A stretch of 39,547 bases of DNA from Verrucomicrobiaceae bacterium (GTDB lineage: Bacteria; Verrucomicrobiota; Verrucomicrobiia; Verrucomicrobiales; Akkermansiaceae), in contig JAPOLH010000004.1 of NCBI GenBank assembly GCA_029977225.1, forward strand, positions 1-39,547. The letters are read 5' to 3'. How positions within the stretch are numbered: position 1 is the stretch's first letter; every line of letters begins with the position of its first letter. The notes under the pieces are model-generated. The model ran no database searches and was not told where the DNA came from. It saw only the letters and a program-made list of their open reading frames with translations. The translations under genes were made by a program, and so were the position numbers. Shown one piece after another: positions 1 to 39,547 of this stretch.

Positions 1-235
1 CCAGGTCATCGACGACACCGTCGGTCGCACCCTCGTCGCCGCCTCGACTCTCGACAAGTCGATCGAGAAGGCATCGTCAAATGTCGAAAGTGCCCAGAAG
101 GTTGGCAAGCTCATCGCAGAGCGCGCCAAGGGTTCCAACATCAGCAATGTGGTCTTCGACCGCGGTGGTCACCTCTACCACGGTAAAGTCAAAGCCCTCG
201 CCGACGCAGCACGCGAAGGTGGCCTCCAATTCTAA
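1..235 (+). CDS. rplR: 50S ribosomal protein L18, C-terminal part
   Basis: The open frame enters from the left edge (first full codon at base 2) and ends with TAA at 233-235, giving about 77 residues. It matches the C-terminal half of L18, the 5S rRNA-binding protein of the large subunit, including the [20 protein letters not shown] segment and the terminal GLQF. The start and N-terminal half lie outside the window. The next gene, rpsE, begins 26 bases downstream, the normal order in the spc operon. The call rests on both the residue match and the neighbourhood. Confidence 0.95.
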
Positions 236-261
236 TCCAACGACCTGCCCATCATCCCATC

Positions 262-912
262 ATGGTAACGATTCCAGAAAACGAAACGCCAGCTGTCAGC
301 CCGGAGGCTCCCGTCGCGGAAGCTCCTGCCCCGCAACAGGCCTACCAAGGAGGCCGCGGTCAAGGCGGCGGTCAAGGTCGCGGACGCGGTGGCCCAAGGC
401 GTGAAGAACGCCAGGCACCGACCGACTCCGAAGGCAACGAGCTTGCTGAAAAGGTCGTGTTCATCAACCGCTGCGCCAAGGTTGTCAAAGGCGGCCGTCG
501 CTTCAGCTTCTCCGCCCTTGTCGTCTCCGGCGATAAGATCGGCAAGGTCGGCCTCGGCTTCGGCAAGGCTAACGAAGTCGCCGATGCGATCAAGAAAGCC
601 AGCGAAAGCGCCCGCAAGGTGCTCAAGCCAATGAGCATTGTCGATGGCACGATCCCGCATGAAATCTACGCCGAGTTCGGCGGTGGCAAAGTGCTCCTCA
701 AGCCCGCATCTCCCGGTACTGGCATCATCGCCGGTGGTGGCGTTCGCGCCGTCTGCGAAGCGGTTGGCATCCGCGACGTGCTTGCCAAGTCGATGGGTTC
801 CTCCAACCACGCCAACGTGGTCAAGGCCACTCTCAAGGCACTCTCCCAACTCCGCACCCGCGACCAGATCCTTTCGAGCCGCGGCAAAAAGAAAAAGGAA
901 AAGGCCATCTGA
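262..912 (+). CDS. rpsE: 30S ribosomal protein S5
   Basis: This 216-residue protein carries the complete S5 core from about residue 60: the double-stranded RNA-binding half with [15 protein letters not shown] and [10 protein letters not shown], then the C-terminal half with [15 protein letters not shown] and [13 protein letters not shown]5 sits at the mRNA entry side of the small subunit and affects decoding accuracy. It is longer than the roughly 167-residue E. coli protein because of an N-terminal extension of about 50 residues rich in Pro/Ala/Glu and then Arg/Gly/Gln. The ATG at 262 is the first start after rplR. No Shine-Dalgarno sequence is visible before it. It probably belongs to one transcript with rplR, rplO and secY. 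Confidence 0.97.
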
Positions 913-958
913 TTTTACAGATCCGCCCGATTCAGCCAATCTAACATAAGAACAAGAC

Positions 959-1402
959 ATGAACCTCCACTCTTACAGCCCGAACCCCGGAGCCAAGCAT
1001 CGCGTCAAGCGCCTCGGCTGCGGCGAGAGCTCCGGCCACGGCAAGACCGCCTGTAAAGGCAACAAAGGTCAGAAGGCCCGCTCCGGCAGCGGCACCCGCG
1101 TTGGTTTCGAAGGCGGCCAAATGCCACTTCACCGCCGTCTTCCCAAGCGCGGATTCAACAACTTCGACTTCCGCGACAAAACCGGCGTGGTCAATGTTGG
1201 TGATCTCGATGCCCGCTTCGAAGCAGGCGCCCTCATCAATGAGGAGTCGCTGCGCAAAGCTGGCCTCCTCAACGGTCGCTGCGACCGCGTGAAGCTGCTT
1301 GCCGATGGCGAAGTCGAGAAGGCCTACACCATCGAAGTCGATAGCGTCAGCGCCTCTGCCCGCGGCAAGATCGAAAAGGCTGGTGGCAACATCAAGGCCT
1401 GA
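959..1402 (+). CDS. rplO: 50S ribosomal protein L15
   Basis: This 147-residue protein is L15, which binds 23S rRNA late in large-subunit assembly. The N-terminal glycine/basic segment typical of L15 is clear (KRLGCGESSGHGKTACKGNKGQ, residues about 18-39, and FEGGQMPLHRRLPKRGF), followed by the compact C-terminal domain. Length is normal for the family. The ATG at 959 lies 46 bases after rpsE. The short rpmD gene (L30), which sits between rpsE and rplO in E. coli, is absent here. A strong hairpin follows at 1438-1467 before secY. Confidence 0.97.
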   Translation: MNLHSYSPNPGAKHRVKRLGCGESSGHGKTACKGNKGQKARSGSGTRVGFEGGQMPLHRRLPKRGFNNFDFRDKTGVVNVGDLDARFEAGALINEESLRKAGLLNGRCDRVKLLADGEVEKAYTIEVDSVSASARGKIEKAGGNIKA

Positions 1403-1437
1403 TCGATCGATTCCTTGCCGGACAATTTCCGAACTCC

Positions 1438-1467
1438 GACGAGGAAGCGCCATCACGCTTCCTCGTC
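1438..1467 (+). promoter_or_regulatory. Perfect 12-bp hairpin between rplO and secY
   Basis: Bases 1438-1449 (gacgaggaagcg) and 1456-1467 (cgcttcctcgtc) are exact reverse complements separated by a 6-base loop. No T-run follows, so it is not a typical Rho-independent terminator. It could be a partial attenuator, an RNA-processing or 3'-protection element, or a regulatory leader of secY. The structure is read directly from the sequence; the role is inference. Confidence 0.6.
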
Positions 1468-1506
1468 TTGCGTCACCACCCAAGCACGAACTCCCCAGAG
1501 ATCCCC

Positions 1507-3009
1507 ATGATTTCCGCCTTCGCCAACACCTGGAAAATCCCGGAACTTCGGGACCGCATTCTCTTCACCCTCGCGCTGATCGTCATCATTCGCCTCGGTG
1601 TTCACATCACGCTTCCTGGCGTCGATGCGACTGTCATCAGCGCATGGCTCGACGACATTCAGAAGCAGGATCCAAAGAGCGCCACCGGCGGCATCACCGC
1701 ATTGCTTACGGTTTTCTCTGGCGGTGGTCTCCAGCAGGCTGGCATCTTCGCGCTCGGCATCATGCCTTACATCTCGGCATCGATCATGGTTCAGCTGCTC
1801 TCAGCCGTCGTACCGAAGCTTTCGCGCCTCGCGCGTGAGGACGGCGGACGCCAAAAAATCACCCAGTACACTCGCTACATCACCATCGGTATCGCCTTGG
1901 TGCAGGGTTTCTTCGTAGCGAAGTCACTCACCAATCCTGGCAAAATTCCGTACATGGCCGGCATCGAGCGCTTCGGCAACCTCGTCCCAGATCCATCCTA
2001 CACCTGGATGTTCCTCACGGTCGTCACGATCGTGGCTGGCACCGTTTTGCTCATGTGGCTTGGCGACCAGATCACGGAAAAGGGGATCGGCAACGGCACC
2101 TCGATCATCATCACGGTCAACGTCATTTCATCGCTGCCCGGCGCGCTGATTCAGGCATGGAAATATTTCGTCACGGGTGAAGGTGTGAGCAAATACAACG
2201 CCATCATGATGGTGGTGATGATTGTGCTACTATTGGTGGTGATCGCTGCGACCATCGCGATCACTCAGGCCCAGCGCCGCATCGCCGTCCAGTACGCCAA
2301 GCGCGTGGTCGGTCGCAAACAATTCGGCGGGCAGACCCAGTATCTCCCCCTCAAGGTCAATTATGCTGGCGTGATGCCGATCATTTTCGCATCGGCGGTT
2401 CTTTCCCTGCCGCCAATGATGCTGCAGTGGTTTTTTGCCGGCCAGCCATGGGCCACCAAGCTCTACGGCGAACTCGTCGGCGGCGGTCTCTGGTACTACA
2501 TCCTCGGTGGTCTTGGAATTTTCCTCTTCTCGTATTTCTGGGTGGCTATGATGTTCCAGCCCTCGCAGATTTCCGAGGACCTCAAGCGCAATGGCGGCTA
2601 CATTCCCGGTGTGCGCCCCGGCAAGCCAACTGCCGATTTCCTCGACTTCACGATGACCCGCCTCACATTCGCCGGCGCGATTTTCCTCACCGCGCTCTTT
2701 GTGCTGCCGGTGCTCACCGGTAAAGTGGTCGGTCTTCCTCCCGGCTCACTGGTGCTGCACTTTTTCGGCGGCACCTCGCTGCTGATTATGGTTGGCGTTG
2801 TACTCGATGTGATGCGCCAGGTGGAAACCCAGCTGCTGCAAAAGCATTACGACGGTTTCCTTCGCAAAGGCAAACTCAAGGGTCGCTACGACCGCTTGGG
2901 CCCCGGTGGTGATTCTGCTTCGCGCACAGCCTTGGTTTATCTTTGGACGGTAATCGCCGTGCTGATCGTTATCGGCATGACGGTTTACATTTACAAACGC
3001 CTCCATTGA
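1507..3009 (+). CDS. secY: Preprotein translocase subunit SecY
   Basis: This 500-residue protein is the central channel of the Sec translocon in the inner membrane. The N-terminus (WKIPELRDRILFTL) is the typical amphipathic SecY start, followed by the plug and TM2 region (GIMPYISASIMVQLL) and the remaining hydrophobic segments. The cytoplasmic loop between TM8 and TM9 (GGYIPGVRPGKPT) is well conserved. It is somewhat longer than the approximately 440-residue E. coli protein. I use the ATG at 1507; the same frame also opens at a TTG at 1468, just after the hairpin, but SecY homology begins only at the ATG. The TGA stop overlaps the proposed TTG start of adk, suggesting translational coupling. 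Confidence 0.97.
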   Translation: MISAFANTWKIPELRDRILFTLALIVIIRLGVHITLPGVDATVISAWLDDIQKQDPKSATGGITALLTVFSGGGLQQAGIFALGIMPYISASIMVQLLSAVVPKLSRLAREDGGRQKITQYTRYITIGIALVQGFFVAKSLTNPGKIPYMAGIERFGNLVPDPSYTWMFLTVVTIVAGTVLLMWLGDQITEKGIGNGTSIIITVNVISSLPGALIQAWKYFVTGEGVSKYNAIMMVVMIVLLLVVIAATIAITQAQRRIAVQYAKRVVGRKQFGGQTQYLPLKVNYAGVMPIIFASAVLSLPPMMLQWFFAGQPWATKLYGELVGGGLWYYILGGLGIFLFSYFWVAMMFQPSQISEDLKRNGGYIPGVRPGKPTADFLDFTMTRLTFAGAIFLTALFVLPVLTGKVVGLPPGSLVLHFFGGTSLLIMVGVVLDVMRQVETQLLQKHYDGFLRKGKLKGRYDRLGPGGDSASRTALVYLWTVIAVLIVIGMTVYIYKRLH

Positions 3010-3668
3010 GCGCCCCCAAGGCCAGACCGCTGCGCATTGTTCTTCTCGGCCCACCGGCTTCGGGCAAAGGGACGCAGGGCCGAAAGCTCGCCGATAACCT
3101 TGGCCTGGGTTACCTCAGCACGGGTGCAGTGCTTCGTGAGCAGGTTGAAAATAAGACTGAGCTCGGAAAAATCGCAGCCCCGATTCTTGCGCGTGGTGAA
3201 TACCTGCCCGATGACTTGATGTGCCGAATTCTGGCCGATTGGCTTTCGAAACAATCCGGCGGATGGATCCTCGATGGGTTTCCACGCAGCTTGCCGCAGG
3301 CGGAATTCCTCGATGAATGGCTTTCGCAACGCGACCTCGTGATCGATTGCGCAATCTCACTTGAGGTGCCTTTTGCTGTTTTGCTCGAGCGCATCAGCCA
3401 GCGCGTCGAATGCCCCGACTGCCGGTGGACTGGCCAAGTGGCGCAACTGAGCGAGGGCAAGCATTGCCCGGTTTGCGGTCAGATCGCGCAACATCGCAGC
3501 GACGACAACGAGGAAAACTTTCGCAAGCGCCACCAGGAGTTCGAAAAACTCACGCTGCCGGTTGTTGGACATTATCACAAGGCAGGGCGGCTTTTTGCTT
3601 GCGATGCCACCACTCCACAGGATGAGGTGGCGGCGAAAATTCTCGCTCATTTCAACAACCCATCCTGA
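3006..3668 (+). CDS. adk: Adenylate kinase, zinc-binding LID type
   Basis: The protein interconverts ATP + AMP and 2 ADP in the cytoplasm. From a TTG at 3006 it has 220 residues, normal for long-form adenylate kinases. The P-loop is GPPASGKGTQ (15-24), followed by the AMP-site segment YLSTGAVLR and the DGFPRSLPQAE segment. The LID carries Cys136, Cys139, Cys154 and Cys157, the four-cysteine zinc type, and the RSDDNEENFRKR segment holds LID arginines. The TTG overlaps the secY stop as TTGA. The frame is open further upstream inside secY, but that part has no adk similarity. Position after secY and before map is the conserved order. Confidence 0.94.
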   Translation: MSAPKARPLRIVLLGPPASGKGTQGRKLADNLGLGYLSTGAVLREQVENKTELGKIAAPILARGEYLPDDLMCRILADWLSKQSGGWILDGFPRSLPQAEFLDEWLSQRDLVIDCAISLEVPFAVLLERISQRVECPDCRWTGQVAQLSEGKHCPVCGQIAQHRSDDNEENFRKRHQEFEKLTLPVVGHYHKAGRLFACDATTPQDEVAAKILAHFNNPS

Positions 3669-3673
3669 TCGGC

Positions 3674-4516
3674 GTGAAACGCCTCTTCTCCTCCATCCCA
3701 CGACTTTTTAAGGTGTCTCGCAAAACTCGTATCCCCATCAAGTCGCCGCGCGAAATCGAATTCATGCGCAAGGCAGGTTCGATCGCGTCATCAATTCTCC
3801 AAGCGCTCGCGCGCGAAGTTGCGCCTGGTCGCAGCACTGGCGAAATCGATCGGCTCGCCGCGGAGCTGATGCGCGAGCATGATTGCAAAAGCGCGTTTCT
3901 CGGGTATCGCGGTTTTCCCGGACACATCTGTATTTCGATCAATGAAGAGGTGGTGCACGGGATTGGCGGCGCACGCAAAATCATGCCGGGCGACATTGTT
4001 AAAATCGATGTTGGCGTCATCAAGAGCGGCTTCATCGGCGACAATGCGACAACGGTCGCGGCAGGGGATATTCCTGCGGAAACCAAGATGCTGCTCGCCG
4101 CAACCGAGCAATCACTATTCGAAGCGATTTCACACGCGCGTGCCGGTCGCAGGCTGGCTGATCTCTGCGGCGCTGTGGAGGACTTCGTCGTGCCGCATGG
4201 CTTTACCGTGGTGAGAGAATTTGTCGGCCATGGCGTTGGTCGCCGATTGCACGAGGAACCGCAAATTCCAAACTACCGGCCGCAAGGAAAGACTCCCGTG
4301 CTCGTGCCGGGCATGACCCTTGCCATCGAGCCCATGGTCAATGCCGGCCTGCCTGGCGTGCGTATTCTCGACGATGGTTGGACGGTCATCACCGAAGATC
4401 GCAAGCCATCGGCGCATTTTGAGCACACGGTTCTGGTGACTGACGGCGAACCGGAGATCCTCACTTGGCGTCCCCGTGAAGCATTGCCTGAAATGCTGGG
4501 ACTCCCAGCTTGGTGA
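3674..4516 (+). CDS. map: Type I methionine aminopeptidase
   Basis: This 280-residue enzyme removes the initiator methionine from new proteins after deformylation. All five expected metal ligands are present: Asp112, Asp123, His186, Glu219 and Glu250, in the segments IDVGVIKSGFIGD, GHGVGRRLHEEP, AIEPMVNAG and FEHTVLVTD. A GTG start at 3674, five bases after adk, adds a short basic N-terminal tail of about 20 residues before the region matching E. coli Map. It is the last gene of the ribosomal cluster here. infA, rpmJ and rpsM, which often follow, are missing; a convergent gene begins 22 bases on. Confidence 0.96.
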   Translation: MKRLFSSIPRLFKVSRKTRIPIKSPREIEFMRKAGSIASSILQALAREVAPGRSTGEIDRLAAELMREHDCKSAFLGYRGFPGHICISINEEVVHGIGGARKIMPGDIVKIDVGVIKSGFIGDNATTVAAGDIPAETKMLLAATEQSLFEAISHARAGRRLADLCGAVEDFVVPHGFTVVREFVGHGVGRRLHEEPQIPNYRPQGKTPVLVPGMTLAIEPMVNAGLPGVRILDDGWTVITEDRKPSAHFEHTVLVTDGEPEILTWRPREALPEMLGLPAW

Positions 4517-4538
4517 AAATTTCCGCCGCTCAGTTGGG

Positions 4539-5285
4539 TTATGGCCCTGCGAAGCGGTAATGGCCTTCGATGCTAAAGTCGAAGAGCACATTTTCCCACT
4601 TCGGCTTTTCATCGAGGTGATGGACGACCCAAGGTTCGTGCGAATTAGCGCCAGGTCCCGGCACAATGATGCCGATGTGTTTTTCCGCACTTGCAAGCGA
4701 CCATACGACGATGTCACCGGGCGCGTAGTCTCTAGGATTGCGTGATGGCTTGAGTACTTCGCCATTACGCTCGAAGAATCGCTGAAGGTTTGCCACGCGT
4801 CGGTGATCGATGTGCGGGTCAGGGCCTGCCGCATTCCACAACTGCGGATATCGATTGAAGTGAGTCTTCATGTCTTCGTGCACCAGTGCCTGAAGGTCGG
4901 TGCCAAGTTGGCGCATCGAACGGACAATCAAATCCGATGCCATGCCCTTGTCCGCGTTGATGTCGCCCATGGGAAACGCGATCTTGTAGTAAGAAGAATC
5001 CATCGTGACATCGCGGCTCGTGTAATCGAGTGCCGCCAATGCTAGTTGCGAACCCGGCTGCGAAGATTTCTCAAGCTCCGCCGCGACCAGCGTTGCCTGC
5101 TTGAGCGAGGCGGTCTGCTGTGTCGCCCGCACACTTGGAATGAGTGGCTTGCCAATCCACACGCCGATGCTGGTCGCGATTAGGACGATTACCCAGCCAC
5201 CAACCCGATTGCGACGCTTCTGCAGGCGCGGGGGCGGGCCGATGTACTCAATCGTCTGATAAAATATGGTCTTTTTGCGGGCCAT
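4539..5285 (-). CDS. Membrane-anchored DUF1287 protein lacking the usual Cys
   Basis: This 248-residue protein has one transmembrane segment at about 29-46 and then a DUF1287-type domain at about 80-246. Recognisable family segments are MGDINADKG, LVHEDMKTHFNRYPQLW, IDHRRVANLQ, YAPGDIVVW, KHIGIIV and EGHYRF. As I recall, DUF1287 (YijF-like) belongs to the NlpC/P60-related papain-like fold and usually has a Gly-Val-Cys-Thr-Asp motif. Here that site reads GMASD, with Ala116 in the Cys position, while His203 and His222 remain. It may therefore be a non-catalytic, ligand-binding envelope protein. The gene is convergent with map and divergent from the pseudokinase gene. Its function is not known. 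Confidence 0.8.
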   Translation of the reverse strand: MARKKTIFYQTIEYIGPPPRLQKRRNRVGGWVIVLIATSIGVWIGKPLIPSVRATQQTASLKQATLVAAELEKSSQPGSQLALAALDYTSRDVTMDSSYYKIAFPMGDINADKGMASDLIVRSMRQLGTDLQALVHEDMKTHFNRYPQLWNAAGPDPHIDHRRVANLQRFFERNGEVLKPSRNPRDYAPGDIVVWSLASAEKHIGIIVPGPGANSHEPWVVHHLDEKPKWENVLFDFSIEGHYRFAGP

Positions 5286-5587
5286 GCGCGGGTGGTGGCG
5301 ACGCGGCGAAACTCACATGAAGCGCCAAGCAAAAGCGAACCAATTTGGCCGAATCGCAAAAATATCGGGCCGGTATACCGCATGACTGTGAGGACACTGG
5401 ATTTCAAGGGCTCTCGAGGCTGAATCACTCAGCCTGTCGCTTGGCACATGCCGCAAGGCCTTTAGAAATGCTTAAGAAATACGAAATTTTGCGCAGATCC
5501 CGGTTTTTTGATCTGAAACCGAATGAATACAAGCCTTCTGCCGTCGAAGCACGCAAGCGATGAAATGATCAACCTTAGAACCGAACC
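5286..5587. other. Divergent intergenic region with a small hairpin
   Basis: This stretch of 302 bases lies between two divergently transcribed genes and should hold both promoters. I see no convincing coding sequence or RNA gene. The one clear structure is a perfect 7-bp inverted repeat, aggctga at 5417-5423 and tcagcct at 5429-5435, with a 5-base spacer. The part nearest 5588 is AT-richer. I could not place a -35/-10 pair with confidence. Confidence 0.5.
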
Positions 5588-6886
5588 ATGAACGACCGAT
5601 TCCAGATTGATGATTTAATGTCTCAAGGGCCCGAAGGGATTGTTTTTCGTGCCACAGATAGGCAGACGAGTGCCGCGGTTGCCTTGCGCCGATATTTTCC
5701 GTTTGGGAAGGGCTGTGGTGGACTCGATGAGGACGCTCGCACGGCCTATGCGGAATCACTCGAAGGTTTGTCGTCACTCAAGCATCCATGCCTGCGTCAG
5801 GTGCTCGGTGGTGGCTGTGATGAGATTGATCATCTTCCTTATATTGTGACCGAATGGGTTGATGGTGAGTCGGTAGAGATGCTCGTTTCGCACGCGATGC
5901 TGGGTTTGGATGATGTCACGAATTTGCTCAAAAGTGCGTTGGATGCATCGCTATGGTTGTCGGATGTTTTTCAAAAGGAATCGCTGTGGATCGAAACCGA
6001 GCTTTCAACCGTGATTCGGAGAAGCTCAGAAAATTCGGGTGATTTTATTTTTTGGATCTCCCCCATCAAATGGTTGGGGGTCACGGGGCCTGATCACGAT
6101 ATGAAGCAGCTTGCGGGATTTGCGACGCAACTTCTGCATGGGGTGCCAATGATGGTGGGAAATGCAAAACAAACTGGAATTGTTCGTTGGATCGAGTGGC
6201 TGCGTGCCGCGCCAAAGACAGCCACGCTCACGCAAGCTCGCGAAAAGCTTACCAATCATTTGCAGTCAACAGGTGGAGCACCGATGCGCAAGTTGATCAC
6301 GCCGCCCAAACATGAAAAGCCGAACTCCCAGAGAAAATCGCACCGAAGGCCGGGAGCCATCTTGTATGCGAACCTTTTGCTTGGCATGTTGGTGATTGGA
6401 CTTGGCTACTACTCACATCAAGTGAAACAAGCGCGAGTCGATGGCAAAAAACCAGCCGTCCATCACAAGGCTACGAAGCCACTCGCAAAAAATACTGCAA
6501 ACAAGAACGAAAAAGCCCCACGAGCAGATGTCGCTTTCGCAGCAGATGAAGCAGCCCCAGGTGAGTTGATCGAGTGGGACAATCACTCGAAGCTGTTGGC
6601 AAACAACCGGCGCAAAGTCACGGTCGAAGGGCCTGCGGGAAGAATCGACCAGTCGAAATCTGGCAAGACTCTTTACCTTGTTTTTTTCGGCGGCGATAAG
6701 CCCGAGTCATCGCGCGTGGGCATTCGATTGGGCAAAGGCTCACCTGATAAGATGAGGTCCGAGCTCGGTGCTTTTGTCGGCAAGAAAATCCGTGCGTCCG
6801 GTGAGGTGAAAAAAGAAATGCAAGGGAACTTGTCGAGCCCGGCAGTCATGATCAACGATGTGTCTGCGATACAGATCATCGATTGA
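5588..6886 (+). CDS. Pseudokinase-like membrane protein with C-terminal OB-like domain
   Basis: I do not recognise a named family for this 432-residue protein. Residues 5-100 resemble the N-lobe of a Ser/Thr kinase: a degenerate glycine loop (MSQGPEGIVFRATD, 11-24), VALRR where VAIK is expected, an AESLEGLSSLKHP helix and a hinge-like YIVTEWVDGES. The catalytic HRD and DFG motifs are not present; the corresponding region (about 130-165) reads LWIETELS and ISPIKWLG. A transmembrane segment lies at about 258-276, followed by a Lys/Ala-rich linker and a beta-rich domain at about 328-432 resembling a small OB fold. It is probably a catalytically dead, membrane-tethered sensor or scaffold. The rsmC-like gene starts six bases downstream. 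Confidence 0.7.
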   Translation: MNDRFQIDDLMSQGPEGIVFRATDRQTSAAVALRRYFPFGKGCGGLDEDARTAYAESLEGLSSLKHPCLRQVLGGGCDEIDHLPYIVTEWVDGESVEMLVSHAMLGLDDVTNLLKSALDASLWLSDVFQKESLWIETELSTVIRRSSENSGDFIFWISPIKWLGVTGPDHDMKQLAGFATQLLHGVPMMVGNAKQTGIVRWIEWLRAAPKTATLTQAREKLTNHLQSTGGAPMRKLITPPKHEKPNSQRKSHRRPGAILYANLLLGMLVIGLGYYSHQVKQARVDGKKPAVHHKATKPLAKNTANKNEKAPRADVAFAADEAAPGELIEWDNHSKLLANNRRKVTVEGPAGRIDQSKSGKTLYLVFFGGDKPESSRVGIRLGKGSPDKMRSELGAFVGKKIRASGEVKKEMQGNLSSPAVMINDVSAIQIID

Positions 6887-6892
6887 AACCCC

Positions 6893-7900
6893 GTGGAGAA
6901 TTTGGCGCTTGAGACTCTGATGCTGGCCTATGAATCGCTCGAAGCCGAGCGGCCCGAACGCATGTTGTTTATCGGCGCTCAGTCTCACACAGCTTTGTGC
7001 GGGCAAGCGGGACTCATTGGTTGGCAACCGCTCAAGCCGTTGGCAGACGTTTGGGACAAAGCAGGATTTTCCCGTAATGACACATTGCCCGAGGGTAAAT
7101 GGCCATGGGTGATGGTGCTGCCGCAAAAATCACGCGATGAGACGCTGCTGTGGTTTGCTCTTGCCCGCGATCGAGTTACAGCAAGCGGGAAATTACTCGT
7201 GGCCATGCCCAACACCGCGGGGGCCTCACGATTTGAAAAGGAACTCGCACGCGCCACCGGGCGTGTTGATTCGATTCAAAAACACAAGTGCCGTGCCTTC
7301 ATTGCCACCGACGACGGGTCATGGAATGAAGCGATCTTTGCCGAATGGCGCGAGCTTGGCCATGAACGCAAAATTGAATGCACGGAATATGTCACGCAGC
7401 CCGGCATCTTCAGCAGTGCGCATGTAGATCCTGGATCAAAGTTGCTTGCGCTGCATTTGCCTAAAAGCCTGCGCGGCTGTGTCGCCGACCTCGGCGCCGG
7501 CTGGGGTTATCTATCCGCATCCGCGCTCGATGCTTGCGATGGCATCATGCACATCGACCTTTATGAGGCCGATGCGAGAGCGCTTGATTGCGCACGCAAA
7601 AATCTCACAAGGCATGCAGAAAAGGTCAGCTTCCACTGGCACGATGTCACGAAGGGCCTCACGGAAAAGTACGATGCGATTCTCATGAATCCGCCTTTCC
7701 ACAGCGGGCAAGCGACTGATGTTGATCTCGGCCGCGCCTTCATCGGCCGCGCCATTGAGGCACTTCGTCGTGGTGGAAAATTGCTGCTCGTCGCCAACCG
7801 TCAATTGCCCTACGAAGCGGTGCTCGAATCCAAGGCGCTTGCTTGGCGTAAAATCGCGGAGGACTCGACCTACAAAGTCTTGCTCGCAGACAAACGCTGA
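6893..7900 (+). CDS. rsmC: RsmC-like 16S rRNA (guanine-N2) methyltransferase
   Basis: This 335-residue protein has the two-domain RsmC layout: a degenerate N-terminal methyltransferase-like half and a C-terminal class I SAM-dependent domain. The SAM-binding motif is ADLGAGWGYLS (198-208) and the catalytic N-P-P-F motif for exocyclic amino methylation is at 266-269, followed by the family-typical GGKLLLVANRQLPYE. E. coli RsmC makes m2G1207 in 16S rRNA; the related RlmG modifies 23S rRNA, so the exact target is inferred. The GTG start at 6893 is six bases after the upstream gene. rsuA follows 13 bases later, so two small-subunit rRNA modification genes are adjacent. Confidence 0.85.
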   Translation: MENLALETLMLAYESLEAERPERMLFIGAQSHTALCGQAGLIGWQPLKPLADVWDKAGFSRNDTLPEGKWPWVMVLPQKSRDETLLWFALARDRVTASGKLLVAMPNTAGASRFEKELARATGRVDSIQKHKCRAFIATDDGSWNEAIFAEWRELGHERKIECTEYVTQPGIFSSAHVDPGSKLLALHLPKSLRGCVADLGAGWGYLSASALDACDGIMHIDLYEADARALDCARKNLTRHAEKVSFHWHDVTKGLTEKYDAILMNPPFHSGQATDVDLGRAFIGRAIEALRRGGKLLLVANRQLPYEAVLESKALAWRKIAEDSTYKVLLADKR

Positions 7901-7913
7901 ACGCACTTTTTTC

Positions 7914-8615
7914 ATGAAACTCGTCAAACTCCTTGCCAACCTCGGGTATGGCTCGCGTCGCGAAGTGCAACGTTTGATTCGTTCCGGCGCGGCGACCAAC
8001 CTTGATGGTGAAGTGCTCGCCGATCACAGTGCTACGCCGCACGCTGAAATACTTTTTCGTGGTGAACCGCTGGATCCGGAGTTTCCTCTCACGATCATGC
8101 TCAATAAGCCCGATGGCTACACCTGCAGCGCCGACGATCCGGGATCAACCGTCTATGACCTTTTACCCGAGCGCTTCGCTCACCGGAACCCAGGCCTTAA
8201 TTGCATCGGCCGACTCGACAAGGACACCACCGGGCTCTTGCTGATGACCGATGACGGCAAGCTACTGCACAAAATCATCCACCCAAAGTCCGCCTGCCAC
8301 AAAGTCTATCGAGCCACGCTCGCACGACCACTCGAAGGGCATGAAGAAGAACTTTTCGCCTCCGGTTCGCTCATGCTCAATGGCGAAACCAAACCCTTGC
8401 TGCCCGCTCATTTCGAAAAACTCGGCGAATGCGAGGGGCTCGTCACCTTGCACGAAGGCCGCTATCACCAAGTCCGCCGCATGTTCGCCGCCGCCGGCAA
8501 TCATGTCGTGGCTCTCAAGCGCATCTCCATCGGCGGATTGAAATTGCCAGCTGATTTAGAAGAAGGAGAGTGGTGCGCACTTTCCGCAAATGAGATGAAT
8601 CAGCTTTTGAGCTAG
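7914..8615 (+). CDS. rsuA: 16S rRNA pseudouridine(516) synthase, RsuA family
   Basis: The protein of 233 residues has an N-terminal S4 RNA-binding domain (about 1-48, KLVKLLANLGYGSRREVQRLI) and a pseudouridine synthase domain with the catalytic aspartate Asp102 in IGRLDKDTTGLLL. The LNKPDGYTCS and HEGRYHQVRRMFAA segments are typical of the RsuA/RluB/E/F group. Lack of a long C-terminal basic tail favours RsuA, although RluE/F-like 23S targets cannot be excluded. I chose the ATG at 7914, where the S4 domain starts; the frame is open upstream only as a shadow inside rsmC. The gene is convergent with sanA, with 12 bases between stop codons. Confidence 0.88.
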   Translation: MKLVKLLANLGYGSRREVQRLIRSGAATNLDGEVLADHSATPHAEILFRGEPLDPEFPLTIMLNKPDGYTCSADDPGSTVYDLLPERFAHRNPGLNCIGRLDKDTTGLLLMTDDGKLLHKIIHPKSACHKVYRATLARPLEGHEEELFASGSLMLNGETKPLLPAHFEKLGECEGLVTLHEGRYHQVRRMFAAAGNHVVALKRISIGGLKLPADLEEGEWCALSANEMNQLLS

Positions 8616-8627
8616 TCGTGTGATACA

Positions 8628-9290
8628 TCATTCCGACAAGCCGATTCGGTCGCCGAGGTGCTTGGGTGCTGTGTCGAGAATGTTGACATCGAGCCACATT
8701 TTGACGCGCGCGCCAATTTCGCGGATGCGTGTCTTGATGCCTGTGCGTGCATCCACATCGCGCGCGTTGTGGCCGATCGCTTCGAGACCGTGGGCCTTGG
8801 CGATGTAGATCGCGCGTTCGTTTTGGAAGCGCTGGCTGATGAAAAGAATCGAGTGCAGACCAAAGATTTTTTTGGCACGCACTACCGAGTCGAGCGTGCG
8901 CAAGCCAGCGTAATCGCAGACGATTTTTTGTGCTGGCACTCCAAGCTTCAGCAAAGCTCTCTTCATTTTTTCCGGCTCGTTGTAGTCGTGAGCGCGGTTA
9001 TCACCGGAAAGAATCAATGTGCGGATTTTTCCGGCATGCCAGAGGGCAGCGGCCGCTTCGACGCGATGCTTGAAGTAAAGATTTTCGCGGCCCTTGGTGC
9101 GATCGCTGGTGCCAAAGACCAAGCCGACCTCCGACGATGGTGTTGCGGCGACGCTATCAAAGGTGCGGCCTCGCGCGGCCCAGCTTGCGGCAATGTTTGC
9201 CCATGCAATTGCCAAAACGGCCGTTAAGGGCAGACCCAATAGTGCAAGTCCCGCACGCCTCAACCATTTGGCAGGGATGTTCATTTTCAT
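8628..9290 (-). CDS. sanA: SanA/YdcF-like membrane protein (DUF218)
   Basis: The 220-residue protein has an N-terminal transmembrane segment (about 10-32) and a DUF218 domain. It matches SanA closely in segments such as LSGDNRAHDYNEPEKM, CDYAGLRTLDSVVRAKKIF and ISQRFQNERAIYIA. SanA in E. coli affects envelope barrier function and vancomycin sensitivity at high temperature; its biochemical activity is not established. The ATG at 9290 overlaps the stop of the lipid kinase gene as ATGA, arguing for translational coupling and for this start over the one 14 codons upstream. It is the last gene of the rseP-maf-lipid kinase-sanA run. Confidence 0.88.
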   Translation of the reverse strand: MKMNIPAKWLRRAGLALLGLPLTAVLAIAWANIAASWAARGRTFDSVAATPSSEVGLVFGTSDRTKGRENLYFKHRVEAAAALWHAGKIRTLILSGDNRAHDYNEPEKMKRALLKLGVPAQKIVCDYAGLRTLDSVVRAKKIFGLHSILFISQRFQNERAIYIAKAHGLEAIGHNARDVDARTGIKTRIREIGARVKMWLDVNILDTAPKHLGDRIGLSE

Positions 9291-10300
9291 GTGCGGCGAG
9301 CGGTTGCGGGTTCCGGCTGTCGACGCGGCCATGTAAGCAACGATTTGAAGCTCTCAGCCAAACTTCCGCTGCCCTGATGTTGTGGCGCGAGCACGCGCAG
9401 ATGGTTGGCGGTTTCGACGAAATGAATTTTTGAGAAACGCCCGGCAAGTTCGCCATCAACCTCGATAGGCACTTCACGGTCGGCCTCAACAGTGAACGAC
9501 TCGGTTTGGAAATATTCTACCGAATCCATCAAGTCGATGCCGCCAAGCGCGAGGCCTCGCAAGGAATCGAGTACCAACCGGTAGCCAGCTTCCTTGTAAA
9601 CCAATACATCGAGCTTCGAGTCATGATTGTCGGCCTTGCGGAAAAATGGAAAGGGTCCGCCATAGAGCGAGCCATTGCCCGCAAGCACCGCCACACCCTC
9701 AACGATGCGGCCATCGGCGAGGGTGACTTGCATCTGCGGCGGTTTCTCGCCGAGCACACGAACTGCCGCCAGCAGATAGGCGAGGGGACCGAGCATTTTT
9801 TTCGACTCCCAGGTGGTTTCCTCGATCACCATCGCGTCAAAGCCAACGCCCGCCATTTGCACGAATGGAATGCCGTTGGCTTCAAACAAGTCCACCTCTC
9901 GCGTGAAGCCGTTCTCGATGACTGCGAACGCGCGCTCTAGCGAAGAAAATGGAATGCCCATTTCGCGCGCGAACACATTCATCGTCCCCGCTGGCAGTAC
10001 ACCGAGCACGGTCTGTGATCCAGCAAGGCCGCGCACGACTTCATTCAGCGTTCCGTCGCCGCCCGCCGCGACGATCACCGGTTCACCATTGGCGGCAAAG
10101 CATGCCGCAAGTTCGCGTGCTTCCTCGGCGCTGTTGGTAGCATAGAGCGCAAAGCGATTCGCGTGCTTCATGATGAAGCGCAGCACCCGCTTGCCCTTCT
10201 GGCTGCGCGCCTTCGGATTGAAAATAATCGGGTACCTGCGAGGCAATTTCACGCACCATTCATCGCCGATGCGCGCACGCTTCGCAATCGGATTCGCCAT
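9287..10300 (-). CDS. Diacylglycerol/lipid kinase family protein (YegS-like)
   Basis: This 337-residue protein has the DAGK catalytic domain: the NPKARSQKG segment near residue 28 and the nucleotide-binding GGDGT motif at 80-84, followed by GVLPAGTMNVFARE. The C-terminal beta-rich half contains GVGFDAMV, GNGSLYGGPFPFFRKAD and the closing EVDGE segment typical of YegS/BmrU lipid kinases. The family phosphorylates diacylglycerol or related lipids at the membrane face; the substrate here is not determinable. It lies 24 bases after maf and overlaps sanA by four bases, so the genes are probably cotranscribed. Confidence 0.88.
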   Translation of the reverse strand: MANPIAKRARIGDEWCVKLPRRYPIIFNPKARSQKGKRVLRFIMKHANRFALYATNSAEEARELAACFAANGEPVIVAAGGDGTLNEVVRGLAGSQTVLGVLPAGTMNVFAREMGIPFSSLERAFAVIENGFTREVDLFEANGIPFVQMAGVGFDAMVIEETTWESKKMLGPLAYLLAAVRVLGEKPPQMQVTLADGRIVEGVAVLAGNGSLYGGPFPFFRKADNHDSKLDVLVYKEAGYRLVLDSLRGLALGGIDLMDSVEYFQTESFTVEADREVPIEVDGELAGRFSKIHFVETANHLRVLAPQHQGSGSLAESFKSLLTWPRRQPEPATARRT

Positions 10301-10324
10301 GGACCGGGTGGCGTGACGACATGC

Positions 10325-10882
10325 TCACTCGTCGATGGCCAATACCGCGAGCACTTGTTCAACCGGCAAGCCCATCACATTTTCGAAGCTGCCTTCGATT
10401 CGCTCGACGATCAGTTCGCCGTGCTCTTGGATGCCATAGGCACCAGCCTTATCGAGCGGGTTGACCCTTGAAAGGTAGGTGTCGATTGCGTTGGCATCGA
10501 GTGGCAGGAAGGTGACATCGGTGGTTTCGTGAAACACCTTGCGCGCACCGCTTGGGAAAATGATGCACACTCCCGTGCGCACCTGATGGGTGCGGCCGGC
10601 GAGACGGCCCAGCATTGTGCGCGCGGCATTGATGTCTGCTGGTTTTCCAAGCGGTTCTTCGCCGATGAAGACCAGAGTGTCGGAGCCAATCACGATCGCG
10701 TCCGGGCGCATGACTGCGACCGCTTCGGCCTTGAGTGTGGCATTGAGCTCGCAGAGCGAGGCAGGCGACATTGATGTGTCGTGCACTTCCTCGGCGGGCG
10801 AGGGGACGACCTCGAATTCGATGCCCGCGCGGCCGAGCAGTTCCTTGCGGCGCGGTGATGACGATGCAAGCACGACTGGCAT
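10325..10882 (-). CDS. maf: Maf-like nucleotide pyrophosphatase
   Basis: The 185-residue protein is a Maf/YhdE/YceF family enzyme, which hydrolyses non-canonical or modified nucleoside triphosphates to monophosphates. Signature segments are ASSSPRRKELLGRAG near the N-terminus, VIGSDTLVF with the general-base Asp, GRTHQVRTGV, and DKAGAYGIQEHG with the conserved Lys-Ala-Gly-Ala-Tyr. dTTP/UTP versus m7GTP preference cannot be fixed by eye. It starts three bases after the rseP stop, so it is almost certainly in the same operon. Confidence 0.92.
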   Translation of the reverse strand: MPVVLASSSPRRKELLGRAGIEFEVVPSPAEEVHDTSMSPASLCELNATLKAEAVAVMRPDAIVIGSDTLVFIGEEPLGKPADINAARTMLGRLAGRTHQVRTGVCIIFPSGARKVFHETTDVTFLPLDANAIDTYLSRVNPLDKAGAYGIQEHGELIVERIEGSFENVMGLPVEQVLAVLAIDE

Positions 10883-10885
10883 GGT

Positions 10886-12310
10886 TCAGTCGGCAGGGAA
10901 AATGATTTCCTGGCTCTTGCCCTTGCCTGAATTGCGGCCGAAGCCGTCGCCGATGTCCTTGCTGGTGATGTAAATCATCAACGCGATCAGCGCCATCGCG
11001 CAAACCGATTGCAAAATTTCCAATGGCCGTGCCTTGATCGGACGACCAAAAATTTTCTCAAAGAATGCGAGTGTGATGTGGCCACCATCGAGCACTGGAA
11101 ATGGCAGCATGTTGAGCACGGCAAGGTTCACATTGAAGAGCACCATGAAGGCGAGGATGCGCCGCCAGCCGTCTTCCGTTTGCAGCAGTTGGTATTGCAT
11201 TTTTGCGATACCCACTGGTCCGCTCAGGTGATCGACGCCGATGTTTGAATCCGGGGCGATGACGCTGGTGATCGTGACCCACATCATGTGCAAGCTGTCG
11301 CGCACCTGGCGCAGTGGGCTTGGCTTAATGAGACGGCTGTCGATGTCGGCGCGCGATTCCCAGATGATACCGATCTTGGGATCCATGCCCGCAGGTTGAA
11401 GAGGCCGCTCGGGTGTGATGTCGAGCTCGCGCACTTGGCCATCGGTGCCTTGCACGGCGATCCTTACGGTCTGCCAATTTTTGTCGCGCAAATATTGTGA
11501 GAAATGCATGAGGCCATGCACCTTGTTGCCATCGATGAGAATCACACGGTCGCCTTTCACGAGGCTTGCATCGGCGGCGGGGCTGTTTGGGCTGACATCG
11601 CCAACAATCGCCGGACCTGCTGGGTCGATACCGACTTGGCGCAGCCCGCGGCGTTGGTACCAGTGGCTTTTTTCGGTTTCAAAGCCAGAACTGAGATCAA
11701 GCGCTTTTGCTTCGCCCGGGCGCTCGATTGTGAAAGTGATCTGTTTGCCGCGGCTGAGGATGATGCGCTCGCTGATCGAGTTGAGCGACCCTGCAAAGCC
11801 GTTGACTTCCTCGCCATTGATTGCGGTGATTTTATCGCCAATTTTAAGACCTGCTTTTTCTGCCGGGCTACCGGGCAAAATGTATCCGATCTCTTGCGAG
11901 GGGATGAAATCTGCTGGCTTGCCGATCTGCCAGACGCCGATGGCTGCAATCAGTGCCAGTAACATGGAAAAAAGCGGGCCGGCGAATGCGACGATGATTT
12001 TGTCGAGTGGCGTCACCGCGGGCAGAGGAGCACGCTCGCTGTCGCCACCTTCGATCGCGTCCATCGGCGCCATTTGCGGCAGCGCGACAAAACCACCGGC
12101 GGGGATCCAGCCTAGACCGAACTGCACGCCATCAATTTCCTTTTTCCAAATCGGCCTGCCGAACCAGATTTGGAATCGCTCGATTTTGAGTCCGCGCCAT
12201 TTCGCGGCAAGGAAATGGCCGAGCTCATGGACGAAAATGATCACATTGAAAACTGCGATCACGACTCCGATCCAAAGGAGCATTTGTAGAAGGTTGGCGA
12301 GGTTTGGCAT
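10886..12310 (-). CDS. rseP: Site-2 protease RseP family, two PDZ domains
   Basis: This intramembrane zinc metalloprotease of 474 residues has the HELGH motif at 28-32 in the first transmembrane helix and the third-ligand motif PFPVLDGGH, with L-D-G-G at 407-410. Two PDZ domains lie between them, beginning near YILPGSPAEKAGLKIGD and VGDVSPNSPAADASLVKGD. A third membrane segment with GPLFSMLLALIAAIGV follows the first loop. In E. coli RseP cleaves the anti-sigma factor RseA and remnant signal peptides. I chose ATG 12310 because the HELGH helix follows at the usual distance; the frame opens 23 codons upstream without similarity. It heads the rseP-maf-lipid kinase-sanA run and is divergent from def. 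Confidence 0.95.
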   Translation of the reverse strand: MPNLANLLQMLLWIGVVIAVFNVIIFVHELGHFLAAKWRGLKIERFQIWFGRPIWKKEIDGVQFGLGWIPAGGFVALPQMAPMDAIEGGDSERAPLPAVTPLDKIIVAFAGPLFSMLLALIAAIGVWQIGKPADFIPSQEIGYILPGSPAEKAGLKIGDKITAINGEEVNGFAGSLNSISERIILSRGKQITFTIERPGEAKALDLSSGFETEKSHWYQRRGLRQVGIDPAGPAIVGDVSPNSPAADASLVKGDRVILIDGNKVHGLMHFSQYLRDKNWQTVRIAVQGTDGQVRELDITPERPLQPAGMDPKIGIIWESRADIDSRLIKPSPLRQVRDSLHMMWVTITSVIAPDSNIGVDHLSGPVGIAKMQYQLLQTEDGWRRILAFMVLFNVNLAVLNMLPFPVLDGGHITLAFFEKIFGRPIKARPLEILQSVCAMALIALMIYITSKDIGDGFGRNSGKGKSQEIIFPAD

Positions 12311-12392
12311 GTTCGTGGGCCAATCTAGCGCGAGTGTGCGAGCCAGCAAGTTGATAAAAACCGGCGACTGTAAAAGCACCCGATCCGCGCGT

Positions 12393-12425
12393 TTGACCTT
12401 TTGAATTTGGGCGTTAGCCTAACGC
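12393..12425 (+). promoter_or_regulatory. Putative def promoter with overlapping inverted repeat
   Basis: A TTGACC at 12393-12398 and a TAGCCT at 12415-12420 are separated by 16 bases and lie just upstream of def. The -10-like element overlaps an inverted repeat, gcgtta (12411-12416) and taacgc (12420-12425). This would place transcription start about 15 bases before the ATG. The match is moderate and the sigma-factor consensus of this organism is unknown. Confidence 0.4.
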
Positions 12426-12441
12426 GCATCCAAGCCACCCC

Positions 12442-12990
12442 ATGGTCCTCGATATTGTCCAATACGGTCACCCCGTTCTCCGCCAGCGCTGCCGCCCCGT
12501 CACAGAAGTCGACGACACGCTGCGCACCCTCGTGACCGACATGCTCGAAACGATGGCCGATGCCAATGGGGTGGGACTCGCCGCGCCGCAGGTGGGCGAA
12601 GACATCCGCCTTGCGGTGATCGATTGCTCCTTCGATCCCGAATGCATTTCCTATCTCAAGGTCAATGGCGAGGATGCGGAACTGCAATCGATCATGCCGC
12701 TCGTGTTCATCAATCCCGAGTTGGAATACGGCGAGGTAAAGGAACCCGGTTTTGAGGGTTGCCTCAGCATTCAGGGCATCCGCGCTGAAGTGCGTCGCCC
12801 GATCGAGGTCAAAGCAACCTTACCGCAACTCGATGGTTCGGTGTTGGTGGTCGAGACCGATGGTCTGCTGGCTCGCGCATTGCAACACGAGATTGATCAC
12901 CTCAACGGCATTCTTTTCGTCGATCGACTCTCGCCCGTCGCCAAGGTCTCGATGAAGAACCGCCTCAAGCGTCTGGTCGAGCAGGGTTAG
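12442..12990 (+). CDS. def: Peptide deformylase
   Basis: The 182-residue enzyme removes the formyl group from the initiator methionine. All three family motifs are present: GVGLAAPQ (43-50), EGCLS with metal ligand Cys107, and the zinc-binding QHEIDHLNG with His149, catalytic Glu150 and His153. Length and layout are those of bacterial type deformylases. The ATG at 12442 is the first in frame and lies in a short 5' region after a candidate promoter. A YebC-family gene follows 24 bases downstream, probably on the same transcript. No Shine-Dalgarno sequence is visible. Confidence 0.97.
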   Translation: MVLDIVQYGHPVLRQRCRPVTEVDDTLRTLVTDMLETMADANGVGLAAPQVGEDIRLAVIDCSFDPECISYLKVNGEDAELQSIMPLVFINPELEYGEVKEPGFEGCLSIQGIRAEVRRPIEVKATLPQLDGSVLVVETDGLLARALQHEIDHLNGILFVDRLSPVAKVSMKNRLKRLVEQG

Positions 12991-13014
12991 GGAAACATTT
13001 AACTTACATCAATC

Positions 13015-13725
13015 ATGGGAAGAGCCTTTGAATGCCGCCGCCGGGCCAAGGAATCGCGTTGGGCCACGATGTCCAAGGTGTTTCCGAAGCTTGCAAAATC
13101 AATCACGCTGGCCGCCAAGGATGGCGGGCCCGATCCGGAGAGCAACGCCCGATTGCGTGTCGCCATCGCCAACGCGAAGGCGCAGAACCTCTCGCGCGAA
13201 AACATCGAGGCGGCGATCAAGCGCGCGGCCGGCAAGGATGCTTCGGAAATTTCTGAAATCACCTACGAAGCAAAAGGCCCGCATGGCTCGTTGTTTTTCA
13301 TCGAAGTCGCAACCGACAACTCGAACCGCTCGGTGACGAACATCAAAACAATCTTCAACAAGAACGGCGGCCAAATGGTCAACTCGGGCGCGCTCGACTT
13401 CATGTTCTCGCGCAAATCGGTGATCGAGTTTCCTGTGCCCGAAGGCAAGAACCTCGAGGAGATCGAACTTGAGCTCATCGATGCCGGTCTTGAGGAAATG
13501 CATGTCGACGAAGGCGTGGTGTCGGTCATCGGCGATTACACGGCCTTTGCGCAGCTTTCCCAAGCGGTCGAGGCCCTTGGCATCAGCGCCAGCAAGTCGG
13601 GCCTGCAACGCTTGCCGAATCAGCCGATCGAATTGACCGAAGAGCAGATGGTCGAAGTTGAAACGATCGTCGACAAGCTTGAGGACGATGACGATGTGCA
13701 GGCGGTTTTCACCAACCTCGCATAA
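13015..13725 (+). CDS. YebC/TACO1 family protein, YeeN-like variant
   Basis: The 236-residue protein belongs to the YebC/PmpR/TACO1 family, described as transcription regulators in some bacteria and as translation factors easing synthesis of proline stretches in others. Family segments include PDPESNARLRVAIANAKAQNL, IFNKNGGQMVNSGALDFMF and the acidic C-terminus LEDDDDVQAVFTNLA. The N-terminus reads MGRAFECRRRAKESRWATMSK rather than the MAGHSKWANIK form, resembling the variant common in Bacteroidota. It follows def by 24 bases and is convergent with the rlmM-like gene, with nine bases between them. Confidence 0.9.
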   Translation: MGRAFECRRRAKESRWATMSKVFPKLAKSITLAAKDGGPDPESNARLRVAIANAKAQNLSRENIEAAIKRAAGKDASEISEITYEAKGPHGSLFFIEVATDNSNRSVTNIKTIFNKNGGQMVNSGALDFMFSRKSVIEFPVPEGKNLEEIELELIDAGLEEMHVDEGVVSVIGDYTAFAQLSQAVEALGISASKSGLQRLPNQPIELTEEQMVEVETIVDKLEDDDDVQAVFTNLA

Positions 13726-13734
13726 GTTGGTGCT

Positions 13735-14833
13735 TCAAGCCTCACGCTCTAAAAACATCGTGAATTCGTTGCGGTTGTAGGTCAGGTGCCTGGTCGCGAT
13801 TTTTTTAAGCCCGGCCTTGCGGGCGATGTCACTTACTTCGGAGTTCGAGGGTGGTGGTTTCATCGATCGATGAAATGCCTGGCAGTTTGAGGGTGAAGAT
13901 GACGAGGCCTCCTTGCCGCAGGTTTTTCGATAGCCTTGCAAGCTGTCGCATCGCATCGCGCGCATCACCATTCATGTCGCAAAGCATCGCATCAAAGGTG
14001 AGACCTGGTGGTGGCATGAAGTCAGCCGCGTCGGCGACGAACTGCATGAGTCCTTTGCGGTGTTTGAGTCGCGCATCGAGTGGCGCGCGATCGACGGCGA
14101 TGACTTCGTACTCCCTCGCGAGCAATTCGGTGGTCATGCCGCCGGGGCTGGCGCCGATTTCGAGCCAGCGAGCGCCGCCTGGCGGTGGTCGGCGGGTGAG
14201 CTGCAGGTGGTGCAAAGCTTCGGCAATTTTGGCACCGGCGCGGCTGATCGTATCAGGTGAATTTTGGGGGATGAACTTGGTGCCGCCGGGAAAAAAACCA
14301 TCGCACTCGGCCGGTGATTGCAGGCCTGCATACAGTCCTTCTTTGCCGACCAAACAGAACAGCGATGGTTTTTTAGGATTTTGTTGTTCGGCGTTTTTGA
14401 TTGCCGACCACTCGCTTGGAAACAACTGCAGTGCGCGCCCACGCAGGTTGGAGGCGAGGGTGCGATCGTAGCGTTTTGGCGAGCCGGGATCGATCGGCCC
14501 GCAGATCAGCGTCTGTGCTTTGCTTTCACCAAATTTTCGCAGCAATGCCTGCGCGGCTTTTTCGATGAAGCCATCGGTCTCGCGCGGGTTGCACGGCCAG
14601 CTGTGATGCACCGGCATGTTCCAGCGAAGGTAGCGCGCAAGTGGTGAGTGGCGAATGGCTTCAGGCTGCTTGATCCGAATGAGATGAAAGTCCCTGCCAA
14701 GTTTGCGAAGCGCTTGGGCACCGAGGCCGACGATGATTTCCGATTCGTGACCGGCGAAAATTTCCGAAATTCGGATCAGCCATGACGCGCCTGTCACCGC
14801 GTGCTTTTCCTTCGCTGTCTCGCAGGTATGCAT
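13735..14833 (-). CDS. rlmM: RlmM-like 23S rRNA ribose methyltransferase, frameshifted
   Basis: The N-terminal and SAM-binding part is open from ATG 14833 to a TGA at 13829-13831. It includes WLEIGASPGGMTTELLARE, the FDAMLCDMNGDA segment and the catalytic-lysine region IFTLKLPG, matching RlmM (2'-O-methylation of C2498 in E. coli 23S rRNA) or a close FtsJ-fold relative. The expected C-terminus, ending in the family-like TRHLTYNRNEFTMF, continues in another frame to the TGA at 13735-13737. One extra base (or two missing) near 13832-13850 would explain it; the full span then codes about 365 residues, against 366 in E. coli. The start overlaps the menD stop as TGATG. I treat it as one gene with an apparent frameshift; whether it is an error, decay or programmed shift is open. 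Confidence 0.78.
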
Positions 14834-16398
14834 CAGTGTTTGATCATGGCCCATTCCTTCCAGAACTGCGCGGTTTGTTCTGGGTCGGGCACGACTTCAA
14901 GCAAGGTTACTTTCCCGTCTGGGTCGAAGGCATCGAGATCGTCGGCGCGGCGGATTTGCAGGTGCGCCATGCCCCAGAGTGTGGCGATGCCCGAGAGCTC
15001 GGCTTGATGCGGATTGCTCATGCATTCGGCCGCGCGTGGGCTCATCGATGCAAGACGCGGCAGGTTTTTGAAAATTCCACCACCATGGTTTTGCAGCACC
15101 GCCAGCACCAATCCGCTTTGATTCATCTGTCCAAGGACGAATGGCGCGGCGAGATCGTAGAGTGCGGTGAGGTCGCCGATGAGCGCCCATGTTTCGGAAT
15201 CATCGGCCGTCCATCCGAGCCAAGTGCTGATTTGTCCATCGATGCCATTGGCACCGCGATTGGCGCGTATGTTGCGCATCGGGCGCGCCCATTGCGCGAA
15301 AGAATTCCATTCGCGGATCGGCAGGCTGTTGCCGAGGAAGAGTCCGCGACCAAGGCATGCATAGTTTGAAAGGGTTCGAACGAGCGCTGGTTCGCTGTCG
15401 GGAAAGCGTTCGAGCAATTCGTCGATGCGGGCAGCGCGTGCTGAAGAATGATGCAGCAGATCGAGCGCGTCTTCGGCGGCTTCGATCGGACCCAATGCAG
15501 GGATTACGCGATTGAGCGGACCGCGTGTGACTTCGCTCGCTCGCGCAAGCCCGGGCAAGCCATTGCGACAAACCGACCACACAGAAACCTCAGAAAGGTC
15601 CTCCAGGTCGCGCCAAAATCTTCCGCTCGGCACTCCGCCAAGCCGTAGCACCTTGCCTGGTGGGTTGGCACGCAATACGCGATCTTCATCGTGAATCGCC
15701 AATGCCTGCAGTGCTTCTCTCAAACCGCTGGTGGCCTCGGCGACCACTGGGGCGCCAAGCTCGCTGCAGAAATGGAAGACCTCTTCGTGTTCCTCGGGGT
15801 CGAGGCTGCCAATCATCACTACAAGCCCGCGGTAGAGGTCGTCGCGCAGCCATCGCGCAAGCGCAGCGACATCGAGGCGGTCTTTTGCGGGCGAAAATTC
15901 CCCAAGTTGGGCTTCGGCAAATGTTTCATCGTCGGGAGAGAAGTCCTCACCGAGCTCTGGATTGAGGTGAAGCGGGCCTTTGCCGTCCCATTCCTCAATT
16001 TTATTACGATGGGCATAGTAGCTGAAAATTCCCGGCTGGACGATCGCCTGCGGGGCACCCGATTGGCGGAATGCTTCCGGCCGGTCGGCGGTGATGGCGA
16101 CCAGCGGGCGTGACTGGTAGTGCGCCTCAATGATCGCGGGCAAAAGCTCCGCCGCGGCCGTGCCGCTGGTGGTGACCACCGCACAGGGCTTGGCGGTTTT
16201 CATCGTGCGACCCAGCGCGAAGAACCCCGCGCTGCGCTCTTCGAAGTGTCGCCAAAGCCGCACTTTTCCAGCTGACTCGGCACGAGCGAGTGCCTCGATA
16301 AGCGTGGCATTGCGGGCACCCGCGCAGATCACAAACTCGCGGATCCCGGCATCCAGACAGCGATGGATCGTTTCAACAGCGGTCTTCCAGGTATCCAC
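14833..16398 (-). CDS. menD: SEPHCHC synthase MenD (menaquinone biosynthesis)
   Basis: This 521-residue thiamine-diphosphate enzyme joins 2-oxoglutarate-derived succinic semialdehyde to isochorismate in menaquinone synthesis. The N-terminal Pyr domain shows CAGARNATLIEAL and TSGTAAAELLPAIIEAHYQSRPLVAITADRP. The C-terminal PP domain shows GNSLPIREWN, NRGANGIDGQIST, GDLTALYDL and NHGGGIF, all typical of MenD. The start codon is GTG at 16398. It lies 30 bases after yidC and overlaps the rlmM-like gene by one base, so it appears cotranscribed with the rpmH-rnpA-yidD-yidC block. No other men gene is in the window, but its presence implies menaquinone as respiratory quinone. Confidence 0.94.
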   Translation of the reverse strand: MDTWKTAVETIHRCLDAGIREFVICAGARNATLIEALARAESAGKVRLWRHFEERSAGFFALGRTMKTAKPCAVVTTSGTAAAELLPAIIEAHYQSRPLVAITADRPEAFRQSGAPQAIVQPGIFSYYAHRNKIEEWDGKGPLHLNPELGEDFSPDDETFAEAQLGEFSPAKDRLDVAALARWLRDDLYRGLVVMIGSLDPEEHEEVFHFCSELGAPVVAEATSGLREALQALAIHDEDRVLRANPPGKVLRLGGVPSGRFWRDLEDLSEVSVWSVCRNGLPGLARASEVTRGPLNRVIPALGPIEAAEDALDLLHHSSARAARIDELLERFPDSEPALVRTLSNYACLGRGLFLGNSLPIREWNSFAQWARPMRNIRANRGANGIDGQISTWLGWTADDSETWALIGDLTALYDLAAPFVLGQMNQSGLVLAVLQNHGGGIFKNLPRLASMSPRAAECMSNPHQAELSGIATLWGMAHLQIRRADDLDAFDPDGKVTLLEVVPDPEQTAQFWKEWAMIKH

Positions 16399-16428
16399 AA
16401 TGATAGCTCGGTGGTGGTTGGCGTGCGA

Positions 16429-18267
16429 TCAACCGCCGGTGCGCGGTGTACGCTTCTTCTGGGAATCCGGCGTCACATTGCGCATGCCGTTGCGTTGCTT
16501 TTGCATCTCGGCTTGGCGCTCGGCCATGCGTTGCACCCATGATTTTCCTGCACCCTTCACTGGCTTGAGCTCGGGCTCAGGCACCTTGTTCATGAGCCAT
16601 GTCTGCCCGATGGAGAAAATATTCTGGGTCGTCCAATACAAGGCGAGCGCCGAGGCGAAGTTGTAACAGAAGAAAAAGAACATGAACGGCATCAGCATGA
16701 TGATGCGTTGCTGCATCTTGTCGCCCGTCTTCGGGGTCATTTGAATTTGCAGGAAGCTGGTGACGGCCATCACGATCGGCAGAAGGTTGAGCGGGATGCC
16801 CGCGAAGTGCCAGACGGTGTCGGGTTGTGAGAGGTCGTCGACCCAGAGGAAACCCTGACCGCGTAGCTCCACGGCGTATTGCAGCATGCGATAGAAACCG
16901 AAGAAGATCGGAATCTGGATCAGCATCGGCAGGCAACCGCCAAGCGGATTGATGCCAAATTTCCGGTAGAGCCCCATCATCTCGGTGTTGAGCTTGTTGG
17001 GATCGTCGCCGTATTTTTCCTTCAGCTTCGCCATCTCCGGCTGAAGCTTGGCCATGCGCTTCATCGTGTGAGTCGATTTTGCGTGAAGCGGCCAGATCGC
17101 GGTGCGCACGGTGATGGTCAGAAGGATGATCGCTAGCCCCCATGCCCACTTTGGTGAGACGTTGTCGATGAGGTGATGGAAGCTGTTGAGCAGCCAGTTG
17201 AGCGGACGCGAGACCCACCAGAACCACCCGTATTGCATCACATCGCCCCAGCCTTCGCCGAAAACGCCGTCCATTTTGCGAAGCATCGGGTTGTGCTTTG
17301 GACCGATGAAGATGCGATAGCCGAGCGAGGCGGAAGATGCGGCGTTGAGCTGTAAAGCAGGCAGGCGAAGACCGCCATTGACCGAGGTCACGGGGCGCGC
17401 ATCGCTGGGCAGCGTGACTTGGGATGACCTTGCCCACATCGAGGTGAGTGCGGTTTCTTTCGGTTGGACGACGGTGGCAAAAAACTGGTTGGTCACACCT
17501 GCGAATTGGATCGGCGTGTTGGTCGGGCTGCCAACGATTGATTTCGCGGATGAGAACCACCCGCCCTTAAAGCTGGATCCATCGGTGAAATGGATCGTGT
17601 CGTTGTCGCGCCAGAAATAGCCGGTTTGTTGCGGGACCTCCGCGTGATAAAGCGGCGAGGCTTCGCCGAGGAAGAGACTCCATTGGCCAAGATTCACTGC
17701 GCTGCCTGTTGGGTTTTCAAAGCGCAACTCGAGATCGATCAGATAGGGCGCACCTGCTTCGTTGCTTTCATTGAGTGAATAGATTTTTTTCGCGATGATG
17801 CCAGACGGCAGTGTGGCGCTGTAAACGATCTTTTTGCCCTCGACCGATTCTGTGTCGATCTTGGAAAAAATCATGTTTTCCAGTATTTCGCCCGCGCCCG
17901 CTAGCGTACCGATGCCACCGATGTGGAAGCGGTTAATCTCGACCTTGCTGGTCTTGCTGCCGACTTCGAATTCGTTTTGAAAAACTGCGGTTTTGATGCC
18001 GCCGCCGATGTTGGTGAAGACGAAGGAAACTTTATCGTTGGAGAGCGTCACCAACTCCTCTTCGGCCGGCGGCGGTGGTGGGGTGACGATGAGACCGGCG
18101 CTGCTTTCCTTTGAGGTAGGCTCGATTGCCGGCTTGGTTTTTTGCAGCGCTTCTTCGCGTGCGCGGGCCTCGGCCACGGCGCGTTGGTTTTTTGATGCGT
18201 AGTGGAAATTGAGGGCCAGCAAGCCGCCACAGATGGCGAGGACTACCCAAGTTTTGCGATCGTACAT
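16429..18267 (-). CDS. yidC: Membrane protein insertase YidC
   Basis: The 612-residue protein inserts and folds inner-membrane proteins, alone or with SecYEG. It has the Gram-negative layout: a first transmembrane helix (about 7-24), a Pro-rich linker, a large periplasmic beta domain (about 70-345) and the C-terminal five-helix insertase core. The core contains the conserved groove arginine in LTITVRTAIWPLHAKS, the coiled-coil MKRMAKLQPEMAKLKEKYG and GGCLPMLIQIPIFFGFYRML. The C-terminal tail of about 60 residues is basic, which may help ribosome contact. It lies 18 bases after yidD and 30 before menD. Confidence 0.97.
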   Translation of the reverse strand: MYDRKTWVVLAICGGLLALNFHYASKNQRAVAEARAREEALQKTKPAIEPTSKESSAGLIVTPPPPPAEEELVTLSNDKVSFVFTNIGGGIKTAVFQNEFEVGSKTSKVEINRFHIGGIGTLAGAGEILENMIFSKIDTESVEGKKIVYSATLPSGIIAKKIYSLNESNEAGAPYLIDLELRFENPTGSAVNLGQWSLFLGEASPLYHAEVPQQTGYFWRDNDTIHFTDGSSFKGGWFSSAKSIVGSPTNTPIQFAGVTNQFFATVVQPKETALTSMWARSSQVTLPSDARPVTSVNGGLRLPALQLNAASSASLGYRIFIGPKHNPMLRKMDGVFGEGWGDVMQYGWFWWVSRPLNWLLNSFHHLIDNVSPKWAWGLAIILLTITVRTAIWPLHAKSTHTMKRMAKLQPEMAKLKEKYGDDPNKLNTEMMGLYRKFGINPLGGCLPMLIQIPIFFGFYRMLQYAVELRGQGFLWVDDLSQPDTVWHFAGIPLNLLPIVMAVTSFLQIQMTPKTGDKMQQRIIMLMPFMFFFFCYNFASALALYWTTQNIFSIGQTWLMNKVPEPELKPVKGAGKSWVQRMAERQAEMQKQRNGMRNVTPDSQKKRTPRTGG

Positions 18268-18285
18268 GTGAGGATGGAATGCGGG

Positions 18286-18558
18286 TTAGGGATGATTGGC
18301 TTTGGAGGGGGCTGCCGGTGGCACAGGGTCATAACCGCAGCCACCCCAGGGATGACAGCGCAAAATCCGGCGAATGCCATGCCACGATCCGATCAGAGGG
18401 CCGTGGGTTTCGACAGCTTGAAGGAAATAATGCGAGCATGATGGCGTGAATCGACAGCCGGCGCCCGGGCCTGCGGCAAATTTGATCATCGGTCGCAGAG
18501 CGATTTGGTAAAAACGGATGAGACCGCGAAGCAGAGATGTGGCGATGCGCGAGATCAT
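18286..18558 (-). CDS. yidD: Membrane protein insertion efficiency factor YidD
   Basis: This 90-residue protein belongs to the small YidD family, which improves YidC-dependent insertion at the inner membrane. It starts with an amphipathic helix (ATSLLRGLIRFYQIALRP) and has the diagnostic CRFTPSCSHY and the C-terminal RILRCHPWGGCGYDPVP segments. The ATG at 18558 overlaps the rnpA stop as ATGA, which fixes the start and suggests coupled translation. A longer open frame upstream is only the shadow of rnpA. The order rpmH-rnpA-yidD-yidC is widely conserved. Confidence 0.95.
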   Translation of the reverse strand: MISRIATSLLRGLIRFYQIALRPMIKFAAGPGAGCRFTPSCSHYFLQAVETHGPLIGSWHGIRRILRCHPWGGCGYDPVPPAAPSKANHP

Positions 18559-18920
18559 GCGTCTGCGGATTTGTCCGGAATCAACTTGAGTCTGCGTGCT
18601 TGGTTGAGCCAATCGGCCTCCAGTTCGGCGAAGCTCGCTTTGGCCGCACCGGGTCGTGCGATGGTGACGAGAAATCGCTTCGGCTCGGTAAAGTTTGGAG
18701 CGTAGGCTTGCACAAGGGCGCGGAAGCGGCGGCGCAGGAGATTTCGCTCGTGGGCTTTGCCGGCGCGGCGGCTGGTGATGAATCCAGTGCGCAAGGTGTT
18801 GAGCGACGGGTCGGCGAGCGTGCTGAGGATCAAGAAGCGGCCGGTTTTGGCTTGGCCTGATTGGCGCACACGGGCGAAGTCGCCACGCTGCTTCATGCTG
18901 CATTTGCGCGGAAGTCTCAT
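18555..18920 (-). CDS. rnpA: Ribonuclease P protein component
   Basis: The 121-residue basic protein is the protein subunit of RNase P, which matures tRNA 5' ends. It begins with MRLPRKCSMKQRGDFARV, the typical RnpA N-terminus, and has the RNR-type motif in AHERNLLRRRFRALV. Sequence similarity starts at the ATG at 18920; the frame extends 15 codons further upstream without similarity. It lies 45 bases after rpmH and overlaps yidD by four bases. Confidence 0.94.
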   Translation of the reverse strand: MRLPRKCSMKQRGDFARVRQSGQAKTGRFLILSTLADPSLNTLRTGFITSRRAGKAHERNLLRRRFRALVQAYAPNFTEPKRFLVTIARPGAAKASFAELEADWLNQARRLKLIPDKSADA

Positions 18921-18965
18921 CGATGGGCCGGAAAGTGAGCCCGTTGCCGCGAGGCAGTTAGGCAA

Positions 18966-19151
18966 TTAGGACCCGTGTTGCGTCGTGTGACGCTTGAACG
19001 GATTCTCGGCACCCTTTGGCACGAGGCGCTTGCGGCCCTTTTGGCGGCGGCGGCGAAGGATGTCGCGGCCGGCTTTGGTGGCCATGCGGGCGCGGAAGCC
19101 GAATTGTTGTTTCCGGGTGCGCTTGGAGGGCTGGAAGGTGCGTTTGCTCAT
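18966..19151 (-). CDS. rpmH: 50S ribosomal protein L34
   Basis: The 61-residue protein contains the complete L34 sequence ([19 protein letters not shown], then [22 protein letters not shown]) and a C-terminal tail of about 15 residues beyond the usual 44-47. L34 is a small 23S rRNA-binding protein. A GAGG eight bases before the ATG is the only convincing Shine-Dalgarno match that I saw in the window. A good promoter candidate lies about 60-85 bases upstream. It heads the rnpA-yidD-yidC-menD block. dnaA, often next to rpmH, is not present. Confidence 0.96.
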
Positions 19152-19484
19152 GGCTTGGGCCTCGTTGGAAATTAAGGATGGTGCGCCCAGCAGTGGGCGC
19201 GGGGCGGAGAGACTAGGAGAATGGTGCCGGATGTCAATGCACCAGTGATGGAAAATTTTAGAAAATGGCGATTTCGAGGGAATTTGCCTCTATTCGCGCG
19301 GATTTGTTGGTCTTTTGGCCGTCACCAGCAGCACGAGGCCTATCATTTTGGCTTCTTCAGCAAGTTTCTCACGCTCTTTGGTCAGCGATGTTATCATAGA
19401 GAAGCGTGGGCTGAAATAATGGTCACCCCATGGATGGCAAGGATCCGATGTTGGCGGGCTGGGGTTTTCGTGCGATGCTTCGGC
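19152..19484. other. Divergent intergenic region upstream of rpmH
   Basis: This stretch of 333 bases lies between rpmH and the small zinc-protein gene. It holds the rpmH promoter candidate at 19210-19237. I looked for DnaA boxes (TTATCCACA-like), because rpmH is often near the chromosome origin, and found none. Open frames here lack any recognisable similarity. The promoter of the rightward genes should be here but I cannot place it. Confidence 0.5.
19210..19237 (-). promoter_or_regulatory. Putative sigma-70-type promoter of rpmH
   Basis: On the minus strand, a perfect TTGACA (19237-19232) is followed after 16 bases by TAGTCT (19215-19210). Transcription would start near 19203, leaving a leader of about 50 bases before rpmH. 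The -35 box is exact and the -10 box weak. Confidence 0.55.
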
Positions 19485-19655
19485 ATGGACTTCGCAGAGG
19501 TCACCTGTCCGACGTGTTTTGAGTTCTTCGAGGTGGCGGTGCCGCCGCCGGAGGAACAGCCTGCGGAGGTGGATTACGATTGCGAGGTGTGTTGCCGGCC
19601 GATGGTGATCGTGTTCAACGGCGAGGAGGTTTACGCGAAGGGTTTGGGCGAATGA
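19485..19655 (+). CDS. Small CPXCG-type zinc-binding protein
   Basis: This 56-residue acidic protein has two cysteine pairs, Cys8/Cys11 (CPTC) and Cys33/Cys36 in YDCEVCCRPM, the pattern of the CPXCG family of small zinc ribbons. The family is widespread and of unknown function. The ATG at 19485 places the first cysteine motif at the usual distance from the start; the longer upstream frame is not conserved in composition. The stop overlaps the start of the metallo-hydrolase gene as ATGA, so the two are probably coupled. Confidence 0.82.
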   Translation: MDFAEVTCPTCFEFFEVAVPPPEEQPAEVDYDCEVCCRPMVIVFNGEEVYAKGLGE

Positions 19656-20574
19656 AGAGAGAGCCTGATCCATCGTTTGCGCCACCGGGTGCGCGTTATT
19701 CCGGATTGCTGCCGCAAAAGGGCTGGCCTGTGCGCAACTTGAAATTTTTGCGCCATCGCGTCGTGCCTGGCATGTTTCGCCGTCGCGCGGGCAATGTGCT
19801 TGAGCCTGTATTGGCGCCACCAGAGGATGGCAAGGTGCGCGTCACATGGATCGGGCACGCTTCGTTTTTCCTGCAATTTGCCGGGCACTCGGTGATCGTC
19901 GATCCAAACTGGGCCAAGTGGCACGGTCCGGTGAAACGTCATCGTCAACCCGGGCTCGATCTTCATGGCGTGCCAGAGGTCGATCTCGTGTTGGTGACGC
20001 ACGCGCACTTCGATCACTTGCACAAGCCGAGCCTCAAGATTCTGCAGGCCCGTGAGGGAATCGTAGTTCCTCAAGGCAGTGGGTCATTGGTGAAAAAACT
20101 TGGATTTCCCGCGACCTACGAGATGAGCGTTTGGGATCAGTTGCAGTTTGATCAGCTCGAGATCGTCCACACGCCATCGCATCATTGGGGCGCGCGATTT
20201 CTTCACGACACGCATCGCGATTACGGCGGCTACATCGTGCGGGCCGGCGGCAAAAGCGTGTTTCACTGCGGCGACAGCGCGTACTTTGGCGGCTTCGCCG
20301 AAATCGGCGTGAAGCACAACATCGACATCGCGCTGATGCCGATCGGTGCCTACGAATCACCCAGCGGCCGCGATGTGCACATGAACCCGGAGGAGGCCGC
20401 TCGCGCCTTCATCGACCTCAACGCGAAATTGCTCATTCCGATGCATTACGGGACTTTTCCGCTCGGCAACAGCCGCACAACGAGCCGGTCGAGCGCTTGC
20501 TGGCGGAGGCTGATCGCCTCGGGATCAGCGAGCAGGTACTGGTGCCGGAAGAGGGGGTCGGAATCGAGTGGTAA
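19652..20574 (+). CDS. NAPE-PLD-like metallo-beta-lactamase-fold hydrolase, frameshifted
   Basis: The protein has the metallo-beta-lactamase fold of the COG2220/NAPE-PLD-like group: WIGHASFFLQFAGHSVIVDP, the metal-binding THAHFDH, HCGDSAYFGGF, and the closing IPMHYGTFPLGN. The substrate is unknown. After GN the reading frame changes: the expected C-terminus (EPVERLLAEADRLGISEQVL and on) continues in another frame to a TAA at 20572-20574. A single missing base at about 20470-20472 explains it; inserting one G there would restore GNEPHNEPVE and a protein of 307 residues. Without it, the frame runs on into msrA. The start overlaps the zinc-protein stop. Confidence 0.8.
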
Positions 20575-20605
20575 AATCCGTGTGCTGTGCGAAATTTTCG
20601 GCCTC

Positions 20606-21244
20606 GTGAAATCATCCGCAATCAAATCCTGCTGGATGGCGCTGCTGGGCATGTTGCCGATGCTGGCCTCCTGCGAACCCGACCCAAAACCGATGAACGA
20701 CAATCCCGCCGCGCTGCCGTCAATTCCCGATAAAGCTGAAATCGCGACTTTGGGCGCGGGGTGCTATTGGTGCATCGAGGCGGCCTTTAAGCAACTTGAT
20801 GGGGTCTATTCCGTGACCTCAGGCTTCATGGGGGGGCATGTGCCCAATCCGACCTATGATGATGTTTGCGGCGGCGAGAGTGGTCATGCCGAAGTGGTAC
20901 GAGTGGTTTTTGATCCGCATAAAATCACCTACGCCAAATTGCTGGACTGGTTCTGGAAATTGCATGATCCCACCACGCTCAACCGTCAGGGCAACGATGT
21001 GGGCACCCAGTATCGCTCAGTGATTTTTTATCATTCGGAAGAGCAGAAAAAGGCCGCCGAGGCTTCGAAAGCGGCAGCGGCGCCGAAGTTTGAGGATCCG
21101 ATTGTGACAGAGATCAGTGCCGCGTCCGACTTCCATCCGGCACCGGAGTACCATCAGGACTATTATTTCCAAAACAAGTCCAAGAACCCGTATTGCAGGT
21201 TCGTGATCGAGCCCAAACTCAGAAAGCTCAAGCTCGACCATTGA
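20606..21244 (+). CDS. msrA: Peptide methionine sulfoxide reductase A, lipoprotein form
   Basis: The protein repairs oxidised methionine (S-sulfoxide) in proteins. From a GTG at 20606 it has 212 residues: a lipoprotein signal with lipobox LASC (Cys23), a short linker, and the MsrA domain. The catalytic cysteine is Cys53 in GAGCYWC, with Cys56 nearby, followed by GFMGGHVPNPTYDDVCGGESGHAE and DVGTQYRSVIFYHS. The C-terminal EYHQDYYFQNK is typical. The signal suggests action in the envelope rather than the cytoplasm. The same frame is open back into the upstream hydrolase only because of the frameshift there. No msrB is present here. Confidence 0.9.
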   Translation: MKSSAIKSCWMALLGMLPMLASCEPDPKPMNDNPAALPSIPDKAEIATLGAGCYWCIEAAFKQLDGVYSVTSGFMGGHVPNPTYDDVCGGESGHAEVVRVVFDPHKITYAKLLDWFWKLHDPTTLNRQGNDVGTQYRSVIFYHSEEQKKAAEASKAAAAPKFEDPIVTEISAASDFHPAPEYHQDYYFQNKSKNPYCRFVIEPKLRKLKLDH

Positions 21245-21320
21245 GCGCGGAGCCCGGCTTTTTTTCGGGGCTTGGATATTGGAGAAATGCTGGCAATTTA
21301 CGGCCAGTTCAGCACGAGCC

Positions 21321-22514
21321 ATGTTTTCCTCAATTCGCAAGCCCATCTTCCTCATCGCCCTTTTTTTCGTCGCCTATGGCGCGGTTTCCGCCTTGCGCAA
21401 GTGCGGGAGTGGCGAAAGTCCTTCAACTTGGTTGCCGGGGCTTTCGCAAAAACCATCGGAGCGAAAACCGGAAAAATTCACCTTGCCTGAGCTGCCGCCA
21501 CTCAATGTCGGCAATGTCGAATTGCTCTCAAGACTCAACGACGAATACGCAACTCTCACCCGCGCGGTGGTGCCGTCGGTGGTGAGTATCGACACGCAAG
21601 GCATCCAAACCCAGCGCCTCGCGGATTTTTGGGGGCGCGTGTACGAAAGGCGGATGCCCACTCAAGGCCAAGGTTCGGGCGTGATTGTTTCCAAGGAAGG
21701 CCATGTCGTGACCAACCACCATGTCGTGGCAGGTCAGCAAAAATTCCGCATCACGCTGCATGGCGGAAAAACCTACACTGCGCGCTTGATCGGTGAGGAT
21801 CGCCTGCTCGACATCGCGGTGCTCAAGATTGACGACAAAGGTCCCTTTCAACCACTCAAGCTCGGCGACTCGTCGCAAGTGCAGGTGGGTCAGTTGGTTT
21901 TCGCTGTCGGAAATCCTTTCGGCCTCGGTGAAACGGTGACGCAGGGAATCATCTCTGCCAAGGAGCGATCGATCTCCGACAACCAGCGCGATCTCTTCCA
22001 AACCGATGCAGCGATCAACCCAGGCAATTCCGGCGGCCCGCTGGTGAATTTGCGTGGCGAAATCATCGGCATCAATGTCGCGATCTTTTCACCCGACCGC
22101 CAGAATCCCGGCTTCCAGGGTGTGGGTTTCTCAATCCCAGCGAACGATGTGCGCGATGCCATCGAGCAGATTCTTGAGCGTGGTCGGCCGATCCGCGGAT
22201 TTCTCGGCGTGCAGATGCGCGATCTTGACCTGATGTTGCGCTCGCATCTCGATTATGGTGGTCAAAGCGGTGCCTTGGTGACGGCAATCGTTCCTGGCTC
22301 GCCGGCGGAAGCGGCGGGGCTGCAGCAATGGGATGTGATCGTTTCGATCGATGGCAAAGCCATTCAAACGTCGAATCAATTGTTCAGCATCATTCAAGGC
22401 TCGCGCGTTGGCGGCACGGTAACGATCGAAGTGTGGCGCGGCGGGTTGATTGTGAAACTTCAGGCAAAAATTGCCGAGAGCGACGCTGAGGCATCGGTTC
22501 CGCCGGACAAATGA
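21321..22514 (+). CDS. HtrA/DegP-like periplasmic serine protease, one PDZ
   Basis: The 397-residue protein has an N-terminal membrane anchor (about 8-24), a trypsin-like domain and a single C-terminal PDZ domain (about 295-385), the DegS-like layout. The catalytic triad is His134 (TNHHVV), Asp164 (LLDIAVLKI) and Ser237 (NPGNSGGP). HtrA proteases degrade damaged envelope proteins or, as DegS, start sigma-E signalling together with RseP, whose gene is also in this window. The ATG at 21321 gives a clean anchor; the frame opens 14 codons upstream at a TTG without signal character. The OmpA-domain gene follows 56 bases later. Confidence 0.93.
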   Translation: MFSSIRKPIFLIALFFVAYGAVSALRKCGSGESPSTWLPGLSQKPSERKPEKFTLPELPPLNVGNVELLSRLNDEYATLTRAVVPSVVSIDTQGIQTQRLADFWGRVYERRMPTQGQGSGVIVSKEGHVVTNHHVVAGQQKFRITLHGGKTYTARLIGEDRLLDIAVLKIDDKGPFQPLKLGDSSQVQVGQLVFAVGNPFGLGETVTQGIISAKERSISDNQRDLFQTDAAINPGNSGGPLVNLRGEIIGINVAIFSPDRQNPGFQGVGFSIPANDVRDAIEQILERGRPIRGFLGVQMRDLDLMLRSHLDYGGQSGALVTAIVPGSPAEAAGLQQWDVIVSIDGKAIQTSNQLFSIIQGSRVGGTVTIEVWRGGLIVKLQAKIAESDAEASVPPDK

Positions 22515-22570
22515 TCTGCCAATATTTTTCATCTCCAATCATCAACTCATAGCTCCATCACAATCTTCTC

Positions 22571-23848
22571 ATGAAAGCTCCTCATTGGTTTTTGGGTCTG
22601 GCCGGAGTGCTGACCATTTCGGCAATCGCACTTTGGTTTATCCGCCCCGGTGTTCCCCAAAAAACGCATGAAAAGCCTCAAGCGCCCGCGCTTATTCAGC
22701 CGCCCGCGGAGCTTGCGCCAAGTGCCGAGCCAATTGTGCCGAATGAGCAACCCGCTCCACCGGCAATTGTCGCCAGCTATGCTGATCCTGCGGAACTCAT
22801 GAAACGCATCGCTGCCGCTTTCGAGTCGGGTGATGTTTTGGCGTTGGAAAAACTTTTAGGCGATTCTCGACTCGACGTGGCAAGTCGTGAGTTGCTGCGC
22901 GGTCTGCTGGCATCGAAGCCGCAGCTTGTACAAGGAGGCATCCGCGAGGTCGGCGAGTTGGAATTGAACAAGCGCGTGCGCTGGTCGCTCGAGCTCGAGG
23001 GCGGCGGCCGCATCGTGCTTGATTTGATTAACAATGCCGGACTCTGGTCAGTGGAAAAATTTCTTTTGCTCGCGCGTGATGGCGAAAACGCAGGACAGGC
23101 CACAACGAATGATTCACTCGCGGTGGCCGATGTTTTTTTGCAGGCGGTGCTGAATCAAAAGTTTGAAATCGCGCGCATGCATGTGGATCCGAAGTCGGTG
23201 AGCGATGCCAAGATCGCGGGCCTATGCATCCTTTTCGAGGAGGGCATGTATCAATTGCGCAAATCGAAGCCGCTGCGCTCGATGCTGCAAAAGCCTGATC
23301 TCGCAGGCTATCTCGCCAACATCGAGGCTACCGATGGATCCCAAGACGCAGGCTTTTCGCTGACACTGAAGACTTCCGGCAGTCCGGCCCAATGGCTTGT
23401 GAGTGAGATCAATCTGGATCGCTTGCTTGCGGATTTCGCACGACGCGTTGCGGGTGGCGACGTTTATTATTCGCCTCTGGTGAAGAACCCTGCGGGTGGT
23501 GACACGCTGGCGCTTTACTTTGGTTTTGATGAGGACGAGGTGAATCCCCGCACGAAGAGGCAGTTGGAGATCGTGTCGAAAATTCTGCGCGCCGACCCTG
23601 CCAAAAAAATTACGCTGAGTGGACACACCGACGCGCTAGGAACAAGGAATTACAACGACGATCTCTCCGGTCGCCGCGCCTCCGTAGTGCGTGATTTGCT
23701 TATCGAAGCCGGTGTTTCTTCGACTCAAATCGTGACGGTTGCGAAAGGATCAAGTCAACCGCGCAGGCCGAATGTGACCGAGGGGGGCGTCGACAATCCC
23801 GATGGCCGCAAGGTCAACCGCCGTACCGAGATTTACCTCGATTTCTAA
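22571..23848 (+). CDS. OmpA-domain envelope protein with N-terminal anchor
   Basis: The 425-residue protein has an N-terminal transmembrane segment (about 6-24), a Pro/Ala-rich linker (about 27-68), a middle region of unknown fold (about 70-300) and a C-terminal OmpA-type peptidoglycan-binding domain (about 311-425). The last shows LYFGFDEDEVNPRTKRQLE, then SGHTDALGTRNYNDDLSGRR and the closing RKVNRRTEIYL. It probably tethers the membrane to the cell wall. The anchor looks uncleaved, giving an inner-membrane topology. It lies between the HtrA-like gene and the efflux genes, with 51 bases to the next start, and could be cotranscribed with either. Confidence 0.85.
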   Translation: MKAPHWFLGLAGVLTISAIALWFIRPGVPQKTHEKPQAPALIQPPAELAPSAEPIVPNEQPAPPAIVASYADPAELMKRIAAAFESGDVLALEKLLGDSRLDVASRELLRGLLASKPQLVQGGIREVGELELNKRVRWSLELEGGGRIVLDLINNAGLWSVEKFLLLARDGENAGQATTNDSLAVADVFLQAVLNQKFEIARMHVDPKSVSDAKIAGLCILFEEGMYQLRKSKPLRSMLQKPDLAGYLANIEATDGSQDAGFSLTLKTSGSPAQWLVSEINLDRLLADFARRVAGGDVYYSPLVKNPAGGDTLALYFGFDEDEVNPRTKRQLEIVSKILRADPAKKITLSGHTDALGTRNYNDDLSGRRASVVRDLLIEAGVSSTQIVTVAKGSSQPRRPNVTEGGVDNPDGRKVNRRTEIYLDF

Positions 23849-23899
23849 CAGTAAGCTATTTTGTCATCTTGCCCACATTTCATAAGCCGACAAGCGGCC

Positions 23900-25306
23900 A
23901 TGGAGCTGCGCGGATTTTGCAGCCGAAATGCCGCGTGGGTCTTGCTGTTGTTTTTTTCATGGGCTGTGGCTGGCTGTGCCGATAGCGCGCCCGGCGCAGG
24001 ATCTGAGCCGCCTAAGACGTGGATCAACAGCACGGGATTTCCTATGGCATCGCCACAAAAGGATTTGGCGCGTTGGTGGGCGCGATTTGACGATCCGCAG
24101 ATGTCGAAGCTGATCACTGCCGGACTTGCCGGAAATCCCGGTATTGCTTCGGCGGCTGCGCGGGTGCGTGAGGCGCGGGCACGGCGCGATGAGGCAACGG
24201 CACAGCTCATGCCTTCGCTGGGCGGATCGCTTCGCGGCTTCGGCGATGCGGAGCGCGCGAATGGCGAATGGTTGTCAAACTCATCAGGTCGTGCCGCGCT
24301 CAATGCATCTTGGGAAGTCGATTGGTTTGGCAAGAACCGCAAGCTGGCAAAATCTGCTGCTGCTACATTTGCGGCAACGGAAGAAAACCTTCGCTCGGTG
24401 CAGGCATCGCTCGCGGCGGATATTGCGATCGCTTACACGCGCCTGCGCATTGATGAGGAGCGACTCTTTGTGTTGCGTGATATCGTCGTGAGCCGCGAAG
24501 AAACCTCGCGTCTAGCCTCATGGCGGCAACAGGCGGGCGAGGCTGATTCGCTTGAGTCGAGTCAAGCAAGCGCGAGTCTCGATCAAGCGCGTGCCGCGAT
24601 TCCGACGTTGGAGCAAACGATTGCGCAGCGTCGCAATCAACTTGCGTTGCTATGTGGTCGTGAGCCGGGCGCCTTCGATGTCGTGCTTTCCAGCACTCGT
24701 GGTCGCATTCCCGCACCGGCGCGAGACCTTGCTATCGGCATCCCAGCCGACACGATTCGGCAACGACCAGATGTGCGTGAGTCGGGTTGGAAAGTTTCGG
24801 CAGCAGTCGCCGAGCTCGACGCGTCCAAGGTGCAGCGCTACCCGTCGCTCAATTTGGCTGGCACGCTCGGCATCAACTCGCTTGCGGCAGAGAAAATTTT
24901 TCGCCCGGAAAAAACTGCGGCCGACCTGATTGTTGGCATCACGGGGCCGATTTTCGACGCGGGCCGCATTCGTGCCAACATCGAAGCGCGCGGCGCAGCT
25001 CTTGATGGCGCTTTGCAGGATTATCGTGACTCGGTGTTGACAGCGCTTTCCGAAGTTGAGGACGCGCTTATTGCTTGCCGTCGATCGGGCGAGCGGCTTG
25101 CAACGCTCGAAAAAGCTGTGGCATCTGCTCGTGAAGCGGCGACGCTTGCGCAGCAACGATACCAGGCCGGTGTCACCGACCTGATCACCGTGCTCGATGC
25201 ACAACGCACGCTGCTCGGTATCGAAGACAATCTCCTTGCCTCACGCGCCGAGCACATCACTGCCTACATCGATCTTTACAAGGCACTGGGTGGTGGATGG
25301 TCATGA
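23900..25306 (+). CDS. NodT-family outer membrane efflux lipoprotein (TolC-like)
   Basis: The 468-residue protein has a lipoprotein signal peptide ending in VAGC (Cys26) and the two long alpha-helical repeats of the TolC/OEP family. Typical NodT segments are LARWWARFDDPQMSKLI, ASWEVDWFGKNRKLAKSA, IPADTIRQRPDVRESGWK and YQAGVTDLITVLDAQRTLL. It forms the outer-membrane duct of tripartite pumps. I chose ATG 23900 for the clean signal; a TTG 13 codons upstream is also in frame. The membrane fusion protein starts 30 bases downstream, followed by the ABC ATPase and permease, so the four genes encode one pump. Confidence 0.93.
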   Translation: MELRGFCSRNAAWVLLLFFSWAVAGCADSAPGAGSEPPKTWINSTGFPMASPQKDLARWWARFDDPQMSKLITAGLAGNPGIASAAARVREARARRDEATAQLMPSLGGSLRGFGDAERANGEWLSNSSGRAALNASWEVDWFGKNRKLAKSAAATFAATEENLRSVQASLAADIAIAYTRLRIDEERLFVLRDIVVSREETSRLASWRQQAGEADSLESSQASASLDQARAAIPTLEQTIAQRRNQLALLCGREPGAFDVVLSSTRGRIPAPARDLAIGIPADTIRQRPDVRESGWKVSAAVAELDASKVQRYPSLNLAGTLGINSLAAEKIFRPEKTAADLIVGITGPIFDAGRIRANIEARGAALDGALQDYRDSVLTALSEVEDALIACRRSGERLATLEKAVASAREAATLAQQRYQAGVTDLITVLDAQRTLLGIEDNLLASRAEHITAYIDLYKALGGGWS

Positions 25307-25336
25307 GCAGCGGCATATTTTAATTTATCCATTCTG

Positions 25337-26631
25337 ATGCAAGCAGACGAATCAACCGAAAAGCTAACGGAGATCATCCGCAACGCGCGACCCATGCACC
25401 CGCTTTGGAAAGGTTTGCTGCCCGCGCTGGTGCTGGTGCGCTGCTTTACTGGAATTTCGGCCGCAAGGACGATCGTGAAAACGAACCGGTTTTCAAAACT
25501 GAAAACATCGCGCGTGGAGACATCGATCTTATCGTGACAGCGACCGGTAATCTCACGCCAACAAATCAAGTGACCATCGGCAGCGAACTTTCCGGCACGA
25601 TTGCCGAGGTGCTTGTCGACATCAATGACACGGTAAAAAAAGATCAGCCTATCGCGCAGCTCGACACGGCTAAACTCACGCAGCAGACCGAGCGCAACCG
25701 TGCGATTTTGCTCTCGGCCGAGGCGCGAGTGACGCTGGCCATGGCGACGCTTGCCGAAAATACCGCTGCGTTGACGCGTTACGAGGACCTTTTGCGGCTA
25801 AGCAAAGGCAAGTCGCCATCTAAGGCGCAGATGGACACCGCGCAGGCAGCTGTTGACCGCGCGAAGGCCGAACTCGCTAGCGCCAAGGCGGCGGTGAATG
25901 AGGCGCAGGCAAACCTTCGCGCGATCGAACGCGATCTTTCCAAAACCATCATTCGCTCGCCGGTCGATGGCATTGTGCTTTCTCGCACGGTGGAGGTCGG
26001 TCAGACGGTGGCGGCTTCCTTCACTGCGCCGGTGCTTTTCGTGATCGCCGAGGATCTTCGGAAAATGGATCTCGTTGTGACGGTGGCCGAGTCCGACATT
26101 GGACGCGTAGCGGCGGGTCAGAAGGCCAGCTTCACGGTCGATGCGTGGCCAACGCGCACCTATCATGCGACGGTGCAGCGAGTGGCGTACGGATCGGTCA
26201 TCACCAACAATGTCGTGACGTACAATGTGGAACTCGGAGTGGAAAATGCCGACCTCAGTCTGCGGCCTGGCATGACTGCGACTGCGGACATCGCTGTCGC
26301 GCGCGCCACTCAGGTTCTGCATGTGCCGAATGCCGCCTTGCGATTTGATCCGGAATCGGTGTTGGAGTTTCTCAAAAAAACCGATCCGAAACGCACGCTG
26401 GTGCAGGCATTGTCGCCCGGTGGTGGTCGCCGTTGGAGCCAAAGCCCTACGATTCAGAAATCTGATGAACGCGGCAAAAAGACCAGCGTTTGGTTCTTGC
26501 GCGATGGCGAACCGGTCGAATGTTCCGTGAGCGTCGGCCTCACCGATGGTCGCATCACCGAGGTCAGTGGAGAGGGACTGCGTGAAGGTCTGCCGGTCAT
26601 CATCAGCGCCGTGCCGCCCGCCAAGCCATGA
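25337..26631 (+). CDS. MacA-like membrane fusion protein, frameshifted near N-terminus
   Basis: Most of the protein is a typical periplasmic adaptor: barrel-sandwich/lipoyl-like halves (GSELSGTIAEVLVDINDTVKKDQPIA and IIRSPVDGIVLSRTVEVGQTV) flanking an Ala/Glu-rich coiled coil, then a beta-barrel domain. The first 34 residues, from ATG 25337 through HPLWKGLLPALVLV, are in a different frame from the rest, which picks up as ALLYWNFGRKDD. One missing G after 25438 would join them into a continuous transmembrane anchor and a 431-residue protein. The larger frame alone, from 25405, would lack the anchor. The stop overlaps the ATPase start as ATGA. It links the NodT lipoprotein to the ABC permease. 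Confidence 0.82.
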
Positions 26632-27332
26632 ATCAAGCGTCTTTGATCGAGCTGCGTGGCATCGCCAAGACCTATGGTCGGGGTGATGCGGTGTTCCATG
26701 CGCTGCGAGGTGTGGATCTGCAAATTGATCGTGGTGAATTTGTGGCGATCATGGGCCCGAGCGGATCGGGCAAGTCGACTTTGATGAACCTGCTCGGCTG
26801 CCTCGATACGCCGACGGCTGGCAGCTATCTTTTCAATGGCATTGCGATTGAGGCGTTGAGCAAGGACCAGCGCTCGTTGATACGCCGACATGCCTTGGGT
26901 TTTGTGTTTCAAGGTTTCAATCTGTTGGCGCGGACATCGGCCTTGGAAAATGTCGAGTTGCCTTTGCTCTATCGCGGGGTGCCGGCGAGGCAACGCCGCG
27001 AAATGGCGCGTGAGGCCTTGGCCAGCGTCGGTATGGCCAACAAGATGAAAAACACGCCTGCTGAACTTTCCGGCGGTCAGCAGCAGCGTGTGGCGATCGC
27101 ACGAGCCATCGTCACCGGGCCAGCAACGCTGTTTGCTGACGAGCCCACCGGCAATCTCGACTCGAAAACCACAGTCGAAATCATGGATCTTCTTTGCAAA
27201 CTCAACAATGATCGCGGCATCTCCATCATCATGGTCACTCACGAGGATGATGTTGCCGCATCTGCCAAACGCGTGGTGCGTGTGAAGGATGGGCTGATCG
27301 CAAGTGATGTGAAAACTCAGCCTATCAGTTAA
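26628..27332 (+). CDS. MacB/LolD-type ABC transporter ATPase
   Basis: The 234-residue ATPase belongs to the MacB/LolD/FtsE group. It has Walker A GPSGSGKST, the Q-loop in GFVFQGFNLLARTSALENVELPL, the signature LSGGQQQRVAIARAI, Walker B ATLFADEPTGNLD and the H-loop MVTHE. In E. coli MacB, ATPase and permease are fused; here they are separate adjacent genes. The ATG overlaps the stop of the membrane fusion gene (ATGA) and the permease starts 24 bases downstream. The cargo may be a macrolide-like compound, a peptide or a lipid; it cannot be told from sequence. Confidence 0.93.
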   Translation: MNQASLIELRGIAKTYGRGDAVFHALRGVDLQIDRGEFVAIMGPSGSGKSTLMNLLGCLDTPTAGSYLFNGIAIEALSKDQRSLIRRHALGFVFQGFNLLARTSALENVELPLLYRGVPARQRREMAREALASVGMANKMKNTPAELSGGQQQRVAIARAIVTGPATLFADEPTGNLDSKTTVEIMDLLCKLNNDRGISIIMVTHEDDVAASAKRVVRVKDGLIASDVKTQPIS

Positions 27333-27356
27333 TCGTAATCAGATCGAAAATTCACC

Positions 27357-28562
27357 ATGTTTTTCAATGCCTTCATCCTCGCGCTACGTGAGATACGCCG
27401 AAATATCACTCGTGCGTTTCTGACGGTGATTGGCGTGGTGATCGGTGTGGCGGCGGTGGTGACGATGGTGACCCTTGGCCGCGGTGCCACCGAAATGGTC
27501 AAGTCGCAGATCTCAAATCTCGGCAGCAACCTGATGATTCTGCGGCCCGGGCAGGGCTGGGGTCAGTGGGGCGCGCCATTGTTCAGCCTTGCCGATGTGC
27601 AAGCCGTGCGCGAGCAGCTGAGTGGTGTGCGTGCTGCGGCGCCCATGGCGATGGGCAACGCGCCGGCGGTGTTCATGGAAAATGTGCGTAACACCGATTA
27701 TCAGGGGACCACGCCCGAGTACTTTGACATCGCCGGATGGAAGCTGAGCGAAGGGCGTTTTTTTGATCAGGACGATCTTCGAAAGGGCAATGCCGTGTGT
27801 GTGATTGGCGAAACGATTCGCAAGGAACTTTTTGGCTCAGTGCCTGCAATCGGTCAAAAAATCAGGCTTCGCACGACTTCGCTAATGGTGATCGGTGTCA
27901 CGGCTGTGAAAGGGCAGGGTGGCTTTGGCGATGACCTCGATGACAACATCATTCTCCCCATCACTACCATGCAGCGGCGGCTTGCGGGATTGCCGCCGCC
28001 ACAAAACATCAACCAGATTCAGATCGCTGGAATTGACGAGCAATCGTGTGCCGGCATTTTAGCCGACCTCACGCTCTTAATGCGCGAGCGCCGAAATCTT
28101 GCGGCAAATGAACAGAACAATTTCTCGGTCATCGACACTCGCATGATTGCTGAGACGATGAGTTCGAGCACGCGGATCATGACATCGCTGCTCGGCACGG
28201 TGGCGGGGGTGAGTTTGTTGGTCGGTGGCATCGGCATCATGAATGTGATGCTGGTGTCGGTGACCGAGCGAACGCGCGAGATCGGCATCCGTCTCGCGAT
28301 CGGCGCGCTCGCGCGCGATGTGATGCTGCAATTTCTCGTTGAGGCGGTGACTCTCTCTTGGGTGGGTGGTCTCGCGGGAATTTTGGTGGCTTATGGGTTG
28401 TGTCATAGCCTTGCAAAAGTTGTGGGCGCGCCCTTTGTGTTTGACCCAATGATCAATCTGATCGCTTTCGTGTTTTCTGCGGCGATCGGCATCATGTTCG
28501 GTTTCATGCCGGCCCGTCGCGCATCGTCTCTGGATCCGATCGAGGCGCTGCGTCACGAGTGA
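27357..28562 (+). CDS. MacB-type ABC transporter permease
   Basis: The 401-residue permease has the FtsX/MacB layout: an N-terminal transmembrane helix (about 18-42, AFLTVIGVVIGVAAVVTMV), a large periplasmic MacB_PCD domain (about 45-245) and three C-terminal helices. It shows GGIGIMNVMLVSVTERTREIGIRLAIGA and ends with PARRASSLDPIEALRHE, both highly characteristic. These transporters use mechanotransmission to push periplasmic substrates through the TolC-like duct. It completes the four-gene efflux set starting at 23900. Confidence 0.94.
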   Translation: MFFNAFILALREIRRNITRAFLTVIGVVIGVAAVVTMVTLGRGATEMVKSQISNLGSNLMILRPGQGWGQWGAPLFSLADVQAVREQLSGVRAAAPMAMGNAPAVFMENVRNTDYQGTTPEYFDIAGWKLSEGRFFDQDDLRKGNAVCVIGETIRKELFGSVPAIGQKIRLRTTSLMVIGVTAVKGQGGFGDDLDDNIILPITTMQRRLAGLPPPQNINQIQIAGIDEQSCAGILADLTLLMRERRNLAANEQNNFSVIDTRMIAETMSSSTRIMTSLLGTVAGVSLLVGGIGIMNVMLVSVTERTREIGIRLAIGALARDVMLQFLVEAVTLSWVGGLAGILVAYGLCHSLAKVVGAPFVFDPMINLIAFVFSAAIGIMFGFMPARRASSLDPIEALRHE

Positions 28563-28625
28563 ACGCATTCGTGTGGGACGAAATTGATTCGACAGCAAGC
28601 TGATGGCCGTTTAATTAGCATTATC

Positions 28626-29243
28626 GTGAGCAAGACCATACTGATACTCGTTGCAGTTGCCGTGGCACTCGTTCTTGGCGGTGTTTCCACTTACAACGGC
28701 CTCGTTGGCAAACAGCAGGGCGTTGATGCCGCTTGGGCGCAGGTTTCCAACCAGTACCAGCGTCGTGCTGACCTCGTGCCAAACCTCGTCAAGACCGTGC
28801 AAGGCTCGGCGGATTTCGAAAAGACGACGCTTGAGACTGTCGTCAATGCCCGCGCATCGGTTGGGCGCATGACCATTGATGCGAGCAAGGCACCGGAGAC
28901 CGCGCAACAGCTTGAGGAATTTCAAAAAGCACAAGGTGCCTTTGGCAGTGCTTTGCAACGCTTGCTGGTGGTTTCGGAAAATTATCCCGATCTTAAGGCG
29001 AGCGCCGGATTTCGTGATTTGCAGGCGCAGTTGGAGGGCACCGAAAACCGCATTGCAGTCGAGCGAGGTCGCTTCAACGAGGTGGTGAAGGATTTCAACA
29101 CCAGCATCCGCAAGGTGCCTGCCGTGTTTTTTGCGGGTATGCTCGGCTTTCATCCCAAGCCATACTTTCAAGCTGAAAGCGGTGCGGAAAAAGCGCCCGA
29201 TGTGAAATTCGACTTCGGTGGTCAATCCGGCGAAGCGAAATGA
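28626..29243 (+). CDS. lemA: LemA family protein
   Basis: The 205-residue protein has an N-terminal transmembrane segment (about 4-24) and the LemA alpha-helical bundle with the family signatures YNGLVGKQQGVDAAWAQVSNQYQRRADLVPNLV and ENRIAVERGRFNEVVKDFN. The role of LemA is poorly understood. I chose the GTG at 28626, which puts the membrane segment at the very N-terminus; a TTG at 28584 is in frame. The stop overlaps the next start as ATGA, so it is coupled to the first TPM-domain gene, a common pairing. Confidence 0.93.
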   Translation: MSKTILILVAVAVALVLGGVSTYNGLVGKQQGVDAAWAQVSNQYQRRADLVPNLVKTVQGSADFEKTTLETVVNARASVGRMTIDASKAPETAQQLEEFQKAQGAFGSALQRLLVVSENYPDLKASAGFRDLQAQLEGTENRIAVERGRFNEVVKDFNTSIRKVPAVFFAGMLGFHPKPYFQAESGAEKAPDVKFDFGGQSGEAK

Positions 29244-30010
29244 CATTGGCGCGCCATGCATGTGGGCGGGTCCTTAGCTTTTGGCTCACCTGCCTCGGTC
29301 TGTTGATTGCCGCGCCGGTCGCGCGTGCGGAAGTACCTGCAAGCCCGTCGCCGCACTATGTGTACGATGAGCCTCGTTGGCTGAGCCCTGCGGCATCTGC
29401 TGCGATCGATGAGCGCTTGCAGCAATACGAGCGCGATTCCTCGTCTCAGATGCAGGTGGCGATTTTTCGAGCGGTGCCGAAATCGGGGGAAATGCTGGAC
29501 TTCACGCAGCGGGTCTTTGAGGCGTGGAAACCAGGGCAAAAGGGTAAGGACAATGGCGTCATTCTGTTCTTCTTTGCCAATGATCGCAAACTAAGGATCG
29601 AAGTTGGCTATGGTCTTGAAGGCGCGCTGCCTGATGCGCGTTGCAAACAGATCATCGAGGATGTCATTGTTCCGCGCCTACGATCCGGCAATCGTGAGCA
29701 GGCGGTGGCAGCGGGTATCGAGGCGATGATCGCCGCAACCAAGGGTGAATATCAAGGCACGGGCCGCACGCGCTTGGATCAGCGCAAAGGCATACCGTTT
29801 CCAGTTATCCTTCTTTTGTTGATCATTGTTTTGGTGCTGATCTCCTCGCAGCAACAAGGCGATGTAGTGATCACACGCGGTGGGTCACGCTATGGCGATT
29901 GGAGTCGAGGTGCTTGGGGCGGCGGTGGTGGCGGAGGGTGGGGTGGTGGCGGAGGATTTTCCGGCGGTGGAGGAAGAAGTGGCGGAGGAGGCGCAAGTGG
30001 TGGATGGTAG
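29240..30010 (+). CDS. YgcG-like TPM-domain membrane protein with Gly-rich tail
   Basis: The 256-residue protein has a signal peptide (about 1-30, ending in APVARA), a TPM domain (about 45-170, with FTQRVFEAWKPGQKGKDNGVILFFFANDRKLRIEVGYGLEGALPDA), a transmembrane segment (about 188-206) and a tail of almost pure Gly/Ser/Trp/Arg repeats. This is the YgcG/MOLO1-like layout; TPM domains are linked to phosphatase activity in a plant thylakoid homologue, but the bacterial role is unclear. It overlaps lemA by four bases and is followed by a second TPM gene. Confidence 0.9.
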   Translation: MTLARHACGRVLSFWLTCLGLLIAAPVARAEVPASPSPHYVYDEPRWLSPAASAAIDERLQQYERDSSSQMQVAIFRAVPKSGEMLDFTQRVFEAWKPGQKGKDNGVILFFFANDRKLRIEVGYGLEGALPDARCKQIIEDVIVPRLRSGNREQAVAAGIEAMIAATKGEYQGTGRTRLDQRKGIPFPVILLLLIIVLVLISSQQQGDVVITRGGSRYGDWSRGAWGGGGGGGWGGGGGFSGGGGRSGGGGASGGW

Positions 30011-30020
30011 TTCAGCCCGA

Positions 30021-30455
30021 ATGAACATGAACGAATTTCTCACGGAAAAAGAGGAGCATGCTCTGGTGCGCGAGATCCGCGCAGTGGAGGCGCGAAGCAG
30101 CGCCGAGTTGCGTCTCGTGATCACCACCAAGCTGGTGTTTCGCCCGATGCGCTACGCGTGGAAACTTTTCGATCGTCTCGGCATGCATCGTACGAATGAT
30201 CGCAACGGTGCGTTGATTTTGGTGATCCCGATGGGCCATCGCTTTGCGGTGATCGGCGATGGCGCGTGGGCCGAAGTGGTCGGCCCAGCCTACTGGGAGG
30301 AATTGTCCAACGCGATGGCGAGGCACCTGCGTGCGGGTCGGCGCTATGAAGCGCTGGCTTATGGCATCCGCAGCTTGGGGGCAACGATGGCGGGGGCATG
30401 GCCCGCAACAGGTGAAAACCCTAACGAGCTGGCCAATGATATCGTTTATGAGTGA
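30021..30455 (+). CDS. Soluble TPM-domain protein
   Basis: The 144-residue protein consists almost only of a TPM domain: EKEEHALVREIRAVEARSSAELRLVITTKL, then NGALILVIPMGHRFAVIGDGAWAEVVGPAYWEELSNAMARHL. It has neither a signal peptide nor a clear transmembrane helix, unlike its upstream neighbour. The ATG at 30021 lies 10 bases after that gene; the open frame starts earlier only inside the neighbour's Gly-rich tail. Together with LemA and the YgcG-like protein it forms a three-gene module often found in bacteria. No activity can be assigned. Confidence 0.85.
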   Translation: MNMNEFLTEKEEHALVREIRAVEARSSAELRLVITTKLVFRPMRYAWKLFDRLGMHRTNDRNGALILVIPMGHRFAVIGDGAWAEVVGPAYWEELSNAMARHLRAGRRYEALAYGIRSLGATMAGAWPATGENPNELANDIVYE

Positions 30456-30494
30456 TGTGGCAAAGGATTCCGTGACAGCTTTGGCATCCGATGC

Positions 30495-31577
30495 ATGATT
30501 CATGGCGTGACATCACTCTCGATCGCCGCACTCAAGGAATGCGCCGGGCCCACTCCGGTGCAGGCCGCCGTCATCGCGCAATTGCAAAGCCGCTCGACCC
30601 GTGTGGCCAAGACCGGAAAGCCGTATCTCGAAATGGCCTTTGCCGACTCGACTGGGAAAATGGCCTTCAAGCTTTGGTCTGATTCGCCGGTCTATCAGGA
30701 AGCGGAGTCGCTCAAGGAATCGGCGGTGCTGCGGCTTGAAGCACGCTGGACGCAAAGCTCCTATGGCATGGATGCCAAGGAGCTTGAGTTTCATCTTCCC
30801 GATGAAGCGGCACTCAATGATTTCTATGCTGGAGATCCCGATCTGCGCCGGCGTCAGGAAGCGGATTTCGCGGTGATTCAAAATTTCTGCGCGAGCATTG
30901 CCGAGCCGCGCTTGTACGCGCTGTGCCAGATGTTTCTTGATCAAATGGGCGACCGCTTTCGGCGCACGGCGGCGGCGCGAAAGAACCACCATGCTCGCCG
31001 TGGCGGACTTGTCGAACATGTCGCGCAGATGATGCGCTCGGCCAATGCGATTTGCGGCGTGTATCCGGAGCTCAACCGCGACTTGATGCTTGCCGGCGTG
31101 TTGTTTCACGACTGCGGCAAGCTTTGGGAAAACACCTACCCGGAACATGGTTTCACGCAGACCTTTACTCTCGCCGGCGAGCTGATGGGCCACATCCCGC
31201 TCGGAATCGAAATGGTCAACAAACTCTGGCGCGATTTGATGGAATCCGAGGGGGCCAAATCATGGGCGGAGCTCAAGCCTGGATCCGACGACACGCGCTT
31301 GCATCTCCTGCATCTGATCGGCAGTCACCATGGTGAGCATCAGTTTGGCTCGCCCGTGCTACCGCGCACGCCCGAGGCCTTTGCCCTGCACTACATCGAC
31401 AACCTCGATGCCAAGCTCGAGATGATCCGCGAGGCCTACGCGCAATCGCAGGAGATTGCGCCCAACATCGTCGAGAGGGTCTTCCCGCTGCAGAACAACC
31501 TCGTGCGACCACTGCCGAGCTTTGTGGGTTCTGTTGATGACCCATCTTCCACCGAAACGCCCAACGAATCTCACTGA
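30495..31577 (+). CDS. YhaM-like OB-fold and HD-domain nuclease/hydrolase
   Basis: The 360-residue protein has an N-terminal OB-fold (about 20-105, with TGKPYLEMAFADSTGKMAFKLW) and a metal-dependent HD domain (about 165-330). HD residues include His175 (GGLVEHV), His205-Asp206 (GVLFHDCGKLWE), His279-His280 and Asp303. The arrangement matches YhaM/CBF1, a 3'-5' exoribonuclease of Firmicutes, but the family has members of unknown activity. It is 39 bases after the TPM gene and 11 before prlC, so an operon is possible. The last 20 residues are low complexity. Confidence 0.82.
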   Translation: MIHGVTSLSIAALKECAGPTPVQAAVIAQLQSRSTRVAKTGKPYLEMAFADSTGKMAFKLWSDSPVYQEAESLKESAVLRLEARWTQSSYGMDAKELEFHLPDEAALNDFYAGDPDLRRRQEADFAVIQNFCASIAEPRLYALCQMFLDQMGDRFRRTAAARKNHHARRGGLVEHVAQMMRSANAICGVYPELNRDLMLAGVLFHDCGKLWENTYPEHGFTQTFTLAGELMGHIPLGIEMVNKLWRDLMESEGAKSWAELKPGSDDTRLHLLHLIGSHHGEHQFGSPVLPRTPEAFALHYIDNLDAKLEMIREAYAQSQEIAPNIVERVFPLQNNLVRPLPSFVGSVDDPSSTETPNESH

Positions 31578-31588
31578 TCTCACTTATC

Positions 31589-33652
31589 ATGCATCCATTC
31601 CTATCTCCCGATTTTCATGTTCGTTGGTCGACGCTGGTGCCCGAGGCGGTCGAGCTCGACATTCGCCATGCGCTTTCACTTGCTAAGAATGCGATTGAGG
31701 CGATTTGCGATCAGAATCCGTCGGCGCTGACCTACGAATCGACATTTCTCGCGCTTGAAAACGCGACCGAAGAATTGGGTCGCGGCTGGGGGCGCCTGAA
31801 TCATCTCGACTCGGTGAGCGACAACCCTGCGCAACGCGAGGCGCTCAACAAGATGCTGCCGGAGGTGACGGATTTTTACGCGTCGATTCCGCTCAATGGG
31901 CGACTGTGGGAGGTGCTGAAGGCATTTGGTGAAAGCGCGAAAGCGGAATCCCTCGATCCGGTGAGGAAACGTTTTGTCGAGGAAACGCTCGCCGATTTCC
32001 GTCAATCCGGCGCTGATCTGCCGCCTGCAGAAAAAGAACGCATCGCAGCGATCGAGGCCGAGCTTTCGACGCTCACGAAGCAATACTCTGAGCATGTGTT
32101 GGATTCGACCAACGCGTGGGAGCTCGTCATCACCGATGAGTCCAAACTTGCGGGCTTGCCCGAATCGGCAAAAGCCGCCGCTGCGGCGAACGCCAAATCA
32201 AAGGGCATCGCGGATCAACCCGCGTGGCGCTTCACGCTGCAATTTCCATCGATGTTTCCGATCATGCAGCACCTGCACGACGATGCGATCAGGCATCAGG
32301 TCTGGGAGGCATCAAGCCGCGTGGGTGGCTATGGCGATTACGACAACACGCCGCTGGTCTGGCGCATCCTCGGGTTGCGTCACGAAAAGGCAGTACTGCT
32401 GGGTCATGGTCATTTCGCCGATCTCACCTTGCTGCGCCGCATGGCCGGATCGGGCGAGGCGGCACTTTCCTTCATCGAAAAACTTCACGCGCGCATCGTG
32501 CCGGCCTTTCATGCGGAGTTCCGCCAACTCGCGCAGTACAAGGCGGCAAAGACCGGTGAAAAAGCCGATGCATTGCAGCCATGGGAAACTGCCTACTGGG
32601 CCGAACTTCAGCGCAAGGAAAACTACGATCTCGATGACGAGGCATTGCGTCCCTATTTTCCGGTCGATGGCGTGATGGCTGGCATGTTCGAAATCGCCTC
32701 GCGGCTCTTTGGCATCACGATCCGGCAACAGGAAACCGTTTTCAACAAAACCGGTGAAGCATCATCCAAAGTCGAAGTTTGGCACCCGGAGGTTTCGTTT
32801 TATGAAATTCATGACTCCGACAGCGGCGCTCATCTCGGATCGTTTTATGCCGACTGGCATCCGCGTGAATCGAAGCGTGGCGGTGCGTGGATGAACTCGC
32901 TGCACACCGGTCATCCGGGCGAACCGCACCTTGGCCTGATCGTTGGCAACATGAGCCCACCGGTCGATGGCAAGCCGGCTCTGCTCACGCATGGTGAGGT
33001 TGAGACGATCTTCCATGAGTTCGGCCACCTTTTGCACGGCATGCTCAGCGAGGTGCCGGTGCGCTCGCTCGCGGGAACGAATGTCGCATGGGACTTCGTC
33101 GAGCTCCCCTCGCAGATCATGGAAAACTTCTGCTGGGATCGTGAATCGCTCGACCTGTTTGCGCGTCATTTTGAAACCGACGAAACGATTCCCGATGAGC
33201 TCTTTTCCAAGATGATCGCCGCGCGAAATTACCTCAGCGCCTCGGGCTTCATGCGTCAGCTTTCCTTTGCGAAGCTTGATCTCGAACTGCACATCCATTA
33301 CACGCGATGGCTCGGTGGTGAGCTCGATGCCGTCGATCGAGAAATCCTCAAGGACTATCGCGCGCCGCTCAAGACCGAGACACCGTCGATGCTGCGGCGC
33401 TTCGGTCATTTGTTCTCGAGTTCGACCGGCTACGCGGCCGGCTACTACTCCTACAAATGGGCCGAGGTGCTCGACGCCGACGCCTTTACCCGTTTCCAAA
33501 ACGAAGGGGTACTCAACCCCGAGACCGGTCGCTCATTCCGGGAACATGTATTGAGCCAAGGCAACGCCGCGCCCGCCGAAGAACTCTACCGCCGCTTCAT
33601 GGGCCGTGACCCCGAACTCGAACCGCTGCTTGTTCGCGCCGGGTTGGGATGA
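31589..33652 (+). CDS. prlC: Oligopeptidase A (M3 family metallopeptidase)
   Basis: This 687-residue cytoplasmic zinc peptidase breaks down oligopeptides, including cleaved signal peptides. The HEFGH motif starts at His476 within VETIFHEFGHLLHGMLSEV, and the third-ligand region PSQIMENFCWD follows. Other family segments are GSFYADWHPRESKRGGAWM and the C-terminal SSSTGYAAGYYSYKWAEVLDAD. Length is as expected for OpdA/PrlC. It starts 11 bases after the YhaM-like gene. The related dipeptidyl carboxypeptidase (Dcp) is a less likely alternative. Confidence 0.93.
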   Translation: MHPFLSPDFHVRWSTLVPEAVELDIRHALSLAKNAIEAICDQNPSALTYESTFLALENATEELGRGWGRLNHLDSVSDNPAQREALNKMLPEVTDFYASIPLNGRLWEVLKAFGESAKAESLDPVRKRFVEETLADFRQSGADLPPAEKERIAAIEAELSTLTKQYSEHVLDSTNAWELVITDESKLAGLPESAKAAAAANAKSKGIADQPAWRFTLQFPSMFPIMQHLHDDAIRHQVWEASSRVGGYGDYDNTPLVWRILGLRHEKAVLLGHGHFADLTLLRRMAGSGEAALSFIEKLHARIVPAFHAEFRQLAQYKAAKTGEKADALQPWETAYWAELQRKENYDLDDEALRPYFPVDGVMAGMFEIASRLFGITIRQQETVFNKTGEASSKVEVWHPEVSFYEIHDSDSGAHLGSFYADWHPRESKRGGAWMNSLHTGHPGEPHLGLIVGNMSPPVDGKPALLTHGEVETIFHEFGHLLHGMLSEVPVRSLAGTNVAWDFVELPSQIMENFCWDRESLDLFARHFETDETIPDELFSKMIAARNYLSASGFMRQLSFAKLDLELHIHYTRWLGGELDAVDREILKDYRAPLKTETPSMLRRFGHLFSSSTGYAAGYYSYKWAEVLDADAFTRFQNEGVLNPETGRSFREHVLSQGNAAPAEELYRRFMGRDPELEPLLVRAGLG

Positions 33653-33750
33653 GTGAGATTCAAGACTTCAAGAATCAAGAGGCAAGAAATGAGGAGCGAA
33701 GATGCGCCTGCTTCATCTGCACCAATAACTTCTAACGCTATCCCCAATTC

Positions 33751-33999
33751 TCAATATGCCACTTGCTTGGTGGCTTTTTCTTTTTCCTTGTCGGCGTAAC
33801 GGTCGAGGCGGTTGGAGAGGATGAAGAAGGTGGGAGCCCAGAGGCCGACGAAGATGCCGAAGAGTTCGCCATGGGTTCGGAGTTCGAAGGTGGGGGCGCG
33901 GCCGCCTTGCAGGAACCAGATCGCGATTGAGCCGCCGATCGAGGCGAAGCCGAGGATGAAGCAGAGTCCGCTGAGCCATTTGGTGCCTGTCGCATTCAT
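33751..33999 (-). CDS. Small two-helix membrane protein
   Basis: I do not recognise this 82-residue protein. It has two hydrophobic segments, about 9-29 (LSGLCFILGFASIGGSIAIWF) and 45-62, joined by a short loop, and a charged Lys/Glu-rich C-terminal tail. The ATG at 33999 starts shortly before the first helix; the frame opens 18 codons upstream. It lies 105 bases after sucB on the same strand and is convergent with prlC. Codon-like composition and clear helices support it as real, but no function can be given. Confidence 0.65.
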   Translation of the reverse strand: MNATGTKWLSGLCFILGFASIGGSIAIWFLQGGRAPTFELRTHGELFGIFVGLWAPTFFILSNRLDRYADKEKEKATKQVAY

Positions 34000-34104
34000 A
34001 AGAATGCAAGCTGGCTCAGCTGATGGATAAATCAACGGGAGAACTTCACGCATTGGCGTGAGGTGGGCCTAGCAAGACAAGGGCAGCTCTCGTGCCGTGG
34101 CAGA

Positions 34105-35562
34105 TCACATTTCCAGCAGCAGGCGGGCGGGGGACTCGAGGCTGTCCTTGATACGGATGAGGAAGGTCACGGCTTCTTTGCCATCGACGAGGCGGTGGTC
34201 GTAGCTCAGGGCGAGGTACATCATCGGGCGGATGACCACCTGGTTGTTGATGGCGACCGGGCGTTGCTGGATCGTGTGCATGCCGAGGATGCCCGACTGC
34301 GGGGGATTGAGGATCGGCGTGCTGAGGAGCGAGCCGTAGGTGCCGCCGTTGGAAATTGAAAAGACGCCGCCTTGGAGGTCCTCGATGGTGATTTTGCCAT
34401 CGCGGGCTTTGGTGGCGTAGTCGAGGATGTCGCGTTCGATTTGGGCGAAGGATTTTTGGTCGGCATCGCGAATCACCGGAACGACGAGGCCCTTTTCGGT
34501 GCCGATCGCGACGCCGATGTCATAGAAATGGTTTTCGATGATGTCGTTGCCTTCGATTCGGCCGTTGATGGACGGCACATCTTTGAGTGCTTGGGCGACG
34601 GCTTTGACGAAGAACGACATGAAGCCGAGTTTCACGCCGTGTTTTTTCACGAACTGGTCTTGCAGCGATTTGCGCAGGTCCATGATGGCGGACATGTCGA
34701 CCTCGTTGAAGGTGGTGAGGATCGCTGCAGTTTGCTGGGCGTTGACCAGATGGGTGGCGATCTTGCGGCGCAGCATCGACATCTTGCGACGGGTCGTGCG
34801 GCCTTCGCTCACGGTGCTGGAAACTTCGCGTGCGGCAGGAGCTGCGGGCAGTGTGATGCTTGGCTTGCTTGGAGCTGCTGGGGTTGGCGCTGCGGGCGCG
34901 ACAGGCGCGGGTGCTGCAGCAACTGGTGCCGGTGCCGGACTTGGCGCGGCGGGTGTTGCAGGTGCGGAAATTGGAGCAGCGGCCTGAGCGGTGTCGACGG
35001 TGGCAATGAGTGTGCCGATGCCGACTTCTTCGCCTTCGGGCACGAGGATTTTGAGCGTGCCGGATGCTGGGGCCTCGAGCTCGTTGGATACTTTATCAGT
35101 TTCGAGCACGACGAGCACTTCGCCTTTGCTAACTGCGTCGCCATCTTTTTTGCGCCATGAGGCAACATTTGCCGAGGTGACTGATTCACCGGAGGCGGGG
35201 ACGCGGATTTCGACATTCGCGCCGGAAGACGAAGCGGCGGGTGCAGGTGTGGCAACAGGAACAGGTGCTGGAGCGGCGGGCGCCTCGACCGCAGCGGCTG
35301 CAGGTGCTGGCGTGACAGCTGTGCTGCCTGCACCGCCGATGCGTGCGATCAATGCGCCGATCGGCACTTCTTCGCCTTCGCCAACGAGAATTTCGAGCAC
35401 GCCATCAGCCGCAGCTTCGAGTTCATTCGAAACCTTATCGGTTTCGAGTGTCACCAGGATGTCGCCTTTGTGGACCATGTCGCCGTTTGCCTTGTGCCAG
35501 CGGGCGACATTGGCGGAGGTGACGGATTCGCCGGAGGCGGGGACTTTGACATCGGTGCTCAT
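34105..35562 (-). CDS. sucB: 2-oxoglutarate dehydrogenase E2, dihydrolipoyl succinyltransferase
   Basis: The 485-residue protein transfers succinyl groups to CoA in the TCA cycle. It has two lipoyl domains (about 3-77 and 117-190), each with [11 protein letters not shown] and lipoyl lysines Lys43 and Lys157. A long Ala/Pro linker (about 191-245) follows, then the catalytic domain (about 256-485) with the active-site His456 and Asp460 in SYDHRLVDG. The usual small E1/E3-binding domain between linker and catalytic domain is not recognisable. The two lipoyl regions are near copies. The ATG at 35562 is 32 bases after sucA. It could in principle be another acyltransferase, but pairing with sucA supports SucB. 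Confidence 0.94.
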
Positions 35563-35594
35563 GGAGGTGGAGGGGATGAATGAGTAGAAATTTT

Positions 35595-38360
35595 TTAGAG
35601 CGTGAAGGCCTGTTCGAGCAGTGCCTTGTGTTCGCGGTAATGCATGGCTTTCGAGCCGGCGGCGGGGCTGGAGGCGGATTCGCGTCCAGCGTAGATCAGA
35701 TTGATGCCGAGCGTGTGTTCCATGCGCGGGCGGATGAAGAACCATGCGCCCATGTTTACCGGTTCTTCCTGGCACCAAATGAACTTCGACGCATTTTTGT
35801 ACTGACCGGTCATCGCTTTGATCATGTCGCGATGGAACGGATAAAGTTGCTCGACGCGCAGGATAGCGGTGTCCTCGGCGCCGCGTTCTTGGCGCTGGGC
35901 AGCGAGGTCGTAGAAAACTTTGCCGGTGCAGAAAATCACGCGCTTGATCGAGCCCGGATCTTTGACCGGTTTCGGATCGGGGAGGATTTCCTGGAAACAG
36001 GAACCTTCGAGGAAATCGCTTTCGGGCGAGACTGCTTCGGGGCGGCCGAGCAGGCTCTTGGGGGTCATCAGGACAAGCGGTTTGCGGAAGTCGCGATGCT
36101 TTTGACGACGCAGTGCGTGGAAGTATTGTGCGGGAGTGGTGAGGTTCCCGATGATCATGTTTTTCTCCGCACAGAGTTGCAGGAAGCGTTCCAAGCGTGC
36201 GCTGGAATGCTCAGGGCCCATGCCTTCGTATCCGTGGGGCAGCAGCATCACGAGGTCGCTGGGGGTTTGCCACTTGGATTCGGCGGAGGAAATGAATTGG
36301 TCGATGATGACCTGGGCACCATTCGAGAAATCGCCAAACTGTGCTTCCCAAAGTGTGAGCATCTTTGGATAGGACAGCGAGTAACCGTAATCAAAGCCGA
36401 GTACGGCGAACTCCGAGAGTAGCGAGTTGTGCACGCAGAACTTGCCTTGATCCGGCGCGAGGTGTTCGAGCGGAATGTGGCGCTCGGAGTTTTCATAATC
36501 GTGAAGTACGACATGGCGCTGCGAGAAAGTGCCACGACCGCAGTCCTGACCTGAGAGGCGCACGGGTGTTCCTTCCATCAGCAGCGATCCGAAGGCGAGT
36601 GATTCGGCGAAAGCCCAATCGATAGGCCCACCTTTTTCCAAAGCTTCGACTCTGCGCGGGATGAAGCGTTTTTCGAGGGTTGGGTTGAGATGAAATTCAC
36701 GCGGGACGCTGGTGATGACGCGGCCGATGTGCTGGTAGCGTTCGCGATCGATGCCGGTGGCGATGGGTGCGTGCGAGTACTTTGATTGCACGACGCCGGT
36801 GGATCCGCTGAAGGCGGTGCGCTCGCCGGTCTCGCTGAGTGCGAGCATTTTTTGATAACCTTCTTCGAGGTTGTCCCAGATTGATTTTTCGATCGATTCC
36901 AGTTCCGCCTGAGTCACCGCACCGTGGGCGAGCGATTCATTTTTGATGATGCTGCCAAAGGTCGGCCGCGCGGCGATTTTTTTCGCGATGAGCGGTTGGG
37001 TGAATGCTGCTTGATCCGTCTCGTTGTGGCCTTGGCGGCGGTAGCAATACATGTCGATGACGATGTCGCGGCCAAACTTTTGGCGGAATTCGATGGCAAA
37101 AATCGCGGCCCAGTAGAGCTCCATCGGATCCTCGCCATTGATGTGGAGCACGGGTGCCTCGATCATTTTGGCGACATCGGTCGCGTAGGCCGAGGAGCGC
37201 GCGTCGGCTGGCACCGTGGTGAAGCCGATCTGGTTGTTGATGATGATGTGGATGGTGCCGCCGGTGCGGTATCCGGGGAGCTGGGAAAGATTGAGAACTT
37301 CGGCGACCGAACCTTGGCCGGCGAAGGCGGCATCGCCGTGAAGCAGGATGGGCAGCACTTGGCCGCGATCGATTTCAGGTCCGCCTTCGCTGAGCACGCG
37401 TTGGCGCGCGCGGGCTTTGCCTTCGACCACCGAGTTTACCGCTTCGAGGTGGCTTGGGTTGGCGGCGAGGCTGACGCGTACTTTGCCATCGGGAAACTCG
37501 CGGATGCTTTCGTAGCCGAGGTGGTATTTCACATCGCCATCGCCGGCGACGAGGTCGGGCTCGTAGTTGGGGGTGAATTCGTAGAGCAGCGTGGTGATCG
37601 ACTTGCGGACGAAATTGGCGAGCACATTGAGGCGACCGCGGTGAGACATGCCCATTTCGATTTCGCGCACACCATTCGACGGGCAGGCTTCGAGAATCGC
37701 ATTGAGAAGAATCATCGCGCCCTCGCCGCCTTCGTTGGAGAAGCGTTTTTCACCGAGGAATCGTTTGCCGAGGAAGTGCTCGAAAATTTCCGCCTCGAGC
37801 ACCCAGCGCAGGGCCTTCTTGCGGCGATCGGCTGAAGCGTCACGTTGAATCGCGTGTTGTTCAATGCGCTCGCGGACCCAGTGGCGGATCGGCGTGTGGT
37901 GGATGTGCATGAACTCGAAGCCGATTTTGCCCGAGTAGGTGGCTTCCAGCGCGGCGATCATGTCGCGCAGTTTCATTTTTTCGCCGTGGCGGAAATATGC
38001 GTTCCATGCGACGCGGTCGAGGTCAGCCTCGGAGAGTCCGAATTGGTCGAGCGCGAGGCGCGGGTTGCGTTCGGGTTTTTCCTCGAGCGGGTTGATGTGT
38101 GCCTGCGTGTGGCCGAGCGTGCGATAGTTGTAGATCAGCGCGACGACCTTACCGAAGAAGGCGAGGTCGGAGTCCGATGCTTGCGCGGTGCTGACTGCGG
38201 CTGCCCCCTCGGTCGTACGGCGCGGTTGGGCGGTGCCGAGTTCAAAGCCTTCGAAAAATGCCGCCCATGTTTCGCCGACCGATTTCGGATCTTCGCACCA
38301 TTGGGAATATTGGGCCTCAAGCAAATCCGCATTCTGCCGCACCGAAACCGTCGAGTTCAT
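35595..38360 (-). CDS. sucA: 2-oxoglutarate dehydrogenase E1 component
   Basis: The 921-residue thiamine-diphosphate enzyme decarboxylates 2-oxoglutarate and passes the succinyl group to SucB. It has the short N-terminal E2-contact region ([27 protein letters not shown]), the SucA-specific [53 protein letters not shown], and [16 protein letters not shown], then the transketolase-like C-terminal half ([16 protein letters not shown]). Length is normal for the family. It has a good promoter candidate 60-95 bases upstream and is followed by sucB. E3 (lpd) and sucCD are not adjacent. Confidence 0.97.
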
Positions 38361-38425
38361 TGGGGTATTTGGAAATTATGAGGCGAGCCTGCGAATTTAC
38401 CGCTTGGCCCGCCGCGCGCGGCCAT

Positions 38426-38454
38426 TCAATAAGGGGCGCGCCCGATGGAGTCAA
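38426..38454 (-). promoter_or_regulatory. Putative sucA promoter with palindrome in the spacer
   Basis: On the minus strand, TTGACT (38454-38449) is followed by 17 bases and TATTGA (38431-38426). Transcription would start near 38420, about 60 bases before sucA. The spacer contains the perfect palindrome gggcgcgccc at 38434-38443, which could be an operator. Confidence 0.55.
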
Positions 38455-38499
38455 CCGCGCAACCGCGTGATTCATTGGAATTTTCCGCCTCACGGCAAA

Positions 38500-39432
38500 A
38501 TGATCCAGGTCAACCAACTCACCAAACGATACGCCCGCCACGAAGCGGTGCGTGGCATCGACTTTTCAGTCGAGCGGGGAGAAATCGTCGGGTTTCTCGG
38601 CCCGAATGGCGCCGGGAAGACCACCACGCTGCGCATGCTCACCGGTTACCTGCCGCCGACTTCGGGTACGGCGCGGGTGGCAGGCTACGATGTGTTTCAC
38701 GAGTCGATCGAGGCCCGCAAGCGTATTGGCTACATGCCGGAAAATGTGCCGCTTTATGACGACATGCGGGTGCGTGAGTACCTGCGCTTTAGGGCAGGGA
38801 TCAAAGGCCTCGACGGCAGGGCTCTGCGCCACCGCGTGGGCGAAGTGGTCGAGCTCTGTGGGTTGCAGTCGGTGCGCCGCAAAATGATCAAGACGCTGTC
38901 CAAAGGTTTTCGCCAGCGCGTGGGCCTTGCCGATGCTTTGGTGCACGACCCCGAGCTGCTTATTCTCGACGAGCCGACCAATGGCCTCGACCCAAATCAG
39001 ATCCGCCAGATCCGCGAGCTGATCAAACAGCTTGGCAAGTCACACACGGTGCTGATCTCGACGCACATCCTTCACGAGGTCGAAATGACCTGCAACCGGG
39101 TCATCATCATCGATCAGGGAAAAATCAAAGCCGCCGACACGCCCGAAAATCTTATCGGTCAAATGAGGGCGGCGGGACGCGTACAAATTGAACTGCGCTG
39201 TGATGCGGATCTCGCGACGGCGGGTCTCAACCGCATCGACCAGGTGAAAAAAGTTACGGCTGAGCCGATGGAGGACGGATGGAACCGTTTCACCGTGTGG
39301 GTCGATTCCGAAAGCGACGCTCGCGAAGCGATGGCCAAACTCGCCGCTGAAAGCTCGTGGCCGATGCGTTCATTGTTCCGCCATGTCGCCACGCTCGAGG
39401 ATGTGTTCGTCGAACTGACGCGACGGGATTGA
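38500..39432 (+). CDS. GldA-type ABC transporter ATPase
   Basis: The 310-residue protein is an ABC ATPase of the ABC-2/GldA group. Walker A is GPNGAGKT (34-41), the signature is LSKGFRQRVGLADAL, Walker B is LLILDEPTNGLDP, and the switch His is in STHILHE. The C-terminal region of about 90 residues after the ATPase core (RVQIELRCDADLA onward) matches the extra domain of this group. In Bacteroidota GldA takes part in gliding; elsewhere such ATPases partner with ABC-2 permeases, and the permease is probably beyond the right edge. The ATG at 38500 precedes the conserved core; the longer upstream frame overlaps sucA. Confidence 0.88.
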   Translation: MIQVNQLTKRYARHEAVRGIDFSVERGEIVGFLGPNGAGKTTTLRMLTGYLPPTSGTARVAGYDVFHESIEARKRIGYMPENVPLYDDMRVREYLRFRAGIKGLDGRALRHRVGEVVELCGLQSVRRKMIKTLSKGFRQRVGLADALVHDPELLILDEPTNGLDPNQIRQIRELIKQLGKSHTVLISTHILHEVEMTCNRVIIIDQGKIKAADTPENLIGQMRAAGRVQIELRCDADLATAGLNRIDQVKKVTAEPMEDGWNRFTVWVDSESDAREAMAKLAAESSWPMRSLFRHVATLEDVFVELTRRD

Positions 39433-39437
39433 AGCGT

Positions 39438-39464
39438 TGGGCTGATGATATGAAAAACAGCCCA
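39438..39464 (+). terminator. Weak hairpin after the ABC ATPase gene
   Basis: A 7-bp stem (39438-39444 with 39458-39464) encloses a 13-base loop directly after the stop codon. The T-run comes only about 15 bases later (39479-39483), so it is a poor Rho-independent terminator. It may be incidental. Confidence 0.25.
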
Positions 39465-39547
39465 CTGGCGGCTTGCAATTTTTGATCATGCGATCACTCA
39501 AACACGCAGTCGCAAATCCCGCGCGCTCCATAGCAAGTTTGCCGCGG

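Follow-up and report, generated by a model that had tools for sequence, protein, structure and literature searches.

The open reading frame at positions 5588-6886 of the window (the whole stretch of 39,547 nucleotides analysed here, a single contig from a genome of 1.75 Mb) is a member of a real, conserved gene family whose products join a kinase-like domain, a hydrophobic segment and a C-terminal OB fold. The kinase-like domain has lost its catalytic motifs, and the family seems to be related to the known bacterial scaffolding pseudokinases without having been described so far. The reading that we hold with moderate confidence is that of a bitopic inner-membrane pseudokinase with a periplasmic OB domain, acting as a receptor-like scaffold. 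The family conservation, the motif loss, the kinase homology, the C-terminal OB fold and the hydrophobic segment are all computed and are presented below.

Gene structure and domain architecture

The gene is complete (Table 1), with the same starting methionine in its homologues and just three open codons upstream of the ATG. The features listed in a preliminary description of this DNA, namely a degenerate glycine loop, a Lys-to-Arg change, missing HRD and DFG motifs, a hydrophobic segment and a beta-rich C terminus, were all seen, and the pseudokinase-TM-OB order that it proposed is supported by profile, motif, hydropathy and model evidence. A Pfam search with the window protein returned no family at E 0.1, and a PH_11 match (E up to 1) was discarded as chance. 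Neither repeats, nor an Rfam match, nor a convincing promoter or terminator pattern were found in the region.

Table 1. Coordinates of the pseudokinase gene, its parts and its neighbours in the window
Feature	Position	Strand	Basis or remark
DUF1287 gene, divergent upstream neighbour	4539..5285	-	Pfam PF06940 6e-53; apparent N-terminal membrane anchor
Complete pseudokinase-TM-OB gene	5588..6886	+	432 aa plus stop, ATG start
Pseudokinase domain, predicted cytoplasmic, residues 1-228	5588..6271	+	hhalign, PDB profile, Foldseek
Degenerate glycine loop SQGPEGIVF, residues 12-20	5621..5647	+	
Beta-3 Lys position, Arg34 (R34) in window	5687..5689	+	
HRD position, Trp-Ile-Glu (W134-I135-E136)	5987..5995	+	Profile alignment to kinases
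DFG position, Ile-Phe-Trp (I154-F155-W156)	6047..6055	+	HMMER alignment to S. aureus Stk1
Membrane helix (predicted by hydropathy), residues 256-274	6353..6409	+	Positive N-side flank
Variable low-complexity linker, residues 275-327	6410..6568	+	Family alignment
C-terminal OB-fold domain, residues 328-432, predicted extracytoplasmic	6569..6883	+	AlphaFold, Foldseek, VIA
rsmC-like methyltransferase	6893..7900	+	Adjacent in window's clade only
rsuA-like pseudouridine synthase	7914..8615	+	Adjacent in window's clade only

Kinase homology and fold

Profile comparison with kinase families and structure prediction, both proposed in the preliminary description, point to a kinase-like N-terminal region. 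Comparison by hhalign with nine intact kinases of the order gave 99.3% (E 2e-20) over residues 1-150, a profile built from 24 members matched Stk1/PknB of S. aureus in the PDB (E 3e-5, residues 3-158), and the single window sequence matched the PknB N-lobe in NCBIfam (E 4e-6, with a score of 26 against a cut-off of 450). The profile alignments to kinases span the HRD position, and the alignment to Stk1 also reaches the DFG position (IFW, residues 154-156). A kinase N-lobe had been claimed for this protein; homology to the N-lobe is indeed found, but it runs beyond the N-lobe and through the HRD position (WIE, residues 134-136).

The AlphaFold model of residues 1-237, obtained from an alignment of four sequences (the window and related loci), is of low confidence (pLDDT 48) and shows secondary structure in kinase order, with alpha-F/H/I-like helices after the DFG position. 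All 50 of the 50 Foldseek matches listed for this model were protein kinases, and the best VIA match had a Z of 8.7 at an rmsd near 5, on account of which only the fold class is claimed. Structures of MviN and EssB were absent among the fold matches listed, which for so weak a model has no bearing either way. From the homology and the model together, the region is better read as a two-lobe pseudokinase, compact and lacking an activation segment, than as an N-lobe alone, its parts being an N-lobe, alpha-E, a catalytic-loop remnant and alpha-F/H/I-like helices. The reduced C-lobe appears to keep the helix order of kinases, its details being unsure because of the pLDDT of 48.

Loss of catalytic residues

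Catalytic residues were counted over 64 pseudokinase members, that is, 68 rows minus four intact kinases. Of the glycine loop, the third glycine alone is kept across the family. The beta-3 Lys position is occupied by Arg in 57 of the 64 members and by Lys in none, the helix-C Glu is present in 0/64 (the window has S57 at this position in the HMMER alignment), and DFG is likewise found in 0/64. Trp stands at the HRD His position in 62/64 members and Glu or Asp at the HRD Asp position in 58/64, so that the motif in place of HRD is mostly W-[VIL]-[E/D]; the catalytic Asn is gone in nearly all members. The family thus combines the marks of bacterial pseudokinases: kinase-fold homology and loss of the beta-3 Lys, HRD and DFG. 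To judge from these residues, the kinase-like domain is probably catalytically dead.

On a kinase-region tree with 27 rows, a single clade with 100/100 support unites the pseudokinases and separates them from the active kinases. Given this single clade and the catalytic loss in 64 members, the loss looks old and maintained; the lineage seems to have lost catalysis a single time and to have kept the kinase fold. Neither the kinase tree nor the OB tree supports a particular descent from STK-TM-OB kinases or a particular origin of the OB domain.

The acidic residue retained at the HRD Asp position in 58/64 members raises the question of a non-canonical activity, such as nucleotide transfer or hydrolysis, carried out through the W-[VIL]-[E/D] motif, and altered chemistry is known in other kinase-fold proteins (SelO and SidJ). 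However, the beta-3 Lys, the helix-C Glu, nearly every catalytic Asn and the metal-binding DFG Asp have been lost jointly, and bulky Trp residues have replaced the His of HRD and the Gly of DFG, which makes such an activity unlikely.

Membrane segment and OB domain

A hydropathy maximum lies at the matching place in all 24 aligned members, and the flank N-terminal to the hydrophobic segment carries a net positive charge in every one of them (24/24); the kinase side is therefore predicted to lie inside. The C-terminal domain was modelled by AlphaFold with a pLDDT of 77 as beta-beta-beta-alpha-beta-beta, the five-stranded topology of an OB fold with a helix between strands 3 and 4. Its best Foldseek and VIA matches were the anticodon-binding OB domains of aaRS (VIA, AsnRS OB domain: Z 9.7, rmsd 3.6, 98 aligned), and other OB proteins among the matches listed were CcmE and a Klebsiella lipoprotein. 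Nucleic-acid binding is common, though not universal, among OB folds. The domain is probably periplasmic, because related OB domains also make up small proteins that seem to begin with a signal peptide (L132, L134, L136 and L137, recognised by eye rather than with a predictor). Two or more OB copies are present in L049, L106, L122 and L133. The first of these (L049:7563-10310) is a 916-aa member with several OB copies and an inserted LamG/concanavalin-like stretch, recognised by eye.

Distribution and selection

Members were found at 48 loci in the window's genus (47 genomes), in most of the genomes sampled there, and further members occur in neighbouring genera. A search with a C-lobe signature (240 genomes from the order, 387 from the phylum) found members in one GTDB family only, which we infer to be Akkermansiaceae from the named relatives, these being Akkermansiaceae and Verrucomicrobia MAGs; one divergent member (L024) has a record that gives its family as Verrucomicrobiaceae. 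Several genus genomes of high estimated completeness yielded no copy of the gene, which is therefore probably dispensable. Two pseudokinase genes (L040 and L041) occur in one genome (G002), each beside an ABC-2 permease-like gene, and at two other loci (L030 and L078) the gene is apparently broken or frameshifted in the assemblies.

Whole-gene dN/dS against the close relative G030 was 0.16-0.24, with 0.08-0.28 in the kinase part and 0.11 in the OB domain. Against L021 it was 0.16 in both kinase lobes and 0.03-0.06 in the OB domain, these ratios being rough with synonymous sites near saturation; the highest values were found in the TM/linker stretch. All domains are thus under purifying selection, which is strongest on the OB domain. 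The spread across genera, the purifying selection and the kinase matches noted above (E 4e-6 and 3e-5) show that the family is more than chance.

The lower values in the OB domain than in the kinase domain in the comparison with L021 could be taken to mean that the periplasmic OB domain alone matters and that the kinase-like part is decaying and serves as an anchor. We give this little credence: dN/dS in the kinase part is well under 1, and the family-specific motifs are nearly invariant despite an overall identity of about 30%.

Comparison with known systems

Transmembrane pseudokinases are a known kind, and a 2025 review of bacterial pseudokinase families makes no mention of Verrucomicrobia or Akkermansia (PMC12599244). 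The preliminary description knew of no characterised protein with the present domain order, and none was found in the literature searched (partial coverage), but the architecture does have parallels, in STK-TM-OB kinases and in transmembrane pseudokinases. By analogy, the protein most likely works in the manner of the mycobacterial MviN or of EssB/YukC.

The C-terminal pseudokinase of MviN (ActPs3) in Mycobacterium tuberculosis recruits FhaA and works as a scaffold (PMC12599244). As in MviN, all catalytic motifs of the window family are degraded, the activation loop is deleted and bulky aromatics lie in the ATP site (PMC12599244); a membrane segment likewise lies C-terminal to the pseudokinase (by hydropathy, in 24 members here) and a further binding domain is present. 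Unlike the window family, MviN has a large extra N-terminal part and a carbohydrate-binding domain. Moreover, ActPs3 is mainly actinobacterial and carries the motifs VALT and Lsidhpsr, against VALR and W-V-E-T here, as compared by the table of the review.

EssB/YukC of type VIIb secretion is a single-pass membrane pseudokinase that serves as a structural hub (PMC12599244). It shares with the window family a degraded glycine loop, the loss of all three motifs and a reduced activation loop. EssB/YukC is a component of Firmicutes secretion and, to our knowledge, has no OB ectodomain. Genes for type VII or other secretion systems were not recognised among the neighbours inspected, not all of which are annotated. 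GLW pseudokinases are membrane-associated and mainly proteobacterial, with a C-terminal TM region (PMC12599244), and they too have a Trp within the motif replacing HRD; they have GLW at HRD and poly-Leu at the beta-3 Lys, however, where the window family has W-[VIL]-[E/D] and VALR, which sets it outside that group.

Among active enzymes, the intact STK-TM-OB kinases L123, L125, L127 and L129, from other families of the order, have the same domain order and a related OB domain, but they keep HRD and DFG, and the window-family pseudokinases form a separate clade from them on the kinase tree, which gives no supported sister pairing between the two. PknB/Stk1 PASTA kinases match the kinase region most closely in sequence and likewise place the kinase inside and an ectodomain outside; they are active enzymes with PASTA ectodomains, in contrast to the OB domain of the window family.

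Candidate partners and proposed function

We infer, beyond the domain order, the topology and scaffolding role of the protein as well as a ligand, a partner and any role in envelope homeostasis. The OB domain would bind a ligand or a protein outside the cytoplasm, and the pseudokinase domain may bind a cytoplasmic partner through aromatic motifs at or around the former active site, where FFPFG, WVET, FWISP and GLGxWxKWLR are conserved. Candidate partners are a DUF3482 GTPase, where it is encoded next door, and alternatively the membrane Ser/Thr kinase and the FHA protein that the cell itself encodes.

With PF00069, one intact Ser/Thr kinase (L161) with an apparent membrane segment was found in the window's genome; one intact match above the cut-off was obtained in each of the small genomes G000 and G292, G030 had one further match that was weaker, and 61/61 genus genomes sampled had Pkinase matches. 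An FHA search of the window's genome found one FHA-domain protein (L166), also with an apparent membrane segment. At this locus (G000:C87) the FHA protein spans 1430-2097 and is followed from 2161 by a D-Ala-D-Ala carboxypeptidase-like gene, recognised by eye. The set of kinase and FHA protein recalls MviN-PknB-FhaA (PMC12599244), as a resemblance only. With an intact kinase at hand in these genomes, the protein might, instead of scaffolding others, form a dimer with the intact membrane Ser/Thr kinase of the cell and tune it as a pseudo-receptor; the two genes are unlinked, however, and such kinases occur throughout the genus whether the pseudokinase gene is present or not, so that the chances of this explanation are slim.

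Neighbouring genes were counted over the 48 loci, the counts being lower bounds because of contig ends. A CBM9-like gene of about 200 aa (e.g., L026:9010-9615) lies directly upstream of the pseudokinase gene at 40/48 loci, but a search of the window's genome did not find it; 7 of 11 members had weak CBM9_2 matches, and no solved structural relative of the protein was found. A DUF1287 gene, of a domain of unknown function placed among papain-like amidases (PMC10318531), is divergent upstream at 33/48 loci. A DUF3482 GTPase gene follows directly downstream at 11/48 loci (L027, L029, L031, L032, L033, L037, L042, L066, L071, L079 and L082), overlapping the pseudokinase gene by 4 bp in L027, L029, L031 and L042, and in G031 it still adjoins the pseudokinase gene, though the latter has moved out of the CBM9-like/DUF1287 locus. 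In the window's genome, the PF11981 (DUF3482) search gave no match but was uninformative, as the controls were likewise silent, and a query with the GTPase protein gave a weak, unconvincing match to the GTPase domain only. Beyond the genus the neighbourhood is not conserved, and the neighbours look housekeeping-like (by eye, from their first residues). A bolder proposal, in which a periplasmic OB domain senses the envelope and the pseudokinase scaffold signals to the adjacent DUF3482 GTPase as a new receptor class in a kinase-free pathway, is in our judgement quite doubtful.

The adjacency of rsmC and rsuA on which the preliminary description built a link between envelope sensing and ribosome maturation is real in the window but occurs at 3/48 loci only (the window, L021 and G030, all close relatives). 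That the protein regulates both genes and so couples the state of the envelope to ribosome maturation is very improbable, even though the three genes are codirectional at these loci and a few bases separate the pseudokinase gene from rsmC, since rsmC occurs in 57/61 genus genomes sampled and adjoins the pseudokinase gene in one clade only, where co-transcription is enough to explain the adjacency. With adjacency so limited, rsmC and rsuA were rejected as functional partners, and the link is not upheld; it fails by the very condition set in the preliminary description, namely that the gene should be conserved near rsmC in related genomes.

The study of bacterial pseudokinases is young, and only a few of them, such as MviN and EssB/YukC, have been characterised. 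To these the window family adds an OB ectodomain of which we found no description, in a lineage that apparently lost catalysis once. If the proposed signalling is true, the family would be a tractable system in which to study how a dead kinase passes information across a membrane.
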